Shown piece after piece: positions 1-64,000 of a stretch of 64,000 nucleotides of DNA. The stretch's first letter is position 1. Each line of letters opens with the position of its first letter. The DNA is from Sphingomonas panacisoli (GTDB taxonomy: Bacteria > Pseudomonadota > Alphaproteobacteria > Sphingomonadales > Sphingomonadaceae), in contig NZ_CP042306.1 in NCBI RefSeq assembly GCF_007859635.1, positions 2,170,001-2,234,000 of the forward strand, in the 5' to 3' direction. The position numbers and the translations under genes were made by a program. Under the pieces are notes generated by a model that made no database searches, was not told the origin of the DNA, and worked only from the letters and a program-made list of their open reading frames with translations.

Positions 1-227
1 GTGATTCGGCCGGCCGTCGTCTTGGCGTGAAGAAGTTCGGCGGCGAGCTCGCCGTGGCCGGCAACATCCTCGTGCGTCAGCGCGGGACCAAGTTCTACGC
101 GGGCCGCAACGTGGGCATGGGCAAGGACCATACCCTGTTCGCGCTCGTCGACGGTCGCGTGACCTTCCACGACGGCAAGCTCGGCCGAAAGTTCTGTTCG
201 GTAGATATGCCGATTGCGGCCGAATAA
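1..227 (+). CDS. rpmA: 50S ribosomal protein bL27 (5' truncated)
   Basis: The window opens inside this gene; the first complete codon is at position 3 and the frame reads [15 protein letters not shown], then the typical bL27 body with [19 protein letters not shown] and a short tail ending PIAAE. bL27 sits in the 50S subunit with its N-terminal tail near the peptidyl transferase centre. The missing N-terminus (about 16 residues) lies upstream of the window. In most proteobacteria rpmA follows rplU and precedes obgE; here a GNAT gene and a TetR gene lie between rpmA and obgE. A strong hairpin terminator follows the stop. Confidence 0.95.
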
Positions 228-287
228 CATCGGGTGACCATCCGGGTTGCCCACCAGGGCGATCCGGGGTTTCGATGCAGAAATCCG

Positions 288-321
288 AAAAGGGAGACGG
301 GTCGCCCCGGCTCCCTTTTTT
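288..321 (+). terminator. Rho-independent terminator after rpmA
   Basis: The sequence holds GGGAG (292-296) pairing with CTCCC (311-315), extended inside by CGGG/CCCG across a 4-nt loop, and followed by a run of six T. This is a classic intrinsic terminator for the rplU-rpmA transcript and separates it from the downstream GNAT gene. Confidence 0.8.
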
Positions 322-392
322 CTTGCTCCCTCCACCGAACCGTCGCCGGCACGTCACATCGATGTGCCAGCGGCCAACACATGGAGAGTAAG

Positions 393-938
393 ATGTTCGC
401 GCGGACGAAGAGATTGACGCTGCGGCCCGGCTGGCCGGAGGATGCCCCCGTGCTCGCCCAGGCGATCGCGCACGAGGACGTCGCGTTCAAGCTGTCCCGC
501 CTGCCATGGCCGTACACCGAGGCGCATGCGCTCGAATGGCTGTCGACACCCAAGAGCGAGAGCGATGTCACGTTGCTGATCTTCGCGCACGAGCAGCCGA
601 CACCGCGGCTGGTCGGCGGAATCGGTCTGCACGAAACTGCGCCGGGCGGCGGGATCGAGATCGGCTATTGGCTGACCCCGAGCGCGTGGGGCCGCGGCTA
701 TGCGACCGAGGCGGGCCATGCGGTGCTCGGCATGGCGCAGCACGCGCTGGGCTTGCGCCGTCTGGTCGGGCGGCACTTCCTCGACAACCCAGCCTCGGGC
801 AAGGTGCTGAGGAAGCTCGGTTTCCGGCCCAATGGTGTCGCGCGCATGCCCTGCCTGGCGCGCAACGGCGAGTTCGATTGCGCCACACTGGAGCTCGATT
901 TCGACGCCGACGAGTCGCGAATGCCGATCGCGGCATAG
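393..938 (+). CDS. GNAT family N-acetyltransferase (RimJ/RimL type)
   Basis: This is a 181-residue protein of the acetyl-CoA-dependent GNAT superfamily. It begins RTKRLTLRPGWPEDAP, the usual beta1 start of RimJ/RimL-like enzymes, and has the acetyl-CoA pyrophosphate-binding stretch WGRGYATEAG near the middle, followed by NPASGKVLRKLGF, the family's conserved C-terminal helix. The open frame extends upstream to 234, but the ATG at 393 is preceded by GGAG at 383-386 with good spacing and matches the start of the domain, so it was preferred. The substrate (ribosomal protein N-terminus, amino acid or antibiotic) cannot be told from sequence. It lies alone between the rpmA terminator and a TetR gene. 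Confidence 0.85.
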   Translation: MFARTKRLTLRPGWPEDAPVLAQAIAHEDVAFKLSRLPWPYTEAHALEWLSTPKSESDVTLLIFAHEQPTPRLVGGIGLHETAPGGGIEIGYWLTPSAWGRGYATEAGHAVLGMAQHALGLRRLVGRHFLDNPASGKVLRKLGFRPNGVARMPCLARNGEFDCATLELDFDADESRMPIAA

Positions 939-1015
939 CGCAGTCCGTCGTCGCCCGGCGATCCCACGGGCGGCGGCGGATTGATTTTGCACGGTAAACC
1001 GCCGACAGACGATCC

Positions 1016-1609
1016 ATGTCCGTTACCCCCCTGCCCGTCCGCCGCCGCCTGTCGCCCGAGGAATCGCGCGACGCCGCACTCGACGCTGCGCGCGAATTGT
1101 TGGTGGAGCTCGGTCCGCAGGCGGTGACGCTGAAGGCTGTCGCGGCGAAAATCGGCCGCACGCACGCCAATCTGCTCCACCATTTCGGCTCGGCCGCAGG
1201 CCTGCAAAAGGCGCTGATCGAACGGATGGCGGGGTTCATCACCACGACGATCCGCGACACCGTCTTTCGCCAGCGCGCGAGCGAGCACGATCCGCGCGAA
1301 GTCGTCGATCTCGCGTTCGACGCGTTCGATACCGGCGGTGCCGGCGCGCTCGCAAGCTGGATGATCCTGTCGGGCAACGAGGATGCACTCGATCCGATCC
1401 TGAAGGCGATCCACGACCTAGTCGACGAATTGCGCGACGATCACCACGACGCGTTGCCGATCGAGGACGAGACCCTGCAACTCGTCATCATGGCGCTGGG
1501 CGATGCGCTGTTCGGCGCGCCGCTGACCCGCGTTCTCGGGCTGCCGCGCGAGCGGGCGCGGGAACTGGCTTATGCCGCGATGATCGGCAGCGCAGGGTCG
1601 CGGGACTAG
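1016..1609 (+). CDS. TetR/AcrR family transcriptional regulator
   Basis: The protein has 197 residues. The N-terminal 60 form a TetR-type helix-turn-helix: SRDAALDAARELLVELG, then VTLKAVAAKIGRTHANLLHHFGS, in which the recognition helix and the family YHF-like motif (LHHFGS) are clear. The C-terminal ligand domain is divergent, as is usual, so the effector is unknown. It is followed 77 nt later by obgE; a perfect 21-nt palindrome between the two genes could be an operator. There is no clear Shine-Dalgarno sequence before the ATG. Confidence 0.85.
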   Translation: MSVTPLPVRRRLSPEESRDAALDAARELLVELGPQAVTLKAVAAKIGRTHANLLHHFGSAAGLQKALIERMAGFITTTIRDTVFRQRASEHDPREVVDLAFDAFDTGGAGALASWMILSGNEDALDPILKAIHDLVDELRDDHHDALPIEDETLQLVIMALGDALFGAPLTRVLGLPRERARELAYAAMIGSAGSRD

Positions 1610-1651
1610 CGACGCGGCTTGGGGCCGCGCCGGCCGGGTGCGCTCGGGCCT

Positions 1652-1672
1652 CGCTTTAGCGCCGCTAAAGCG
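1652..1672. promoter_or_regulatory. Perfect 21-nt palindrome upstream of obgE
   Basis: CGCTTTAGCG at 1652-1661 is matched exactly by CGCTAAAGCG at 1663-1672 around a single central base. It sits 43 nt after the TetR stop and 14 nt before the obgE start. There is no following T-tract, so an operator is at least as likely as a terminator; TetR proteins bind palindromes of this size, but the link is inference. Confidence 0.4.
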
Positions 1673-1686
1673 GTAGGCCGCGCGCC

Positions 1687-2733
1687 ATGCATTTCCTCGA
1701 CCAAGCAAAAATCTTCGTCCGCTCGGGCGCCGGTGGCCCCGGCGCGGTATCGTTCCGGCGCGAGAAGTTCATCGAATATGGCGGGCCCGATGGCGGCAAC
1801 GGCGGCAAGGGCGGCGACATCATCTTCGAGGCGGTCGCCGGCCTGAACACGCTGATCGATTTCCGCTACACGCAGCATTTCCGGGCGCCGCGGGGCAAGG
1901 GTGGGTCGGGGAGCAACCGCACCGGCGCGGGCGGTGACGACCTGATCATCAAAGTTCCGGTCGGCACGCAGGTAATTTCCGAGGACAAGGAAGACGTGCT
2001 GCTCGATTTCACCAAGGTCGGCGAGCGCGTGGTGTTCCTACGCGGTGGCGACGGCGGGCGCGGCAATGCGAGCTACAAGACATCGACCAACCGCGCGCCG
2101 CGTCAGCACGGTACCGGCTGGCCGGACGAGGAAGCCTGGGTGTGGTTGCGACTGAAGTTGCTTGCCGATGCGGGGCTGGTCGGGCTGCCCAACGCCGGTA
2201 AATCGACCTTCATCAACCAGGTCACCAACGCACAGGCGAAGGTAGGCGAATACGCTTTCACCACCACCCGCCCGCAACTGGGCGTCGTCCGACACCACCA
2301 GCGCGAGTTCGTGATCGCCGACATCCCCGGCCTGATCGAGGGCGCGGCCGAGGGTGCCGGCATCGGCGACCGTTTCCTCGGCCATATCGAGCGCTGCCGC
2401 GTGCTGCTTCATCTGGTCGACGCCAATGACGACGACGTCGCCGAAAGCTATCGCATCGTCCGCGACGAACTCGCGGCCTATGGCGGCGGACTGACCGACA
2501 AGCCGGTGGTGGTCGCGCTCAACAAGATCGACACGCTCGACGACGAACTGATCGCCGCATTGTCCGCTGAGCTCGAGGAAGCCAGCGGCGCCGAGGTGCT
2601 GCCGATCTCCGGCGTCAGCGGTACCGGGGTCGATTGGGTGCTCGACCAATTGCTCGAAGCGATCGGCCCCGCCCCCGACGCGGTCCCGGAGGATGACGAG
2701 GGCGAGGACGCGATCGAATGGTCGCCGGTTTGA
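1687..2733 (+). CDS. obgE: Obg family GTPase CgtA/ObgE
   Basis: This essential ribosome-associated GTPase has 348 residues and acts in late 50S assembly and the stringent response. The glycine-rich Obg fold fills residues 1-158 ([19 protein letters not shown] at the start). The G domain follows with G1 [10 protein letters not shown] at about residue 166, G2 around [10 protein letters not shown]3 DIPGLIEG and G4 NKID. There is no large C-terminal OCT extension, only a short acidic tail, as in many alphaproteobacteria. The start follows the palindrome at 1652; the overlap with the next gene's upstream frame is only apparent. Confidence 0.97.
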
Positions 2734-2746
2734 TCGGGAGCGGCAC

Positions 2747-3085
2747 GTGACGAAATACCTCATCTCCTTTCCGAGCGAAGCGATGGTCATCACGGACGAG
2801 GAACTTCCCGCCGTGTCCGCGGCCGCGCACGCGGTGATCGACGAAGCGAAGGCAGCCGGCGTCTACGTGTTCGGCGGCGGGATCGCGGAAGATGTTGATC
2901 CGGTGCTGGTCGCCGCCGATGGATCCACGTCGCCGGAAATCTATCCGGGCAGCTACCTCAAGGGCGGATACACCGTGCTCGAACTGCCAACGCGCGACGA
3001 CGCCGTCGAATGGGCGCGCAAGATCGCCGTCGCGTGCCGCTGTTCGCAGGAACTGCGCGAGTTCATGTACGACCCCGCGAGCTAG
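2747..3085 (+). CDS. YciI-like (YCII-related) domain protein
   Basis: This 112-residue protein starts at a GTG (2747) with CGGGAG 6 nt upstream; a longer reading frame inside the end of obgE is ignored. It has the YCII fold pattern, with an N-terminal beta strand (TKYLISFPSE), a central GGGIAEDVDPVLV loop and the C-terminal segment GYTVLELPTRDDAVEWARKI typical of DGPF/YCII proteins. Members are small dimeric ferredoxin-like proteins of mostly unknown function, and some fuse to ECF sigma factors. It follows obgE by 13 nt, so it may be co-transcribed. Confidence 0.8.
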   Translation: MTKYLISFPSEAMVITDEELPAVSAAAHAVIDEAKAAGVYVFGGGIAEDVDPVLVAADGSTSPEIYPGSYLKGGYTVLELPTRDDAVEWARKIAVACRCSQELREFMYDPAS

Positions 3086-3097
3086 CCCGCCCGCGCG

Positions 3098-3568
3098 TTA
3101 TTTGGCTGCGACGCCAGCCGGGCTCGCCCAACTCCATGACGCGATCTTCCACGCAGCGCCGACCCTGACCATGACGAGCGCGATGAAGCCTTCTTCGCGC
3201 ATCGTCTTGCCACCCTGCTTGTAGGTGTAGCGGCACGGCGCGACGACATAGGCCTGGTCGCCGCTGACTTGCTCATCGACCGAATCGCCGAACCAGACCT
3301 GACCATCCGACTTGCCCGCAGCGGCTTCGGACTTGCCGAGATCGCCGAGCCATTTGTCGAACGAGCCGCCGCCCGACCACACGAACGGCGCGACGTTATC
3401 GACGATCGTCGGATCGACGACGTGCAGCGCCTTCACCGCCGCGATGTCACCCTTGTTGAAGCCGTCGGCCATGGCGCGGATCGTCGTGGCGATCCCGGCG
3501 TCGCGCGCGGACGCCATCGGCGCAATCAGCAGAGCAGCGAACGCGACGAATATCGACAATGCTTTCAT
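3098..3568 (-). CDS. Secreted SnoaL/NTF2-like protein
   Basis: This is a 156-residue protein with a signal peptide (MKALSIFVAFAALLIAPMASA). The mature part starts RDAGIATTIRAMADGFNKGD, the helical opening typical of SnoaL-like/DUF4440 polyketide cyclase-like folds, and ends in the beta strands EEGFIALVMVRVGAAWKIASW. The start codon at 3568 has a GGGGGAG ribosome binding site. It is transcribed divergently from proB with about 69 nt between the starts, and converges on the YciI-like gene with a 12-nt gap. The role is unknown; small NTF2 folds may bind ligands or act as enzymes. Confidence 0.75.
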   Translation of the reverse strand: MKALSIFVAFAALLIAPMASARDAGIATTIRAMADGFNKGDIAAVKALHVVDPTIVDNVAPFVWSGGGSFDKWLGDLGKSEAAAGKSDGQVWFGDSVDEQVSGDQAYVVAPCRYTYKQGGKTMREEGFIALVMVRVGAAWKIASWSWASPAGVAAK

Positions 3569-3637
3569 GATGCATCTCCCCCTCAAAAGACTCGGCGACG
3601 GTATCATAACGGGCGCGACGGCGCTAACGGAACGGCG

Positions 3638-4747
3638 ATGCAACGGTTCGCGCCCGCCCACTGCCCTCGCCTGATCGTCAAGGTCGGGTCGTCGCTGTTG
3701 GTGACGCCCGAAGGCGAGGTGCGGCGCGGTTGGCTGGCGAGCCTGGCCGCCGACATCGCCGCCGCAGCGAAGGCCGGGCAGCAGATCGCGGTGGTGTCGT
3801 CGGGCGCGATCGCGCTGGGTGCGCGACGGCTGAAGCTCGCCAAGGGCGGTCGCGCTTCCCTCGAGGATGCCCAGGCCGCCGCCGCGACCGGGCAGATCGC
3901 GCTGAGCCAGGTGTGGGCCGAATGCCTCGCCGCCGAAGGGCTGACCGCGGCGCAGATGCTGGTGACGCTCGACGATCTCGAGGACCGGCGCCGGTATCTC
4001 AACGCCGCGGCGACGCTCGACCGACTGCTCGGGCTCGGCGTGGTGCCGGTGATCAACGAGAATGACAGCGTCGCGACCGAGGAAATCCGCTTCGGCGACA
4101 ACGACCGGCTCGCCGCGCGTGTGGCGCAAGCGGCGGGCGCGCGCGGCGTGCTCCTGCTGTCGGATGTCGATGGCCTCCACAATCGCGACCCTTCCCAGTC
4201 CGGATCGATCCTGATCGAGCGTGTCGCGCGGATCGACCCGGCAATCGAGGGGATGGCGGGCGGCTCGTCGTCCGGCATGGGCTCCGGCGGCATGACGTCA
4301 AAGGTCCAGGCGGCACGGATTGCCGCGCGTGCCGGCATCGAACTGGCTATCGCGTCCGGACGGATCGACCATCCGTTGACGCGCTATGTCGAGACCGGAC
4401 GCGGTACGCTGTTCGCCGCCGAACGCGTGGCGCCGGCGCGCAAAGCATGGCTCGGCGGGCGGCTGCGCAGCCGTGGCGTGGTGCATGTCGATGCCGGAGC
4501 GGTGGCGGCACTCGCTGCAGGCAAGAGCCTGCTCCCCGCCGGTGCGACGCGGATCGAGGGTGATTTCGCGCGGGGCGATTTGGTCGCGATCGCAGGGCCG
4601 GAAGGTGTCGTCGCCAACGGCTTGGCCGAATATGACGCGGTCGATGCTGGACGCATCGCAGGCAAACGGAGCGACGAAGCGGCCGCGATCCTGGGCTACG
4701 CTCCGCGCGCCGCGTTGGTGCATCGCAACCACATGGTGCTGGCATGA
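3638..4747 (+). CDS. proB: Glutamate 5-kinase
   Basis: ProB (369 residues) phosphorylates L-glutamate as the first step of proline synthesis. The amino-acid kinase domain begins LIVKVGSSLLV and carries the glutamate and ATP site signatures AVVSSGAIALG, NENDSVA, FGDNDRLAARVAQAAGA, and SDVDGLHNRDP. A C-terminal PUA domain occupies about residues 275-369. The start chosen is the ATG at 3638, directly before the conserved RLIVKVG; the frame stays open far upstream over the divergent gene. It overlaps the next gene by ATGA, implying translational coupling with the sphingolipid genes. Confidence 0.96.
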   Translation: MQRFAPAHCPRLIVKVGSSLLVTPEGEVRRGWLASLAADIAAAAKAGQQIAVVSSGAIALGARRLKLAKGGRASLEDAQAAAATGQIALSQVWAECLAAEGLTAAQMLVTLDDLEDRRRYLNAAATLDRLLGLGVVPVINENDSVATEEIRFGDNDRLAARVAQAAGARGVLLLSDVDGLHNRDPSQSGSILIERVARIDPAIEGMAGGSSSGMGSGGMTSKVQAARIAARAGIELAIASGRIDHPLTRYVETGRGTLFAAERVAPARKAWLGGRLRSRGVVHVDAGAVAALAAGKSLLPAGATRIEGDFARGDLVAIAGPEGVVANGLAEYDAVDAGRIAGKRSDEAAAILGYAPRAALVHRNHMVLA

Positions 4748-5649
4748 CGGTCATCGCGCTGACCGGTGGGACCGGGTTCGTCGGCAGTCATGTTCTCGAT
4801 CAGGCGCTCGCGGCCGGGGTCGAGCTCCGCGCCCTCACCCGCCGCCCGCAGACCGAACGCGCCTGGGTGACGTGGATTTCGGGCGCGCTCGACGATGCCG
4901 CGAGCCTCGCGACCTTGGTGACCGGTGCCGACGCCGTGCTGCACGTCGCCGGCGTCATCAACGCGGCCGACCGCACTGGCTTCGCAGCGGGCAACATCGA
5001 CGGCACGCGCAACGTCATCGCTGCGGCCGAGCAAGCCGGCATCCGCCGCTTCGTCCAGGTGTCGTCGATCGCCGCGCGCGAGCCAGAGCTTTCCGATTAT
5101 GGCTGGTCGAAGGCCGAGGCCGACAAGGTGCTGATCGCGAGCAACCTCGACTGGACCATCGTCCGGCCGCCCGCGATCTTCGGTCCGCGCGACAACGAGA
5201 TGCTCGAGCTGTTCAAGCTCGCGACCAAACACGTCATGCCACTGCCCCCCGCCGGCGGGCGACTGTCGATCATCGCGGTCGAGGAACTGGTGCGGCTACT
5301 GATCGCGCTCCCCACCAGCAACGCGCTCACGCGGCAAATCGTCGAGCCCGACGACGGCGCACCTGACGGCTGGGATCACCGCAACCTTGCCCGCGCGATC
5401 GGGGTCGCGACCGACAGCAAGGTACTCCCGCTCCCCCTGCCCCGCGTCCTCCTCGACACGATCTCCGCCGGCGACCGCCTCGTTCGCGGCAAAGGCGCCA
5501 AGCTGACCCCCGACCGCGTCCGTTATTTCTGTCACAAGGATTGGGTCAGCCACGCCCGGCCGCCCGCCGACGTCTGGGCGCCGCAGATCGACACGCGCGA
5601 TGCGCTAGCGGCGACTGCGGCATGGTATCGTGCGCAAGGATTGCTATAG
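4744..5649 (+). CDS. NAD-dependent epimerase/dehydratase, CerR-like (3-oxo-ceramide reductase candidate)
   Basis: This 301-residue extended short-chain dehydrogenase has GGTGFVGSH (Rossmann NAD(P) loop) at the N-terminus and the catalytic pair Y119 and K123 in YGWSK, after the VSSIAA strand. It starts in an ATGA overlap with proB and lies 61 nt before an acyl carrier protein and then serine palmitoyltransferase. In Caulobacter the spt locus includes an acyl carrier protein and an epimerase-like reductase, CerR, which reduces the keto group of oxidised ceramide; the same gene set here makes that role likely. The function is inferred from family plus context, since SDR sequence alone does not fix the substrate. 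Confidence 0.8.
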   Translation: MTVIALTGGTGFVGSHVLDQALAAGVELRALTRRPQTERAWVTWISGALDDAASLATLVTGADAVLHVAGVINAADRTGFAAGNIDGTRNVIAAAEQAGIRRFVQVSSIAAREPELSDYGWSKAEADKVLIASNLDWTIVRPPAIFGPRDNEMLELFKLATKHVMPLPPAGGRLSIIAVEELVRLLIALPTSNALTRQIVEPDDGAPDGWDHRNLARAIGVATDSKVLPLPLPRVLLDTISAGDRLVRGKGAKLTPDRVRYFCHKDWVSHARPPADVWAPQIDTRDALAATAAWYRAQGLL

Positions 5650-5710
5650 AATCGCTGCAAAGCCGCCGCATTTGGCTGGCACCCGCCATCGGCCAGCATA
5701 AGGAACAACG

Positions 5711-5953
5711 ATGACCGACCGCGCCAAGACCTTCGAGACCGTCACCGGCCTGATCCAGCCGTTCAACAAGAAGGGCGTGGCGCTGTCCGACGCGACCACG
5801 TTCCAGCACGACCTCGAGTGGGATTCGCTGACCGTGATGGATTTCGTTGCGGCGATCGAGGACGAGTTCGACATCATCATCACGATGAACATGCAGGCCG
5901 AAATCGAGACGGTCGGCCAACTCGTCGATGCGGTCGAGAAGCTGAGGGCCTGA
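5711..5953 (+). CDS. Acyl carrier protein of the sphingolipid cluster
   Basis: An 80-residue acyl carrier protein. The phosphopantetheine attachment site is S39 in WDSLTVMDF. The surrounding helices (FQHDLEWDSL, FVAAIEDEFDI) are acidic, as expected for ACP. It is separated by 4 nt from spt. In Caulobacter a dedicated ACP (AcpR) feeds the acyl chain to serine palmitoyltransferase, and this gene is the positional equivalent; it is distinct from the housekeeping fatty acid synthesis ACP, which normally sits beside fabG/fabF. GGAAC at 5702 provides only a weak ribosome binding site. Confidence 0.9.
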   Translation: MTDRAKTFETVTGLIQPFNKKGVALSDATTFQHDLEWDSLTVMDFVAAIEDEFDIIITMNMQAEIETVGQLVDAVEKLRA

Positions 5954-5957
5954 TCCC

Positions 5958-7214
5958 ATGACCGACGCCGGCCAAACCACCGAGACACTTCCCGCCGATC
6001 CTCCCGCGGTGGCGCCCGAGCGCGACCTGATGTCGAAGTTCGACGGGCTGATCGCCGAACGCCAGGCGTTGATCGATACCGGCGTGACCGATCCGTTCGC
6101 GATCGTGATGGAGCAGGTGAAGTCACCGACCGAGGCGGTGATCAAGGGCAAGGACACGATCCTGCTCGGCACGTACAATTACATGGGAATGACGTTCGAC
6201 CCCGACGTGATCCAGGCGGGCAAGGATGCGCTCGACCAGTTCGGGTCGGGTACCAACGGCAGCCGGATGCTCAACGGCACGTTCCGCGACCATATGGAAG
6301 TCGAGGACGCATTGCGCGATTTCTACGGCACGACCGGCGCGATCGTGTTCTCGACCGGCTACATGGCCAATCTCGGCATGATATCGACGCTGGCGGGCAA
6401 GGGCGAATACGTCATCCTCGACGCCGACAGCCACGCCTCGATCTATGACGGCTGCAAGCAGGGTTATGCGGAGGTCGTCCGCTTCCGCCACAACTCGGTC
6501 GAGGATCTCGACAAACGGCTCGGCCGCCTCCCCAAGGAAGCGGGCAAGCTCGTGGTGCTCGAGGGCGTCTATTCGATGCTCGGCGACATCGCGCCGCTGA
6601 AGGAAATGGTCGACGTCGCGAAGAAACACGGCGCGATGACGCTGTCCGACGAAGCGCATTCGATGGGATTTTACGGCCCCAACGGCCGCGGCGTGTATGA
6701 GGAGCAAGGCTGCGACGTCGACTTCATCGTCGGCACCTTCTCCAAGTCGGTCGGCACCGTAGGCGGGTTCTGCGTGTCGAACCATCCGAAGTTCGAAGCG
6801 ATCCGCCTTGCCTGCCGCCCCTATATCTTCACCGCCAGCCTGCCGCCATCGGTCGTGGCGACCGCCGCGACGTCGATCCGCAAACTCAAGCACGCACATA
6901 ACAAACGCCAACATCTCTGGGAAAACGCACGGAAACTTCATGGCGGGCTGACCGCGATGGGATTCAAGCTCGGCACCGAAAAGCCCGACAGCGCGATCAT
7001 CGCGGTAATCCTGAACGACCAGGAACAGGCGGTGATGATGTGGCAGGCGCTGCTCGACGGCGGGCTCTACGTGAACATGGCGCGCCCGCCCGCCACGCCG
7101 GCCGGCACCTTCTTGCTGCGATGCTCGCTCTGCGCGGAACACACCTCCGGACAGATCGACCGCATACTCGGCATGTTCCAGGCTGCAGGCCGCGCGACGT
7201 CCGCAATCGGCTGA
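5958..7214 (+). CDS. spt: Serine palmitoyltransferase
   Basis: This 418-residue PLP enzyme of the alpha-oxoamine synthase family condenses L-serine with a palmitoyl thioester to 3-ketodihydrosphingosine, the committed step of sphingolipid synthesis. The PLP lysine is K263 in GTFSKSVGT, H159 (DADSHASIYDG) stacks on the cofactor, and D231 and H234 lie in SDEAHSMG. Length and residue positions agree with the soluble Sphingomonas enzyme (about 420 residues). Substrate thioester recognition begins at NYMGM and GSGTNGSRMLNG. With the preceding CerR-like and ACP genes it forms the ceramide backbone module. Confidence 0.95.
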   Translation: MTDAGQTTETLPADPPAVAPERDLMSKFDGLIAERQALIDTGVTDPFAIVMEQVKSPTEAVIKGKDTILLGTYNYMGMTFDPDVIQAGKDALDQFGSGTNGSRMLNGTFRDHMEVEDALRDFYGTTGAIVFSTGYMANLGMISTLAGKGEYVILDADSHASIYDGCKQGYAEVVRFRHNSVEDLDKRLGRLPKEAGKLVVLEGVYSMLGDIAPLKEMVDVAKKHGAMTLSDEAHSMGFYGPNGRGVYEEQGCDVDFIVGTFSKSVGTVGGFCVSNHPKFEAIRLACRPYIFTASLPPSVVATAATSIRKLKHAHNKRQHLWENARKLHGGLTAMGFKLGTEKPDSAIIAVILNDQEQAVMMWQALLDGGLYVNMARPPATPAGTFLLRCSLCAEHTSGQIDRILGMFQAAGRATSAIG

Positions 7215-7262
7215 GAATACCGGGGCTTCCCTCGATTCGCGCGATTCGCTAGAATAAACGCC

Positions 7263-9216
7263 ATGGGCGGGAGCGAGGCCGAACCACGGCTGGTCGATAG
7301 GGCACGCGCGATCTGGCGGGGGGTAACCCTGGCGGTGATGGCGTTGGCTGGCGTCGGCATCCTGATCGCGCTCATCGTTCTGCAGTCGGGCGCGAACGCC
7401 CAGCGCGACGAAGCGCTGAAGCTGCAAAGCCACAGCTACGACGTGATGATTCTGACCCGTACGCTGTCGGGTACGATCGCGCGCGCCGAGGCGGCGCTCG
7501 GTCGCTACGTCGTCAGCGGGAACGAGGGTATCGGCCGCGAATATGCCGATCAATGGGCGCAGGCGCGGGCGCAGATCGACCGTCTCGACGACGTCACCGG
7601 CGACAATTACGATCAGCAACACGCCATCGACCGCCTGCGCGCCGCGTTCGAACAGCGCGGCGAAGAATTGTCGGTGACCGCGCTCAGCACGGCCTACAAG
7701 AAGGATCAGCAAGCTTACTCGCGCTACTACGAGGCCGGAAAATCGTCGTCGTTGCGCGAAATCGAAAACGAGCTCGAACAAATCACGGCCGCCGAACACG
7801 CCTTGCTCGACAAGCGCAATGCGGCGGCGATGGCGACGGTCAACCGTTCGAGCCAGATCGCCGGCATCCTGTCGATCTTCGGGATCGCGATCGTCCTGGG
7901 CGCGATCGTCCTCGGCGCGCTGACGATCAGGGCGATGCAGGAGCGCGCCGTCGCGCGGGCGGACGCGGATAGCGAACGCGAGCGCTCCGCACAGTTGGAG
8001 GAAGCGGTCGACGAAGCGACGTTCGCGCTCAGCCAGCAGGAAGCCAAGCTGCGCCAAGTCCAGAAAATGGAAGCGGTCGGTCAGCTTACCGGCGGGATCG
8101 CGCACGATTTCAACAATATGCTGGCGGTCGTTCTGGGCGGACTGGAGTTGGCCCGCCGCGCGATTACAAGCGATCCGGCAGGCGCCGCGCGCCATCTCGA
8201 CAACGCGACCGACGGCGCCAATCGCGCGGCCGCGCTCACCCGCCGATTACTGGCTTTCTCACGCGAAGAAGCGCTCAATCCCGAGGCATTGCGGCCGATC
8301 GACGCCATCGCGGGCATGTCCGATCTGCTCGATCGCACGTTGGGCGACGCGATCACTGTCGAGCGCGGCGACGACGGCGCGGGCTGGACGATCTGGGCCG
8401 ATCGCCACGAACTCGAAAACACCTTGCTCAACCTCGCGGTCAACGCGCGCGACGCGATGGACGGGCGCGGACGGCTGAGCATCCGGACCAGCGCGACGAC
8501 GTTGACCGCCGGCCAGATCGGGCATTGCCTGGGCGGCGATCATATCGCGGTAGCGGTTACCGATACCGGGTGTGGCATGGCGCCCGAACTGCTCGAACGC
8601 GTGTTCGAACCGTTCTTCACCACCAAGCCCGTCGGCAAGGGTACCGGCCTCGGCCTCAGCCAGATCTTCGCCTTTGCGCGGCAATCGGGCGGGGAGATCA
8701 CGATCGATCTCGACCCCGGGCGAAGGCACCACCGTCACCCTTTATCTGCCGCGCCACATCGCGACGTCGGCGGTCGATACCCAGGCCGCACCTGCGGTGC
8801 CGATCGATCGCGGGCCGACCATCACCGGGCTCGGCATCCTGGTCGTGGAAGACGATCCACGCGTGCTAACCGCGACGGTCGGCGCACTGGAGGAGCTCGG
8901 CCATCGCGCAATCCCCTGCCCCGATCCGCTCGACGCGCCGCGCATGCTCGACGATCTCGGACCGTTCGACCTGGTCGTGTCCGACGTATTGATGCCGGGC
9001 CAGACCGGGCCGGAGATGGTCATCGGCCTGGTCGCGCGCCGCCCTGACATCGCGGTGCTGTTCGTGACCGGCTATGCCGGCGAAGGCGCGGCCGCGGATT
9101 TCGGCGGGCGAACCGTGCTCCGCAAGCCCTTCACCATCGCCGGGCTGGAACACGCGATCGCCGAAGCGATGGCGTTCGACCGCCCCGCCCCGCCCGACCA
9201 GCTCGCCGCAGAATAG
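7263..9216 (+). CDS. Hybrid sensor histidine kinase with receiver domain, interrupted by a frameshift
   Basis: Two overlapping frames together encode one protein of about 650 residues. Frame one (from ATG 7263) gives a transmembrane helix (about 20-42), a CHASE3-like extracytoplasmic region, a second helix (about 197-220), a coiled coil, a HisKA dimerisation domain with H281 in GGIAHDFNNML, and the ATPase domain (NLAVNARDAMDG, DTGCGM, GTGLGLSQIFAF). The expected family end STPGEGTTVTLYLPRH lies in the +1 frame, reached by skipping one base near 8709. That frame continues into an intact receiver domain (LVVEDDPR, phospho-acceptor Asp in VVSDVLMPG, Lys in LRKPF) ending at 9216. The partner regulator and signal are unknown. 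Confidence 0.8.
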
Positions 9217-9314
9217 GACGGTTTTTCCGGCTGACGGCGGACCAATGCCTGCCTATAGCCGTTTGAACACGCAGCCACGCCGCCCCCGGCCGAAGGACCG
9301 ACGTCCCACCCCAC

Positions 9315-10556
9315 ATGAAGTCCATCGATCGCTACATGGCCCGGCTGATCGCGGTCCCGTTATTCTCGACGCTGGTCATCGCGGCGATGCTGCTGGTGCT
9401 CGACCGCATGCTCCGCCTGTTCGATTTCGTCGCCACCGAGGGCGGACCGGTCAGCGTGGTGTGGCAGATGCTCGCGAACCTGCTGCCCGAATATTTCGGG
9501 CTGGGCATTCCGATCGGGCTGCTGCTCGGTTGCCTGCTCGCATTCCGCCGGCTCGCCACGTCGTCGGAGCTCGACGTCCTGCGCGCGGTGGGGATCGGCT
9601 ACAACCGGCTGATGCTGGTGCCGTATATGTACGCGGTTGTGCTGGCGGTTCTGAACCTCGGGATCGTCGGCTACATCCAGCCCAAGGCGCGCTTCAACTA
9701 CGAGCGGCTGCGGTACGAACTGCGCACGGGCGCGCTGGGCGCATCGATCAAGGTCGGCGAATTCACCAGCTTCCCCAATAACGGCCCCACCGTCCGCATC
9801 GAACAGAGCCGCGAGGAAGGCCGCGAACTGTCGGGCATCTTCCTCCAGCAGACCGACAAGAAAGGCAACGCGCTTGCCGTCACCGCGGAAAAGGGCAAGT
9901 TCTTCGGCACAGCCAATCCCGACGAGATCATCTTTCAGCTGACCAAGGGGACGTTGGTCCGCAACGAGGTTGGCATACCGACGCCGCGCGTGTTGCGGTT
10001 CGACCTGTGGAATATCCCGATCCCGCTGCCCAAGAGCGATCCGTTCCGCGGGCGCGGCGGGCGCAACCTCGAACGCACACTGCCCGAACTCGCGGTGCTC
10101 GGCCGCAAGAGCAACAAGGACGAGGAATCGCGCGACACCAGCCGCGCGGCGTTCCATTTCCGCCTGACCGAGGTCGCCGCGATGTTCCTGCTCCCGCTGC
10201 TCGCGATGGCGCTGGGCGTACCGCCGAAGCGATCGACCTCGGCGCTCGGCGTGTTCCTGGCGATCGTGATGATCGTGACGTACTTCAAGGTCAACGAATA
10301 CGGCCAGGCGGTCGGTGGGCTCGGGCAGATCGATCCGTTCCTGGCGCTGTGGGTACCGTTCACGATCTTCGGCGGGCTGGTGCTGTGGATGTACTACACG
10401 ATCGCCTACGTCCCCGGCGGTCAGCCGATCGGCGCGCTGGAGCGCGTGTTCTCGAAGCTATCCAAGGCCGTTCGGCGCTGGCTGCCCGGCCGACGAATCC
10501 AGCCGGGTGCGGATGACGAGGACGACGATGTCCCCGCAGAGGGGGTTACGGCGTGA
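9315..10556 (+). CDS. lptF: LPS export ABC transporter permease LptF
   Basis: This is a 413-residue YjgP/YjgQ-family inner membrane protein, with three N-terminal helices (from residue 12), a periplasmic beta-jellyroll, and three C-terminal helices (from about 285). With LptG and the LptB ATPase it extracts lipopolysaccharide (or related lipid) from the inner membrane and passes it to LptC/LptA. The opening IDRYMARLIAVPLFSTLVIAAMLL and the SSELDVLRAVGIGYNRLM coupling-helix region are diagnostic. The tail is acidic. It overlaps lptG by four bases (GTGA), a translationally coupled pair. LptF is told from LptG by order and by closer resemblance, so a swap is possible. Confidence 0.9.
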   Translation: MKSIDRYMARLIAVPLFSTLVIAAMLLVLDRMLRLFDFVATEGGPVSVVWQMLANLLPEYFGLGIPIGLLLGCLLAFRRLATSSELDVLRAVGIGYNRLMLVPYMYAVVLAVLNLGIVGYIQPKARFNYERLRYELRTGALGASIKVGEFTSFPNNGPTVRIEQSREEGRELSGIFLQQTDKKGNALAVTAEKGKFFGTANPDEIIFQLTKGTLVRNEVGIPTPRVLRFDLWNIPIPLPKSDPFRGRGGRNLERTLPELAVLGRKSNKDEESRDTSRAAFHFRLTEVAAMFLLPLLAMALGVPPKRSTSALGVFLAIVMIVTYFKVNEYGQAVGGLGQIDPFLALWVPFTIFGGLVLWMYYTIAYVPGGQPIGALERVFSKLSKAVRRWLPGRRIQPGADDEDDDVPAEGVTA

Positions 10557-11653
10557 TCTCGATGCAATTCTTCCCGTCGCGGACGGTATCGATCTACATG
10601 GCGAAGACGTTCATCGTCCGCGCCTTCGCGGTGCTCGCGGCGCTGGTCCTGGTGCTCCAGTTCCTCGACGCGCTGAGCGAGTCGGGCATCATCCTCGCGC
10701 ATCCGGGCAATACCCAGGCCGACGTCTGGCACTACATCTCGCTGCGCACGCCGCAACTCGTCGCGCGATTCCTGCCCTATTCGGTGCTGCTGGGTGCGAT
10801 CATCACGTATTCGACGCTCAACCAGAACAGCGAGGTCATCGCGCTGAAGGCGTCGGGCCTGTCCGCGCACCAGATCCTGGCGCCGATGATCGTGGCGGCG
10901 ATCGGCATGGCGGCGCTCAGCTTCGCGTTCAACGACCGTATCGTCAGCCGCGCGACCGAAACGCTCGATGCCTGGAAGAAGGTCGAATATGCGCCGGTCC
11001 CGATCGATCACGGCGACCGCACCAACGTTTGGACCAAGGCCGGCGACGATTTGATCAACGTGCGGCACGTCAAGATGACCGGCGATACCGCGGCACTGAC
11101 GAACGTCGCCTTCTACGACCGCGACGCGCAGGGGCGGCTGATCTCCACGATTACCGCCGATCACGGCCGGCAAGAGGGCAACGCCTGGCGCATCTGGCCC
11201 GCCCGCAAGTTCGACGTCGCGACCGGGAAGGTGAGCACGCTCGGATCCGTCCTGGTCGCCGAGGGCGTGAAGCCCAGCCAGTTCACGCTTGCCAGCGTCA
11301 ATGCGGAGGGGCTGTCGTTCCTCGAACTTCGCAGCGCGGTTGCCGCGCTGAAGGCGGCGGGGCGCCCGACCAAATCCTATGAAGGCGAGCTGTGGCACAA
11401 GCTGTCCGGACCGCTATCGGCGGTGCTGATGCCCCTGCTCGGCGCGGTCGCGGCGTTCGGCATCGCGCGATCGGGCAAGCTGTTCATCCGCGCGGTGATC
11501 GGGATGAGCCTGGGCTTCATCTATTTCGTCGTCGATAATTTCGCGCTGGCGATGGGTAACCTCGGCGCCTACCCGCCCTATCTCGCGGCCTGGGCGCCGT
11601 TCCTGTTGTTCCTGATGATCGGCGAAGCGGTGCTGATCAGGACCGAGGAATAG
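10553..11653 (+). CDS. lptG: LPS export ABC transporter permease LptG
   Basis: This is the 366-residue second YjgP/YjgQ permease. The start IYMAKTFIVRAFAVLAALVLV gives the first transmembrane segment, and NQNSEVIALKASGLSAHQIL is the conserved cytoplasmic coupling region. A periplasmic jellyroll follows, and the C-terminal helices contain GKLFIRAVIGMSLGFIYFVVDN. The GTG at 10553 overlaps the lptF stop; an ATG at 10562 is an alternative. It is partner of LptF in the LptB2FG complex. The neighbouring desaturase converges from the other strand, so the operon is probably just these two genes. Confidence 0.9.
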   Translation: MISMQFFPSRTVSIYMAKTFIVRAFAVLAALVLVLQFLDALSESGIILAHPGNTQADVWHYISLRTPQLVARFLPYSVLLGAIITYSTLNQNSEVIALKASGLSAHQILAPMIVAAIGMAALSFAFNDRIVSRATETLDAWKKVEYAPVPIDHGDRTNVWTKAGDDLINVRHVKMTGDTAALTNVAFYDRDAQGRLISTITADHGRQEGNAWRIWPARKFDVATGKVSTLGSVLVAEGVKPSQFTLASVNAEGLSFLELRSAVAALKAAGRPTKSYEGELWHKLSGPLSAVLMPLLGAVAAFGIARSGKLFIRAVIGMSLGFIYFVVDNFALAMGNLGAYPPYLAAWAPFLLFLMIGEAVLIRTEE

Positions 11654-11767
11654 CGCGAAGTTGACACCAAGTTGACACTAACGCGATCGACCCGGCCGAG
11701 CTTCTTTCTCTAGAATCAATAAGATACCGAGAACGCTGACAGGCGAAATCCTACATTGCAAGCGCGA
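11654..11767. other. Convergent intergenic gap with short direct repeat
   Basis: This 114-nt gap separates lptG from the converging desaturase gene. AAGTTGACAC occurs twice at 11658-11667 and 11669-11678, an 11-nt tandem period. No convincing terminator hairpin, promoter pair or ORF is visible. Confidence 0.35.
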
Positions 11768-12883
11768 TCAGCGGCGCAGCATCGTGCTCCGCGCGATCTT
11801 GCCGACCAGGAACGGCAGACCCTTGTAATTGCCCTTGTGATAGACCGACTCCGCATCGAGCGCGGCGGTGATCCGGCGGTGCGCGGTACCGAGCGCATGG
11901 TAGGGCAGACCGGGCAGCAGATGGTGCAAGGCGTGATAGCGCAAGCCCACCGGCGCCCACAGCATCGGCAACAGCGCCGGCGGCGGCACGTTGACCGAGT
12001 CCAGATACTGCGCGGTGACGGTCATCGCCTCGCCCTCATTCTCCCACAGATGCGCGACCAGCGTGCGGACCTGATTGGTCACCGCGAGGCCCGAGGTTAC
12101 AGTGAGGAAGATCAGGAAGGCCTTGAGCGGGATGATCCCCGTCGCGGTCAGCGCAATCAGCGCGATGGCGTAGATGCTCGCACCTGCTTCCAACCGGTGC
12201 CACAGCGCGCGCGCCGGGCCTTCGGGCGGACGGCGGCGGAACGACGGGTTGATCTGCAGCCCCGAGTAGCGCGCGACGACGACGCGACGCAGCGGCGGGA
12301 CAATCGCCGATAGCGGCGTGAGCACCGCATAGCGCACCAGCAACGCGACCGGCGCCAGCGCGGCGACCAGGATAAACACTGGCAGCGTCCACCACTTCAT
12401 CAGCGCGAGCGGCAGATATTCGGGATCCTCGGCCGTGCCATAGCGCGTGCGCGCGTGGTGGAGGTTATGCACGCCCTCATACATGAAGCTCGGCGTCAGC
12501 AGCGGGATACCGACGATCAAGTTCCAGCCGAGCCGGAACCCCGGCACCGCGGCATGCTTGATGTGCGTGAGTTCGTGGATGAAGCTTTCCGCGCGATACA
12601 GCGCCAGCGCCGCGACGACGCCCGCTGCGATGCTCCAGCCGAGCGACGGCGCCAGAATCGCGATGATCAGCGCGCCATAGCCGATCACCGCCGACGCCAG
12701 CATATCCGCCCAATAAATCCTCGGCTTCGGCACGTTGAGGTCGCGCGTCAAATCGGCGGCCGCCTTCAGCATGGCCTTATCGTCGTCGATCCGCGCACGC
12801 GCCGCGGCGCGCGCGGCCACGGCGGCGGCAGCACCGGTTTCCCGGCGGTCGAGGGTCGCAACTGTTTCCATGGGGCTCGCCAT
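11768..12883 (-). CDS. Membrane fatty acid desaturase
   Basis: This 371-residue integral membrane di-iron desaturase has all three histidine boxes: HELTHIKH at residues 103-110, HNLHH at 139-143 and HALHH at 317-321. Hydrophobic segments lie at about 62-95, 120-133, 165-190 and 233-262, giving the usual two-hairpin topology. Such enzymes desaturate or hydroxylate acyl chains of membrane lipids or other hydrophobic substrates; the exact substrate is not visible. The start could instead be the ATG at 12871. It faces lptG tail to tail. Since spt and a GNAT-fold candidate acyltransferase lie nearby, a role on ceramide or glycolipid chains is possible but unproven. Confidence 0.85.
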   Translation of the reverse strand: MASPMETVATLDRRETGAAAAVAARAAARARIDDDKAMLKAAADLTRDLNVPKPRIYWADMLASAVIGYGALIIAILAPSLGWSIAAGVVAALALYRAESFIHELTHIKHAAVPGFRLGWNLIVGIPLLTPSFMYEGVHNLHHARTRYGTAEDPEYLPLALMKWWTLPVFILVAALAPVALLVRYAVLTPLSAIVPPLRRVVVARYSGLQINPSFRRRPPEGPARALWHRLEAGASIYAIALIALTATGIIPLKAFLIFLTVTSGLAVTNQVRTLVAHLWENEGEAMTVTAQYLDSVNVPPPALLPMLWAPVGLRYHALHHLLPGLPYHALGTAHRRITAALDAESVYHKGNYKGLPFLVGKIARSTMLRR

Positions 12884-12963
12884 TGGCCGAATATAGTGGC
12901 GATACGGTGGCAAACCAACGGCGAAGGACGCGCGATCAGTGTGATCGAGATTTCCGTGCAGCC

Positions 12964-12991
12964 GTCACCCCGGCCTTGTGCCGGGGTCCGC
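12964..12991. repeat. REP-like palindrome, left copy flanking the GIY-YIG gene
   Basis: A 28-nt element that is itself a hairpin (CCCCGGC-CTTGT-GCCGGGG). Its exact reverse complement lies at 13334-13361, so the two copies form a perfect 28-bp inverted repeat around the nuclease gene. Confidence 0.85.
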
Positions 12992-13002
12992 GTGGCCGAG
13001 GA

Positions 13003-13320
13003 TCAATTGTCCAGAGGTGATAGGCCCAACGCCACCGCCAAGTCATTCCATTCCGGATTCAGCCGTTCGATAAGGTTGTATTTGTATTCGCGCGGCCAGC
13101 GCTTGATCTGCTTCTCGCGCCGGATGACGTCCTCCATCGTCGCGCCTTCCTGGTAATAAACCAGCCGTTTGATGCCGTATCGCTTCGTGAATCCGTCGAA
13201 TGCCTCCTCGCGATGCTGAATGACGCGGCCAATGAGGTTCGAGGTCGCTCCGGTGTAAAGCGTGCCGTGGTACGTCTTGGCGAGGATATACACGCATGGG
13301 ATGATCTCTCTCATGGCCAT
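13003..13320 (-). CDS. GIY-YIG nuclease domain protein (UPF0213 type)
   Basis: This 105-residue single-domain GIY-YIG protein has the variant motif VYILAKTYHGTLYTGATSNL, in which VYI and LYTG stand for GIY and YIG, then the catalytic R in GRVIQHRE, a KRYGIKRLVYYQ strand, and EDVIRREKQIKRWPREYK. The C-terminus is ALGLSPLDN. Stand-alone members are common in Sphingomonadales and lack a proven function; the fold cleaves DNA in UvrC and homing endonucleases. A much longer frame upstream is antisense to the neighbouring gene, so the ATG at 13320 was chosen. It is tightly framed by inverted REP copies 11-13 nt from each end. Confidence 0.85.
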   Translation of the reverse strand: MAMREIIPCVYILAKTYHGTLYTGATSNLIGRVIQHREEAFDGFTKRYGIKRLVYYQEGATMEDVIRREKQIKRWPREYKYNLIERLNPEWNDLAVALGLSPLDN

Positions 13321-13333
13321 AGCCTGCGGCGGG

Positions 13334-13361
13334 GCGGACCCCGGCACAAGGCCGGGGTGAC
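13334..13361. repeat. REP-like palindrome, right copy flanking the GIY-YIG gene
   Basis: The exact reverse complement of the element at 12964-12991. The unit repeat-gene-repeat spans 12964-13361, about 400 bp. Confidence 0.85.
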
Positions 13362-13440
13362 GGATAGGCCTTGTTACAAAGCCGGCATTGCCGATCCGCC
13401 TCTCTTTCCCTAACCCGCGCTGTCCCAACGCGAGGTACCG

Positions 13441-14595
13441 ATGCCCTCCCCAGCCGCCATCCGACCGATCGACAGCAAGGCCGACCGCAAGAAGTTCGTC
13501 GACCTCCCTTTCCGCCTCTACAAGAACGACCCGAACTGGGTGCCGCCGCTGAAGGGCGAAGCGCTCGGGCTGATCACGCCGGAGAAGAACGGCTGGTTCA
13601 GCCACGCCAAGGCGCAACTGTTCCTGGCGGAGCGCGATGGCCGTGTGGTCGGACGTATATCCGCGCATATCGATACGCTCGCGCTGACGATGCCCGCCGA
13701 CAAGGGGTTCGGGCCGGGTTGCGGGCAATGGGGTTATATGGATGCCGAGGACGAGGACACCGCCAAGGCGTTGATCGCGACCGCGGAAGGCTGGTTGCGC
13801 GACCAGGGCATGAACCGTGCGCTCGGCCCGATCAGCATGTCGATCTGGGAGGAGCCGGGGCTGCTCGTCCAGGGCTACGATCACGCGCCGACGATCATGA
13901 TGGGCCATGCCAAGCCCGAATATAAGGGCTGGATCGAAGGCGCCGGCTACACTCATGCCAAGACGCTGCAGACCTACGATCTCGACGTGACGAAGGAATT
14001 TCCGCCGATCGTCCAGCGCATCATCAAGTCGGGCGAACGCAACCCGAGCATTCGCATCCGCGAGGTCGACAAGTCGAAGTTCGACGAGGAAGCCGCGATT
14101 ATCCTGGCGATCCTCAACGATGCATGGTCCGACAACTGGGGCTTCGTGCCGCTGACCCCGCCGGAGATCGACGATGTCGGCGTGAAGCTGAAGCCGATCG
14201 TGTTCAACGACCTGATCCGCATCGCCGAACTCGACGGCAAGCCGGTCGCGTTCATGATCACGCTCCCCGACCTCAACGAAGCGATCAAGCCGCTCAACGG
14301 ATCGCTGTTGCCGTTCGGTTGGGCGAAACTGCTGCTGTGGCTGCGCAAGCCCAAAGTGCGGACGATGCGCGTACCGTTGATGGGCGTGGTCAAGGAATTG
14401 CAGGCGTCGCGGCTGGCGGGGCAGCTCGCCTTCATGATGATCGAATATATCCGCCGTGCGGCGGTCGCGAATTACGGCGCGACGCGGGGCGAGATCGGCT
14501 GGGTGCTCGACGACAATCAGGGCATGAACGCCATCGCCGACGCGATCGATAGTCACGTCAACAAGGTATATGTGATCTACGAAAAGACGTTGTGA
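13441..14595 (+). CDS. GNAT-fold acyltransferase of the YghO type (candidate ceramide synthase)
   Basis: This 384-residue protein has the signature RLYKNDPNWVPPLKGE near residue 28, shared by YghO-like GNAT-superfamily proteins often labelled N-acetyltransferase or dATP pyrophosphohydrolase. A first acyltransferase-like region (AQLFLAERDGRVVGRIS) is followed by GPISMSIWEEPGLLVQGY and a C-terminal region with MIEYIRRAAVANYGATRGEIGWVLDDNQGMNAIAD, typical of the family. In Caulobacter the bacterial ceramide synthase that N-acylates the sphingoid base is described as a GNAT-like protein; the spt/acp/cerR genes 7 kb away make this a candidate, but that is inference. It ends at a hairpin terminator shared with a converging gene. 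Confidence 0.75.
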   Translation: MPSPAAIRPIDSKADRKKFVDLPFRLYKNDPNWVPPLKGEALGLITPEKNGWFSHAKAQLFLAERDGRVVGRISAHIDTLALTMPADKGFGPGCGQWGYMDAEDEDTAKALIATAEGWLRDQGMNRALGPISMSIWEEPGLLVQGYDHAPTIMMGHAKPEYKGWIEGAGYTHAKTLQTYDLDVTKEFPPIVQRIIKSGERNPSIRIREVDKSKFDEEAAIILAILNDAWSDNWGFVPLTPPEIDDVGVKLKPIVFNDLIRIAELDGKPVAFMITLPDLNEAIKPLNGSLLPFGWAKLLLWLRKPKVRTMRVPLMGVVKELQASRLAGQLAFMMIEYIRRAAVANYGATRGEIGWVLDDNQGMNAIADAIDSHVNKVYVIYEKTL

Positions 14596-14602
14596 CGTCT
14601 GC

Positions 14603-14628
14603 CCGGCGAGGGCATTCGCCCTCGCCGG
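14603..14628. terminator. Bidirectional hairpin terminator
   Basis: CCGGCGAGGG (14603-14612) pairs exactly with CCCTCGCCGG (14619-14628), with one more C-G pair inside. It lies between two converging genes and probably terminates both; there is no long T-tract. Confidence 0.65.
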
Positions 14629-14644
14629 ACAAGATCGGCATGGC

Positions 14645-14896
14645 TCAGCGTGCCTGCAGCTTGGTCACGTCCACGCCCTCGGCGCGCCATTCGGTCGCGG
14701 TCTTGCAGACGCGGCCCTGGCGGATCGAGCCGGTGACCATTTCGGCCCGGATGCAATAGCGGGTCTTCGCGTTGCCGTTGGGCTGCTCCGTCGTCGCGGT
14801 GCCGCTGGGGTCCTGATTCTTGCCGGCGGCGAGCACGGGGCTGGCGGCGACGAGGCCGATGGCGGCGAGAGCGACGATCGAGACTTTACTGAACAT
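14645..14896 (-). CDS. Small secreted protein with two conserved cysteines
   Basis: This 83-residue protein has a signal peptide ending in ASPVLAAG. The mature part carries TRYCIRAEMVTGSIRQGRVC, a Cys-x(18)-Cys pattern with the TGS..RVC core found in many small periplasmic proteins of Sphingomonadales and Caulobacterales. The pair may form a disulfide. A GGAGCAG ribosome binding site precedes the ATG. The function is unknown. About 165 nt of AT-richer sequence upstream is likely its promoter region. Confidence 0.75.
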   Translation of the reverse strand: MFSKVSIVALAAIGLVAASPVLAAGKNQDPSGTATTEQPNGNAKTRYCIRAEMVTGSIRQGRVCKTATEWRAEGVDVTKLQAR

Positions 14897-14994
14897 GATT
14901 CTGCTCCTTCACAGTCGACAAGGGGCCGTCGACGACTGTGTTGGTGCATTAACTGTGCCAAACACTTGAATGACATTATTTCAATGCTTTATCA

Positions 14995-15016
14995 AACAAC
15001 TACGTTTGTAGTTGTT
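14995..15016 (-). terminator. Possible terminator hairpin after the outer membrane protein gene
   Basis: AACAACTAC (14995-15003) and GTAGTTGTT (15008-15016) form a perfect 9-bp stem with a 4-nt loop, 45 nt past the stop of the gene ending at 15062. No strong T-run follows on the minus strand, so confidence is moderate. The surrounding gap 14897-15061 holds no ORF. Confidence 0.45.
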
Positions 15017-15061
15017 GGCGGATTTTGCCAATCAATGGGGCACCGCACCGAACATCGGCGA

Positions 15062-15856
15062 TCAGAAGCGGCGCGATACCCCGGCCAGGAGTTCGAGGTC
15101 GGGCGCGTCGCGATTGAGCCCCGCGATACCGCCGATATCGAGCTGGAGGTCGTCATTGACCTTGTACGCGAACGACAGCGCCGCGCTGTCCTGCCACGTC
15201 TTGCCCATCGGATCGGCGTCGCGGAGCGCCTGCCCTTCGAGCTCGACCGTCAGCTTGTCGTTGAGCGCGATGCCCAGTCCGACCACCGCGCTTGCCGCAA
15301 AATGGCGGCCGCGCCCATCGCCGTTCACCGCGGCATCGATCTCCGGCACGAACTGGACGTTGACCGTTTTCGACAGATCGTAGGTCACCGGCACCACCAC
15401 GCCCGCCCCCCAATCCCCCGCGCCGACCGGCGTGCGACCGGCGGGGAGCGTGACGAACGGCTGCACCGCAAACGACAGCCCGCTACCGTCGGGATTGGCG
15501 AGGTTCGCCTTGAGCCCCAGCGTCACGTCACCGGTGCGCGTCGCGCGATCGACGCTGCCGCCCTGGCGTTCGCGCACGAATCCGACCGGCGTCCAGCCGA
15601 TCTGCGCCTCGAGCGTCTTCGTCAGCCCGATCCGGACCAGCGTGTCGCCGATCAGAATCGTGTCGGTGCGGTCGCCCGGCTGCTTGTCGAGCGTCCAGTC
15701 GGTGAGCGACGTCTCGACCGACACGCGGCCCGAGTCGATCGTGCAGGCGGGCGAGCCCAATCCCGGGCGCGCGGGGCAATAATCGCGCGGCTTGCCGTCC
15801 TCGGCCCAGGCCACGCCAGGGAGCAGCAGCAGACCGGCGAAGAGAGCGAGCCTCAT
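15062..15856 (-). CDS. Predicted outer membrane beta-barrel protein (transporter-like)
   Basis: This 264-residue exported protein has a signal peptide MRLALFAGLLLLPGVAWA. The mature part is rich in alternating beta strands and ends in VSRRF, with a terminal aromatic residue as in outer membrane barrels. It resembles the MetA-pathway phenol degradation-like family of putative transporters, for which no substrate is established. There is an N-terminal C-x(11)-C pair (CPARPGLGSPAC). It begins 4 nt inside the end of the preceding small gene, suggesting one operon with xthA and erpA upstream. Confidence 0.75.
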   Translation of the reverse strand: MRLALFAGLLLLPGVAWAEDGKPRDYCPARPGLGSPACTIDSGRVSVETSLTDWTLDKQPGDRTDTILIGDTLVRIGLTKTLEAQIGWTPVGFVRERQGGSVDRATRTGDVTLGLKANLANPDGSGLSFAVQPFVTLPAGRTPVGAGDWGAGVVVPVTYDLSKTVNVQFVPEIDAAVNGDGRGRHFAASAVVGLGIALNDKLTVELEGQALRDADPMGKTWQDSAALSFAYKVNDDLQLDIGGIAGLNRDAPDLELLAGVSRRF

Positions 15857-16152
15857 GCCAGCCTGACCGGGGTGGGATCGCCGAATTCGGCAATCGCCTC
15901 GGCTTCGGCGGCCGCGCGCGCTGCGATGTACGCGGTGTCGACGCGGTCGCGGCCATGGGTCTCGCCGAGCTGATCGAGGATCGCGTCGTCGTCATGCGCG
16001 GCGACGCTTTTCACTAGTTCGTCGGCGTCGATCGCCAGCGCCGCCGCGAGCGCCCGCATCGTCCGGGCGCGGACATGAAACGCGAACGCATCCAGCCGCG
16101 CACTTTCGAACTCACCCTTGCGGTGCAGCATCTTCTGCAAGTCGAACGCCAC
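15853..16152 (-). CDS. Conserved hypothetical protein
   Basis: This 99-residue protein starts at GTG and has no signal peptide or membrane segment. It is alpha-helical in pattern: RARTMRALAAALAIDADELVKSVAAHDDD suggests a helical bundle, and the C-terminal AYIAARAAAEAEAIAEFGD is an amphipathic helix. No family is recognised. It follows xthA by 3 nt and overlaps the outer membrane protein gene by 4 nt, so it is almost surely co-transcribed with them. Confidence 0.65.
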   Translation of the reverse strand: MAFDLQKMLHRKGEFESARLDAFAFHVRARTMRALAAALAIDADELVKSVAAHDDDAILDQLGETHGRDRVDTAYIAARAAAEAEAIAEFGDPTPVRLA

Positions 16153-16155
16153 GGC

Positions 16156-16926
16156 TTAGCGCAACCTGACCCAGGTCGGCGCGTGGTCGCTCGCCTTTTC
16201 GCGGCCGCGATACTCCTTGTCGACGCCGGCATCGCGCAGCCGATCGGCCGCCTGGGGGCTCAGCAGCAGATGGTCGATGCGGAACCCCGCGTCGCGCTGC
16301 CACGCGCCCGCCTGATAGTCCCAGAAGGTCCACACCTTGCCGCCAGGAAACTTCGTGCGCAGGGCATCGGTCCAACCCTGCGCCAACAGCGCGCGATAGC
16401 GTTCGCGGCTTTCGGGCTGCATCAGCGCGTCGTCCTGCATCGCGCGGACCGAGAAGGTGTCGTCGTCGTTGGGAATGACGTTGTAATCGCCCGCGAGCAC
16501 CACCGGGACTTCTTCGGCCAGCAAGGCACGCGCGCGATCGGCGAGCCGATCCATCCATTTGAGCTTGTAATCGAACTTCGGCCCGGGCTGCGGGTTGCCG
16601 TTTGGGAGATAGATTGCGGCGACGACCAGCCCGTCGATCTCGCATTCGAGGTATCGGCTATGCTCGTCCTCGGGGTCGCCCGCGAGCCCGCGCTGACGCT
16701 CGACCGGCACCTTGCCCTTCGCCAGCACCGCGACGCCGTTCCAGCTCTTCTGGCCGTGCCACACCGCGCCGTAGCCGGCCTCGTGGATACGATCGATCGG
16801 GAAACCGTCGTCCTGCGACTTCAGCTCTTGAAGGCAGACGATATCGGGCTGCTGCTCGGTCAGATACTCGACCAACCGGTCGATCCGCGCCTTGATGCCG
16901 TTGACGTTGTACGTGACGATCTTCAC
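16156..16926 (-). CDS. xth: Exodeoxyribonuclease III (AP endonuclease)
   Basis: XthA-type enzyme of 256 residues, from the endonuclease/exonuclease/phosphatase superfamily. It acts in base excision repair on abasic sites and 3' blocks. Conserved motifs are TYNVNGIKAR, QELKSQ (metal-binding Glu), AVWHGQKSWNGVAVL, LAGDYNVIP (Asp/Asn) and the end KASDHAPTWVRL with the catalytic Asp-His. The start is GTG at 16926, placing the canonical KIVTYN at the N-terminus. It lies 7 nt after erpA. Confidence 0.93.
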   Translation of the reverse strand: MKIVTYNVNGIKARIDRLVEYLTEQQPDIVCLQELKSQDDGFPIDRIHEAGYGAVWHGQKSWNGVAVLAKGKVPVERQRGLAGDPEDEHSRYLECEIDGLVVAAIYLPNGNPQPGPKFDYKLKWMDRLADRARALLAEEVPVVLAGDYNVIPNDDDTFSVRAMQDDALMQPESRERYRALLAQGWTDALRTKFPGGKVWTFWDYQAGAWQRDAGFRIDHLLLSPQAADRLRDAGVDKEYRGREKASDHAPTWVRLR

Positions 16927-16933
16927 GCGCGCG

Positions 16934-17272
16934 TCAGACTGAAAAGCTCGTGCCGCAGCCGCAACCGGACGCGGCGTTGGGATTGGTCACCGCGAAGTGC
17001 GCGCCGCCGAGATTATCGACGAAATCGACCGCCGATCCGCGCACGAGATCGAGGCTCATGTCGTCGACCACCAGCCGCACGCCGTCGGTCTCCGCGATCG
17101 TGTCGCCCGCTTCCGGCGCGTCGGCCAGGCCGAACTTGTACTGGAACCCCGAACACCCGCCGCCTTCGACCGACAGTCGCAGGATGGCAGGCTTGCCCTG
17201 CCGCTCGGCGATAGCCGCGACTCGCGCAGCGGCTGCGGGGGTGAGGGTCACGTCGGATGCGAGCGTTGCCAT
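16934..17272 (-). CDS. erpA: A-type iron-sulfur cluster carrier ErpA
   Basis: This 112-residue HesB/IscA-family protein carries the three cluster-ligand cysteines in GGGCSGFQY and SGCGCGTSFSV. ErpA passes Fe-S clusters to target apoenzymes. The length and NPNAASGCGCG terminus are standard for the family. The placement directly before xthA is a common alphaproteobacterial arrangement. ErpA rather than IscA is favoured because no isc/suf genes are adjacent, but the distinction is not absolute. Confidence 0.9.
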   Translation of the reverse strand: MATLASDVTLTPAAAARVAAIAERQGKPAILRLSVEGGGCSGFQYKFGLADAPEAGDTIAETDGVRLVVDDMSLDLVRGSAVDFVDNLGGAHFAVTNPNAASGCGCGTSFSV

Positions 17273-17331
17273 GGGGCGGAGATAGGGGCTGGCGACCGTA
17301 TCGGCAACGCCCGTTCACGCGTCGAAAGATA

Positions 17332-17359
17332 GGGCCGCGCCGGTTGCCCGGCGCGGCCC
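17332..17359 (-). terminator. Hairpin terminator of the M23 peptidase gene
   Basis: GGGCCGCGCCGG (17332-17343) pairs exactly with CCGGCGCGGCCC (17348-17359) over a 4-nt loop, 23 nt after the stop of the peptidase on the minus strand, and is followed there by TATCTTT. Confidence 0.7.
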
Positions 17360-17382
17360 CTCCTCTCCTTATAATAACTCGA

Positions 17383-18567
17383 TCAGTCGGCGGAGTCGGA
17401 CGCCGCCTCGGTGCTCACAGGCACCGCGTTGAGCTGCGGGTTCTTGAGCGCCGTCAGGTAATCCGCGGTGGTCAGGAACGGCATCGGATTGACCGCGCGG
17501 CCATCGATGCGGACTTCGTAGTGCAGGTGCGGGCCGGTCGACCGGCCGGTCGAGCCCGACAGCGCGATCAGCTGGCCGCGCTTAACCTTCTGGCCGGCGG
17601 TGACCAGGATCTTCGACAAGTGACCGAAGCGCGTCTGGATGCCGCGGCCGTGGTCGATCTCGACCATGTTGCCGTAGCCGCCCGACCGCTCCGCCTTATC
17701 GACCACGCCATCGGCGGTAGCGTAGACGGCGGTGCCGGTCGCGCACGGGATATCGACGCCGGGGTGGAACGCCGCGGTGCCACGGAACGGATCGCTGCGG
17801 ATGCCGAAATTGCTGGTGAACTTCATGTCGGTCACCGGCTGGACCGACGGGATCGAGATCAGACCGTCCTCCAGCGTGTCGAGCTTCTTCCAGGTCTGGA
17901 ACAGCGCGCGGAACTGAGCGTCGGCGGCAAGATCGGCTGCGGCTTCGGCGCTGTCGGCGGCGATCAGCGGACCGCCCATCGCGACCGGCTTGGGCTGGAA
18001 GCGCGCCGGGTCGATCCCGATCGCCTTCGCGCGCGCCACCGCCGCGATGTAGCGCTTCTCGGTCGCGACACGCGCCTTGATCGCCAGATTCACCTGGCTG
18101 CGCTCGACACGGGCGAGCGGCTCGACGACATCGGCGGCGACCGCGGCGGCCTTGGCGTCGATCGGTTCGTACGCGATCGGCTGGACGTTGCCCTGGTTGT
18201 TCAGCGCCGCGGCGAGCATCGCCTGGCGCGCCTCGACGCGCTTGGCGCGGACGTCGGCGACATATTTGATCTGCTGGATTTTGGTCTGCATGTCGGCGAC
18301 GGCGGCCTCCATGCTGGCGACCTTCGCCTCGGGCGACAGCGGCTTTTCGGTGAGACCGGTCAGCGCGATTGCACCGGCGCCGGCCTGCGCCACGCCATAG
18401 GCCGAGAAGAACAGGGTAACAGCGAACGCCGCGGCAAGCGCCGCCTGCGTCCGGCCCGCGATCGAAAAGCGTCGCAAGTCACGGCCGTCGTGGAAAATGA
18501 AATCGCGCGTCTTGAAGAATTGCCCGAAGCGCGCGACGGCGCCCCGCAAAGACGTAAAATTGATCAT
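17383..18567 (-). CDS. M23 family metallopeptidase (LytM/NlpD-like)
   Basis: This protein has 394 residues. A single N-terminal membrane segment (TQAALAAAFAVTLFFSAYGV) anchors it to the inner membrane; a long coiled-coil region follows (about 90-200), and the C-terminal LytM domain carries the zinc ligands in FHPGVDIPC and the HxH in TGPHLHYEV, plus DHGRGIQTRFGHL. Such enzymes cleave peptide cross-links of murein or regulate amidases. The start at 18567 (MINFTS) was chosen over an upstream one because GGGGAC precedes it. The gap 18568-18813 behind the start holds no ORF; a small palindrome lies at 18777-18792. Confidence 0.88.
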   Translation of the reverse strand: MINFTSLRGAVARFGQFFKTRDFIFHDGRDLRRFSIAGRTQAALAAAFAVTLFFSAYGVAQAGAGAIALTGLTEKPLSPEAKVASMEAAVADMQTKIQQIKYVADVRAKRVEARQAMLAAALNNQGNVQPIAYEPIDAKAAAVAADVVEPLARVERSQVNLAIKARVATEKRYIAAVARAKAIGIDPARFQPKPVAMGGPLIAADSAEAAADLAADAQFRALFQTWKKLDTLEDGLISIPSVQPVTDMKFTSNFGIRSDPFRGTAAFHPGVDIPCATGTAVYATADGVVDKAERSGGYGNMVEIDHGRGIQTRFGHLSKILVTAGQKVKRGQLIALSGSTGRSTGPHLHYEVRIDGRAVNPMPFLTTADYLTALKNPQLNAVPVSTEAASDSAD

Positions 18568-18813
18568 GTGTCCCCGGCGACTCTGGCGACGGTCACCGCA
18601 AGCGACGACCTGTGATTGCTTGAACGACCGGACCAACCCCACACTCGTCCGGATTACGGGATGCAATCAGCCCGCGGCGTCGTTTTCATGCAATAGCAAA
18701 GGTTAATTCGTGGGGCAGACCGGCACGTCCGCGCGGCGAGTCGTTGAATCGCGGATGAATGACGGGAACCAATCGCTCACTTCGTGAAGTGATTCGCGTG
18801 GCCGATCAACGAT

Positions 18814-19275
18814 TCACCCGAGTTCCTTCACCGCCGACAGCACTTGTTCGACGTGTCCGGGCACCTTCACCTTGCGCCAGCTTCTGACCAGTTTCCCGGT
18901 CTTGTCGAACAGCCAGGTCGAGCGGTCGATACCCATATAGTCGCGGCCGTAAAGCACTTTCGGCACCCAGGCGCCGAACGCCTCGATCACCTGGCGTTCG
19001 TCGCTCGCGAGCGGCACTGTCAGGCCGTATTTGGCGGTGAACTTGGCGTGCTTGGCCTGCGTGTCCTTGGACACGCCGAGGACGACCGCCCCGGCCTTGG
19101 CAAAATCGTCACCGAGCGCGCTGAATTCCTGCGCTTCCTTGGTGCAGCCCGCGGTATCGTCCTTGGGATAGAAATAGAGCACTAACGGCTTGCCGACATA
19201 ATCGCGCAGCCGGATCGGGCCGTCGGCGCCGGTCAATTCGAGGTCGGGCAGATCGTCCCCTATCTCAACGCTCAT
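18814..19275 (-). CDS. bcp: Peroxiredoxin, BCP/PrxQ subfamily
   Basis: This is a 153-residue thiol peroxidase reducing organic and hydrogen peroxides. The peroxidatic cysteine lies in YFYPKDDTAGCTKEA. The position five residues later, which often carries the resolving cysteine in PrxQ, is Gln, and no other cysteine is visible, so it is a 1-Cys-type member. The start at 19275 lies inside the end of glnE (11-nt overlap), indicating co-transcription with it; a longer upstream frame was rejected. Confidence 0.9.
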   Translation of the reverse strand: MSVEIGDDLPDLELTGADGPIRLRDYVGKPLVLYFYPKDDTAGCTKEAQEFSALGDDFAKAGAVVLGVSKDTQAKHAKFTAKYGLTVPLASDERQVIEAFGAWVPKVLYGRDYMGIDRSTWLFDKTGKLVRSWRKVKVPGHVEQVLSAVKELG

Positions 19276-21778
19276 TCGTGCCTCCGCTGACGTCCGCCCA
19301 CACTGCCGCGACCTCCTGCCGCGTCGCGTCGAACCGCGCAACCAGCGTATCCCAATCGCTTGTGCCGAGTACGCGCACGATCAGCGCGCGGGTGGCGTCG
19401 GACGGCGGCTGGCTGTCGGGGGCGACGAGGCGGAGCAGGACGAGGATGCGCGTGAGCAGCCGGTACGCCTCGCCCATCGTCGCGGGAAGGATGTCCCGAT
19501 CCGCCAAGGTCGCGATCGCCGGATCGAGATCGGCATCGAACCCGGCGTTATGAGTCAATTGCGCGACGTGTACCGCGAATTCCAGATCGACCAGACCGCC
19601 GGGCAACAGTTTGGCGTCGAGCGGGCCGGCGGGCGGCTTGTGGCGTGCCATTTCGCTGCGCATCTCGACCGCGTCGGCGACAGTCTTGGCGTGATCGCGA
19701 GGGGTCTGAAGCACCTCGTCGATCACCGCGGCGACCGCCGACCGCGCCGCATCCGAGCCGAAGATCGCCCGCGCCCGCGTCAGCGCCATATGCTCCCACG
19801 TCCAGGCATCCTCGCGCTGATACCGTGCGAACCCGTCGAGCGAGACGACCAGCGGCCCCTGCGCGCCCGATGGCCGCAATCGCGTGTCGATCTCGTAGAG
19901 CGGACCGGCAGCGGTCGGCACGGACAAGGCTGCACTGACGCGCTGCGCAAGGCGATTGTAGTAATGCACCGCGCCGAGCGGCTTCGCGCCATCCGATTCC
20001 GCGGAAAAATCGCCGGTAAACAGATAGATCAGGTCGAGGTCGGACGCGTGCGTCAACGCTCCGCCGCCCAGCCGCCCGAGCGCGAGAATCAGGAGTTCGC
20101 TGTCCGGCACCCGCCCATGCGTCGCGGCGAAATCGGCGACGGTTGCGGCGGCGAGTACCTCGATCGCGGCGACCGCGACCCGCGCATAGCCGTGCGACAC
20201 GTCGAGCGGGTCGCTCGCCCCCGCCACCAACTGCGCGCCGAGCCCGAAGCGCTTTTCGCCGACGATCCGCCGCACGCGATCCAGCGTCGCCTGGTAATCG
20301 TCCCCCGCCTCGCCCCGCGCCATCTCGGCGATCAGCGTCGATACGTCCCCCACCGGCGCCAACGCGGTCGCGTCGATCAAGCCATCGAGCAAGGCCGGCC
20401 GTCGCCCCAGCGCCTCGGCGAGCGGCGGCGCGTGACTGAGGATCGTCGCCATCAATTGCGCGAGCTGCGGGCGCGCTTCGAGCAGGCGGAAGAAGTTGAT
20501 CGCGCTGGGCAGCCGCGACAGCATCGCGTCGACCTGGATCAAGGCGGCACGCGGATCGGGCGCCTGCCCCAAAGCCGCCATCAGGCTGGGCAGCACCGCT
20601 TCGAGCGCCTGCCGCGCCGCCGGGCTACGCAGCGCCGGATACGACCCGCCACGCCAGCGCTCGACCAGTTGCACCGCGGTCGCGGCGTCGGCGAACCCGA
20701 TCGCTTCGAGTTGCGCGGGCAGCGTGTCGTCGTCGCTCGACAGCGCCACGGTGTCGGGCGGATCGAGCGAATCGTAGATGCCGCCGACCGCGACGACATG
20801 GGGATTCAGCATCGCGATCAGCGACGCGCCGCTGCCTAACCCCGCGAGCAGCCCGACATTGTCGAGCGCATCCTGCGCGCGGGGCAGCGCATGGGTCTGG
20901 CGGTCGTCGACCATCTGCAGCCGGTGTTCGGTGGTGCGGAAGGCGACGTAGGCCGCCTTCAACGCCGCCGCTTCGTCGCGACTGATCCGCCCCGCCGCCG
21001 CCAATCCGTCGAGCGCGTCCATCGTCGCCGGCGCGCGCAATGCCGGGTCGCGGCCGCCGTGGATGAGTTGGTGGATCTGCGCGAAGAATTCGATTTCGCG
21101 AATCCCGCCGCGTCCGCGCTTGAGGTCGTAGCCGGGGCCGAACGCCTGGCCCTGCGAATGATGGTCGCGGATGCGGCGCGTGATCTCGCGGATTTCACCG
21201 ACCGCACCGAAATCCACCGCGCGGCGCCAGACGAACGGGCGGATCGCGTCGAGGAAATGCCGCCCCAGCGCAAGATCGCCGGCGGCGGCACGCGCGCGAA
21301 TGAACGCGGCGCGCTCCCACGGCAGCGCCGCGCTCTCGTAATAGGAGATCGCGGCGTTGACCGGCAGCACGATCGGCGTGACCTCTGGCGACGGGCGCAG
21401 GCGCAGATCGACGCGCAGCACATAACCCTCGCCGTCGCGCGCCTGGAGCAGTTCGACGACGCGGCGACCGATCCGGACCGCGGCCTCCTCGGGTTCGTCA
21501 CGCGCGCGGCGCGGCAAGGTCGTTGGGTCGAACAACAGGATCGGATCGATGTCCGACGAATAATTGAGTTCGCAACTCCCCTGCTTGCCCAGCGCGATCG
21601 CGGCGAGCCCTACAGGTTCGGCATCGGGCACGCGCTCCAGGATCGCGGCGCGGATCGCGGCGTCGAGCGCGCGGTCGGCAAACGCCGTCAGCCGCCGCGT
21701 TACCCCATCGAGATCGAGCGCGCCCGCCAAGTCCGCAATCGCAACGATCAGCGCCTCCCGACGCCGCGCCCGCCGCAT
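19265..21778 (-). CDS. glnE: Bifunctional glutamine synthetase adenylyltransferase/deadenylylase (N-terminus probably longer)
   Basis: GlnE adenylylates and deadenylylates glutamine synthetase in nitrogen control. Two nucleotidyltransferase domains are visible: GKQGSCELNYSSDIDPILLF near the N-terminus and ALGRLGGGALTHASDLDLIYLF in the second half, each followed by a GlnD/PII-uridylyltransferase-like helical domain. The ATG at 21778 begins in the middle of the normal N-terminus: coding continues upstream to about 21935 (AHAPFLRVAIEQQPDLVADL in the same frame) with no ATG, GTG or TTG. A GTG at 21942 would fit if a run of six C (21929-21934) were seven. The natural gene is therefore probably 19265-21942 with an indel. 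Confidence 0.9.
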   Translation of the reverse strand: MRRARRREALIVAIADLAGALDLDGVTRRLTAFADRALDAAIRAAILERVPDAEPVGLAAIALGKQGSCELNYSSDIDPILLFDPTTLPRRARDEPEEAAVRIGRRVVELLQARDGEGYVLRVDLRLRPSPEVTPIVLPVNAAISYYESAALPWERAAFIRARAAAGDLALGRHFLDAIRPFVWRRAVDFGAVGEIREITRRIRDHHSQGQAFGPGYDLKRGRGGIREIEFFAQIHQLIHGGRDPALRAPATMDALDGLAAAGRISRDEAAALKAAYVAFRTTEHRLQMVDDRQTHALPRAQDALDNVGLLAGLGSGASLIAMLNPHVVAVGGIYDSLDPPDTVALSSDDDTLPAQLEAIGFADAATAVQLVERWRGGSYPALRSPAARQALEAVLPSLMAALGQAPDPRAALIQVDAMLSRLPSAINFFRLLEARPQLAQLMATILSHAPPLAEALGRRPALLDGLIDATALAPVGDVSTLIAEMARGEAGDDYQATLDRVRRIVGEKRFGLGAQLVAGASDPLDVSHGYARVAVAAIEVLAAATVADFAATHGRVPDSELLILALGRLGGGALTHASDLDLIYLFTGDFSAESDGAKPLGAVHYYNRLAQRVSAALSVPTAAGPLYEIDTRLRPSGAQGPLVVSLDGFARYQREDAWTWEHMALTRARAIFGSDAARSAVAAVIDEVLQTPRDHAKTVADAVEMRSEMARHKPPAGPLDAKLLPGGLVDLEFAVHVAQLTHNAGFDADLDPAIATLADRDILPATMGEAYRLLTRILVLLRLVAPDSQPPSDATRALIVRVLGTSDWDTLVARFDATRQEVAAVWADVSGGTNER

Positions 21779-22077
21779 CGCGATGCCGATCGGGAGATCG
21801 GGGTCGAACGGCGCTGGATCGGGGACGATCCCTTGCGCAAGGTCGGCAACCAGATCGGGCTGCTGCTCGATCGCGACGCGCAGAAACGGTGCATGCGCGG
21901 AAGCGCGCGCAATGGCGTCAGCGAAGTAGGGGGGTGGCTCACACCGCCGCTCTAGACCAACGCGCGCGCCGATAGAATTGCCCGCGTCGCAGCCAAGTCG
22001 TTACGGGGTTAACTTAAATTAAGCGCGGCGCAGCAACAAAAGGGCAACAAAACGTCGCACCGGTCGTTCTGACGGTC

Positions 22078-22248
22078 ATGAGCCCCCCTAGCTCCTCCAG
22101 CGCCTCCACAGGTGGTAATCTGCGACAGACCGTCCGCATGCCGCGCGAAAGCGATGGCGTGGGCAACGCGCTTCGCCACATCTTCAACGGTGGAACGACT
22201 CTCCCCGCCGATCTGAAGGCGCTGCTTACCCGCCTCAACGACAGTTAA
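22078..22248 (+). CDS. Small NepR-like protein (possible second anti-sigma factor)
   Basis: This 56-residue protein has a C-terminal half VGNALRHIFNGGTTLPADLK followed by ALLTRLND, which follows the NepR pattern of a G..LR..Y/F helix, a LP/EPLPD turn and a second LL..L helix. NepR proteins clamp EcfG in unstressed cells. It converges on ecfG, and the two stop codons overlap (22245-22248). The canonical nepR is the separate gene at 24340, so this could be a NepR2-type paralogue. The acidic EP(I/V)PD core is degenerate (TTLPADL), leaving the assignment uncertain. Its ribosome binding site is weak. Confidence 0.45.
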   Translation: MSPPSSSSASTGGNLRQTVRMPRESDGVGNALRHIFNGGTTLPADLKALLTRLNDS

Positions 22249-22919
22249 TCGTCGTCTTCGTCCTCGATATCGTCGGGTCGTGGGTGATGGTCGCCGCTCA
22301 GGTCATCGACTTCATCCATGATCGTGTCGAGCGCGGTGCGGCCTTGATTGTCCGGCGCGGTGCGACGTGACGACATGTCACCTCCGCTCAGCAACGCTTC
22401 GAGCGCGACCCGCCCACGCGCAACGCGGCTTTTGATCGTGCCGACCGCGACGTTGCAGATTTCAGCGGCTTCTTCATAGGCGAAGCCACCGGCACCGACG
22501 AGGATCAGCGCCTCACGCTGCGGTTGCGGAAGATGCAGCAGCGCGCGTTGCATATCGCCCAGTTCGACATGCTTATCCTGACTGGCGGGTGCGGCGAGCA
22601 CCCGGTCGGCGACCAGATCGTCCCATTCGCCCTTGAACCGCGCACGGCGCATCTGACTGAGATAGAGATTGCGCAGGATGATGAACGTCCAGGCGCGCAT
22701 GTTGGTGCCGGCCTGGAATCGCTGACGCGCGGCCCACGCCTTCATCAGCGTTTCCTGGACGAGATCGTCGGCGAGATCGCGGCTGCCCGACAGCGAACGG
22801 CCGAACGCGCGCAGGTGCGGAATGACCTGTCCCAATTGCTCTTTGAACTCGGTGTCCGACAGCGCGACGTGCTCGACCGCTTCCCCCTCGTTCATGGCAT
22901 CGCTGTCGATCGTGGTCAT
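22245..22919 (-). CDS. ecfG: EcfG-type RNA polymerase sigma factor of the general stress response
   Basis: Sigma factor of 224 residues. Region 2 contains DLADDLVQETLMKAWAAR and TNMRAWTFIILRNLY; region 4 contains HLPQPQREALILVGAGGFAY and GTIKSRVARGR. These match the ECF15 group that directs the alphaproteobacterial general stress response and recognises GGAAC-N16/17-CGTT promoters. The ATG at 22919 has a CGGAG ribosome binding site. The C-terminal extension (about 30 acidic residues) is typical of sphingomonads. phyR and nepR lie within 2 kb, and two candidate promoters with this motif are present in the locus. Confidence 0.93.
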   Translation of the reverse strand: MTTIDSDAMNEGEAVEHVALSDTEFKEQLGQVIPHLRAFGRSLSGSRDLADDLVQETLMKAWAARQRFQAGTNMRAWTFIILRNLYLSQMRRARFKGEWDDLVADRVLAAPASQDKHVELGDMQRALLHLPQPQREALILVGAGGFAYEEAAEICNVAVGTIKSRVARGRVALEALLSGGDMSSRRTAPDNQGRTALDTIMDEVDDLSGDHHPRPDDIEDEDDD

Positions 22920-22997
22920 GGAACTCCGGGAATGGGCGCGAACGAGCGCCTTACGAAATAGATAGGTTGGCCGCCGCCGCAACCAACTGCATCAAGC

Positions 22998-23162
22998 TTA
23001 TTTATGGAACAGCAGCGGTACCCAGACGATCGCCGACAATATGCCGATGGCTAGCAGAATCGAAATCAGCAGCACATAACGCATATGTCCCGACGTCTCG
23101 CCGGCCCGCGCCTCGTCGCCGGTTTCGTGCGTACCGGTCTCGGGAGTATCTGGATCAGTCAT
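22998..23162 (-). CDS. Small single-pass membrane protein (54 residues) between ecfG and phyR
   Basis: The short frame encodes an acidic, Thr/Glu-rich N-terminus (MTDPDTPETGTHETGDE) followed by one transmembrane helix (MRYVLLISILLAIGILSAIV) and ends VWVPLLFHK. It lies 78 nt upstream of the ecfG start on the same strand, so it could be co-transcribed. No family is recognised. The clear membrane helix and compact end make it likely to be real. A role in the stress locus is inferred from position only. Confidence 0.55.
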   Translation of the reverse strand: MTDPDTPETGTHETGDEARAGETSGHMRYVLLISILLAIGILSAIVWVPLLFHK

Positions 23163-23246
23163 GCACCCTCGAACGCGCTAGTTCCGTTTTGGCTCCGTAA
23201 CCGATGGAACTTTCCGTTTTTTGGTAGCCTTTCGGCGACGAGCGGT

Positions 23247-23318
23247 GCCGGCCCGCTCCCCCACCCGGCCGTCCAAACAGGATATGCTATGGGCGGTCGG
23301 GTGGGGGAGCGGGCCGGC
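23247..23318. repeat. Long perfect inverted repeat (21-bp arms), probable phyR terminator
   Basis: The arm at 23247-23267 is an exact reverse complement of 23298-23318, around a 30-nt loop. It starts 12 nt after the phyR stop on the minus strand and so probably terminates phyR, keeping it apart from the small membrane gene and ecfG. The arm length is more than an ordinary terminator needs. Confidence 0.7.
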
Positions 23319-23330
23319 ATCGCGATCCGA

Positions 23331-24137
23331 TTAAGCCGGGATCGTGCTCTCGTCGAAGAACAGCGCCTGGCTGATCGCCGCCTTCACCGTCGACCGCTGG
23401 AACGGCTTGGTGATCAGGAAGGTCGGCTCGGGCCGCTCGCCGGTCAGTAGACGCTCCGGGAAGGCGGTGATGAAGATCACCGGCACCTGGAATTCGGCCA
23501 GGATGTCCTTGACCGCGTCGATCCCCGAACTGTCGTCGGCGAGCTGGATATCGGCGAGCACGAGACCCGGCCGCTCGCTCATCGCAGAGGCCACGGCTTC
23601 GTCGCGCGTGACCGCAACGCCGGTCACGTCGTGACCCAGGTCGCGGACGATCGTCTCGATATCCATCGCGATGATCGGCTCGTCCTCGATGATCAGCACC
23701 CGCGCGCGGGTCTGCTTCTCGATCTCGGCCAGCGCCTCCGTCACCAGCGCCTCGACCTCGTCGGCGTCGTGGTCGATCAGGTACCCGGCGTCCTCCGGCG
23801 TGAACCCTTCCATCGCGGTCAGCAGCAGCGCCTGGCGCGACAGCGGCGTCATGCGTGCGAGGCGGGCATTGGCGACCGCCTCCTGCCCTTCCGCCGCCGA
23901 CCCGTCGTCGCTGAGCGCGACTTCGTCGTCGGCATTGGTCGTACGCCAGATGACTTGGAATGTGCGGTACAGTCCCAGCCGCGGCTCGACGTCGCGCGGG
24001 AACTCGTCCGGCGCGGCGACGATCGCTTCCAGCGCGGCGCGGACGTAACGGTCGCCATGTTCCTGGCTTCCGGTCAGCGCGCGGCCGTAGCGACGCAAGA
24101 AAGGCAGGTGAGGTGCAAGCTGCTGACCAAGCGACAT
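23331..24137 (-). CDS. phyR: PhyR, sigma-like response regulator of the general stress response
   Basis: PhyR has 268 residues. Residues 1-135 are a sigma-factor mimic (regions 2 and 4 like EcfG but without DNA-binding residues), and 145-262 form a receiver domain with EDEP at 151-154, the phospho-acceptor D196 in VLADIQL, Thr in FITAFPE and Lys in ITKPFQ. When phosphorylated, PhyR sequesters NepR and frees EcfG. The start at 24137 has a distant GGGGAG. It is divergent from nepR with about 200 nt between, a region that contains a candidate EcfG promoter facing nepR. Confidence 0.94.
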   Translation of the reverse strand: MSLGQQLAPHLPFLRRYGRALTGSQEHGDRYVRAALEAIVAAPDEFPRDVEPRLGLYRTFQVIWRTTNADDEVALSDDGSAAEGQEAVANARLARMTPLSRQALLLTAMEGFTPEDAGYLIDHDADEVEALVTEALAEIEKQTRARVLIIEDEPIIAMDIETIVRDLGHDVTGVAVTRDEAVASAMSERPGLVLADIQLADDSSGIDAVKDILAEFQVPVIFITAFPERLLTGERPEPTFLITKPFQRSTVKAAISQALFFDESTIPA

Positions 24138-24221
24138 GATGTATTCTATCTCCCCGAAAAGGCGCGGGCTCTTGTGCGAGCGGGCCTTGGTTTACGCAAA
24201 CAAGATTTTTCTGTTCGCTAG

Positions 24222-24246
24222 TGGAACAATCGAGATGCTTTTTGGT
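24222..24246 (+). promoter_or_regulatory. Candidate EcfG-dependent promoter upstream of nepR
   Basis: GGAAC (24222-24226), a 16-nt spacer and GGTT (24243-24246) match the EcfG consensus GGAAC-N16/17-CGTT with one mismatch, about 95 nt upstream of nepR. Autoregulation of the nepR unit by EcfG is common in this class. Confidence 0.45.
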
Positions 24247-24339
24247 TTCACGAATATAACGGTGCGCATAAAGCGCCGTGTTACCGCGTATGCGGATAGT
24301 GATTCCGGTACGGCCGGGTGATTTCAATGGGGGTTTGCG

Positions 24340-24507
24340 TTGCCTGATCGGCGGTCATCAAAAGGCGGGACGCCCGGCAACGTTGGCGACAAGAGCAAGA
24401 AGGCAAAGGACGAAGCGATGGGGACCGCGCTGCGCACGGTCTATCATGACGCCGTCAGCGAACCTGTCCCCGACGAAATGCTCGATCTCCTCCGTAAGCT
24501 GGGATAG
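24340..24507 (+). CDS. nepR: NepR, anti-sigma factor for EcfG
   Basis: This 55-residue gene uses a TTG start at 24340 preceded by GGGGG (24329-24333). The basic N-terminus (DKSKKAKDEA) leads to the diagnostic core ALRTVYHDAVSEPVPDEMLD then LLRKLG, the NepR signature of two helices joined by EPVPDE. NepR holds EcfG inactive until phosphorylated PhyR takes it over. No ATG lies in frame before the core except M27, which would remove part of the first helix. The kinase gene starts 4 nt after its stop, so they are one unit. Confidence 0.85.
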   Translation: MPDRRSSKGGTPGNVGDKSKKAKDEAMGTALRTVYHDAVSEPVPDEMLDLLRKLG

Positions 24508-24510
24508 TTC

Positions 24511-26094
24511 GTGGCCAGCCTCACCGCCGGTGAGCGCGCAGGGATGACGATCGGTGCGCGCTTCGGCCGGCTGCAGACCGGGGCGAAGATTTTCCTGATC
24601 CTGCTCGCCGCGCTGCTGCCGTTCGCGATCATCGCGATCCTCGCAACGCTCAGCACCACCCGTCAGGCGAGCATGGAAGCGCAGTCGCAGCTTCGCGTCG
24701 CCGCGCAGGAAAGCTCACGAAACCTGGCGATCGAACTGGTCGGCGATATGGCAGCGCTGACGACGGCGATGAACGCGCTCGCCGCCGATCATGCCGACGC
24801 GCCGAGTTGCGCCCGCGCCCGCGGCGTCTTCGCGCAACAGATCGCCGCCGGCGCCAGCTTCAGCATCATCGATCGCACCGGCCGGATGCTGTGCGGGACA
24901 TCGTCCCCCTACCCCGCCCCCGACGCCATCGCGGGCGGCCAACCGGCAGGGCGAGTCGTTCCCGGCAAGGGCGTCGTGCTATCGATCACGGCGGCCAATG
25001 GTGATTTGCGCGGCAGCGCCTTCTTTCCCGCGCCGTTCCTGACCGACATCGCCAAGCCGACCGTGACCGGCGTCGATTACGCCGAAACGATCCGCGGCGC
25101 TGACGGTCAGGATCTAGCTTTGCGCGCGCTCGATCGCGACAGCCCTTTGGATAGTCATCAGGCCGTCAACGCGCCGCTGAATGTCGGCAATCTGACCCTC
25201 AACGTCAGCATGCGGCGCAACCTGATAACATCGCCGATCCTGATCGCGATGCTGCTGCCGATCCTGATGTGGCTCGCGGCGGCGAGCATCGCCTGGTTCG
25301 TGGTCGATCGACTGCTGATCCAGCCGCTGCGTACCCTGCGCGCGCGTGTCGCGGCATATCGCCCGGGCGAAGCGATCGATTCGGCCGACGTCCGCTCGCT
25401 CCCCGCGCAGGAGATTCGGGAGCTCGGCGAGACGTTTCGGTCGCTCAGCCGGACGCTGATTCTGCACGAGGCCGGGCTCGCCGAGGGCCTCGTGCGCCAG
25501 ACCAAGCTGACGCGCGAGGTGCATCACCGCGTCAAGAACAACCTTCAGGTCATTTCCAGCCTGATCAACCTGCATTCGCGCGGTGCGGAGGCGGCGGAAG
25601 CGGCGCGCGCCTATTCGTCGATCCAGCGCCGTGTCGATGCGCTGTCGGTCGTGCATCGTCACCATTTCGCGGAAATGGAAGATCATCGCGGCCTGTCGCT
25701 GCGCGCGGTGATCGGCGAACTCGCCTCCAACATCCGCGCGACCAGCCCGGAGGCGTCGAAGCTCGGCATCCAGCTCGAGATCGAGCCCTATCTGGTGAGC
25801 CAGGATACGGCGATTGCGATCGCGTTCCTGCTGACCGAAATCATCGAACTGGCGATCAGCATTTCGCCCGGCGCGCAGTTCCGCTTGTCCGTGCGGGCCG
25901 GCGAAACGCCCGCATCGGCGATCTTGCGCGCGAGTTCGCCAGCGCTTGCCGACAGCGACGCATTGAAGGCAGCGCTCGGCCAGCGCTATGGCCGCGTGAT
26001 GGAAGGATTGTCGCGGCAACTCCGATCGCCGCTGCACCACGATCCCCTGGCAGGATCCTACGAAATCGCCGTCGCGGTCACCGGAAAAGACTGA
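24511..26094 (+). CDS. PhyP-like membrane sensor kinase of the HisKA_2 family
   Basis: This 527-residue protein has a transmembrane helix (IFLILLAALLPFAIIAIL, about residues 27-45), a periplasmic sensor domain to about 240, a second helix (about 241-265), and a HAMP-like linker. The HisKA_2 box EVHHRVKNNLQVISS has H338-H339, of which H339 is the likely phospho-site. The ATPase region is degenerate: the N-box is replaced by TEIIELAISI, and no DxG G1 box or glycine-rich G2 box is seen. In Sphingomonas melonis Fr1 a kinase beside phyR, PhyP, acts as a negative regulator or phosphatase of PhyR; this protein fits that by position and by its missing ATP site. An ATG at 24544 is an alternative start. 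Confidence 0.8.
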   Translation: MASLTAGERAGMTIGARFGRLQTGAKIFLILLAALLPFAIIAILATLSTTRQASMEAQSQLRVAAQESSRNLAIELVGDMAALTTAMNALAADHADAPSCARARGVFAQQIAAGASFSIIDRTGRMLCGTSSPYPAPDAIAGGQPAGRVVPGKGVVLSITAANGDLRGSAFFPAPFLTDIAKPTVTGVDYAETIRGADGQDLALRALDRDSPLDSHQAVNAPLNVGNLTLNVSMRRNLITSPILIAMLLPILMWLAAASIAWFVVDRLLIQPLRTLRARVAAYRPGEAIDSADVRSLPAQEIRELGETFRSLSRTLILHEAGLAEGLVRQTKLTREVHHRVKNNLQVISSLINLHSRGAEAAEAARAYSSIQRRVDALSVVHRHHFAEMEDHRGLSLRAVIGELASNIRATSPEASKLGIQLEIEPYLVSQDTAIAIAFLLTEIIELAISISPGAQFRLSVRAGETPASAILRASSPALADSDALKAALGQRYGRVMEGLSRQLRSPLHHDPLAGSYEIAVAVTGKD

Positions 26095-26148
26095 AAATCC
26101 GCGAAAAACCCGGCTGCGAAAAAAAATTCGAAAAATGCGATTTCTTTT

Positions 26149-26173
26149 GGAACCCGATCGCACCAAGCGCGTT
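26149..26173 (+). promoter_or_regulatory. Consensus EcfG promoter (GGAAC-N16-CGTT)
   Basis: GGAAC at 26149-26153, a 16-nt spacer and CGTT at 26170-26173 match the EcfG consensus exactly. It points into a gene-free interval ending at the hairpin at 26225-26272, 55 nt after the kinase stop. No coding region follows on this strand, so it probably drives a small RNA. Confidence 0.7.
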
Positions 26174-26179
26174 TTCATC

Positions 26180-26280
26180 TTCGGATAGCGACCTTATGCC
26201 CCCCCGCTCTCGCTATCCATGACATAGGCCCGGAAGCGTCAACCCCTCCCCCCGGTGACGCTTCCGGGCCTAAATTCTTT
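26180..26280 (+). ncRNA. Candidate EcfG-regulated small RNA with C-rich loops
   Basis: Predicted from the promoter at 26149, transcription would begin near 26180. The 5' end folds as a perfect 9-bp stem (GGATAGCGA 26183-26191 with TCGCTATCC 26210-26218) whose 18-nt loop contains seven consecutive C (26199-26205). The 3' end is a 17-bp stem (26225-26241 with 26256-26272) whose 14-nt loop reads ACCCCTCCCCCCGG and contains the anti-Shine-Dalgarno string CCTCC. Caulobacter GsrN, an sRNA controlled by the equivalent sigma factor, also uses a C-rich 5' loop to bind mRNA. The similarity is in design rather than proven homology, and the ends are estimates. Confidence 0.5.
26225..26272. terminator. 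Perfect 17-bp hairpin between the kinase/sRNA and tatC
   Basis: The arms 26225-26241 and 26256-26272 are exact reverse complements (core GGCCCGGAAGCGTC). An AT-rich stretch TAAATTCTTT follows on the plus strand. It can end the upstream plus-strand transcript and the tatABC transcript from the other side, and would be the 3' end of the candidate sRNA. Confidence 0.75.
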
Positions 26281-26306
26281 CCGGGACTTGTGAAATCGGC
26301 AGGTAA

Positions 26307-27083
26307 TCAGGCGGCGGTTTCTTCCGCTTCCACAGCCTTTGCACGCCGACGATGCGTCAGCCAGATCACGCCCAGCGTCAGGAAGTAAAGCCCGACCAGC
26401 GGCGCCGCGAGCATCACCATCGACCCGGCGTCGGGCGGCGCCAGCACCAGCGCGATCGCGAAACAGCCGAGGATCGCATAGCGCCATGCGCGCGCCAATT
26501 GCCCCAGCGTCACGATCCCGGCCCGTTCCAGCAGCATCATCAGGATCGGCAGCAGGAACGACACGCCGAACCCGAACAGAAACTGCATGACGAAGGTCAG
26601 GTAATTGCCGACGCGCGGCAACGCTTCCTGCTGCACGTCGCCGACCTTGGTCTGGTAGCCGAGCAGGAAATGCACCGCGGCGGGGATCGCGACGTAATAG
26701 GCCATCGCACAGCCCGCCGTGAACAGGATGGGCGTCGCCAGCAGGAACGGCAACAGCGCGCGCTTTTCCTTGCGGTACAGGCCGGGTGCGACGAACTGCC
26801 ACAGCTGATTGGCGACAACGGGGAACGACAGCACGGTCGCCGCGAAGAACGCGACCTTGAGCTGGACGAAGAACGCTTCGAACAGCTCGGTATAATAGAC
26901 CTTCTTCTCGCCCGCCTTGGCGAGCGGCTCGATCAGGAAGCCGAAGATCGGCTCGGCGAAGTAAAGGCAGATACCGAACAGCACCGCGAGCGTCGCGAAG
27001 CTGATGAGCAGCCGTTTGCGCAACTCGATCAGATGCTCGAGCAACGGCGCGCGGCTGGCGTCGATTTCGTCGTCGTCGCTCAT
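26307..27083 (-). CDS. tatC: Sec-independent protein translocase TatC
   Basis: This 258-residue polytopic protein has six transmembrane helices and forms the receptor core of the twin-arginine translocon. The cytoplasmic N-terminus contains LLEHLIELRKRLL, and the family motifs FVAPGLYRKEKR and the F-P-x-x-x-NQLW element (FPVVANQLW) are present. The C-terminus is RRAKAVEAEETAA. The start at 27083 lies 5 nt after the tatB stop; a longer upstream frame inside tatB was rejected. Twin-arginine cargo in this window includes the DUF1501 protein at 32922. Confidence 0.95.
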   Translation of the reverse strand: MSDDDEIDASRAPLLEHLIELRKRLLISFATLAVLFGICLYFAEPIFGFLIEPLAKAGEKKVYYTELFEAFFVQLKVAFFAATVLSFPVVANQLWQFVAPGLYRKEKRALLPFLLATPILFTAGCAMAYYVAIPAAVHFLLGYQTKVGDVQQEALPRVGNYLTFVMQFLFGFGVSFLLPILMMLLERAGIVTLGQLARAWRYAILGCFAIALVLAPPDAGSMVMLAAPLVGLYFLTLGVIWLTHRRRAKAVEAEETAA

Positions 27084-27087
27084 CGCG

Positions 27088-27531
27088 TCACGGCTTTGCC
27101 CGTTTGGCGGCGGGCTTCTTCGCTGTCGGTTTCCTGGCGGCCGCGGCACGCGGCTTGGCGGGTGTTTTGCGCTTAGGGGCGGGCGTAGCCTCGACCGGCG
27201 CCATCTCCGTCGTCATCGCCAGTGCATCCTCGCTCTCGGGCGTGGAATCGTCTTGCGGCACCGGCGCCATCAGCATCGCCTGATCGGGCGTCGCGGGGAA
27301 TTCGCGCATGATGCGCTCGTTCTCCGCCTTCCATTTCTTTTCCATCTCCTGGAATTCTGATTCGCGGATCATGTCGTCGAAGCCCGAGCGGAATTGCCGC
27401 GCCATGCCGCGCGCGCGCCCGATCCACTGCCCGGCGAGACGCATCGCCTTGGGCAGATCCTTGGGCGGGATGACGACCAGCGCCACCGCACCCAGCACCA
27501 GCAATTCGGTGGGGGCAATATCGAAGATCAC
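27088..27531 (-). CDS. tatB: Sec-independent protein translocase subunit TatB
   Basis: TatB (147 residues) recognises twin-arginine precursors together with TatC. It opens MIFDIAPTELLVLGAVALVV, with the glutamate and short membrane helix of the family, then PPKDLPKAMRLAGQWIGRAR, an amphipathic helix. The C-terminal third is a Pro/Ala/Lys-rich tail (KRKTPAKPRAAAARKPTAKK), basic and presumably disordered. It lies 24 nt after tatA and just before tatC. Confidence 0.93.
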   Translation of the reverse strand: MIFDIAPTELLVLGAVALVVIPPKDLPKAMRLAGQWIGRARGMARQFRSGFDDMIRESEFQEMEKKWKAENERIMREFPATPDQAMLMAPVPQDDSTPESEDALAMTTEMAPVEATPAPKRKTPAKPRAAAARKPTAKKPAAKRAKP

Positions 27532-27555
27532 GGCCGGACGGCTCTCCGGCGAGAA

Positions 27556-27783
27556 TTAACGGTCGGCGTCGCGGGCGCGCTCGCGTTCGGCGTCGATCAC
27601 CGTGTCGGCGCGCTTCGATTCGAGGCGGCTCGGCGGTGTCTCGTCTTCTTCCGCCATGCCCTTCTTGAACTGTTTGATGCCCTTGGCGACGTCGCCCATC
27701 ATGTTCGAAAAGCGGCCGCCCCCCAGCACCAGGATCGCGATCACCCCGAAAATCAGCCAATGCACCAGGCTGAAGCTACCCAT
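27556..27783 (-). CDS. tatA: Sec-independent protein translocase subunit TatA
   Basis: TatA (75 residues) oligomerises to form the protein-conducting element of the Tat system. It reads MGSFSLVHWLIFGVIAILVL, then the hinge GGGRFSNMMGDVAKGIKQFK and a charged tail rich in Arg, Glu and Asp. The ATG at 27783 was preferred over a GTG one codon upstream. The gene begins 31 nt after scpB, continuing the nagZ-scpA-scpB-tatABC run. Confidence 0.93.
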   Translation of the reverse strand: MGSFSLVHWLIFGVIAILVLGGGRFSNMMGDVAKGIKQFKKGMAEEDETPPSRLESKRADTVIDAERERARDADR

Positions 27784-27813
27784 CACTCAATCTCCTCAGG
27801 CAATATACGCCAC

Positions 27814-28416
27814 TTAGTCTTCTTCGGACGCATTTGCCATCTCTTCGTCAGCCTCCTCGCCAATCGACAGTTCGGCCATCGCCAGGTTGATCGGATCGAG
27901 CAGCCCGGCCGCGCGCAAATCGTCGATCCCGGGCAAGTCGCGGCGGCTGGCAAGGCCGAAATGCGTCAGGAATTCCGCGGTCGTCGCGAACTGCAACGGA
28001 CGGCCCGGCGTTTCCCTCCGCCCGGCGGGGCGCGCCCAGCCCGCTTCCATCAACACGTCGAGCGTGCCCTTGGATATCTGCACGCCGCGGATCGCCTCGA
28101 TCTCGGCGCGCGTGACGGGCTCGTGATAGGCGATGATCGCGAGCGTCTCGATTGCCGCGCGGGAGAGCTTGCGCGCCTCCTCGCGATCGCGGCGAAGCAA
28201 ATGCGCGAGGTCGCCCGCGGTCTGGAAATGCCAGCGGTCACCGCGCTGGACGAGTTCGATACCGCGCCCGGCATAGTGTTCCGCCAGCGTCGTCAGCGCC
28301 GCACGGACATCGGCGTCATCGCCGACATGCGCGCGGATCGCCTCGATCGTCAGCGGCTCGTCGGCCGCGAACAGCACCGCCTCCACCGCACGCGACAAAT
28401 CGTCGGGTTCGATCAT
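27814..28416 (-). CDS. scpB: SMC-Scp complex subunit ScpB
   Basis: ScpB (200 residues) dimerises through two winged-helix domains and binds the kleisin ScpA in condensin for chromosome segregation. The protein starts LSRAVEAVLFAADEPLTIEA, contains LSRAAIETLAIIAYHEPVTRAEIEAIRG, the most conserved stretch of the family, and ends with an acidic tail (EEADEEMANASEED). It overlaps scpA by 4 nt. Confidence 0.93.
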   Translation of the reverse strand: MIEPDDLSRAVEAVLFAADEPLTIEAIRAHVGDDADVRAALTTLAEHYAGRGIELVQRGDRWHFQTAGDLAHLLRRDREEARKLSRAAIETLAIIAYHEPVTRAEIEAIRGVQISKGTLDVLMEAGWARPAGRRETPGRPLQFATTAEFLTHFGLASRRDLPGIDDLRAAGLLDPINLAMAELSIGEEADEEMANASEED

Positions 28417-29144
28417 GCCGTGGCCTTAAGGTAGAGCGGCGCAAACGGCGATTGCTGACGCAGTTCTGCCTTCCCCCTCCGGGCGAGTTCGAGTGCGGCG
28501 ACGAAGCTGGACGCGAGCGCCGACTTGCGGAACGCGCCGTCAAGGCTGTCGGGCAGGAAGCTTTCGATCGTCGCCCATTCGACTTGCACGCCGAGCAGCC
28601 GCGACACGCGTTCGAGCGCGGCGTCGAGCGTCATGACGGGGCGTTCGTGGACGACGTGGAAGACCGGGCGGTTGCGCGCGTTGATCTGCCCGTAGGCAGC
28701 GATCAGATCGTAGATTTCGGCCTGCCACTGCGCTTTGCGGACCGTACGCAGCCCCTCGGGTGCGGCGCGACGGAACACGTCGCGGCCCAGCCGATCGCGC
28801 GCCAGCAGTCGCGCGCCCGCGTCGCGCATCGCGTTGAGGCGTTCGAGCCGCATTTGCAGCCGCAGCGCCAGCTCCTCGGGGCTCGGCTCGACCTCAGGAT
28901 CGCGCGGTAGCAGCAGCGCGGACTTGAGATACGCCAGCCACGCCGCCATCACGAGGTAATCGGCCGCGACCTCCAGCTTCAACGCGCGCGCTTGCTCGAC
29001 ATAGACCAGATATTGCTCGACCAGCGCCAGGATCGAAATCTGCTTGAGATCGACCTTCTGCGCCCGCGCCAGCGCGAGCAACAGGTCGAGCGGTCCTTCC
29101 CACCCGTCGATGTCGAGCGTCAGCGTGTCGGTGTCGGAGTCCAT
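28413..29144 (-). CDS. scpA: Segregation and condensation protein A
   Basis: ScpA (243 residues) is the kleisin that bridges the SMC heads. The N-terminal SMC-binding part has GWEGPLDLLLALARAQKVDLKQISI, the hallmark of the family, and the C-terminal winged helix is present (VAALELARRGKAELRQQSPF). The middle contains EVAADYLVMAAWLAYLKSALLLP. The ATG at 29144 matches the family length. nagZ lies upstream beyond a REP-like pair. Confidence 0.93.
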   Translation of the reverse strand: MDSDTDTLTLDIDGWEGPLDLLLALARAQKVDLKQISILALVEQYLVYVEQARALKLEVAADYLVMAAWLAYLKSALLLPRDPEVEPSPEELALRLQMRLERLNAMRDAGARLLARDRLGRDVFRRAAPEGLRTVRKAQWQAEIYDLIAAYGQINARNRPVFHVVHERPVMTLDAALERVSRLLGVQVEWATIESFLPDSLDGAFRKSALASSFVAALELARRGKAELRQQSPFAPLYLKATA

Positions 29145-29164
29145 CGACGTACTTTAGCCACATC

Positions 29165-29239
29165 CGTCATCCCAGCGAAAGCTGGGATCTCTGGCGGACC
29201 GCGCCAGCGCCCGAGACCTCAGCTTTCGCTGGGGTGACG
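29165..29239. repeat. Inverted pair of REP-like palindromes between nagZ and scpA
   Basis: A 20-nt arm at 29165-29184 (core CCCAGCGAAAGCTGGG, a hairpin in itself) is repeated inverted at 29220-29239 with one mismatch. The whole 98-nt gap between nagZ and scpA is this element; it has no ORF. Confidence 0.8.
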
Positions 29240-29242
29240 CAC

Positions 29243-30244
29243 TTAGGCCAACCCTAGAAGCTCGTCCCGCTTGGCGATCAATGCGTTGAAATCCCCTTCC
29301 GGGGCCTTCACCGTCGCCATCGCTCGGTCGAGCCGCTCCAGCGACTTCGCCGGCATGTCGTTGAGCAGCGCGGCGATCTCCGCCATCTCGTCCATCCGGC
29401 CCCAGCAATCGAGTACCACGTCGCATCCCGCCGCGATCGCCCCCGCTGCTTTCTCGCCCGCGGTGCCCGACAGCGCCTTCATGTCGATATCGTCGGTCAT
29501 CAGCAGCCCGTCGAAGCCGATCTGGCCGCGGATGATATGATCGACGACGATCGGAGAGAGCGTCGCGGGGCGCTCCTTGTCCCACACCTCGAACACGATG
29601 TGGCTCGTCATGCCCATCGGCGCATCGGCCAGGCTGCGGAACGGTTCGAGATCGATTTCGAGCTCGGCCTCCGACGCGCGCACGGTCGGCAGGTGGTGAT
29701 GGGTGTCCACCACCGCGCGGCCGTGGCCCGGCATGTGCTTGACCACGCCGACGACGCCGCCGGTGCGCAACCCGTCGAGGATCGCGCGGCCCATCGCGGC
29801 GACGCGCATCGGCTCGTGACCAAGCGCGCGGATCGAAATCGCCTCGGTCGTGTCGGGCTGGCTGACGTCGAGGAGCGGCCAGCAATCGACGTTGATCCCT
29901 ACTTCGGCCAGCATCAGCGCGGTCGCATTGGCATGCGCGCGCGCCGCCTCGATCGCGGAGACCGGGGCAACCTCGTACAGCGCGTCGAATGCCGGGCCGG
30001 CGGGGAAATCGGGCCATTCGGGCGGCCCCATCCGCTGCACCTTGCCGCCTTCCTGGTCGATCAGGATCGGTACGTCGTCGCGGCCCGACAGGTCACGCAG
30101 CGAGTCGGTCAGCGCACGGAGTTGCGCGCGATCCTGCACGTTGCGCTTGAACAGGATGTAGCCGCACGGATCGGCATCCTTGTAGAACGCGCGTTCGTCG
30201 TCGGTGAGGGCAAGGCCGGACAGGCCGTAGATGACGGGCTTCAT
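29243..30244 (-). CDS. nagZ: Beta-N-acetylhexosaminidase NagZ
   Basis: NagZ (333 residues, glycoside hydrolase family 3) removes GlcNAc from GlcNAc-anhydroMurNAc peptides in cytoplasmic murein recycling. The catalytic loop KHMPGHGRAVVDTHHHLP carries the conserved Asp-His pair, GFDGLLMTDDIDMKAL carries the nucleophile Asp, and DQEGGKVQRMGPP begins the barrel's conserved region. No signal peptide is present, as expected. REP-like elements lie on both sides. Confidence 0.95.
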   Translation of the reverse strand: MKPVIYGLSGLALTDDERAFYKDADPCGYILFKRNVQDRAQLRALTDSLRDLSGRDDVPILIDQEGGKVQRMGPPEWPDFPAGPAFDALYEVAPVSAIEAARAHANATALMLAEVGINVDCWPLLDVSQPDTTEAISIRALGHEPMRVAAMGRAILDGLRTGGVVGVVKHMPGHGRAVVDTHHHLPTVRASEAELEIDLEPFRSLADAPMGMTSHIVFEVWDKERPATLSPIVVDHIIRGQIGFDGLLMTDDIDMKALSGTAGEKAAGAIAAGCDVVLDCWGRMDEMAEIAALLNDMPAKSLERLDRAMATVKAPEGDFNALIAKRDELLGLA

Positions 30245-30257
30245 GGACCAACTTTCT

Positions 30258-30387
30258 CCCCTCCCGCTTGCGGGAGGGGTCGGGGGTGGGCGTAATCTTA
30301 CGGGCAGAACCCCGACCGCAAAAGAAAACGCTGGGGGAACCCCGACCTTTCTTGCCCACCCCTAGCCCCTCCCGCAAGCGGGAGGGG
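30258..30387. repeat. Inverted pair of CCCCTCCC palindromes between the SPOR gene and nagZ
   Basis: A 34-nt element at 30258-30291 and its inverted copy at 30354-30387 (three mismatches) bracket the intergenic region. Each contains CCCCTCCCGC and its complement as an internal hairpin. The same family occurs at 36897-37021. No ORF lies in the gap 30245-30394. Confidence 0.75.
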
Positions 30388-30394
30388 AACGGTT

Positions 30395-31126
30395 TCAGCT
30401 CGTAACGATGCACGCCTCGCCCGCGACCTTCAGCTTGCCGCAGAGTTCCTGCGCCGCGCCCGCGCTGCCGGCATTGACCTTCAACCGATAGAAGGTGCGG
30501 CCGTTGACCTCCGCCTTCTCGATCGATTTGCCGAGGCCCGCCAGATAGCCGAACCGCTTCGACGCCTGCCCCCAGGCGGTGTTGGCCTGACCCTCGCTCG
30601 GGAACGAACCGAGCTGGACGAGCGCCCCACCGCCGCCGCCATTGGCGATGGTCACCGGACGGCCCGGGGCCGGCGCGGTCAGCTTACCGCCCGAGCCGGA
30701 AACGCTTGCGGTTGCGGTCGACGCGCCCGGACCGCCCTTGGCGTCTGGACCGGCCTTCTTGCCGACGATCGGCGCCTCGGGCAGGCTAGTGACCGCGATC
30801 GAGCCGTTGCCGCCCGCCGCCCCACCGCTCGCCGCGACCGCCGCGTCGCCTTCGCCGGCCACCTTCATTCCGCCGGGATCGTCCGGCTTGACCTTGTAGT
30901 CGCCTTCCTGCGCGGCGATCAGATCGCCATTCCCCGCGGCCGGCGTGCGATGCTTGAACCAGTAGATGCCCCCCAGCACCGCGGCGAGCGCGACCAGCCC
31001 GATCAGCACCATGCCGACGATACGGCTGAGCGGCGGACCCTCTTCGTAATCGTCCCCCGCGGTCTCGAGCCAGGGCAGCCGGTCATTGTCGGTGACCGAC
31101 GGCTCGCTCCATTTCTCCCCCGCCAT
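30395..31126 (-). CDS. SPOR domain-containing membrane protein
   Basis: This 243-residue protein has a cytoplasmic N-terminus, one transmembrane helix (MVLIGLVALAAVLGGIYWF, about residues 40-58), a Gly/Ala/Pro-rich periplasmic linker, and a C-terminal SPOR domain from about 165 (ALVQLGSFPSEGQANTAW, GRTFYRLKVN, GEACIVTS). SPOR domains bind denuded glycan at the septum, so it may take part in division. The start overlaps the argS stop (ATGA). The order argS-SPOR-nagZ-scpA-scpB-tatABC is conserved in the group. Confidence 0.85.
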   Translation of the reverse strand: MAGEKWSEPSVTDNDRLPWLETAGDDYEEGPPLSRIVGMVLIGLVALAAVLGGIYWFKHRTPAAGNGDLIAAQEGDYKVKPDDPGGMKVAGEGDAAVAASGGAAGGNGSIAVTSLPEAPIVGKKAGPDAKGGPGASTATASVSGSGGKLTAPAPGRPVTIANGGGGGALVQLGSFPSEGQANTAWGQASKRFGYLAGLGKSIEKAEVNGRTFYRLKVNAGSAGAAQELCGKLKVAGEACIVTS

Positions 31127-32853
31127 CAATTCATCTCCTCGACCGCTTCCACCCCCATGATGGCCAGGCCGTTGCGGACAATTTGCCCGATCGCGTCGCC
31201 GAGGAAAAGACGGGCGCAGGTGAGCTCGTGGTTGTCGGTCAACAGGAAGCGACGCTCCGGTCGATCGTTGCCGACATTCCATGATGCATGAAAAGCGGCC
31301 GCCAAGTCATAGAGATAAAAGGCGATACGGTGTGGTTCGCGTGCCGCGGCCGCAGTCTCGACGACCCGCGGGAACTGCGCGGCGAGCTTCACCAACGTCA
31401 GGTCTTCCGTATCAAGGCGGGACAAATCGACCGATTTACAGGCGATGCCAGCCTCCGCCGCGCGCCGCTTGAGCGACGCGACTCGGGCATGCGCATACTG
31501 CACGTAGAACACCGGATTGTCCTTCGACGCCTCGACCACCTTGGCGAAGTCGAAGTCCATCTGGGCGTCGGCCTTGCGGGTCAGCATCGTAAAGCGCACC
31601 ACGTCCTTACCGACTTCACGCACGACGTCGGCAAGCGTCACGAAGTTACCGGAACGCTTGGACATTTTGACCGGCTCGCCGGCCCGCAGCAGCCGCACCA
31701 TCTGGACAAGTTTGACGTCGAACCGCGTCTTGCCGCCGGTCAGTGCTTGCACCGCCGCGACGATCCGCTTGACCGTCCCGGCATGGTCCGCGCCCCAGAT
31801 ATCGATCAGCGCATCCGCCGTCTGTGCCTTTTGCCAGTGATAGGCGAGGTCGGCACCGAAATAGGTCCAGCTGCCGTCCGATTTCTTGATCGGCCGGTCC
31901 TGATCGTCGCCGAATTGCGACGAGCGGAACAGCGGCAGCTCGACCGGCTCCCAATCCTCGGGCGTCTCGCCCTTGGGCGCTTCGAGCATGCCGTCATAGA
32001 CCAGGCCCCGCGCGCGCAGCTCCTTCTCCGCAGCCTCTGGCTTCTTCGCCGCCTGCAGCTCGGCCTCGGACGAGAACAGGTCGTGATGGATGCCGAGCAG
32101 CGCCAGATCGGCCTTGATTAGCGCCATCATCGCCGCGACCGCCGCCTTGCGGAACAGGACGAGCCATTCGCTCTCGGGCGCGGATACGTATTTGTCGCCG
32201 AATTCCTTCGCGAGCGCCTGCCCTACCGGCACCAGATAGTCGCCGGGATACAGTCCTTCGGGGATCTCGCCGATATCCTCGCCCAGCGCCGCGCGATACC
32301 GCAGGTGCGCCGACCGCGCGAGCGTATCGACCTGCCCGCCGGCGTCATTGACGTAATATTCGCGGATGACCTTGTAGCCGCCCCATTCGAGCAACGAGGC
32401 CAGCGCGTCGCCCACGACCGCGCCCCGGCAATGCCCCATGTGCATCGGACCGGTCGGGTTGGCGGAGACGTATTCGACGTTGACGGTCCGGCCCTTGCCG
32501 GTCGCCGAGTGCCCATAGTCGGCGCCCCCGTCGTTGATCGCGGCGAGTTCGTTCCGCCAGGTATCGTCGGTCAGGCTCATGTTGATGAACCCCGGCCCGG
32601 CGACCGACACGGACGCGACCTCGTCCAGCTTGCCGAGTTCGGCCGCGATCTTGTCGGCCAGCGCGCGCGGATTGGTGTTTGCCGGCTTGGCCAGCACCAT
32701 CGCGGCGTTGGTCGCAAGATCGCCATGACTGGCGTCGCGCGGCGGTTCGATCGTCACCGCGGCTCGCGCCAACCCGCTCGGCAAATCGCCGTTCGCGGTC
32801 AAGGCGTCGAGCGCCGCGTCGATATGCGCGGCAAAGCGAGTGTAGAGCGTCAT
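31126..32853 (-). CDS. argS: Arginyl-tRNA synthetase
   Basis: ArgS (575 residues) charges tRNA-Arg. It is a class I synthetase: the N-terminal additional domain is followed by the HIGH-equivalent in SANPTGPMHMGHCRGAVVGD and by the KMSKR-type loop in EPVKMSKRSGNFV. The C-terminal anticodon-binding domain begins around NPVFYVQYAHAR. Length matches the family. It overlaps the SPOR protein gene by 3 nt at its end. Confidence 0.96.
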   Translation of the reverse strand: MTLYTRFAAHIDAALDALTANGDLPSGLARAAVTIEPPRDASHGDLATNAAMVLAKPANTNPRALADKIAAELGKLDEVASVSVAGPGFINMSLTDDTWRNELAAINDGGADYGHSATGKGRTVNVEYVSANPTGPMHMGHCRGAVVGDALASLLEWGGYKVIREYYVNDAGGQVDTLARSAHLRYRAALGEDIGEIPEGLYPGDYLVPVGQALAKEFGDKYVSAPESEWLVLFRKAAVAAMMALIKADLALLGIHHDLFSSEAELQAAKKPEAAEKELRARGLVYDGMLEAPKGETPEDWEPVELPLFRSSQFGDDQDRPIKKSDGSWTYFGADLAYHWQKAQTADALIDIWGADHAGTVKRIVAAVQALTGGKTRFDVKLVQMVRLLRAGEPVKMSKRSGNFVTLADVVREVGKDVVRFTMLTRKADAQMDFDFAKVVEASKDNPVFYVQYAHARVASLKRRAAEAGIACKSVDLSRLDTEDLTLVKLAAQFPRVVETAAAAREPHRIAFYLYDLAAAFHASWNVGNDRPERRFLLTDNHELTCARLFLGDAIGQIVRNGLAIMGVEAVEEMN

Positions 32854-32921
32854 TACGGGTCCAGCGGTGGGAGGAAGCGGCGCCTGTAGCGGAATGACGG
32901 CGCTGCTTCAAACCCTCCGGC

Positions 32922-34067
32922 CTAGACGAGTCCGCTAACCGCCGCCGCACCCTTGGTATCGGGGAACAGGGTCGCCATCGCCTTGCCTGGCTCGACGCCG
33001 TAATGTCCCGCGACCGCGCCCGCGACGAACTGGTCCAGCCCGAGCGTCGGTTTCAGATCGCGGCCTTCGTAGAGCGCGGCTTGGCCCAGCCCGGGCCAGT
33101 CGGCCATCACGCGACCACCCTTGACCCCGCCACCGATCAGCATCGCGGCTGAACCCGTGCCGTGGTCGCTGCCGCCGGTGCCGTTGACCGCGACCGTGCG
33201 GCCGAATTCGGTCGCGACCAACACCATCGTATCGCTCCACGCCGGCCCCATGCCGGTCTTGAGCGCGGCGATCATGGCGTCGAGACCCTTGAGCTGCGCC
33301 GCCAGCCGACCACGTTGACCCGCATGCGTATCCCAGCCGCCGGTCTCGATCATCGCGATCCGCGCGCCGTTGGCGGGCGCAAGCAGCTTGGCCGCGAGCG
33401 CACCGGTCGCGGCGGCGTTGGCCGCATTGGCCGCGGTCAGGTCGCCGGTCAGCGTCCGCGTGTTCATCGCCTCGCTCCACAGGCCGTGCAGTTGGCCGTC
33501 GCCCTGGTAGAGCGACGCGACGCGCATCATCAGGTCGTCGGACGCCTGAGGCAGCGCCGAAGGGGCGTAGCTGCTGACCTCATGCGGCCCGCGCAGCGCC
33601 AGCGGCACCGTCGCCGACACCGCGATCGCCTTTGCCTCGCCCGACGGGATCAGCCCGAGCATGCGATTGAGCCAGCCGTCCTTGACCTGGTACGCGCCGG
33701 TACCGCCGCTCTCGAGGACGTTCTGCCCGTCGAAATGCGAGCGGTCGCGATACGGCGAGGCGATGGCATGCGCGAACAGCGCCTCCTTCGCGTCGTACAT
33801 CCCCGCCAACGAGGTCATCGCGGGGTGCAGCGCGAACATGCTGTCGAGCTTCTTCGCGCCGGCAAAATCGGCCGCGAGCTGCCCGCGCGCGCCGGCAAAG
33901 GCCGGATCGCCAACCGCGCCGATCGTGCCCAACCCGTCGGCCGCGCCGCGTTGGATGATGAAGACGAAACGGCGGTCGGTCTCTGCCTTGGCGAACGCCA
34001 TGCGCGGCGCAAGCGCGAGGCCCGCAAAGGCACCGGAGCGGATCAGGAAGGAACGGCGATCGTACAT
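32922..34067 (-). CDS. DUF1501 domain protein with twin-arginine signal
   Basis: This 381-residue protein begins with a Tat signal peptide (RRSFLIRSGAFAGLALAP followed by RMAFA). DUF1501 proteins resemble sulfatase or alkaline-phosphatase folds and are usually encoded next to DUF1800 genes, as here. Conserved parts include the C-terminal GGSDHGTGSAAMLIGGGVKGG stretch and ALFAHAIASPYRDRSHFDGQ. The Tat machinery is encoded 5 kb away. The role is unknown. A strong GGAGG ribosome binding site precedes the start, and the gene follows DUF1800 by 2 nt. Confidence 0.85.
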   Translation of the reverse strand: MYDRRSFLIRSGAFAGLALAPRMAFAKAETDRRFVFIIQRGAADGLGTIGAVGDPAFAGARGQLAADFAGAKKLDSMFALHPAMTSLAGMYDAKEALFAHAIASPYRDRSHFDGQNVLESGGTGAYQVKDGWLNRMLGLIPSGEAKAIAVSATVPLALRGPHEVSSYAPSALPQASDDLMMRVASLYQGDGQLHGLWSEAMNTRTLTGDLTAANAANAAATGALAAKLLAPANGARIAMIETGGWDTHAGQRGRLAAQLKGLDAMIAALKTGMGPAWSDTMVLVATEFGRTVAVNGTGGSDHGTGSAAMLIGGGVKGGRVMADWPGLGQAALYEGRDLKPTLGLDQFVAGAVAGHYGVEPGKAMATLFPDTKGAAAVSGLV

Positions 34068-34069
34068 GA

Positions 34070-35593
34070 TTACCTCCGCAGCATTTCGGGCGACACGAGC
34101 AGCAGCGCGAGGCCCTGACCCGGGCTCTCGGCGCGCGCCAGCGCCTGTTCGGTGGCCGGCGTCAGCGCGCCGGGGAAGAGTTTGGGGGCGAGCGCGCGCG
34201 CGTCGATCGCGCCGCCAGAACGCGTGGCGAAGCGTTCGGACGCCTCGACCCGGCGTACGAGCGCGTCAGGGCCGGCCCAGCTTGCGGCTATATCGTCATA
34301 GCCGGCCGGCGATCCGGGCTTCCAGGTCGGTTGCCCGAGCTGATTGAGCAGGCCGACCGCGGCGAGCGGCAGCATCTGCTTCATCCCGAGCGCCCTGCCC
34401 GTCGATACCGTCCATTCCCACGGAGACTTGAACTTGACCGGTGCGGCGACCCAACATTCGGGGCTGTCGATCAGCACGCGATAGAGCGACGGCAGGTCGC
34501 CGCCGGTCTTGAGGAACGATGCCTTCAACCGCGCGACGAGCGCCGCCGGCGGCATATCACCGGCGAAGTGCCGCGCGAGCTTGGTCGCGACATGTTCCGC
34601 GGTGGCAGGGCTGGTCGCCAGCGTGTCGAGCACCGCCTGCGCCTGCTTCTCGCCGCCCTCGGCATATTTGCGCGCGATGATCGTCCGCTCGCCCGGCTCG
34701 TGCAGCCGCGGCGCGAACACGAACTCGCCCGGCGCACCGTCGGTCCCGGCCAGCCGCGCACCCGGCCCGCGACCGATCCCGCTCACGGTCCAGCCGGTCA
34801 GCGCGCGCGCGAACTCGGTCACGTCGGCCTGGGTGTAGGTCGTGCGCACGCCGAGCGTGTGCAGCTCCATGATCTCGCGCGCGAGATTCTCGTTTAGCCC
34901 GACCTTCTGTCCGTTGGCCCGTGGACGGTTGGCGGCGAACTGACCGGCAGGGCTGTTCGGCCCGACCGACACCGCCTGGTCGAGATAGAGCAGCATCGCC
35001 GGATGCCGTTCGACCGCGTTAAGCATATCCCCGAACTTGCCCATCAAATTGGGTCGGATCGCCTCGAATTCGAGCAGCCCCGACAGGCCGATCACCTGCA
35101 GCTTGTCGGCCGACACCGCGAAATGATTGGCCCAGAAATGCGTTAGGCGCTCGGCGAACGGCGTCGGGCTAATCAGCGCCGCGGTGATCCGCGCACCCAC
35201 CGCTGCGGCATAGTCGTCGCGCACTTGCCCGCCGACGAAGCGGCGCGCGGCCTTGAGCGGGTCGCCGGCATCGGGGTCGGGCTTGGCGCCGGGTTCGGGC
35301 GTACCGGGAGCCATGGTCGGGGCCATTCCGGGCGTCATTGGCGGCGGAGGCATCGCCGCGGCAGCCTGCTGCTTTCGCCCCAGCCCCTGCTGCCGCAGCA
35401 TCCGTTGCTGCTCGAGATAGTCGGCGAGCTCGCCCGCCACCTTGGTCCGCGTCGGCACATTGGCGAACGCCGCGGGTTTGGGCTCGAACTTGTCGATCTG
35501 GCCTTTCAGCCAGCCTTTCGGGTCGTTCGGGATGCTCTCGTCGGGACGGGCGCCGAGCCCGAAGCGATTGAGCGCGATGCTGGCATCGGCCAT
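34070..35593 (-). CDS. DUF1800 domain protein
   Basis: This 507-residue protein of the DUF1800 family begins ASIALNRFGLGARPDESIPN, the characteristic opening in which a short N-terminal stretch precedes helical repeats. Conserved parts include HFWANHFAVS, NENLAREIMELHTLGV and YTQADVTEFARALTGW. A Pro/Met-rich low-complexity stretch (PPPPMTPGMAPTMAPG) sits at about residue 75-95. The function is unproven. It pairs with the DUF1501 gene 2 nt downstream. The start at 35593 precedes the conserved opening; an upstream frame with no family match was rejected. Confidence 0.85.
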   Translation of the reverse strand: MADASIALNRFGLGARPDESIPNDPKGWLKGQIDKFEPKPAAFANVPTRTKVAGELADYLEQQRMLRQQGLGRKQQAAAAMPPPPMTPGMAPTMAPGTPEPGAKPDPDAGDPLKAARRFVGGQVRDDYAAAVGARITAALISPTPFAERLTHFWANHFAVSADKLQVIGLSGLLEFEAIRPNLMGKFGDMLNAVERHPAMLLYLDQAVSVGPNSPAGQFAANRPRANGQKVGLNENLAREIMELHTLGVRTTYTQADVTEFARALTGWTVSGIGRGPGARLAGTDGAPGEFVFAPRLHEPGERTIIARKYAEGGEKQAQAVLDTLATSPATAEHVATKLARHFAGDMPPAALVARLKASFLKTGGDLPSLYRVLIDSPECWVAAPVKFKSPWEWTVSTGRALGMKQMLPLAAVGLLNQLGQPTWKPGSPAGYDDIAASWAGPDALVRRVEASERFATRSGGAIDARALAPKLFPGALTPATEQALARAESPGQGLALLLVSPEMLRR

Positions 35594-35673
35594 TGCCACG
35601 TCACTCCATGCGATGCGACTGCGGGGTACAACGCCTTTGTCGCACAAATATCCCGGCGATAACGCGGGACCGC

Positions 35674-36840
35674 CTAGAACCCTTCGGGCAAGTCGATCGG
35701 CCCGACGACCTCGCGATACCGCGCGATGGCGTAGCGATCGGTCATCCCGGCGATGAAATCGGCGATGTGGCGGCTCAGCCAGGGCTCGTCGGACGGCATC
35801 CGATCGGGCCACTCCCCCGCCATCAGCGACGGGTCGGCGTGATAGGCCCCGAACAAGCCGGCGACGACGACCCGCGCCTGGTCCGCCGCCGCGAGTTGCA
35901 GCGGGTGGTGATAGAGGTTGGCGTACATGAAACGCTTCAGCCCGCGCTCGTCCTCGCGCATCGCGTCCGAAAAGCCGATCAGCGGCCGCCCGGTATCGCG
36001 CGCATCGTCGGGTGACGTGATCCCGGATTCGGCGATGGCCGCACGGCTGGTCGCGATCAGATCGTTGACCATCGCGCCGATCTGACCGCGGATCAGCTCA
36101 CCTGCCAGCCGCGACGGCGGCACCTCCGGAAAGCGGGCGCGGCACTGGTCCCAGCGCGCGGCGATCATCGGCACGCCAAGCAACTGGTCGAGGCTCAGCA
36201 GTCCGGCGCGCAGGCCGTCGTCGATGTCGTGATTGTCGTAGGCGATGTCGTCAGCGATCGCCGCGACTTGCGCCTCCAGGCTGGCATGCGTGTCGAGATC
36301 CAGCGGGAATTGCTCGTCGGCACGCGCGAGCGCCCATTGCGGGGCGTGGATCGGTCCGTTGTGTTTGGCCAATCCCTCCAGCGTCTCCCATGTCAGGTTG
36401 AGCCCGGGAAAGCGCGGATACGGGCTGTCGATCTCGGTCAGCGCGCGGAGCGTATTGCCATTGTGGTCGAACCCGCCCTGCCCGCTCAGCGCCGCCTGCA
36501 GCGCATCCTCACCCGCATGGCCGAACGGCGGGTGGCCGATATCGTGCGCAAGGCACAACGCCTCGGTCAGATCCTCGTTGAGCCCGAGCGCGCGCGCGAT
36601 CGTGCGGCCGATCTGCGCGACTTCGATGCTGTGCGTCAGCCGGACGCGGAAATGGTCGCCGTCGGGCGCGAGGAACACCTGCGTCTTGTGGCGCAGCCGC
36701 CGGAAGCTGATCGAATGGACGATGCGGTCGCGGTCGCGCTGAAACGCATCGCGCGGGCCGCGCGCGGTCGTCTCGTCCTCGGGATAGAGCCGTCCCCGCG
36801 TGAGCCATGGGTCGGAGGCGTAGGGCGCGAGCTCGGGCAT
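35674..36840 (-). CDS. dgt: Deoxyguanosinetriphosphate triphosphohydrolase-like protein
   Basis: This 388-residue HD-domain dNTP triphosphohydrolase has the HD motif in LCLAHDIGHPPFGHAGEDAL, preceded by VRLTHSIEVAQIGRTIAR and RDRDRIVHSISFRRLRHKTQV. It hydrolyses dNTPs to the nucleoside and triphosphate and so limits dNTP pools. In many alphaproteobacteria dgt precedes argS directly; here the DUF1800/DUF1501 pair lies between them. Upstream is a REP-like block. Confidence 0.92.
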   Translation of the reverse strand: MPELAPYASDPWLTRGRLYPEDETTARGPRDAFQRDRDRIVHSISFRRLRHKTQVFLAPDGDHFRVRLTHSIEVAQIGRTIARALGLNEDLTEALCLAHDIGHPPFGHAGEDALQAALSGQGGFDHNGNTLRALTEIDSPYPRFPGLNLTWETLEGLAKHNGPIHAPQWALARADEQFPLDLDTHASLEAQVAAIADDIAYDNHDIDDGLRAGLLSLDQLLGVPMIAARWDQCRARFPEVPPSRLAGELIRGQIGAMVNDLIATSRAAIAESGITSPDDARDTGRPLIGFSDAMREDERGLKRFMYANLYHHPLQLAAADQARVVVAGLFGAYHADPSLMAGEWPDRMPSDEPWLSRHIADFIAGMTDRYAIARYREVVGPIDLPEGF

Positions 36841-36896
36841 GCCGGGGATGTAGCTGGCGAGCGCGCTGAAATCTAACCGATACTTGCGGCCAATAT

Positions 36897-37021
36897 TCCC
36901 CTCCCTGCAAGGGAGGGGTCAGGGGTGGGTCGAGGCGTGGCGAGACGCGACGTCAAGATGTGACGATGGCGGTATCGCGATACTTCCACCCACCCCCAGC
37001 CCCTCCCTTCCAGGGAGGGGA
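36897..37021. repeat. Inverted pair of CCCCTCCC palindromes between the TPR/SPOR gene and dgt
   Basis: A 34-nt element at 36897-36930 and its inverted partner at 36988-37021 (three mismatches) belong to the same family as those at 30258-30387. Each contains a CCCCTCCC/GGGAGGGG hairpin. The gap 36841-37030 contains only this. Confidence 0.75.
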
Positions 37022-37030
37022 GCATGACGC

Positions 37031-39082
37031 CTATTTAGCCCCCAACCGATCGATCTTCTGCCCCTTGGTGCTCGTGAAGACGAAGCCCGACAGCCCGGCC
37101 TTACTCATGCGGTTGACGAACGCCTGCGCCTCGTCGCTGTCCTTGAACGGCCCGGTCAGGACGCGGTTGGTGGCGCGGAGCGGCGTGCTCCAGCCTTGGC
37201 GGCCGCGGAACAGGTCGGGCGCCTTCGACTGCAGCGCAGCCCAAGCCTTACGCAGGTCGCCCTCGTTCGCGCCGCCCGCGACCTGGACCCAGACGCGCGC
37301 GGGCTCGCCCTTGGTTTCGGCGTCCGCCTTGGCCTTGGCGGTCGCGGTCTTGCAGCGTGCGTCGTTCGCCTTTTCGCGCGCGGTCATCGGCTTTTTGAAC
37401 TTTACGGGCGCTGCGACCTTGCCCTTCACCGGCTTGGGCGGGATCGGGCAGCCATTCTTGTCGAGCGGGGGTTCGTCATCGTCAGCGGCGACCTTGATCG
37501 GCCGGCCCCGCGCGTCGAGCTTCGGCATCTTGCCCTTCGCGGACTCCACCGCGGCGTCGGCTATCTCGCTTTTCGAAGGCTTGCGCGTGCGCGTCGTCGC
37601 GGGCTTGGCCTCCTCGACCGGCTTGACCTTGACCTCGGCGGGCGCCGCCGCCGGCGCAACGGCGGGTACCGGACGAGGTTTCGGCGTCGGCGCGGGCGGC
37701 GGCTTGTCGAGCCCGGCGACGATCCGCGCGAGCACGGTGTCCTCGCTGACCCGTGCGGTGGCGGTCGGCTGCGGCACGCCGGCTTCCGCGGCACTCGGTT
37801 GGTCGGCGGTGCCGGGGATCGGTTCGGCGGGGGTCGCGATCGGCGTATTCGCCGCGACTTCGACCGGCGCGGTCGGGGCCGGATTTAGCGCAGGAGTGGC
37901 GGGCGCTGGTGCCGGTGCGGAGCTCGACGGCATCGCCGCGCCGACGCTCACCGGGTTCGGAGTCGGCGCAGGCGTCGGCGGGGGCGCCACGGCCGCTACG
38001 GCTGGCGTTGGCGTCGGCGCCGGGGCCGGAACAGGTGCAGGTGCGGGAACCGGGCTCGGCGCAACCGCTGCGACACGGACCGGCGGCGGCAGCGTTGCCG
38101 GGGTTGGCGTCGGCGTCGCGCGCGGCGGAACATAGACCGGCGGTGCGACAGCGGCGACCTCGACCGGCTTGGCGACGACCGGTGTTCGCGCGGCGAGCGC
38201 CTGCTCGTCCTTCTTGCGCTTCTTGCGCTTGCGTCCGTCATCGACCGACGCCAGCACCACCGGCGGTGGCGCGACAACCGGCTTGGGCGCGTACGGATCG
38301 GGGCCGAGTCGCGGCAATTGCGGCACCAACTGCGCGTCGGCGACTCGCTCTGGCGTCGCGCGAGTTTCGCCGAACGTCACCGCGAACGCGCGATCGGCCG
38401 CGGCAAGCTGAGGCAGGCGGCGGAAGAAGGGCGTCAGGCCCGCGCCGAGCCCCGGCGACATCATTGTCTCGGCGATCTTCTCGGCGCCCGCCGTGTCGCC
38501 GCTCATCGCCAGGATGAACGCACGGTCGCGCCATGCCGCGCGATCGCCGGTCTTGATCAAAGGGTCGAGCAGCTTGAGCGCGTCGTCCTTCTTCCCCGAA
38601 ATGCCGAGCGACAGGGCGTAACGCCGCGTCACCTCATCATCGGCGCCATCACGCAACGCCAGGCGATAGTCGCGCTGCGCCCGCTCCTGCTCGCCGATCA
38701 AATCGTAGGCGAGCCCACGATCGCCGGCATATTTGCTGGGGCTCAGCCCGCGCCGCTCGGCCTCCTGGAACCGCATCAGCGCCATGCCGGGGCGCTCGGC
38801 GCGGACCATGATGCTGCCCCAGCCTGCCTTGATCCGGGGATTGTTGGGGTCGAGCTTCTCGGCGCGGCCGAAGAAGGTCGCCGCCGCGGTGCTGTCGCCC
38901 ATCCGCAGCGTCAGCTCACCCGCGGTGATCAGCGCTTCGATATCGAGCGGGTTGGCGGCCAGCAGCCGCATGTCGGCAGCGAGCGCATCGGCGTCACGAT
39001 TCTCGCTCGCGGTCTGCGCCTGTGCGCCACCCGCCACCGCAAAACCGAGCGCGGCAAAGGTCAGGGTCCGGCGCAACATCAT
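37031..39082 (-). CDS. Exported TPR and SPOR domain protein downstream of ftsZ
   Basis: This 683-residue protein has a signal peptide (LTFAALGFAVAGGAQAQ). Tetratricopeptide-like helices run from about 30 to 240 (AEKLDPNNPRIKAGWGSIMV, KYAGDRGLAYDLIGEQERAQ), followed by a long Pro/Ala/Val low-complexity linker (about 270-530) and a C-terminal SPOR domain from about 605 (RVWVQVAGGANEGDLRKAW to KAGLSGFVFTS). SPOR domains bind septal glycan. Its place right after ftsZ suggests a periplasmic role in division; the family is not further known. Codon use in the linker is repetitive but not a tandem repeat. Confidence 0.8.
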   Translation of the reverse strand: MMLRRTLTFAALGFAVAGGAQAQTASENRDADALAADMRLLAANPLDIEALITAGELTLRMGDSTAAATFFGRAEKLDPNNPRIKAGWGSIMVRAERPGMALMRFQEAERRGLSPSKYAGDRGLAYDLIGEQERAQRDYRLALRDGADDEVTRRYALSLGISGKKDDALKLLDPLIKTGDRAAWRDRAFILAMSGDTAGAEKIAETMMSPGLGAGLTPFFRRLPQLAAADRAFAVTFGETRATPERVADAQLVPQLPRLGPDPYAPKPVVAPPPVVLASVDDGRKRKKRKKDEQALAARTPVVAKPVEVAAVAPPVYVPPRATPTPTPATLPPPVRVAAVAPSPVPAPAPVPAPAPTPTPAVAAVAPPPTPAPTPNPVSVGAAMPSSSAPAPAPATPALNPAPTAPVEVAANTPIATPAEPIPGTADQPSAAEAGVPQPTATARVSEDTVLARIVAGLDKPPPAPTPKPRPVPAVAPAAAPAEVKVKPVEEAKPATTRTRKPSKSEIADAAVESAKGKMPKLDARGRPIKVAADDDEPPLDKNGCPIPPKPVKGKVAAPVKFKKPMTAREKANDARCKTATAKAKADAETKGEPARVWVQVAGGANEGDLRKAWAALQSKAPDLFRGRQGWSTPLRATNRVLTGPFKDSDEAQAFVNRMSKAGLSGFVFTSTKGQKIDRLGAK

Positions 39083-39145
39083 CTGGGGTGTAGCTTAAGC
39101 CGATCGCTGGCTGAACGGGAAATGATTGGCTGGGTCACAAACGCC

Positions 39146-39186
39146 AAAACGGGGCGCGACGGCGACGAACCGTCACACCCCGTTTC
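39146..39186 (-). terminator. Terminator of the dcw cluster after ftsZ
   Basis: AAACGGGG (39147-39154) pairs with CCCCGTTT (39178-39185), with an inner GACGG/CCGTC stem (39158-39162, 39170-39174). On the minus strand it ends CCCCGTTTTGG. It lies 13 nt after the ftsZ stop and ends the cluster transcript. Confidence 0.75.
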
Positions 39187-39198
39187 AGGATGAGACAA

Positions 39199-40692
39199 TT
39201 ACTGGTTGTTCTGGCGATGCAGGAAACGCGGGATATCCAGCGAATCCTTCTCGGCTTCCGGCTCGGACTCGCCGAACGCACCGCGTGCGACGTTCTGCAT
39301 CCGCTCGAACAAGGTGCCGCCCAGCTTGACCTTGGGCGCCGGGGTTTCTTCCTCGCCCGTCGCGATGGTTGCGCCGCGATCGTTGACGTAATCGTCGTCA
39401 CCGAACGTCAGGCGGGTCGGCTGTGCCGGCTCGACCTCTGCGCCGGCATCGAGCACCAGCTCGTCGGTATCGGCGGTCGGCGTGTCCAGCCCGTCCTCGG
39501 CAGTCGGCTCGACGACCGGCGCCGACAGTTCGAGCGGCTCGTCGTCCGCTGCGGTGTCGACGATCGGATCGGCGGCCGCGGTGACTTCGGGCTCGTGCGT
39601 CGGTTCGACGGCGGCGGGCGCTTCCGGCACCGACACCGGCGCAACCGCTTCGCTGCGACGGCCGAACGAGAAGGCGCGGGTGGCCGGCTCGGCGGCGGCA
39701 ACCGCATTGGCGTCGGCCTCGATCCCGGTCGCGACGACCGAAACGCGGATCTTGCCTTCCAGGTCGGGGTTGAACGCCGAGCCCCAGATGATGTTGGCGT
39801 CTTCGTCGACCAGCTCGCGGATATGGTTCGCTGCTTCGTCGACTTCGAGCAGGCGCATGTCCTCGCCGCCGGTGATCGACACGATGACGCCCTTCGCGCC
39901 CTTCATGCTGACACCGTCGAGCAGCGGGTTTGCGATCGCCTTCGACGCGGCTTCGATGGCGCGGTTGTCGCCCTCGGCCTCGCCGGTACCCATCATCGCC
40001 TTGCCCATTTCCTGCATCACCGAACGGACGTCGGCGAAGTCGAGGTTGATCAGGCCGGGCATGACCATCAGGTCGGTGATGCCGCGCACGCCCTGCTGCA
40101 GCACTTCGTCGGCCATTTCAAACGCTTGCTTGAAGGTCGTGTTGGCGTTGGCGACCAGGAACAGGTTCTGGTTAGGGATGACGATCAGCGTATCGACATA
40201 CTTTTGCAGCTCTTCGATGCCCGCCTCGGCCGCCTTCGCGCGGCGATTGCCTTCGAATGCGAACGGCTTGGTCACGACGCCGACGGTCAGGATGCCCGCG
40301 TCGCGCGCCGCCTTGGCGATGACCGGGGCCGCACCGGTGCCGGTGCCGCCACCCATACCGGCCGCAATGAAGCACATGTGGCTACCCTCGAGCGTCTTGG
40401 CGACCGCGTCGATCGTCTCTTCCGCCGCCGCACGGCCGATCTCCGGCCGACTGCCTGCGCCGAGGCCTTGGGTGATCTTCGCGCCGAGCTGGATCTTCTG
40501 CCCCGCCTGGCTCTGCTTGAGCGCCTGGGCGTCGGTGTTGGCGACCAGGAAGTCGACGCCCTGGACGTCGTTCTTCATCATGTTCGCGATCGCGTTGCCG
40601 CCCGCGCCACCCACACCGATCACCGCGATTCGCGGGGTCAACTCGTCAACTTCCGGCGGAAGAAATTCGACCATGTCACCTGTCTCCGTCAT
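39199..40692 (-). CDS. ftsZ: Cell division GTPase FtsZ
   Basis: FtsZ (497 residues) polymerises into the Z-ring. The tubulin signature [10 protein letters not shown] lies near residue 110, with [13 protein letters not shown] at the start and [18 protein letters not shown] at the T7/C-terminal region. The C-terminal linker is long (about 170 residues, acidic, Pro/Ala/Glu-rich), ending in the conserved C-terminal peptide [12 protein letters not shown] that binds FtsA. Such long linkers are usual in alphaproteobacteria. The cluster terminator follows closely, and 97 nt separate it from ftsA, the largest gap within the cluster, which may hold its own promoter. Confidence 0.97.
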
Positions 40693-40789
40693 GTTCCCGA
40701 AAATGGGCGGGAACGCCCTATGCCCACAACTTCTTGCACCATCCCCCCTATACTATCCACCACAATTAGGGGTTCGGTGACTTATTTTG

Positions 40790-42052
40790 TTAATAATTCG
40801 CCCGAGCCGTGCGGATCAGGCGACGGACCATCGAAAATGGCGATGGCTTGTGTACGAGTTGCCGTTCATCCGCCGCCAACGCACGAAGATCGATCGGGTT
40901 CGTCGCGGCGTGATGGATAAGCCCAGCGAGCGTCGCGAACGCCGGTCCGGAATGCGCATCGGGCAGTCCAGCCAGCCCGCGCGGCCGGCCTACGCGCACC
41001 GATCGGCCCAGCGACGACTGCGCATAATCGGCGATGCCCTTCAGTTCCGCCCCGCCGCCGGTCAGCACGACCTGACGCCCGACATTGCCGTCGAACTTCA
41101 TCGCGGTCAGCGCCTTGCCGATCTCGCCCATTAGCACTTCCAGCCGCGTGCGGATCACCGCGATCAGCTGCGCCTTGGTGATGCGCGGCCCCTCGCTCGC
41201 GCCATCCTCGGACAGCGGCGTGATCTCGATCACCTCGTGATTGTCGCGCGGTGTCGCGTTCGCACAGCCGTGGAAACATTTGATCCGTTCGGCCTGGGTA
41301 CGGCTCGCGCCGAAGGTCGAGGCGATGTCGTCGGTAATGTCCGCCGCGCCCATCTGGATCGTGGTCAGCCCGACCAGCATCCCGCCCGCGAACAGCGAGA
41401 CGTTGGTGATCCCCGCGCCCATTTCGACCAGCGCGGTGCCGAGTTCGCGCTCTTCCGCGCTCAAACAGGCGAGGCCCGTCGCGACCGGGGCGGCGATGAT
41501 CGACTTCACCTCCAGGTGCGACTTGGCGACGCACAGGCCCACGTTGCGCACCGGCGATCCGTCGGCGGCGACGACGTGGATATGGACGCCCAGCCGATCG
41601 GCATGCAGGCCGCGCGGATCCTTGACCCCGGTCAGTCCGTCAAGCGTGTAGAGCGCCGGCTGCGCGTGGAGCACCATCCGCCCCGCCGGGTCGATCGATT
41701 CCCGCCCGGCGCGCAGCAGCGCATCGATATCGGACTGCTCGATCCGGTGCCCGCCCATCTCAAACTCGATCGAGGCGACGTCGCTGACGAGGCCGCCCGC
41801 CGAAAACCCGACCCAGACATTCTCGATATTGGTCTGCGCGATCCGTTCCGCCTGTTCGACCGCTTCGCGCACCGCGACCTCGGTCGCGCCCATATCGGCG
41901 ATGCAGCCGCGCTTGACCCCGCGGCTCTCGCGCTGGCCGGTGCCGAGCACGATCAGCTCGCCGCCATCGCCCTTCTGCGCGATCATCGCGGAGACCTTCG
42001 ACGACCCGATATCGAGCGCGGTGATCAGTCCTTCCGGTCCAGCCTTTGCCAT
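40790..42052 (-). CDS. ftsA: Cell division protein FtsA
   Basis: FtsA (420 residues) is an actin-fold protein that tethers FtsZ to the membrane. It contains LITALDIGSSKVSAMIA (phosphate 1), the 1C subdomain, GAGITNVSLFAGGM (phosphate 2) and VVLTGGGAELKGIADYA (adenosine). The C-terminal amphipathic helix PFSMVRRLIRTARANY is the membrane-targeting sequence. The start at 42052 places the actin fold at the N-terminus; the upstream frame in ftsQ was rejected. Confidence 0.95.
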   Translation of the reverse strand: MAKAGPEGLITALDIGSSKVSAMIAQKGDGGELIVLGTGQRESRGVKRGCIADMGATEVAVREAVEQAERIAQTNIENVWVGFSAGGLVSDVASIEFEMGGHRIEQSDIDALLRAGRESIDPAGRMVLHAQPALYTLDGLTGVKDPRGLHADRLGVHIHVVAADGSPVRNVGLCVAKSHLEVKSIIAAPVATGLACLSAEERELGTALVEMGAGITNVSLFAGGMLVGLTTIQMGAADITDDIASTFGASRTQAERIKCFHGCANATPRDNHEVIEITPLSEDGASEGPRITKAQLIAVIRTRLEVLMGEIGKALTAMKFDGNVGRQVVLTGGGAELKGIADYAQSSLGRSVRVGRPRGLAGLPDAHSGPAFATLAGLIHHAATNPIDLRALAADERQLVHKPSPFSMVRRLIRTARANY

Positions 42053-42062
42053 ATACTCCCCC

Positions 42063-42983
42063 TTACACGTCGTCGCGCGTCGGCGCGCGGTTCGTTGTCG
42101 TCGTCGGCTTCGCGGTCGACGTCGGTTTCGGCGTGGGCGTCCCCTGCCCACTCCCTTGATTGCTCTTGCGTACCACCATCCGCGTCGGATCGCGCAGATC
42201 GAACTTCACATAGCCGCTGCCAAGCAATTTGCTCGTGCCATCCTTTTCGGCAAACAATTTGAGCGCCTTGGCGGCTTCGTCGTCACCCTCGGGCAATGAC
42301 AGCGTCTCGCCCGTGTCGAATAGCAGGTCCCAGCGCCGGTTGCCGACCCATGTCGCGGCGCGGACCTTTGGCTTGAGCGCGGGAGCGGCGACCATCAGCG
42401 TCTGATAGGCCGGTTCCTGCCGGTCGGCGCCGGGGCCGATCACCAGCGGCAGGTCGGGCATCGCGTCCGACGACACCGGTTCGAGATAGACGCCGTCGCG
42501 ATCAATCAGGCTCAACTGCCCTTTGTCCTGCCACACCGCGGCGGGCGTGCGCTCGACGATGCGGATCAGCAGCGTGTCGGGCAGTCGCCGCGACACGTGC
42601 GCATCCTGTACCCAGCCATATTGCAGCAACCGGTCGCGGACGAGTTCGAGATCGACCAGCGGCATCGCGCGCGATTTCTGGTCGAGCGCGACGGCGTAGA
42701 CCGTGGTGACGTCCATCCGCTTCACGCCACGCACTTCGATCTGCTCGACGCGCAGCCCCGCTTTGCCGACCTGTTCGGCGAGCGCGGTCCCGATCGCGGC
42801 GTTCGCCCCGGTCACCGCTCCAGCCGCATAGACCGCACCGCCCGCGACCAGCACGATCGTCCAGGTCGCGATCCGGCGCAGCGCGATATGGCTGAGCGGG
42901 ATGCGCGCCAGGATGCGGTCGAGGATCGACGCCTTCTTCTTGCGGTTGGTCGGACGACCGCGATTGGTCGGGCGCTTGCTCAT
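42063..42983 (-). CDS. ftsQ: Cell division protein FtsQ
   Basis: FtsQ (306 residues) is a bitopic divisome protein with a basic cytoplasmic tail (RPTNRKKKASILDRIL), one membrane helix (IATWTIVLVAGGAVYAAGAV), a POTRA domain from about 80 (LRVEQIEVRGVKRMDVTTVY) and a beta domain (ERTPAAVWQDKGQLSLIDRDG). A Thr/Pro-rich C-terminal tail follows. It overlaps ddl by 4 nt. Confidence 0.93.
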   Translation of the reverse strand: MSKRPTNRGRPTNRKKKASILDRILARIPLSHIALRRIATWTIVLVAGGAVYAAGAVTGANAAIGTALAEQVGKAGLRVEQIEVRGVKRMDVTTVYAVALDQKSRAMPLVDLELVRDRLLQYGWVQDAHVSRRLPDTLLIRIVERTPAAVWQDKGQLSLIDRDGVYLEPVSSDAMPDLPLVIGPGADRQEPAYQTLMVAAPALKPKVRAATWVGNRRWDLLFDTGETLSLPEGDDEAAKALKLFAEKDGTSKLLGSGYVKFDLRDPTRMVVRKSNQGSGQGTPTPKPTSTAKPTTTTNRAPTRDDV

Positions 42984-43903
42984 GCCAGCGCCTCGTCGAC
43001 GATCATCTGGACGAGTTCGGGATAGGAAATGCCGAGATGCTTGGCCTGTTCGGGTACGAGGCTGAGCGGCGTCATGCCGGGCTGGGTGTTGACCTCGAGC
43101 AGGAACAGCCCGTCCTCGCCGCGCTCGTCGTCCCAGCGGAAATCCGACCGCGACGCACCACGACAGCCGAGCAGCCGGTGCGCTTCAAGCGCGATGCGCT
43201 TGCACGCCTCGGCGATATGATCCGGGATTTGAGCAGGGAAGACGTGCTCGGTCATCCCGTCGGTATATTTGGCGTCGTAATCGTACCAGCCCGACTTGGG
43301 TTTGAGTTCGGTCACGCCGAGCGCTTTGCCGCCCAGGATCGCAGTCGTCAGCTCGCGCCCGCGGACATAGGGTTCGGCCAGTAATTCCTCAAAATCCTGC
43401 CACGGTCCCGCCACGTCGCGGCCGATCGGGTTGCCGTAATTGCCGTCGTCGGTGACGATGGCGACGCCGACCGACGAGCCTTCGTTGACGGGCTTCAGTA
43501 CGTAGGGCCGCTTGAGCGGATCGCCTTCGAACACTTCCGCCGACTTGACGATGCGGCCGCCGGGCATCGGGATGCCGTGCGGGACGAGCGCGTTCTTGGT
43601 CAGCACCTTGTCGATCGCGATCACCGAGGTGACGAGGCCCGAATGCGTGTATTTCAGCCCCATCAGCTCGAGCATACCCTGCACGCTGCCGTCCTCGCCG
43701 GGCGTGCCGTGCAGCGCGTTGAACACAACGTCGGGCTTTGCAGCGGCGAGTTTCGCGGCGACATCGCGATCCATGTCGATCGCGGTGACGCGATGCCCGA
43801 GCGATTCGAGCGCCGCGACGATGCCCTTGCCCGACATCAGCGACACTTCGCGCTCGGCCGACCAGCCGCCCATCAGGACGACGACATGCAACGGCGTACT
43901 CAT
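42980..43903 (-). CDS. ddl: D-alanine--D-alanine ligase
   Basis: Ddl (307 residues) makes the D-Ala-D-Ala dipeptide for MurF. The ATP-grasp fold is visible: VVVLMGGWSAEREVSL at the start, KPVNEGSSVGV, EPYVRGRELTTAIL, and the metal-binding end FLLEVNTQPGMT. The start at 43903 overlaps the murB stop by 4 nt, consistent with the rest of the cluster; an upstream frame inside murB was rejected. Confidence 0.95.
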   Translation of the reverse strand: MSTPLHVVVLMGGWSAEREVSLMSGKGIVAALESLGHRVTAIDMDRDVAAKLAAAKPDVVFNALHGTPGEDGSVQGMLELMGLKYTHSGLVTSVIAIDKVLTKNALVPHGIPMPGGRIVKSAEVFEGDPLKRPYVLKPVNEGSSVGVAIVTDDGNYGNPIGRDVAGPWQDFEELLAEPYVRGRELTTAILGGKALGVTELKPKSGWYDYDAKYTDGMTEHVFPAQIPDHIAEACKRIALEAHRLLGCRGASRSDFRWDDERGEDGLFLLEVNTQPGMTPLSLVPEQAKHLGISYPELVQMIVDEALA

Positions 43904-44799
43904 GCCGACACCCCTACGCGCTGAATTTCCCACTCGAGCGTCACGCCGCTGTCCGCCTTCACCTTTGCGCGCACTTCCTCACCCAGGCCTTCGATGTCGG
44001 CGCTGGTCGCGTCGCCGAGGTTGAGGAGGAAGTTGCAGTGTTTTTCCGATACCTGCGCGTCGCCCCGGCGCAAGCCGCGACACCCCGCTTTATCGACCAA
44101 TTGCCAAGCCTTGTGGCCTTCCGGATTCTTGAAGGTCGATCCGCCGGTCTTCGAGCGCAGCGGCTGCGATTCCTCGCGTGCAGCGGCGATACGGTCCATT
44201 TCGGCCTGAACGACCGCAGGTTCTTCGGGATGGCCGCGGAACGTTGCCGAGACGACGATCGCGCCGTCGGGCAGGCCGCTATGTCGATAGGTGTAACCGA
44301 GATCGCCGAGCGCCAGCGTCCGCGTCTCGCCGGAACGCAGCACGACCTCCGCCTCGACCAGTACGTCCTTCACCTCGCGGCCATAGGCGCCGCCGTTCAT
44401 CCGCACGAACCCGCCCACGGTGCCGGGGATCGACCGCATGAACTCCAGTCCACCGATACCCGCGTCGCGCGCCTGCGATGTGACGAGGATGCCCGGAGCC
44501 CCGCCGCCGCATTTCAGCGTCGTGTCGTCGAGCCGCTCGACCTTGGCGAACGCCTTGCCCAGCCGCACCACGACGCCCGGCACGCCACCGTCGCGCACGA
44601 TCATGTTCGAGCCCAGCCCGAGGCCCATGACAGGCACCGAGGGATCGAGCGCATAGAGGAAGGTTTCGAGATCGGCGACGTCCGCCGGCTCGAACAGCCA
44701 TTCCGCCGCGCCGCCGCTTTTGAACCACACGAGCGGCGCGAGCGGCGCGCCGTGCGTCAGGCGTCCACGCACCGGGGGCATGGCGTAGCAGACGGTCAC
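43900..44799 (-). CDS. murB: UDP-N-acetylenolpyruvoylglucosamine reductase
   Basis: MurB (299 residues) is the FAD enzyme that forms UDP-MurNAc. It has the PCMH-type FAD motifs [19 protein letters not shown] and [19 protein letters not shown], and the catalytic GSTFKNPEG (Ser) near the C-terminus. It is of the shorter type II class typical of alphaproteobacteria. The GTG start overlaps the murC stop (GTGA). Confidence 0.95.
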
Positions 44800-46199
44800 C
44801 GCCCCGCCTCAATCCCGGCGGCGAGGCCCGCCGCCCATTTGGTGATGTCGCCCGCGCCCAGGCACACGATCATGTCGCCCGGTTGCACCACGCTGGCGAG
44901 TTCGCTCGCGAGTTCCTCCGCCGAGCCGATCGTTGCCGCGGCACGATGTCCGCGCCGCTTCAGGCCATCGACCAAGGCCTGCGCATCGACGCCCTCGATC
45001 GGCTGCTCGCCCGCGGCATAGACGGGCGTCACATAGACCATGTCGGCATCGTTGAACGCCTGCTGGAAGTCCTCCATCAGATTGCCGAGCCGCGTGTAAC
45101 GGTGCGGCTGGACCACGGCGATGACGCGGTTCGACACACCCTCGCGCGCCGCGGCCAGCACCGCGCGGATTTCGACCGGGTGGTGGCCGTAATCGTCGAT
45201 CACGACCGCGCCGCCGACCTCGCCGACCTTGGTGAAACGGCGCTTCACGCCGGAAAACTGCTTGAAGCCCTGCTGGATCGTCGCGTCGGGTACGCCCATT
45301 TCGAGCGCGACGCCGATCGCCGACAGCGCGTTCTGGACGTTGTGCCGGCCCGGCATCGGCAGTTCGATATGCTCGATCGAGCGCGTCGTGCCGTCGCGCT
45401 GGCGGATGATCGCCTCGAACCGGTTGCCGCCGGGGATCGGGGTCACGTTGACGCCGCGAATGTCGGCCTGGGTCGAGAAGCCGTAGGTGACGATGCGCCG
45501 GTCGCGGACACGCGGCAGCACCGCCTGGACTTCGGGATGGTCGAGGCACAGTAGTGCCGCGCCGTAGAACGGCACGTTCTCGATGAACTGGACGAACGCG
45601 TCCTTGATCGCGTCGAAGCTGCCGTAATGGTCGAGATGTTCCGGGTCGATGTTGGTGACCACCGCGATCGTGCCGTCCAAGCGCAGGAAGCTGCCGTCGC
45701 TCTCGTCGGCCTCGACCACCATCCACTCGCTGTCGCCGAGCCGCGCGTTGGAGCCGTATTGATTGATGATCCCGCCGTTGATGACGGTCGGATCGATCCC
45801 GCCGGCGTCGAGCAGTGCCGCGACCATCGAGGTGGTGGTCGTCTTGCCATGCGTGCCGGCGACCGCGACGTTCGACTTCAGCCGCATCAGTTCGGCGAGC
45901 ATTTCCGCGCGACGCACGACCGGAATGCGGCGTTCGAGCGCGGCCTCGACCTCCGGATTGGCGCGCTTGATCGCGGTGCTGGTCACCACCACCGCCGCGT
46001 CGCCCAGATTGTCGGCGGCATGGCCGATCTTCACGTCGATGCCCTTGTCGCGCAGCCCCTGGATGACATAGCCCTCGGCGACGTCCGACCCCTGCACCTT
46101 GTAGCCGAGATTGTGCATCACCTCGGCGATGCCGGACATGCCGATGCCGCCGATGCCGACGAAATGGATCGCACCGATGTCGGTCTTCAGGCCGGTCAT
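44796..46199 (-). CDS. murC: UDP-N-acetylmuramate--L-alanine ligase
   Basis: MurC (467 residues) adds L-Ala to UDP-MurNAc. It begins with the Rossmann-type [20 protein letters not shown] and then shows the Mur ligase P-loop [32 protein letters not shown] and the C-terminal [20 protein letters not shown]. The start at 46199 puts the conserved [14 protein letters not shown] at the N-terminus. A 115-nt gap holding a perfect inverted repeat separates it from murG, the only other large interruption in the cluster. Confidence 0.96.
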
Positions 46200-46210
46200 A
46201 TTACTACCTT

Positions 46211-46291
46211 CTGTGCTCCGGCGCAGGCCGGAGCGTTGGGTGCCGGGCGGCGCACCATGAGGCCAACGCTCCGGCCTGCGCCGGAGCACAG
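46211..46291. repeat. Perfect 29-bp inverted repeat between murG and murC
   Basis: The arms 46211-46239 and 46263-46291 are exact reverse complements; each contains the internal hairpin GCTCCGGCGCAGGCCGGAGC. It occupies most of the gap between two cell-wall genes that otherwise would overlap. It resembles REP/BIME-type elements and may cap or slow transcription. Confidence 0.85.
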
Positions 46292-46314
46292 GAGCTGAGG
46301 GGCGATAACCGCCG

Positions 46315-47478
46315 TCATGCGTAGGCTACCTTTCCGCCGCCAGGCGTTTCGGGCTGCGCCTCGCCCACCGGCATGTCCCCTGCCGGGTTGCTGATGTTCT
46401 CGACCAGATCGGCGAGGTCGCGCGCGGCGTCGGGATGCCCGCACGAGCGTGCACGGGCGGCGGCGTTGGTCAGCGCTTCGGGATCGAGCCCGAGTTTCTG
46501 CATCTGCTTGGCGAGTTCGACCGGCGTGAACTGGCTCTGCGCGATCACCCGCGCCCCGCCCGCCTCGGCGATCTCGCGCGCATTGTCGGTCTGGTGATCG
46601 TCGGTCGCGGTCGGCAGCGGTACCAGGATCGCGGGACGCCCTGCGGCGGTCAGCTCGGCGATGGTCGAGGCGCCGGCGCGCGCGATGACGAGATGCGCCC
46701 AGGCGAGATGATCGGGCAGATCGGGCAGATACGTCGCGAGATCTGCGGCGATCTGGAGTTCGGCATACTTGGCGCGAGCCTTCTCGATGTCCTCGACCCG
46801 CGCCTGATGCGTGACCTGCAAGCGACGACGGAATTGCACCGGCAGCATCGCGAGCCCGTCCGGCACGACCGAACTCAGCACGCTCGCGCCCTGGCTCCCG
46901 CCGGTCACGAGTACGCGAAAGATGCCGTCCTCCTCGAGCAGCGGGTAGGGCTTATCGCGCAGCGCCAGCACCTCGTCGCGCACCGGGTTGCCGGTCAGCG
47001 TCACCTTGTCGCGATACTTGTCGGCCAGCCGCTCGACCTTGCCGTACGAGGTCGCGATCGCATCTACCTTCCCCGCGACCAGCCGATTGACGCGGCCCAG
47101 CACCGCATTCTGCTCGTGCACCGCGGTAGGGATGTCTTGGTTGAACGCCGCCATCAGCGCGGGCAGCGCCGGATAGCCGCCGAACCCGATCACCGCCGCC
47201 GGCTTCAACTCCCTGTACAGCTCGATCGCCTGCGCGCGGCCGGCCCACATCGCACGACCCGCGCGATACCAGCCGATCGGTCCACCCTGCACGCGGCCCG
47301 CCGGCAGGACGTGCGTCTCGACGCCCTCGAACAGCCCCGGAAAACGCACGCCGCGCTCGTCGCTGATCAGATCGACGCGATGCCCGCGCCGCTTCAGTTC
47401 CTCGGCCAAAGCCGCCGCGGGGACCATGTGCCCCCCGGTGCCGCCCGCGGCCAGCACGAACTGCCGCACTCTCGTCAT
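46315..47478 (-). CDS. murG: Lipid II synthase MurG
   Basis: MurG (387 residues) transfers GlcNAc to lipid I. It is a GT28 glycosyltransferase: [20 protein letters not shown] is the first G-loop, [19 protein letters not shown] the second, and [19 protein letters not shown] with [20 protein letters not shown] forms the UDP-GlcNAc site. The start at 47478 lies in an ATGA overlap with ftsW; an in-frame ATG at 47490 is possible. Confidence 0.95.
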
Positions 47479-48695
47479 TCGCCGCTCCATTTCACGACAT
47501 AGGGTGAGCGGAGCACAAACGGGTTCCGGCGGGTAAAGGCAAGCAGCAACCCCATCCCGACCGACAAAGCGATCATCGACGACCCGCCATAGCTGATGAA
47601 CGGCATCGTCATGCCCTTTGACGGGGCGAGGCCGGTATTGACCGCCATCGAGATCAGCGCCTGCGCACCGAACTGGATCGCGAGCCCGGCGGCGGCAAGC
47701 AGGCGGAAATCGTCCTGTTCGTCCAGCAGTTTCACGAACACGCGTACAACAATCGCCAGGAAGATGATCGCGACGATGGCACAGGCGATCAGGCCGAATT
47801 CCTCGCCGATCACCGAGAAAATGTAGTCAGTATGCGCCTCGGGCAGGCGATACTTCATCTGCCCGCCACCCGGTCCGGTGCCGAACCAGCCGCCCGCGGT
47901 CAGCGTCGCGCGCGCCGCGTTGACCTGGAAATGCTCGGCACCGTCGCCCGATCCGGGGAACAGGAAGGCGTCGATCCGCGTGCGCGCCGTCGAATAGAAC
48001 AAATACGCCGCCACCACGCCGCCCAGCGCCAGCCCGCCTAGCGACAGGATGACGCGCGGGGAAATGCCGGAGATCAGCAGCAATGCGATCCACACCAGCG
48101 AAAACACCACCGTCTGGCCGAAATCGGGCTGGAGCATCAGCAGCACCGCGACCACCGCGGTCAGCCCGCCGGTCAGCAGCATCAGCACGGTCGCTGACAA
48201 CCCCTCCTTGCCCTTCATCGACAGTAGCCACGCGGTCGCGACGATGAAGCAGGGCTTGAGGAATTCCGACGGCTGGAACTGCGCGATCCCGACACCGAGC
48301 CAGCGCCGCGCGCCGTTCACCGTCACCCCGGCGATCGGCACCAGCGCCAGGCAGAGCAAAAACCCCGCGCACCCGATCAACGCGAAGCGCCGCGCCTGAT
48401 CGGCGGGCAGCATCGACACGATCACCAGTACCGGCAGCGACACGCACACCCACATCAGCTGCCGCCAGAAATAATAGAGCGCCGGCATATGGTGCGTCGC
48501 GTCCGAATAACGCTGGGCGGTCGCCGGCGATGCCGCCGCCACCGCCACCAGCCCGATCGCGATCAGGAACAGGGTCAGGATCAGCAGCAGCCAGTCGATG
48601 TCCCAGAACCACGAGCCCAGCGCGGAGCGATCCGCCCGCCCGCCACGCCGAGCGACGCGCGTCAGCAAGCCATCTTTTTGCGGCATGTCGTTCAT
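47475..48695 (-). CDS. ftsW: Septal peptidoglycan polymerase FtsW
   Basis: FtsW (406 residues) is a SEDS-family membrane glycosyltransferase that polymerises lipid II at the septum with its partner FtsI. Ten membrane segments are apparent. Family motifs include GVTVNGARRWLGVGIAQFQPSEF and the conserved catalytic loop region GSGDGAEHFQVNAARATLTAGG, with SVIGEEFGLI. It overlaps murD at the start and murG at the end. Confidence 0.94.
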   Translation of the reverse strand: MNDMPQKDGLLTRVARRGGRADRSALGSWFWDIDWLLLILTLFLIAIGLVAVAAASPATAQRYSDATHHMPALYYFWRQLMWVCVSLPVLVIVSMLPADQARRFALIGCAGFLLCLALVPIAGVTVNGARRWLGVGIAQFQPSEFLKPCFIVATAWLLSMKGKEGLSATVLMLLTGGLTAVVAVLLMLQPDFGQTVVFSLVWIALLLISGISPRVILSLGGLALGGVVAAYLFYSTARTRIDAFLFPGSGDGAEHFQVNAARATLTAGGWFGTGPGGGQMKYRLPEAHTDYIFSVIGEEFGLIACAIVAIIFLAIVVRVFVKLLDEQDDFRLLAAAGLAIQFGAQALISMAVNTGLAPSKGMTMPFISYGGSSMIALSVGMGLLLAFTRRNPFVLRSPYVVKWSGE

Positions 48696-49972
48696 GCCAT
48701 CGCCTCGACGAGCCCGCGGAACGTATCGCCGCGGTCTTCATAGTCGCGGAACTGATCGAACGACGCGCAGGCCGGGGACAGCAGCACGGTGTCGCCCGGC
48801 TCGGCCGCGGCGCGCGCCAGGTCGAGCGCGTCGGTCAGGTTTTCGGCGTAAGTGGTCGGGATATCGTTCGACAGCAGATCGCGAAACAGCATCCCAGCCT
48901 CGCCGATCGTATAGGCGGCGCAGACGTGGCCGAACGACGGTCGGCACGCGTCGAGATTGTCGGTCTTGGCCTGCCCGCCCAGGATCCAGTGGATGCGGTC
49001 GAACGCCGCCAGCGCCGGCGCGGTCGAATCCGGGTTGGTCGCCTTGCTGTCGTTGACGTATGCGACGCCGTTGACGACGCCGACCCGCTCCATCCGATGC
49101 GGCAGGCCCTTGAAGCTCTCCAGTCCCGCGTCGATCGCCGCCTCGGGCACGCCGAGCGCTTGGCACGCGGCGATCGCGGCAAGCGCGTTCTGCGCATTGT
49201 GCGGTCCCTGCAGCGAGGGCCAGCGCGACTGGTCCATGCATACGCCGGGCGCGATCTTGTGGAGATGCTCGCCGCGCGACGACAAGGTCCGCGCGATCGC
49301 CGCCGAGGCAGCGTCGCCGATCCCGATCACCGCGTCGTGATCCTTCGATTGCATCGCGAACAGTCGCGCTTTCGACGCCGCATAGCCCTCGAACCCGTCA
49401 TAACGGTCGAGATGATCGGGCGTGAGGTTCAGCAGCACCGCGACGTCGCAATCGAGGCTGTGGGTCAGGTCGATCTGGTAGCTCGACAGTTCGAGCACGT
49501 AGATCCCGCCGAGCGGCAACGGCTCCTCGCCCAGGATCGGCAGGCCGATATTGCCCCCGAGCCGCGCCGAGATGCCGGCGGTCTCGACGATATGATGGAT
49601 CAAAGCGGTGGTCGTCGATTTGCCGTTGGTCCCGGTGATCCCGACGACGCGGTGCGAGGGCATGTATTCGCGGGCCTGCGCGAACAGTTCGATGTCGCCG
49701 ATGACGGGCACGTCGGCGTCGCGCGCCTTGGCGGCGATCGGATGACGGTTGAGCGGCACACCCGGCGAGGCGACGACGCCTGCGAACCCGGTCAGATCGA
49801 TCGTCGTCGGGTCGGCATAGCTCGCGCCCTCGACGTTGCGCTTCGCCTCGTCGCTATCCCAGGCAACGACCTCAGCCCCGCTCGCCAGCAACGCGCGCAC
49901 CGTCGCCGCGCCCGAGCGCGCCAGCCCCAGCACCGCATAGCGTTCGCCGCGCCAGGCGGGGCACGTGATCAC
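48692..49972 (-). CDS. murD: UDP-N-acetylmuramoylalanine--D-glutamate ligase
   Basis: MurD (426 residues) adds D-Glu. It starts GTG (49972) with [20 protein letters not shown], contains the P-loop [20 protein letters not shown], the [20 protein letters not shown] block and [17 protein letters not shown] in the C-terminal domain. It overlaps mraY and ftsW by 4 nt each. Confidence 0.95.
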
Positions 49973-51048
49973 CGCAACTTGAGCGTCGAGAGCCCCGCCA
50001 GCGCCAGCACCAGTGCGACGATCCAGAAACGGATCACAACGGTGCTCTCAGCCCAGCCGAGCTGTTCGAAATGATGGTGGATCGGCGCCATCTTGAACAC
50101 GCGCTTGCCGGTGCGCTTGTACCAGAACACCTGGATGATGACGCTCATCGCCTCGACCACGAAGAGGCCGCCGATGATGCCGAGCACGATTTCGTGATGC
50201 GCGGTGACCGCGATCGCCCCGAGCGCGCCGCCGAGCGCCAGGCTGCCGGTATCGCCCATGAAGACCGCCGCAGGCGGGGCGTTGAACCACAGAAACGCAA
50301 GGCCGGCCCCGATCATCGCCCCACAGAAGATCGCGAGGTCGCCGACGCGCGGGATGTGCGGAATGCCGAGATAATCAGCGAACTTCACGTTGCCGGCCAG
50401 GTAGACGATGATCATCAGCGTCACGCTGGCGATGATAACCGGCATCGACGCGAGCCCATCGAGCCCGTCGGTCAGGTTCACCGCATTGCCGAACCCGACG
50501 ATCGTGAACGCCGCGAACGCGATGTAGAACCAGCCGAGATCGATGACGTGGCCGTTATAGAAGGGCAGGTAGAGCTGCGTGCCGTTGCGCACATTAGTGT
50601 GGACGATGATCGCACTGGCAATGCCGGCGATGACGAACTCGCCGAGCAGTCGGACCCTGCCCGAGACGCCTGCGGTGCTCGCCTTTCGTACCTTGTCGTA
50701 ATCGTCGAGAAACCCGATCGTCCCGAAGCCGAGCGTCACGAACAGACAGGCCCAGACGTACGGGTTGCTGAGGTCCATCCACAACAGGATCGAGGCCGCC
50801 ATGCTGGTCAGGATCATCAGCCCGCCCATCGTCGGCGTGCCGCGCTTGGCGAGGTGCGACTGCGGACCGTCGGTGCGGATCGGCTGGCCCTTGCCCTGGC
50901 GAACGCGCAGCCAGCCAATAAAGCGGGGGCCGATGATCAGGCCGATCAGCAGCGCCGTCGCCACCGCCGCGCCGACCCGGAACGTCTGGTACCGGATCAG
51001 ATTGAAGCCATGGGCGAACTGGAATTGCGCAGCGAGCCAGTAGAGCAT
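49969..51048 (-). CDS. mraY: Phospho-N-acetylmuramoyl-pentapeptide transferase
   Basis: MraY (359 residues) transfers phospho-MurNAc-pentapeptide to undecaprenyl phosphate, forming lipid I. It is polytopic, with about ten helices. Family motifs include [38 protein letters not shown] (catalytic Asp), [20 protein letters not shown] and [11 protein letters not shown], all at standard positions. It lies 6 nt after murF. Confidence 0.96.
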
Positions 51049-51054
51049 CGGACC

Positions 51055-52425
51055 CTAAACCTTCCCGCCTGATAACGCCGCGACGACCGCGGACAATCCC
51101 ACGCCGTTCGAACCCTTGATGAGGACCGCATCCCCAGCACGCAGCATCGCCGTCAGGCGGTCGCGCGCGGTCGCGGCGTCGGGCACATGCATGACTTCGA
51201 TCTGCCCTTCAAGCGCCGTGGCGAGGGGTTTCATCTTTTCGCCGACCAGGATGACCGTTTCGACGCCGGCGTCACGAACGGGGCTGGCCAGCTCGGCATG
51301 ATAGGCGTCCGATTTCTCGCCCAGTTCGCGCATTTCGCCGAGCACTGCGAGCTTGCGGCCTTCCTCCGCGCCCAGCACCGCGAGCGTCGCGCGCATCGAG
51401 GCGGGATTGGCGTTGTAGCTTTCGTCGATCACCAGCGCCGTGCCGTCGCCGACCGTCACGGTGAAGCGGTCGCCCCGCCCCGCTAGCCCGCCAAGCTCGG
51501 CCAAAGCGAGCCCCGCCAGCGCGAGATCGCCGCCGACCGCATCGACCGCCGCGAGGACGGCGAGCGAGTTGCTGACCCAATGTTGGCCGGGCTGGGAGAT
51601 GGTGTAGCTCAGTTCCCGCTCGCCGACGCGCGCGGTAACGAAGGTACCGCCGCTAGCGGTGCGGATCGCTTCGAGCGCGGCGACGTCCGCGCCTGCGTCT
51701 AGCCCAAACGTCACGATCTTGGCAGCATGCGGCTGCGCGTGACCGATCAGCCGGTCGCGGTGCGGGCTGTCATAGGGGATAATCGCGACGCCGCCGGGTT
51801 CCAGCCCCTGGAAAATCTCTCCCTTGGCATCGGCGATCGCGCTTTCGTCGGGGAAGAAGGCGGCGTGCGCAGGCGCGATCGCAGTGACGATCGCGACGTG
51901 CGGACGAACCAGCGTGGTCAGATGCGCGAGTTCGCCGGGATGGTTCATCCCCATCTCGAACACGCCGTAATCGACCTCGGCTGGCATCCGCGACAAACTG
52001 AGCGGGACGCCGGTATGGTTGTTGTAGCTCTTGACCGATCGATGCGCCGATTTGCTCGGCGACCGGTCGAGCGCAGCAAATAGCGCCTCCTTGGTCCCGG
52101 TTTTGCCCGCCGATCCTGTAACGCCGATGATCCGTGCATGCGTCCGCGCCCGCGACGCCTTGGCCAGCGCCTCCAGCCCAGCGAAGGTATCCGCCACTTG
52201 CACGTGAGGATGCGCGGTAGGCCGGCTGACCAACGCCCCCGCCGCCCCGCGCTCGAACGCCTGGTCGAGGAACCGGTGGCCATCGGTCGCCTCGCCGGTC
52301 ATCGCGATGAACAGATCGCCCGGCCCGACCTCGCGCGAATCGAACGTCACCCCTGAAACGTCGAACGCCGCCGAAGCGGCGCCGCCGGCTGCTTCGGCGA
52401 TTTGCTGGGAGGCCCACAGACTCAT
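51055..52425 (-). CDS. murF: UDP-N-acetylmuramoyl-tripeptide--D-alanyl-D-alanine ligase
   Basis: MurF (456 residues) adds D-Ala-D-Ala. The N-terminal substrate-binding domain (GVTFDSREVGPGDLFIAMTG) is followed by the P-loop GVTGSAGKTGTKEALFAALD, the MGMNHPGELAHLT segment and the C-terminal VIDESYNANPASMRATLAVL. It overlaps murE by 4 nt. Confidence 0.95.
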   Translation of the reverse strand: MSLWASQQIAEAAGGAASAAFDVSGVTFDSREVGPGDLFIAMTGEATDGHRFLDQAFERGAAGALVSRPTAHPHVQVADTFAGLEALAKASRARTHARIIGVTGSAGKTGTKEALFAALDRSPSKSAHRSVKSYNNHTGVPLSLSRMPAEVDYGVFEMGMNHPGELAHLTTLVRPHVAIVTAIAPAHAAFFPDESAIADAKGEIFQGLEPGGVAIIPYDSPHRDRLIGHAQPHAAKIVTFGLDAGADVAALEAIRTASGGTFVTARVGERELSYTISQPGQHWVSNSLAVLAAVDAVGGDLALAGLALAELGGLAGRGDRFTVTVGDGTALVIDESYNANPASMRATLAVLGAEEGRKLAVLGEMRELGEKSDAYHAELASPVRDAGVETVILVGEKMKPLATALEGQIEVMHVPDAATARDRLTAMLRAGDAVLIKGSNGVGLSAVVAALSGGKV

Positions 52426-53840
52426 GTCGCGGCCGCCTCTCGCGCGACGGTCACGTCGTCGAACGGCAGGACGAGGTCGCCGACGATCTGCCCCTGCTCA
52501 TGTCCCTTGCCCGCGACCAGCACGATGTCCGCGGGACCCGCGACCGCCACCGCCTCGCCGATCGCGCGGCGACGGTCGCCGATCTCGGTCGCGTCGGGCG
52601 CGCCCTTCAGCACCTCGGCGCGGATCTCGGCGGGGTCTTCGCTGCGCGGATTGTCGTCGGTCACGATCACCATGTCGCCGTAGCGTGCGGCAATCTCTCC
52701 CATCAACTCGCGCTTGCCGTGATCGCGGTCGCCCCCTGCACCAAATACGACGATCAGACGCCCGGCGGTGTGCGGCTTCAGCGCAGCGATGGCCGCTTCG
52801 AGCGCGTCGGGCGTGTGCGCATAATCGACATAGACCGGCGCGCCGGCGCGATTGATGACCGCGCGCTCCAACCGCCCGCGCACCGGCTGCAGCCGCGACA
52901 GGTTCTGGATCGTCTGCGCGACGTCGCCGCCGGTCGCTATCACCAGTCCCGCCGCGGTCAGCGCGTTCGCGGCCTGATAGGCACCTATGAGCGGCAGGTT
53001 GACCTTGTGCGCCTGCCCGTCATGCTCGATCGTCAGCCCCTGCCCCAGCAAGGTCGGGTCGCGCCCGACCAGCTTGAGCGTGCCGCCGCGCTCACCGACC
53101 GTGATGATCCGCTGCCGCCGCGCATGGGCGAGATCGACGACGCGCGCCGCCTGCGGGTCGTCGGCCCACACCACCGCTGTCCCGTCCGCATCGAGCACTT
53201 CGGCAAACAGGCGCAGCTTCGCGGTCAGGTAATTGGCCATGTCGCCATGATAGTCGAGATGGTCGCGGCTGAGGTTGGTGAAGGCGGCCGCCGACACCTT
53301 CAGCCCCTCGGTGCGATACTGGCTCAGCCCATGGCTCGACGCCTCGAACGCGACATGGGTTATACCCTCACGCGCCAACCCGGCCACATTCGACAGGAAC
53401 GTGACGACGTCGGGCGTGGTCAGCCCGGTCAGCACGCTGTCGTCGGCCGTGGTCACGCCCAGCGTCCCGATCGACGCGGCGTTGAGCCCGGTCATCCGCC
53501 AGAGCTGCCGCGTCATCTCGACCGTGGAGGTCTTGCCGTTGGTGCCGGTCACCGCGACCGCATAGTCGGGGAACGGCGCGAAAAACTTGGCGGCGAGGTG
53601 CGCGAATTCCTGGCGCGGATTGTCTGCGGCGATGTGCAGCGCGCCCTCGACGGTCACCCCCGGCCGCGCGACCACCGCGATCGCGCCCGACGCCACCGCC
53701 GCCGCGATATAATCCTCGCCATTGACCTTGGCGCCTTCGAACGCGCCGAAGATCGTGCCGGGCGCGACTTTCCGATGGTCGATCGCGAAGCCGGTGACGC
53801 TGGCGTCGCCGCCGCCCGACACCAGCCCGCCGAGTTTCAT
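52422..53840 (-). CDS. murE: UDP-N-acetylmuramoyl-L-alanyl-D-glutamate--2,6-diaminopimelate ligase
   Basis: MurE (472 residues) adds meso-diaminopimelate, the third residue of the stem peptide. Motifs include ITGFAIDHRKV-like N-terminal substrate domain, AVTGTNGKTSTVEMTRQLW P-loop, FEASSHGLSQYRTEGLKV, NLSRDHLDYHGDMANYLTAK and the mDAP-specifying DNPRSEDPAEIRAE, typical of Gram-negative MurE. It overlaps ftsI and murF by 4 nt each. Confidence 0.95.
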   Translation of the reverse strand: MKLGGLVSGGGDASVTGFAIDHRKVAPGTIFGAFEGAKVNGEDYIAAAVASGAIAVVARPGVTVEGALHIAADNPRQEFAHLAAKFFAPFPDYAVAVTGTNGKTSTVEMTRQLWRMTGLNAASIGTLGVTTADDSVLTGLTTPDVVTFLSNVAGLAREGITHVAFEASSHGLSQYRTEGLKVSAAAFTNLSRDHLDYHGDMANYLTAKLRLFAEVLDADGTAVVWADDPQAARVVDLAHARRQRIITVGERGGTLKLVGRDPTLLGQGLTIEHDGQAHKVNLPLIGAYQAANALTAAGLVIATGGDVAQTIQNLSRLQPVRGRLERAVINRAGAPVYVDYAHTPDALEAAIAALKPHTAGRLIVVFGAGGDRDHGKRELMGEIAARYGDMVIVTDDNPRSEDPAEIRAEVLKGAPDATEIGDRRRAIGEAVAVAGPADIVLVAGKGHEQGQIVGDLVLPFDDVTVAREAAAT

Positions 53841-55570
53841 TCGGGATCCACCGTCGATTTGGCTTTCTCTTCGCCGGGGCGGCGCCAGACCATCGCCTGC
53901 AATCCGCTGACGTCGATGTCGCGCGTCGCGTCGGGCGTCACGCCCAGCATCGGTCCGGCGCGCAGGATGAAGCGGCTGACGACGGGGGCCGCCGTGTAGG
54001 CGGCGGTGTTCACGGCACCGTTCGGCGAGTCGAGCATCACGATCACCACATAGCGCGGTGCGTCCATCGGAAAAGCCGCCGCGAACGTCGAAACGTTGGC
54101 GCGCTTCGAATAGCCGCCACCGGTCGCGACTTCGGCGGTACCGGTCTTGCCCCCAACGCGGAAGCCGGCGGCATCGGCATTGCGGCCGGTGCCTTCGAGC
54201 ACGACGAGGCGGAGCAATTGACGCATGCGGTCGCTGGTCGCCTGGCTGATCACGCGGCGGCCGGGGATCGCCTGGCCGTCGGCGACCTTCATGAGGGTCG
54301 CCGGATGCCAGACCCCACCGTTCACGAGCGCGGCATAAGCGGCGGCGAGGTGCAGCGGCGTCACCGCGATGCCATGGCCGTACGCGGTGGTCATCGTGGT
54401 GATGCGGCTGAACTTCGCCGGGAACAGCGTGCGGCCGCGCGCGGGCAGCTCGAACGGCATCGGCTGGTCGAAGCCCATCAGGCGGAACATGTGCGACAGC
54501 CGATCGCCGCCCACTTCGTCGGCGATCCGCGCGGTCGCGATGTTCGACGAATGGATCAAAGTCTCCGGGATATCGAGCCAGCGGTTCTGGCCGTCATGAT
54601 CGTGTATCTTGAACCCGTCGATCGACAGCGGCTGGGTCGCGTCGAAGCGCCGCGCCATCGAGGTCACGGTCCCGCTATCGATCGCAGCAGCCATTGTGAT
54701 CGGCTTGAACGTCGATCCGAGCTCGTACGCCGCGGTCGTTACGCGATTGAAGAACGGCCCAGGAATCTCGCGGCCCTCGGGTGTACGCGTTGGCGCGGGC
54801 GCGGCACCGGGGTTGTTGGGGTTGAAGGTCGGGAACGACGCCAGCGCCATGATCTCGCCGGTCTTGACGTCGAGCACCACGCCCGCCCCGCCCTTTGCCT
54901 TCAGCGCGACGACTTGCTGGCCGAGTTCGTTTTCCAGCGCCGACTGCGCACGCAGGTCGATCGAAAGCGCGACCGGTTGGCCGTTCTTGGTCGGGTCGGT
55001 CAGGCGGGTGTCGAGCGCGCGCTCCATGCCCGACGCACCCTTGCCGCTCATGTCGAGGAAGCCGAGCACGGGCGCGGCGAGTTCGGACTGCGGATAGAGC
55101 CGCTGCGGCTCGCGCTCGAACACGATGGCGGGCTCGCCGATCGCGTTGACTTCGGTGACGAGCGACGCCGAGGCGTCGCGCTCGATATAGGCGAAATTGT
55201 TGCCCGCGAGCTGCGCGTAGATCTTGTTCTCGTCGAGGCCCAGGATGCCGGCGAGCCGTTGCGCGATGTCGCGCTTGTCGCCGAGGATTTGCTCGGGATG
55301 CACCCCGATCGCCCAGGCGTCGATCGTCCGCGCGAGCGGCGCGCCGTTGCGATCGACGATATCGCCGCGCGAGACGCGCCCGCCGATCGTCTTGGCCGAT
55401 GCGGGACCCGCAAACACCGCGAAAAAGGTAAGCTTCGTCAGCACGATGCCGACGGCGAACCCGTAGAGAAGCATCATGATCATCAACCGCTTCTGGGCGG
55501 TTGCGCGGGACATGCCGCGATCGTCGGTTAGTCTGCGCGGCGAGAGCGGCCGCGCGATCGTGGTCGTCAT
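53837..55570 (-). CDS. ftsI: Peptidoglycan D,D-transpeptidase FtsI (PBP3)
   Basis: FtsI (577 residues) cross-links septal peptidoglycan with FtsW. It has a short cytoplasmic tail, one membrane helix (LMIMMLLYGFAVGIVLTKLT), a PBP dimerisation domain (GRVSRGDIVDRNGAPLART) and a transpeptidase domain with the serine in GSTFKPITM, SSN in IHSSNIATARI and KTG in VGGKTGTAEV. It overlaps the FtsL gene by 4 nt and murE by 4 nt. Confidence 0.94.
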   Translation of the reverse strand: MTTTIARPLSPRRLTDDRGMSRATAQKRLMIMMLLYGFAVGIVLTKLTFFAVFAGPASAKTIGGRVSRGDIVDRNGAPLARTIDAWAIGVHPEQILGDKRDIAQRLAGILGLDENKIYAQLAGNNFAYIERDASASLVTEVNAIGEPAIVFEREPQRLYPQSELAAPVLGFLDMSGKGASGMERALDTRLTDPTKNGQPVALSIDLRAQSALENELGQQVVALKAKGGAGVVLDVKTGEIMALASFPTFNPNNPGAAPAPTRTPEGREIPGPFFNRVTTAAYELGSTFKPITMAAAIDSGTVTSMARRFDATQPLSIDGFKIHDHDGQNRWLDIPETLIHSSNIATARIADEVGGDRLSHMFRLMGFDQPMPFELPARGRTLFPAKFSRITTMTTAYGHGIAVTPLHLAAAYAALVNGGVWHPATLMKVADGQAIPGRRVISQATSDRMRQLLRLVVLEGTGRNADAAGFRVGGKTGTAEVATGGGYSKRANVSTFAAAFPMDAPRYVVIVMLDSPNGAVNTAAYTAAPVVSRFILRAGPMLGVTPDATRDIDVSGLQAMVWRRPGEEKAKSTVDPE

Positions 55571-56118
55571 TGGCGGCTGCCGTCGGCGCCGACGCGGCGC
55601 ATCAGGTCGCCGAGCGATGAACCGCCCATGATGCGGCGGTCGAGCATCGCCATTTGCGCGCGTGGCTTGGCGGCGGGCTTTACGACCGCGACGGTGGTCG
55701 CGACAGCGGGCTTAGCCTTGGGCGCGGCGGCGGGCGCCACGGTCACGGTGACCGAGGCCGGGGTGGTTTCGATGGTGGCGGCGGGCGCACTCGGAATCAC
55801 CGCCGCGTTCTGGACTTGCGGCTGGCCGCTGTCGAGCATCGCGAGCTGCGCATCGTCACGAACGTATTGCGCGGCGGTCGGCGCCGACAGCTTGAGCGTG
55901 TCGCCGTTCCAGCGCTGCAGCTGCGCCAGGTTCGCACGCGTGTCGAATTCGGTTTCGAGCGCGCGGATGTCGCGCTGCGTCGTGGCGATCGCGCGCTCGA
56001 CATCGGCCAGCTTGTTGCGCTCGGCGGCGACGCGCGACGACATCAGGTAGCAGCCCAGGATCACGCCCACGCAGAGCACGAACCAGCCGAACCAACGAAA
56101 CCGATTCACCACGACCAT
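55567..56118 (-). CDS. ftsL: FtsL-like cell division protein
   Basis: This 183-residue bitopic protein opens with a short N-terminus and one membrane helix (WFGWFVLCVGVILGCYLMSS), followed by a leucine-zipper-like coiled coil (ERNKLADVERAIATTQRDIR) and NLAQLQRWNGDTLKLSAPTA, an FtsL-type juxtamembrane end. A long Ala/Pro/Val-rich C-terminus is not part of classic FtsL. Position between rsmH and ftsI supports the call. The start could be the GTG one codon upstream; both overlap the rsmH stop. Confidence 0.8.
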   Translation of the reverse strand: MVVVNRFRWFGWFVLCVGVILGCYLMSSRVAAERNKLADVERAIATTQRDIRALETEFDTRANLAQLQRWNGDTLKLSAPTAAQYVRDDAQLAMLDSGQPQVQNAAVIPSAPAATIETTPASVTVTVAPAAAPKAKPAVATTVAVVKPAAKPRAQMAMLDRRIMGGSSLGDLMRRVGADGSRQ

Positions 56119-57059
56119 CACGCTTCTCCCGCCCAGGGTGCCGCCGCCGTCCGATGCGCCACCCGCAATGTTGCCGACCGCGCGCGGGGATTCGCCGCGA
56201 TCTCCCCCTCGCCGGCGCGCACCGCGCGGCCGACCTTTTCGAAACTTGCCGCTGCCTGAGCGGCGGCCGGCGGCAGATGCCGCGACCCCGCCGGCGTGGA
56301 TCCGCTGCGTTCGCGGAAGAAGCGCTTGACCAGCCGGTCCTCGAGGCTGTGGAACGTCACCACCGCCAGCCGCCCGCCGGGCTTCAGCACGCGCTCCGCA
56401 GCGGCGAGGCCGTCAGACAGCTCGCCCAACTCGCGGTTGATATGGATGCGGATCGCCTGGAAGGTCCGCGTCGCCGGGTCCTTCTTGTCATGCGGTTTGT
56501 GGCCCAACGCCTTGCGCACGACGGTCGCGAGTTCCCCGGTCGTCGTCAGCGGCCGCGCCGCGACGATCGCGCGGGCGACCCGGCGGCTCTTGGGCTCGTC
56601 GCCGTACTGATAGATGACGTCGGCGATCTGCTCTTCGGCCGCGGTGTTGAGGAAATCCGCCGCGCTCTCGCCCGACTGGCTCATCCGCATGTCGAGCGGA
56701 CCATCGGCCTGGAACGAGAAGCCACGCTCGGCCTGATCGAGCTGCATCGACGACACGCCGATGTCCATCACCACGCCATCGACCGGCGTCGCATCGCGCG
56801 CATCGAGCTCACTCTCCATCGCGGAGAACGGCGCCTCGATGAGCGTGAAGCGATCGCTGGTGGCCAAGAGGGGTAGGCCACCAGCGATCGCAGCCGGATC
56901 GCGATCGAACGCGAACACGGAAACGCCGGCGGCAAGCAATGCTCGCGTGTAGCCGCCGGCGCCGAACGTGGCATCGACATGGCGCTCACCCGGGGTGGGG
57001 AGGAGCGCGTCGATCACCGCATCGAGGAGAACGGGAATATGAGGGGTGGCCGTGCTCAC
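56118..57059 (-). CDS. rsmH: 16S rRNA (cytosine(1402)-N(4))-methyltransferase RsmH
   Basis: RsmH (313 residues) methylates C1402 in 16S rRNA using SAM. It has the opening [20 protein letters not shown], the SAM motif [37 protein letters not shown] and the C-terminal [16 protein letters not shown]. The GTG start at 57059 overlaps the mraZ stop. It is the usual second gene of the dcw cluster. Confidence 0.95.
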
Positions 57060-57556
57060 AACAGGCCCTTTTCTTCGAGCGCGCCGCGGCACGCATCTTT
57101 CATCACTTCCGGCGCGTGGGGGTCGGCCAGCAGCGTTTCGGGGTCCCAGATTTCGAACGAATGGATCGAACCGTAGAAGAAGGCGTGCTTGGTGATGTTC
57201 GCCTTGCGCTTGTGCCAACCGACCAGGACGCAGCGGCCGGTCGAATCGAACCCGACCATCTCGCCGCCGCCCGACAAGCGCCGCAGCTGGCTGTCGTCGG
57301 GGTCGCCATTCTCGTCGAGGCGTTCGAGCGAGGTGCGGGTCGCACGCGCGATCTCTTCGTCGAAGCGCGCCTGGTCGTAGCCGACCAGGCACTGGTATTT
57401 GGGATGGACGGCGATGCGGACGGTCGGGCCGGCCTTCAGCGTCTCGGGATCGCTGTTGGCGATGATCGCGTCGCGGAACTTGGCAGGAATCGACACGCGC
57501 GATTTATCATCGACCGATTGCAGTGCCGTACCGGTGTATATCCCACGACCAGCCAC
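57056..57556 (-). CDS. mraZ: Transcriptional regulator MraZ
   Basis: MraZ (166 residues, GTG start) carries two SpoVT/AbrB-like repeats; the first has [20 protein letters not shown], and the second ends with [20 protein letters not shown]. It binds repeated TGGGN boxes upstream and represses or activates the dcw cluster depending on species. Four such boxes in 10-nt phase lie 132-166 nt upstream of this start, so autoregulation is likely. Confidence 0.94.
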
Positions 57557-57687
57557 GCTTCGACCCCGACCCCAAAAACACGCACGCCTTCCCCGTCGCG
57601 GAAATGGCCCCTGCCACCTCCGACGCGATACGAATCAATGGGTAAGAACGCCCCTCTTGCTGCCCGAAGGCGTATCAAGGGACGGCA

Positions 57688-57722
57688 TGGGATACAATGG
57701 TAATCTTTGGGGTTCTATGGGC
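57688..57722 (+). promoter_or_regulatory. MraZ binding boxes, four phased repeats
   Basis: Reading the plus strand, TGGGA (57688), TGGTA (57698), TGGGG (57708) and TGGGC (57718) are each separated by exactly 5 nt. This is the TGGGN-N5 array bound by MraZ in other bacteria. The boxes read on the strand opposite mraZ and lie about 130 nt upstream of its start. The rest of the gap 57557-57902 holds no ORF or other clear signal. Confidence 0.7.
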
Positions 57723-57902
57723 TATTTCGCCCACCAGATCGCTAAGTCACTCTAACTCGGCCAAAAGATTCTTCCCCGAATTCGCAGGGTTCGACCAAAG
57801 TCGATGCGCGCGCGTGCGCGAAAACGGCGGAAACGCGTGGGGCCGGCCGCGCCGTGGGGGAAATTCCCATGACGCCTCCACATCGACTGCAATGTCGGGC
57901 GG

Positions 57903-58181
57903 TCACGGCTTGGTCGGAGTCGGCGAGGCGGCCGGGGCGACGCCGATTTCGGCGAGCGGTTCGCTGGTCGGCGCGGCACTGGGCACGGCGCCATTGGAAG
58001 CGGTCAGATTAGCCGCCACGTCCGCCTTGGGCGCACCAACGGCGGTCCCGGGTTTCTCGCGACTGACGATCCCGAAGATCGTCGCCGCCAACCCGATCAT
58101 CAGCAACACCGAAGCAAGGCCGATCACGCCCACCTTCACGCGCTGCATCGTCTGTATTGAATCGCGAACCATTATTTTCAT
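57903..58181 (-). CDS. Small membrane protein with Ala/Pro-rich tail
   Basis: This 92-residue protein has one transmembrane helix (VGVIGLASVLLMIGLAATIF) after a short basic N-terminus (VRDSIQTMQRVK), then a low-complexity periplasmic tail rich in Ala, Pro and Thr (EIGVAPAASPTPTKP). No family is recognised. ATG at 58181 was taken; ATG at 58172 or TTG at 58190 are alternatives. It is transcribed on the minus strand between cysK and mraZ, 57 nt after cysK. Confidence 0.6.
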   Translation of the reverse strand: MKIMVRDSIQTMQRVKVGVIGLASVLLMIGLAATIFGIVSREKPGTAVGAPKADVAANLTASNGAVPSAAPTSEPLAEIGVAPAASPTPTKP

Positions 58182-58246
58182 GTGTGGCAATTTTGTAACG
58201 GATTAATCCAGGTTTGTCGACCTTGCAGATAGCACGGCCCGTCGCA

Positions 58247-59221
58247 TCAGGCGGGAACCAATCCTTTGGACGCCAACCAGGCGTTGTTGTAGAGCGTCGA
58301 AAGGTAGCGGAATCCGGTGTCGCACAGGATCGTCGCGACCCGGCTGCCCGGTCCCAATTGCTTTGCCAGCCGCACCGCGCCCGCGACGTTGATTCCCGAC
58401 GACAGGCCCATGCACAGGCCTTCCTCGTCAAGCAGTCGCCGCACCCATTCATACCCCTCGGCATCCGAAATGCGGAACTGCGTATCGATCGGCGCGCCTT
58501 CCAGATTGGCGGTGATCCGCCCCTGCCCGATCCCTTCGGCGACCGACGAGCCCTCGCTATGCAACTCGCCGCACGCATAATAATCGTACAGCGCCGCGCC
58601 ATGTGGGTCGCTCAGCGCGATCACGACCTTCTCGTCCTTGGCCTTCAGCCCCAGCCCGACCCCGCCCAGCGTCCCGCCGGTCCCGACCGAACAAGTGAAG
58701 CCGTCGATCCGCCCGTCCATCTGGTCCCAAATCTCTTCCGCCGTGCCGACGATATGCGCCTTACGGTTCGCGACATTGTCGAATTGGTTCGCCCAGACCG
58801 CGTTGGGGGTTTCTTCGGCAATCCGCCGGCTAGTGTGCACGAAATGCGCGCAATTGGCGTAGGGCGCGGCGGGCACCAGCACGAGTTCGGCGCCGAGCGC
58901 GCGCAGCGTGTCCATCTTCTCGCGGCTCTGCGTCTCGGGCATGACGATGATCGTCTTGTAGCCCTTGGCGTTGGCGACCAGCGCCAGACCGATGCCGGTA
59001 TTCCCCGCCGTTCCTTCGACGATCGTCCCGCCCGGCTTGAGCAGCCCGCGCTCCTCGGCATCCTGCACGATGAACAGCGCCGCGCGATCCTTCACGCTGG
59101 CGCCGGGATTGGCGAACTCGCACTTACCGTAGATGTCGGCGCCCGCGGCCTCGCTCGGCCCCTTGAGCCGGACGAGCGGCGTATTGCCGATGAGCGAGAG
59201 CGTGTCGGGAACGATGGTCAT
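58247..59221 (-). CDS. cysK: Cysteine synthase A-type PLP enzyme
   Basis: This 324-residue type II PLP enzyme converts O-acetylserine and sulfide to cysteine. Conserved elements are SLIGNTPLVRLKGPSEAAGA, the PLP lysine in FANPGASVKDRAALF, the substrate Asn loop VEGTAGNTGIGLALVANAKG, and the phosphate-binding GTGGTLGGVGLGLKA. It is somewhat closer to the cystathionine beta-synthase-like branch of CysK that sphingomonads carry. The start at 59221 excludes an upstream repeat region that reads through in frame. Confidence 0.88.
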   Translation of the reverse strand: MTIVPDTLSLIGNTPLVRLKGPSEAAGADIYGKCEFANPGASVKDRAALFIVQDAEERGLLKPGGTIVEGTAGNTGIGLALVANAKGYKTIIVMPETQSREKMDTLRALGAELVLVPAAPYANCAHFVHTSRRIAEETPNAVWANQFDNVANRKAHIVGTAEEIWDQMDGRIDGFTCSVGTGGTLGGVGLGLKAKDEKVVIALSDPHGAALYDYYACGELHSEGSSVAEGIGQGRITANLEGAPIDTQFRISDAEGYEWVRRLLDEEGLCMGLSSGINVAGAVRLAKQLGPGSRVATILCDTGFRYLSTLYNNAWLASKGLVPA

Positions 59222-59269
59222 GCACGAATAGATAGGCCGGCGCGCGGCGGGGGCAACAAAGTTTCCTGT

Positions 59270-59347
59270 GCTCCTGCGAAAGCAGGAGCCTAGGGCCAAG
59301 CAGCGCCGCGTTCGCAGATCATCCGGGGCTCCTGCCTTCTCAGGAGC
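59270..59347. repeat. Two REP-like hairpins between cysK and the next gene
   Basis: GCTCCTGC-GAAA-GCAGGAGC-type hairpins occur at 59270-59289 and, with a variant loop, at 59328-59347. They resemble the palindromic repeats elsewhere in the window but are shorter. The gap 59222-59358 is otherwise empty. Confidence 0.65.
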
Positions 59348-59358
59348 GCGAGAATTAC

Positions 59359-59715
59359 TCAGTGAAAGACCGGCATCGCCTTCAGCCAATCGACACCCAT
59401 CGCACGCAACTCGCGGCGGATCGGCATCACCGCCAAGTTGTCGCCGGGCGTCGTGCGGATCGCGGCGAGCAAGCGGTGCAGCGTCACCGCGATGGCCTCG
59501 GCGCGGTCGATGATCGCGCGCTCGGCTTGCTCCGTACGCATCGTATCGAGCGCCCAGTGGAGCTGCGCGACGCTGCCCGGCGGCATGGCGCCTTGCGCGA
59601 AATACGCCTCATCGACCGTGTCGAACACGGCTCGGCGCCATTCGCGCGGCTGCTCAACGATAGAATCGACATGCTGCACGATCAGGCCCCTTCCGGCCCT
59701 ATTTCGCGCAAACAT
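59359..59715 (-). CDS. Conserved hypothetical protein
   Basis: This 118-residue, mainly helical protein has no signal peptide or membrane segment. It contains EWRRAVFDTVDEAYFAQGAM, a helix-rich middle (MRTEQAERAIIDRAEAIAVT) and LAVMPIRRELRAMGVDWLKA at the end. No family is recognised. The opposite strand is also open, but its composition (Arg/His-rich) is that of an antisense frame. A small role could be inferred only from neighbours, which are unrelated. Confidence 0.55.
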   Translation of the reverse strand: MFARNRAGRGLIVQHVDSIVEQPREWRRAVFDTVDEAYFAQGAMPPGSVAQLHWALDTMRTEQAERAIIDRAEAIAVTLHRLLAAIRTTPGDNLAVMPIRRELRAMGVDWLKAMPVFH

Positions 59716-59744
59716 GCCTAACGGGAGGTTAATCTAGATCAGTG

Positions 59745-61793
59745 TCATTTCGGCCGGCCGCTGAAGCCGGCCACCTCCCGCAAGTCATCGGCATTCATCA
59801 GCGCGCCATCGGACATCACCCACAACGTCCGCCGCATCGCGCCGATATCCTTCGATGCGTCGCCATCGACCAGCACTAGATCGGCTTCCTTGCCGACGGT
59901 GATCGATCCGGTCGCCTTGTCAGCGCCGACCAGCCGGGCCGGGACGATCGTCGCCGATTGCAGCGCCTCCGCCGTCGTTAAGCCGATCTGTACGTACAGT
60001 TCGAGCTCGCGGATGATCTCCAACCCGCCGCCGTCGGTCCCTGCGACGATCGGCACGCCAGCGTCATGGAGCCGCTTGGCCAGTTCCATCATCTTGGCGA
60101 AGCTCGCCCGCCAATCGGCGCGCGTCACCGGCGCCGGCGGCTGGAATCCGCCGAAGCGGAAATAGCGCTCGGTCACCGACGGCATCGTGCCGACGAACGC
60201 TGTGTAAGCGGGCTGCAGTTCGCCGTTTTCGGGAACGTACAAATTCTCGAACGCACTCAGGGTCGGATCGACGGTGATCTTTTTGGCCGCCATTTCCTTG
60301 ATTAGCGACGCCATCGGCTCCTTGGTCAGATCGACGTCCTTGGCGTATTTGCCCGGGCCATTGAACCGCTCGATCCCGTTGTCGATGTTGACCACGCTGT
60401 CGGGCATCGCCTGCATCATGACGAAGTTGATGTGCGTGATCTCGTCATAGCCGCCCGCGATCACGTCGGTCGGGCGCAACGTCGCCGGGATGTGGCCGTG
60501 GACGTGCAGCCCCAGCTTTTTTGCTTCCTTGATCGCCGGCCACAGCCATTCGGGCTTCATCGAGGTGTAGAACTTGACCCCGGTAAAGCCCTTTTCCTTG
60601 GCCATCCGCACCGCGTCGATCGCTTCCTGAGCCGACGACACCGCGACGCCGCCTTGCGCCGCAAGCGGTCCCTTCCCGTCGATCAGCACCGACGAATAGA
60701 CAGTCGGATAAAGCAATTGCCCCGCCGCGATCCGCTTGTTGCGCTCGATCGTCGGCTCGACATCGGCGCCGGGGTTGCGCGCGCTAGTCTCGCCCATCGA
60801 CAGCAGCATGATGCCCTGCAGGTCGGACTGGGTGTGCATGTGCGCATCCCAGATGCCGGGGCTCAGCGTCTTGCCGGTGCCGTCGATCACCTTGGTGCCC
60901 GCCGGGACCTTGACCTTGGCGGCCGGGCCGACCGCGACGATCTTACCCTTGTCCGCGATCACCGTCTGGTCGTCGAGGAACTTGGCCGCGATCGCATCGA
61001 ACATCTTCACGTGCGTGAATGCGACCGGCACCGGCGACACTTTGCCGAAGCGCTCGCGGATCGCTGGGTTGAGCGCCGCCATGGCGTCGATCTGCGCCTT
61101 TTGCAGCTTCAGCCGGTCGTCGGCATAGGCCTTGGGTAGCAGCGCCATTCCGCCCGCCTGTCCGAAGAAGCTGCCGTCCTGGTTCATCAGGACCAGACCC
61201 GGCTCGAGGCTGAGGCCCTTGATCATCCACGACGTGACGGTCTTGGCGGTCGGGCCGCTGCCGACCTGGATATCGACCAGTTTCTCCATCCGTTCGGTGC
61301 CGCTCGGCAGCAACGTCAGCGTCTTGTTCGGCGCCTTGTAGAGCGATTCCGCCCAGTATTTTAGGTCGGCCCAGGTACCGCCGACCGTGGCATATTGGCT
61401 CTTTCCGTCATAGGCGGCCGATCCAGCATCGATCGGCGTCTTCCAGCTCGCCTTGCCGCCGACGACGTCGAAGCTTTCCGCGGCGTCGCCGTTGGGCGTG
61501 ATCCCGCGTCCGACGATCTTCTCCGGCTGGCCGTTCGGACCGAGCTTGATCGTCTCGTCCACCTCGGTGACCATGCCGCGCAGCAGGAAGCTCTGGCGGC
61601 TGGCGATGGTCCCGTCGGGCATCGTCCAGATCCACGCCGTGCCATGCTGTCCGGCGGACGAGACGATGACGAACTCCTCCGCATTGGCCGGCGGGGTAAG
61701 CAATTGATCCTTGGGCGTCTGCGACGCGACCGGCGCGGACACGGACAGCGCGGCGCCGGCGAGCAATATCGCGGCGATCGAACGGATTATCAT
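59745..61793 (-). CDS. Exported amidohydrolase family protein
   Basis: This 682-residue protein has a signal peptide (IIRSIAAILLAGAALSVSAP). After a unique N-terminal region of about 290 residues comes a metal-dependent hydrolase domain: the HxH in GIWDAHMHTQSDLQGIM, the likely metal-bridging Lys in GFTGVKFYTS, HVHGHIPATLRPTDV, EITHINFVM and the metal Asp in VAGTDGGGLEIIRELELYV. Members include imidazolonepropionase-like enzymes and prolidase-like peptidases; the substrate cannot be told. A lipoprotein gene lies 29 nt upstream on the same strand. Confidence 0.85.
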   Translation of the reverse strand: MIIRSIAAILLAGAALSVSAPVASQTPKDQLLTPPANAEEFVIVSSAGQHGTAWIWTMPDGTIASRQSFLLRGMVTEVDETIKLGPNGQPEKIVGRGITPNGDAAESFDVVGGKASWKTPIDAGSAAYDGKSQYATVGGTWADLKYWAESLYKAPNKTLTLLPSGTERMEKLVDIQVGSGPTAKTVTSWMIKGLSLEPGLVLMNQDGSFFGQAGGMALLPKAYADDRLKLQKAQIDAMAALNPAIRERFGKVSPVPVAFTHVKMFDAIAAKFLDDQTVIADKGKIVAVGPAAKVKVPAGTKVIDGTGKTLSPGIWDAHMHTQSDLQGIMLLSMGETSARNPGADVEPTIERNKRIAAGQLLYPTVYSSVLIDGKGPLAAQGGVAVSSAQEAIDAVRMAKEKGFTGVKFYTSMKPEWLWPAIKEAKKLGLHVHGHIPATLRPTDVIAGGYDEITHINFVMMQAMPDSVVNIDNGIERFNGPGKYAKDVDLTKEPMASLIKEMAAKKITVDPTLSAFENLYVPENGELQPAYTAFVGTMPSVTERYFRFGGFQPPAPVTRADWRASFAKMMELAKRLHDAGVPIVAGTDGGGLEIIRELELYVQIGLTTAEALQSATIVPARLVGADKATGSITVGKEADLVLVDGDASKDIGAMRRTLWVMSDGALMNADDLREVAGFSGRPK

Positions 61794-61822
61794 GATGTCC
61801 CCCCTCGTGGAAAAGCGGATCG

Positions 61823-62053
61823 TTATTCGGCGGCGGCGTTGTCGGACGCCGTGTCAGCCGTCGCATCGGTATCGTTGGAGGTCATGCCGGCATCGGCGGT
61901 GGGCGTGGCCGTGGGCGACGGCGTGGCGACGACCTCGCCGACCGCAGTCGTCTTGATCGACCCGGCCGAATTCTCCCCGACCGCATCCGAACTGCCACCG
62001 CTGCATCCGGACAGCGCCATCAATCCGATGCCCGCGATCAGCCAAGTCTTCAT
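61823..62053 (-). CDS. Small lipoprotein
   Basis: This 76-residue protein has a lipobox LMALSGC after a short hydrophobic leader, so the mature protein begins at the Cys. The rest is Thr/Ala/Asp-rich and disordered (TPSPTATPTADAGMTSND). It lies immediately upstream of the amidohydrolase on the same strand and may be co-expressed. No function is recognised. Confidence 0.65.
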   Translation of the reverse strand: MKTWLIAGIGLMALSGCSGGSSDAVGENSAGSIKTTAVGEVVATPSPTATPTADAGMTSNDTDATADTASDNAAAE

Positions 62054-62139
62054 GCCAGCCCTCCCTGATTGCGCCGATGGTCACCCGATCGGACCGCGCG
62101 GTCAAGACGGCGGCGCACGAGAACGCTAATGATTGCGCG

Positions 62140-62640
62140 ATGACGCTCAAACGATCCTTCGCGCCCGTCGTCGATGCCCATACGCGGCTGCTGATCTGCG
62201 GCAGTTTGCCGGGCGACCGCAGCTTGGCGGCGGGGCGGTATTATGCGCACCCGCAGAACCAGTTCTGGCGGTTGCTGTCACCGGTCGCGGCCGTGGACTT
62301 GGCGGCGCTGGAGTATGAGCAGCGGCTCGCGGCGATGCGCGCGGCGCGGATCGGACTGTGGGACGTCGTCTCCAGCGCTATGCGACCGGGGAGCCGCGAC
62401 GCGGCGATCCGCGATCACACCGCCAACGATCTGCCCGCGCTCGCGGCGGGTCTCCCCGATCTCCGCGCGATCGCATTCAATGGCGGCACCGCCTATCGGC
62501 TCGGAATACGCCAGATGGCGGGCATCGATCGCTACGCCTTGATCGCCCTGCCCTCGAGCAGCCCGCTCCATACCGTCGGCGTAGCGGCCAAGCAGGCGGC
62601 GTGGTCTGCCCTGCGGTCGGTGCTCACTTCTGCCCCTTGA
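62140..62640 (+). CDS. DNA-deoxyinosine glycosylase (uracil-DNA glycosylase superfamily)
   Basis: This 166-residue protein of the hypoxanthine-DNA glycosylase/Mug-like branch of the UDG superfamily carries the motif ICGSLPGDRSLAAGRYYAHP, a signature of the family, followed by NQFWRLL and, near the C-terminus, LPSSSPLHTVG, the DNA-intercalating loop. It removes deaminated bases in repair. The start at 62140 lies within 90 nt of the oppositely transcribed lipoprotein. Its 3' end overlaps a minus-strand 48-residue gene by 17 nt. Confidence 0.85.
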   Translation: MTLKRSFAPVVDAHTRLLICGSLPGDRSLAAGRYYAHPQNQFWRLLSPVAAVDLAALEYEQRLAAMRAARIGLWDVVSSAMRPGSRDAAIRDHTANDLPALAAGLPDLRAIAFNGGTAYRLGIRQMAGIDRYALIALPSSSPLHTVGVAAKQAAWSALRSVLTSAP

Positions 62641-62770
62641 GCGCCTTGTACACTTCGCGCGGGCCCGCCGACAGCGACGCGGCGATGATGAACCCCGCCG
62701 CGAGCGGCAGGATCGCGACGAACAGGATCGGGTTCGACGGCCAGACTTTTTTCGGCGGATCGGGATACAT
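62624..62770 (-). CDS. Small single-pass membrane protein (48 residues)
   Basis: The frame encodes MYPDPPKKVWPSNPILFVAI then a helix LPLAAGFIIAASLS and a charged end PREVYKALKGQK. A GGGGA ribosome binding site precedes the ATG. No family is recognised. It converges on the glycosylase gene and overlaps its end by 17 nt. Divergent from the polymerase gene with about 60 nt between the starts. Confidence 0.55.
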   Translation of the reverse strand: MYPDPPKKVWPSNPILFVAILPLAAGFIIAASLSAGPREVYKALKGQK

Positions 62771-62830
62771 GCCGTCCCCTTAGCATAAGAACTGTCGGAC
62801 TCGGCAATGTTCCGCTAATGTTCCGTCGCC

Positions 62831-64000
62831 ATGCCCGAGTCTCCCACCCTCGACCGAACCTCGAACAGTGCGCTGCTGACGCTCCCGTCGCGACCGCTGC
62901 GGTGGCTGTTCCTCGACCTCAATTCCTATTTCGCCAGCGTCGAGCAGCAGCTCGATCCCACATTGCGCGGCAAACCGGTGATCGTCGCGCCGGTCGGGTC
63001 CGACACCACTGTCGCGATCGCCGCGTCGGTCGAGGCGAAGCGCTACGGCATCTCGACCGGCACCCCCGTCTGGGAAGCCAAGAACCTGTGCCGCGACCTG
63101 ATGATCGCGCCCGCCCAGCACCAACGCTACGTCGAGTTCCACGACGCGATCATCGCGGAGATCTGGAAGCACATCCCCGTCACGCGCGTCTGCTCGATCG
63201 ACGAAGTCGCATGCCGCCTGCTCGACAACGAAAATGACCGCGACGCCGCAATCGCCCTCGCCCGCCGCATCAAGGCCGGCATCCTGAGCAATGTCGGCGA
63301 ATGCCTGACCTCGTCGGTCGGGATCGCGCCCAACCGGCTGCTGGCGAAGCTCGCGTCCGATATGCAGAAGCCCGACGGGCTTGTCGTCCTAGACGCCACC
63401 GAGCTGCCGCAGCGGCTCTACGACCTCAAGCTGCGCGACATTGCCGGGATCGGCGCGAACATGGAGCGGCGGCTGGCGCGCGACGGGGTCAACGACATTC
63501 GCGACTTGTGCGAGCGCCGCCCGCGCGACGCCGGCAGCGCTTGGGGCGGCGTCAACGGCGATCGGCTATGGTACCTTCTCCACGGCGTAGACCTGCCCGA
63601 CAAACCGACACAGACGCGCTCGATCGGGCACAGCCACGTCCTTTCACCCAACAAACGCGGGCTCGAACCGGTCCGCCTCACCGCCCGCCGCCTCGCGCTC
63701 AAGGCCGCCAGCCGGTTGCGGCGCAAGGGCTATGTCAGCCGGCTGCTGGTGCTCCACGTGCGCTTCGAGGCGGACAAGGCGGTCTGGCAATGCAGCCGCA
63801 AGCTCGAAGCGACGCAGGACAGCTTCAAGGTGCTCGCCGCGCTCGACTCGCTGTTCCCGCGGCTTGCCGAGGAAGGCCGCGCGCGCCACGGCAGCTTGCG
63901 CGTCCGTATGGTGGGCGTGACGCTCAACGAAGTCGTTCCGGTTGCCGGCGAGCAGGGATCGCTGTTCGCGCATCTCGACCCCAACGACCCGCTGGCGCGC
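62831..64000 (+). CDS. Y-family DNA polymerase (DinB/UmuC superfamily), 3' truncated by window end
   Basis: The open part has 390 residues. After a short leader comes LRWLFLDLNSYFASVEQQLD with the first metal-binding Asp, then APVGSDTTVAIAASVEAKRY, and the catalytic CSIDEVACRLLD (SIDE motif). The little-finger/helix-hairpin region includes IAGIGANMERRLARDGV and SIGHSHVLSPNKRG. Such polymerases carry out translesion synthesis. Subtype (DinB rather than an ImuB-like non-catalytic form) is supported by the intact Asp and Asp-Glu residues. The C-terminus and stop lie beyond the window. Confidence 0.9.
   Translation, partial: MPESPTLDRTSNSALLTLPSRPLRWLFLDLNSYFASVEQQLDPTLRGKPVIVAPVGSDTTVAIAASVEAKRYGISTGTPVWEAKNLCRDLMIAPAQHQRYVEFHDAIIAEIWKHIPVTRVCSIDEVACRLLDNENDRDAAIALARRIKAGILSNVGECLTSSVGIAPNRLLAKLASDMQKPDGLVVLDATELPQRLYDLKLRDIAGIGANMERRLARDGVNDIRDLCERRPRDAGSAWGGVNGDRLWYLLHGVDLPDKPTQTRSIGHSHVLSPNKRGLEPVRLTARRLALKAASRLRRKGYVSRLLVLHVRFEADKAVWQCSRKLEATQDSFKVLAALDSLFPRLAEEGRARHGSLRVRMVGVTLNEVVPVAGEQGSLFAHLDPNDPLAR

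Follow-up and report, generated by a model that had tools for sequence, protein, structure and literature searches.

The closest described RNA to the one reported here is GsrN of Caulobacter, which is made under sigma-T as a molecule of about 100 nt, is processed by cleavage into a stable 5′ isoform 51–54 nt in length and is stabilised by Hfq (PMC5869019). Its C-rich 5′ loop pairs with the G-rich start of the katG mRNA, raising KatG, and this pairing has been supported by swaps of both loop and target (PMC5869019). In the same work, gsrN homologues are positioned beside genes of the general stress response (GSR) and GsrN-like RNAs are proposed for the Rhizobiaceae (PMC5869019).

The sphingomonad GSR has so far been worked out at the protein level. 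None of six sRNA terms occurs in the main text of the S. melonis Fr1 EcfG regulon paper (PMC6599016), and in that of the S. granuli EcfG paper one of the six occurs once, in a reference title (PMC7083833); in the text of a review on ECF factors, sRNA is mentioned only for RpoE (PMC8103513). SuhB of Sphingopyxis granuli, known by title (PMC7083833), is a sphingomonad sRNA named for catabolite repression of the tetralin genes. A search of PMC by title and start of abstract gave, among the papers listed, no published description of the RNA presented below; its gene has apparently been overlooked so far and may figure as an unnamed transcript in some table, for instance of a supplement, a subscription paper or a Zymomonas sRNA paper.

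The phyT-tatC interval

The DNA analysed is a 64-kb stretch from Sphingomonas panacisoli, called here the window. The features of the GSR locus and of the adjoining interval are the following:

22245..22982, − strand: ecfG, general stress sigma factor, start codon uncertain (Pfam Sigma70_r2, Sigma70_r4_2 and PhyR_sigma2)
23331..24137, − strand: phyR, response regulator and anti-anti-sigma factor (Pfam PhyR_sigma2, PhyR_sigma-like and Response_reg)
24340..24507, + strand: nepR, anti-sigma factor (Pfam NepR, 40 bits)
24511..26094, + strand: phyT (formerly phyP) homologue, upstream neighbour of the RNA (Pfam HisKA_2/HWE_HK match)
26130..26135, + strand: tract rich in A that precedes the −35 box and may be an UP-like element
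26149..26173, + strand: EcfG-type promoter, exact match to GGAAC-N16-CGTT (GGAAC at 26149-26153, CGTT at 26170-26173)
26181..26278, + strand: putative small RNA gene, with a 5′ end predicted at about 26180-26182 from the spacing to the −10 box and a 3′ end at about 26275-26282 from the T-rich tail
26183..26218, + strand: hairpin 1, nine perfect pairs, loop CCTTATGCCCCCCCGCTC (26192-26209) with seven C at 26199-26205
26225..26272, + strand: hairpin 2, 17 perfect pairs, loop ACCCCTCCCCCCGG (26242-26255)
26307..27084, − strand: tatC, convergent downstream neighbour (Pfam TatC, 230.6 bits; longer frame 26307-27149)

The promoter and both hairpins lie between the stop of phyT (26094) and that of tatC on the opposite strand (26307). 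What the initial annotation had described here, namely an exact EcfG-type promoter directed into a gene-free stretch, a perfect 9-bp stem capped by a loop with seven consecutive C, and a perfect 17-bp stem with a C-rich loop at the end of the RNA, can be read directly at 26149-26173, 26183-26218 and 26225-26272. Its naming of the adjacent gene as a kinase did not hold: the product of 24511-26094 matches HisKA_2 and HWE_HK, and since no ATPase domain appears among its Pfam matches with E up to 0.001, it would be better called PhyT. In this it fits PhyT (formerly PhyP) from the S. melonis phyR locus, whose ATPase domain is described as degenerate (PMC5898713).

The predicted RNA is about 95–100 nt long. 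Stem 1 is formed by GGATAGCGA (26183-26191) and TCGCTATCC (26210-26218), and stem 2 by TAGGCCCGGAAGCGTCA (26225-26241) and TGACGCTTCCGGGCCTA (26256-26272). The 95 bases from 26181 to 26275 fold with −51.2 kcal/mol (z −9.31), a value reached by none of 200 shuffles. Hairpin 2 probably serves also as terminator stem; the tail that follows it is T-rich with interruptions (AAATTCTTT), and across 52 members of the family defined below T makes up 53% of nine columns after the stem. A simple scan for terminators, allowing loops of 3–8 bases only, gave none in this region, and a similarly simple scan of the phyT-tatC interval gave no sigma-70 promoter. The short reading frame ATG ACA TAG inside the RNA was discarded, its ATG being absent from the other 29 aligned loci.

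Conservation of the promoter and its surroundings

A promoter match in a single sequence proves little, because the pattern, with N16 or N17, occurs once in the window against 1.16 times expected in shuffled windows; as stand-alone evidence the match was rejected, and its significance comes from conservation. The hairpin-1 pattern alone yielded at least 120 stretches in named genomes, of which 80 were analysed, with the promoter and hairpin 2 outside the selection. These loci belong to Sphingomonas, Stakelama, Hephaestia, Sphingomicrobium, Sphingosinicella, Allosphingosinicella and metagenome-assembled genomes. The initial annotation had named loss of the promoter in close relatives as a ground for giving up its proposal. 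GGAAC-N15..18-(C/T)GTT was found 33–39 bases before the stem in 78 of the 80 loci, 57 of which carry the strict N16-CGTT form at 35–37 bases, and in both exceptions the −10 box reads CATT. None of 3830 control windows placed 60–400 bases further upstream, many of them inside phyT, contained the pattern. A second set of 52 diverse loci, on which the R2 model described below was built, gave the pattern in 43 and a near form in the other nine.

Information along 79 loci is concentrated in the promoter boxes (1.33–2.0 bits), the spacer having 0.04–0.52 bits and the base after GGAAC 0.96. Upstream of the −35 box the columns mostly carry 0–0.4 bits, apart from those of the A-rich tract, columns −54 to −49 before hairpin 1, with 0.52–0.94 bits and an A in 43–60 of the 79 loci.

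The surroundings of the hairpin-1-chosen loci are also recurrent. Of the loci with enough sequence, 69 of 74 had phyT on the same strand less than 700 bases upstream, and 54 of 61 a convergent tatC less than 2500 bases downstream. Distances between the RNA and tatC range from 16 to 2210 bases. In some genera (e.g. L063, L065 and L072) the RNA stands beside Tat genes with the GSR genes unmatched within the stretch examined.

Of 201 genomes of the genus, 198 have a match to the 212-base intergenic DNA, among them all 180 good ones (completeness 90% or more, contamination 5% or less), and the three genomes with no match are drafts of 78–84% completeness. In an alignment of the best 30 genus loci the body of the RNA is nearly fixed, as is the −10 box, and GGAAC is fixed, with spacer and flanks much freer.

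A second hairpin, of at least 12 pairs and with a C-rich loop, follows in all 77 hairpin-1-chosen loci with 90 bases of sequence. Among 52 diverse members the columns of loop 1 carry 1.70 bits on average and those of loop 2 1.51; stem 1 has 1.60, stem 2 has 1.06, and lead, linker and tail have 0.63–0.75. Loop 1 is thus the segment highest in information among those measured, above either stem, as expected of a pairing site. The C-rich loops, whose conservation had been left to be checked, persist: six or more C in a row in loop 1, and five or more in loop 2, are each present in 51 of the 52, figures that lean towards conservation since the model used to find these members includes the loops. 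Loop 1 includes TGCCCCCCCGCT in 37 of the 52, and loop 2 stays C-rich with varying length.

Taken together, promoter, loops, stems and strand agree with the EcfG-driven sRNA with two C-rich loops that had been proposed for this phyR-nepR locus, and RNA, strand, fold, promoter and neighbourhood are supported at the sequence level. That the + strand holds a real, conserved RNA gene controlled by EcfG is very likely, and its product very probably works as a stress regulator in sphingomonads; transcription and dependence on EcfG are what the conserved promoter predicts.

Distribution in the family

Two covariance models were built, R1 from 29 genus members and R2 from 52 diverse members. R2 matches the window at 26178-26280 with 114.7 bits, the window sequence being part of the model. 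R1 finds the RNA in 98 of 298 family genomes (36 of 96 genera) and R2, with E up to 0.01, in 127 of 298 (49 of 96 genera). The latter is an upper figure because, among 27 matches in 25 stretches checked for being new, weak or second finds, nine have an exact promoter under the relaxed pattern, five a near one and 13 none, and ten of these 13 score at most 32 bits and were taken for chance or terminator-like hairpins. The three others, at 36.6–43.4 bits, are uncertain, and one of them (L235) has a GGAGC/CGTT pair just outside the promoter pattern. At 41.9 bits or more, a cut set by us with the genera partly inspected by eye, R2 covers 37 of 96 genera. One of the nine with an exact promoter, a weak match of 21.7 bits (L225:9201-9315, − strand), adjoins ecfG; it was excluded from the members.

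Second copies with at least 33 bits are present elsewhere in five genomes (L088, L226, L235, L236 and L238). In the first four the loop GCCCCCC...GCTC is carried by other stem sequences, and in L238 the C-run stands in a different setting. Their promoters are exact in L088, L226 and L238, near in L236 and of the GGAGC variant in L235. Neither phyT nor Tat matches were found around the second copies of L088, L235, L236 and L238; in L226 a weak match resembling PhyT lies at a distance of 2.7 kb. A loop kept on replaced stems is what would be expected if the loop does the work.

In a comparison of 99 genomes, 11 of which were left out for a partial or absent PhyR match, R2 reaches 41.9 bits or more in 35 of 40 family genomes with a full-length PhyR at least 60% identical to that of the window, and in 1 of 48 whose best PhyR is 53–59% identical. 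Twenty RNA-negative family genomes showed no comparable C-loop RNA behind an exact promoter in the 10 kb around phyR, nor did tatC stretches of 6 kb from 16 of those genomes and four further ones; exact EcfG promoters precede phyR and other genes in the RNA-negative genomes.

Against the proposal stands one relative that keeps the locus. G229 has a PhyR 82% identical and the same phyR-phyT-tatC order, and no match above 10.4 bits was obtained in it with filters off. Hence the RNA can be lost, and the system can do without it. G276 and G223, from genera in which other members have the RNA, likewise gave no match with filters off in the stretches examined. In the stretch of G229 concerned (L382, G229:C30:88000-98000) the ecfG-phyR-phyT and tat genes are intact and ordered as elsewhere, with no such RNA between phyT and tatC; a near EcfG-type promoter, GGAAC-N16-GGTT, lies there ahead of an ATG.

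Beyond the family, R1 gave two matches in a class sample of 289 genomes, both in the own genus, and R2 four in 190 class genomes, two in the own genus and no credible others, both searches having been run with strict filters that lose weak matches. The two remaining R2 matches, at 35.7 bits with no EcfG promoter in the upstream stretch and at 24.2 bits, were taken as noise. A class-wide pattern of EcfG promoter plus C6 occurred at 33 places in 22 of 190 genomes against 43 in a reversed control and was not useful. One place in the own genome (L316, C1:1109482), where an EcfG-type promoter precedes a protein frame whose leader contains C6, perhaps marks another EcfG-regulated gene.

Relationship to GsrN and other RNAs

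At the gathering score no Rfam family was found in the window or in six relatives, and weak matches appeared only at a lax threshold. ar14 is an alphaproteobacterial sRNA with C-rich anti-Shine-Dalgarno loops. Its model (RF02344) gave the top weak match on the + strand, with 16.7 bits against a cutoff of 58.8. CcsR1-type RNAs depend on heat-shock sigma factors, whereas the promoter here is of the EcfG type. By its Rfam description, CcsR1 (RF02791), the conserved CCUCCUCCC motif stress-induced RNA 1, shares with the present RNA a C-rich motif and a link to stress; its score here is 13 bits against a cutoff of 65.3.

The RNA resembles GsrN in several respects: (i) an EcfG/sigma-T type promoter lies directly upstream; (ii) the predicted length is about 100 nt; (iii) a 5′ hairpin exposes a C-rich loop, with six C in GsrN and seven here; and (iv) the gene is typically close to GSR regulator genes. 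It differs from GsrN in having two C-rich hairpin loops and in its usual place between phyT and tatC. Unlike GsrN, moreover, its loop has no complementarity to katG leaders above that of shuffled loops: in 30 genus loci the mean longest complement is 5.3 nt against 5.5, the single best being 8 nt, with starts chosen by rule and one leader incomplete. The likeness to GsrN drawn in the initial annotation is one of architecture and neighbourhood.

The RNA could be a strongly diverged true orthologue of GsrN, descended from an ancestor of Caulobacteraceae and Sphingomonadaceae, a descent that would be compatible with the explanation we favour. The same class of sigma factor, the C-rich loop of the 5′ hairpin, the similar length and the position beside GSR genes would all suit it (PMC5869019). 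However, run with strict filters, our models gave no credible match outside the family in the 289 and 190 class genomes, and no such RNA stood behind an exact promoter near the GSR or tatC loci of the 20 RNA-negative family genomes. Erythrobacter litoralis belongs to the same order as the sphingomonads. It was an outgroup in the GsrN work, which reports no apparent gsrN-like gene in it (PMC5869019); the RNA-negative family genomes agree with this, and the RNA described here bears on the gap so left. We regard orthology as rather unlikely. No kinship was detected with the R1 and R2 models, and the RNA is treated as a new family and not filed as GsrN, because homology to GsrN is at most putative and the katG feature is missing.

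More tentatively, we suggest a core sRNA of the GSR with an origin separate from that of GsrN; its working part would be a portable C7 loop, and loop 2 would hold a second mRNA or strengthen the interaction. The portable loop is suggested because it is kept where its stems are replaced and because extra copies carry it on other stems. If an independent origin is true, the stress response of alphaproteobacteria would have arrived more than once at EcfG-driven C-loop sRNAs as an output.

Proposed mode of action

We propose that the RNA acts in trans within the EcfG regulon, its C-rich loops pairing with G-rich stretches of mRNAs, and as an account of the whole we hold this to be likely; action by C-loop pairing with mRNA, as in GsrN, is probable by analogy. 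In the model, stress frees EcfG from NepR, and EcfG would then start transcription near 26181. The short 5′ hairpin of the RNA would display the almost invariant loop UGCCCCCCCGCUC, and the long GC-rich 3′ hairpin, which probably aids termination, a second and looser C-rich loop. The loops would pair with G-rich mRNA stretches, those at ribosome-binding sites or close to them being the likeliest, and the pairing would alter translation or stability of the mRNA, probably with Hfq. Repression at ribosome-binding sites would be the commonest outcome to be expected. Inferred in this model are expression during stress, the binding of Hfq, the pairing itself, its targets and whether they are repressed or activated.

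If true, an EcfG-driven RNA beside phyT would add a post-transcriptional arm to the sphingomonad stress response, and if the RNA blocks ribosome-binding sites this would be a repressing arm, beyond the reach of the sigma factor alone.

Hfq is encoded in all 21 genus genomes sampled. In the own genome (L381, C1:1676305-1676736, − strand) two Hfq matches fall in one open frame of 191 aa, and a double match in a single frame recurs in 20 of the 21. A double-domain Hfq occurs also in Zymomonas.

Among candidate targets, the start regions of ecfG, phyR, nepR, phyT, tatA-C and scpA-B from relatives departed from shuffled loops by no more than about 0.4 nt, in either direction. Perfect 10-nt complements of the loop occur at four other places in the own genome against three for the reversed control. 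One perfect 10-nt complement of the C7 loop (L319, match 1501, − strand) ends 36 bases upstream of an ATG; the site may itself lie in a hairpin, and the product, beginning MRRVVVTG, is one which we take to be FabF-like.

That the complementarity searches gave no target would also suit an RNA that is real and EcfG-driven but binds a protein, be it Hfq, a cold-shock-type protein or another C-binding one, instead of mRNA; loop 2, variable in length yet C-rich, would make a suitably loose site. However, the sequence of loop 1 hardly varies, with TGCCCCCCCGCT in 37 of the 52 members, which goes beyond a preference for C, and GsrN acts by pairing (PMC5869019). Protein binding in place of pairing is accordingly improbable in our judgement, and pairing of the loops with mRNA is the reading we retain.

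Covariation of the stems and the strand under selection

The stems covary, as a check proposed at the outset had sought. In the alignment of the 52 members, paired cells make up 96.5%, and 27 of the 29 pairs have double changes (187 cells). None of 500 shuffles reaches any of five measures of structure, and sliding the partners lowers the paired fraction to 33–41%. In stem 1, 99.4% of cells are paired and all nine pairs show double changes, as do all 18 model pairs of stem 2; the inner helix of loop 1, of 2 bp, has none. The alignment was fitted to the covariance model and so leans towards structure, although we do not think that such fitting alone yields so many double changes.

A G-U pair is stable only on the + strand, the opposite strand reading A-C. 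In stem 1 and the outer eight pairs of stem 2, which are well aligned, G-U cells outnumber A-C cells by 34 to 3, and across all pairs by 51 to 18. Since G-U is stable on that strand only, it seems to be the + strand RNA that is under selection, in agreement with the direction of the promoter.

This asymmetry weighs against regarding the element as nothing more than a bidirectional terminator and spacer between the convergent phyT and tatC. The position between convergent genes would suit a terminator, as would the strong GC-rich hairpin of stem 2 followed by a T-rich tail. However, a terminator needs neither the near-invariant loop of hairpin 1 nor an EcfG promoter at fixed spacing, as found in 78 of the 80 loci; four of the five second copies have no phyT or Tat matches around them, and the distance to tatC varies from 16 to 2210 bases. 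We consider this explanation highly improbable.

More improbable still is a functional RNA on the − strand, displaying G-rich loops in the 3′ end of the tatC mRNA, for in spite of a good fold (z −5.47) and a weak RsmW-like match (23.1 bits, cutoff 52) the G-U excess favours the + strand, the conserved promoter points the opposite way and some members lie far from tatC.
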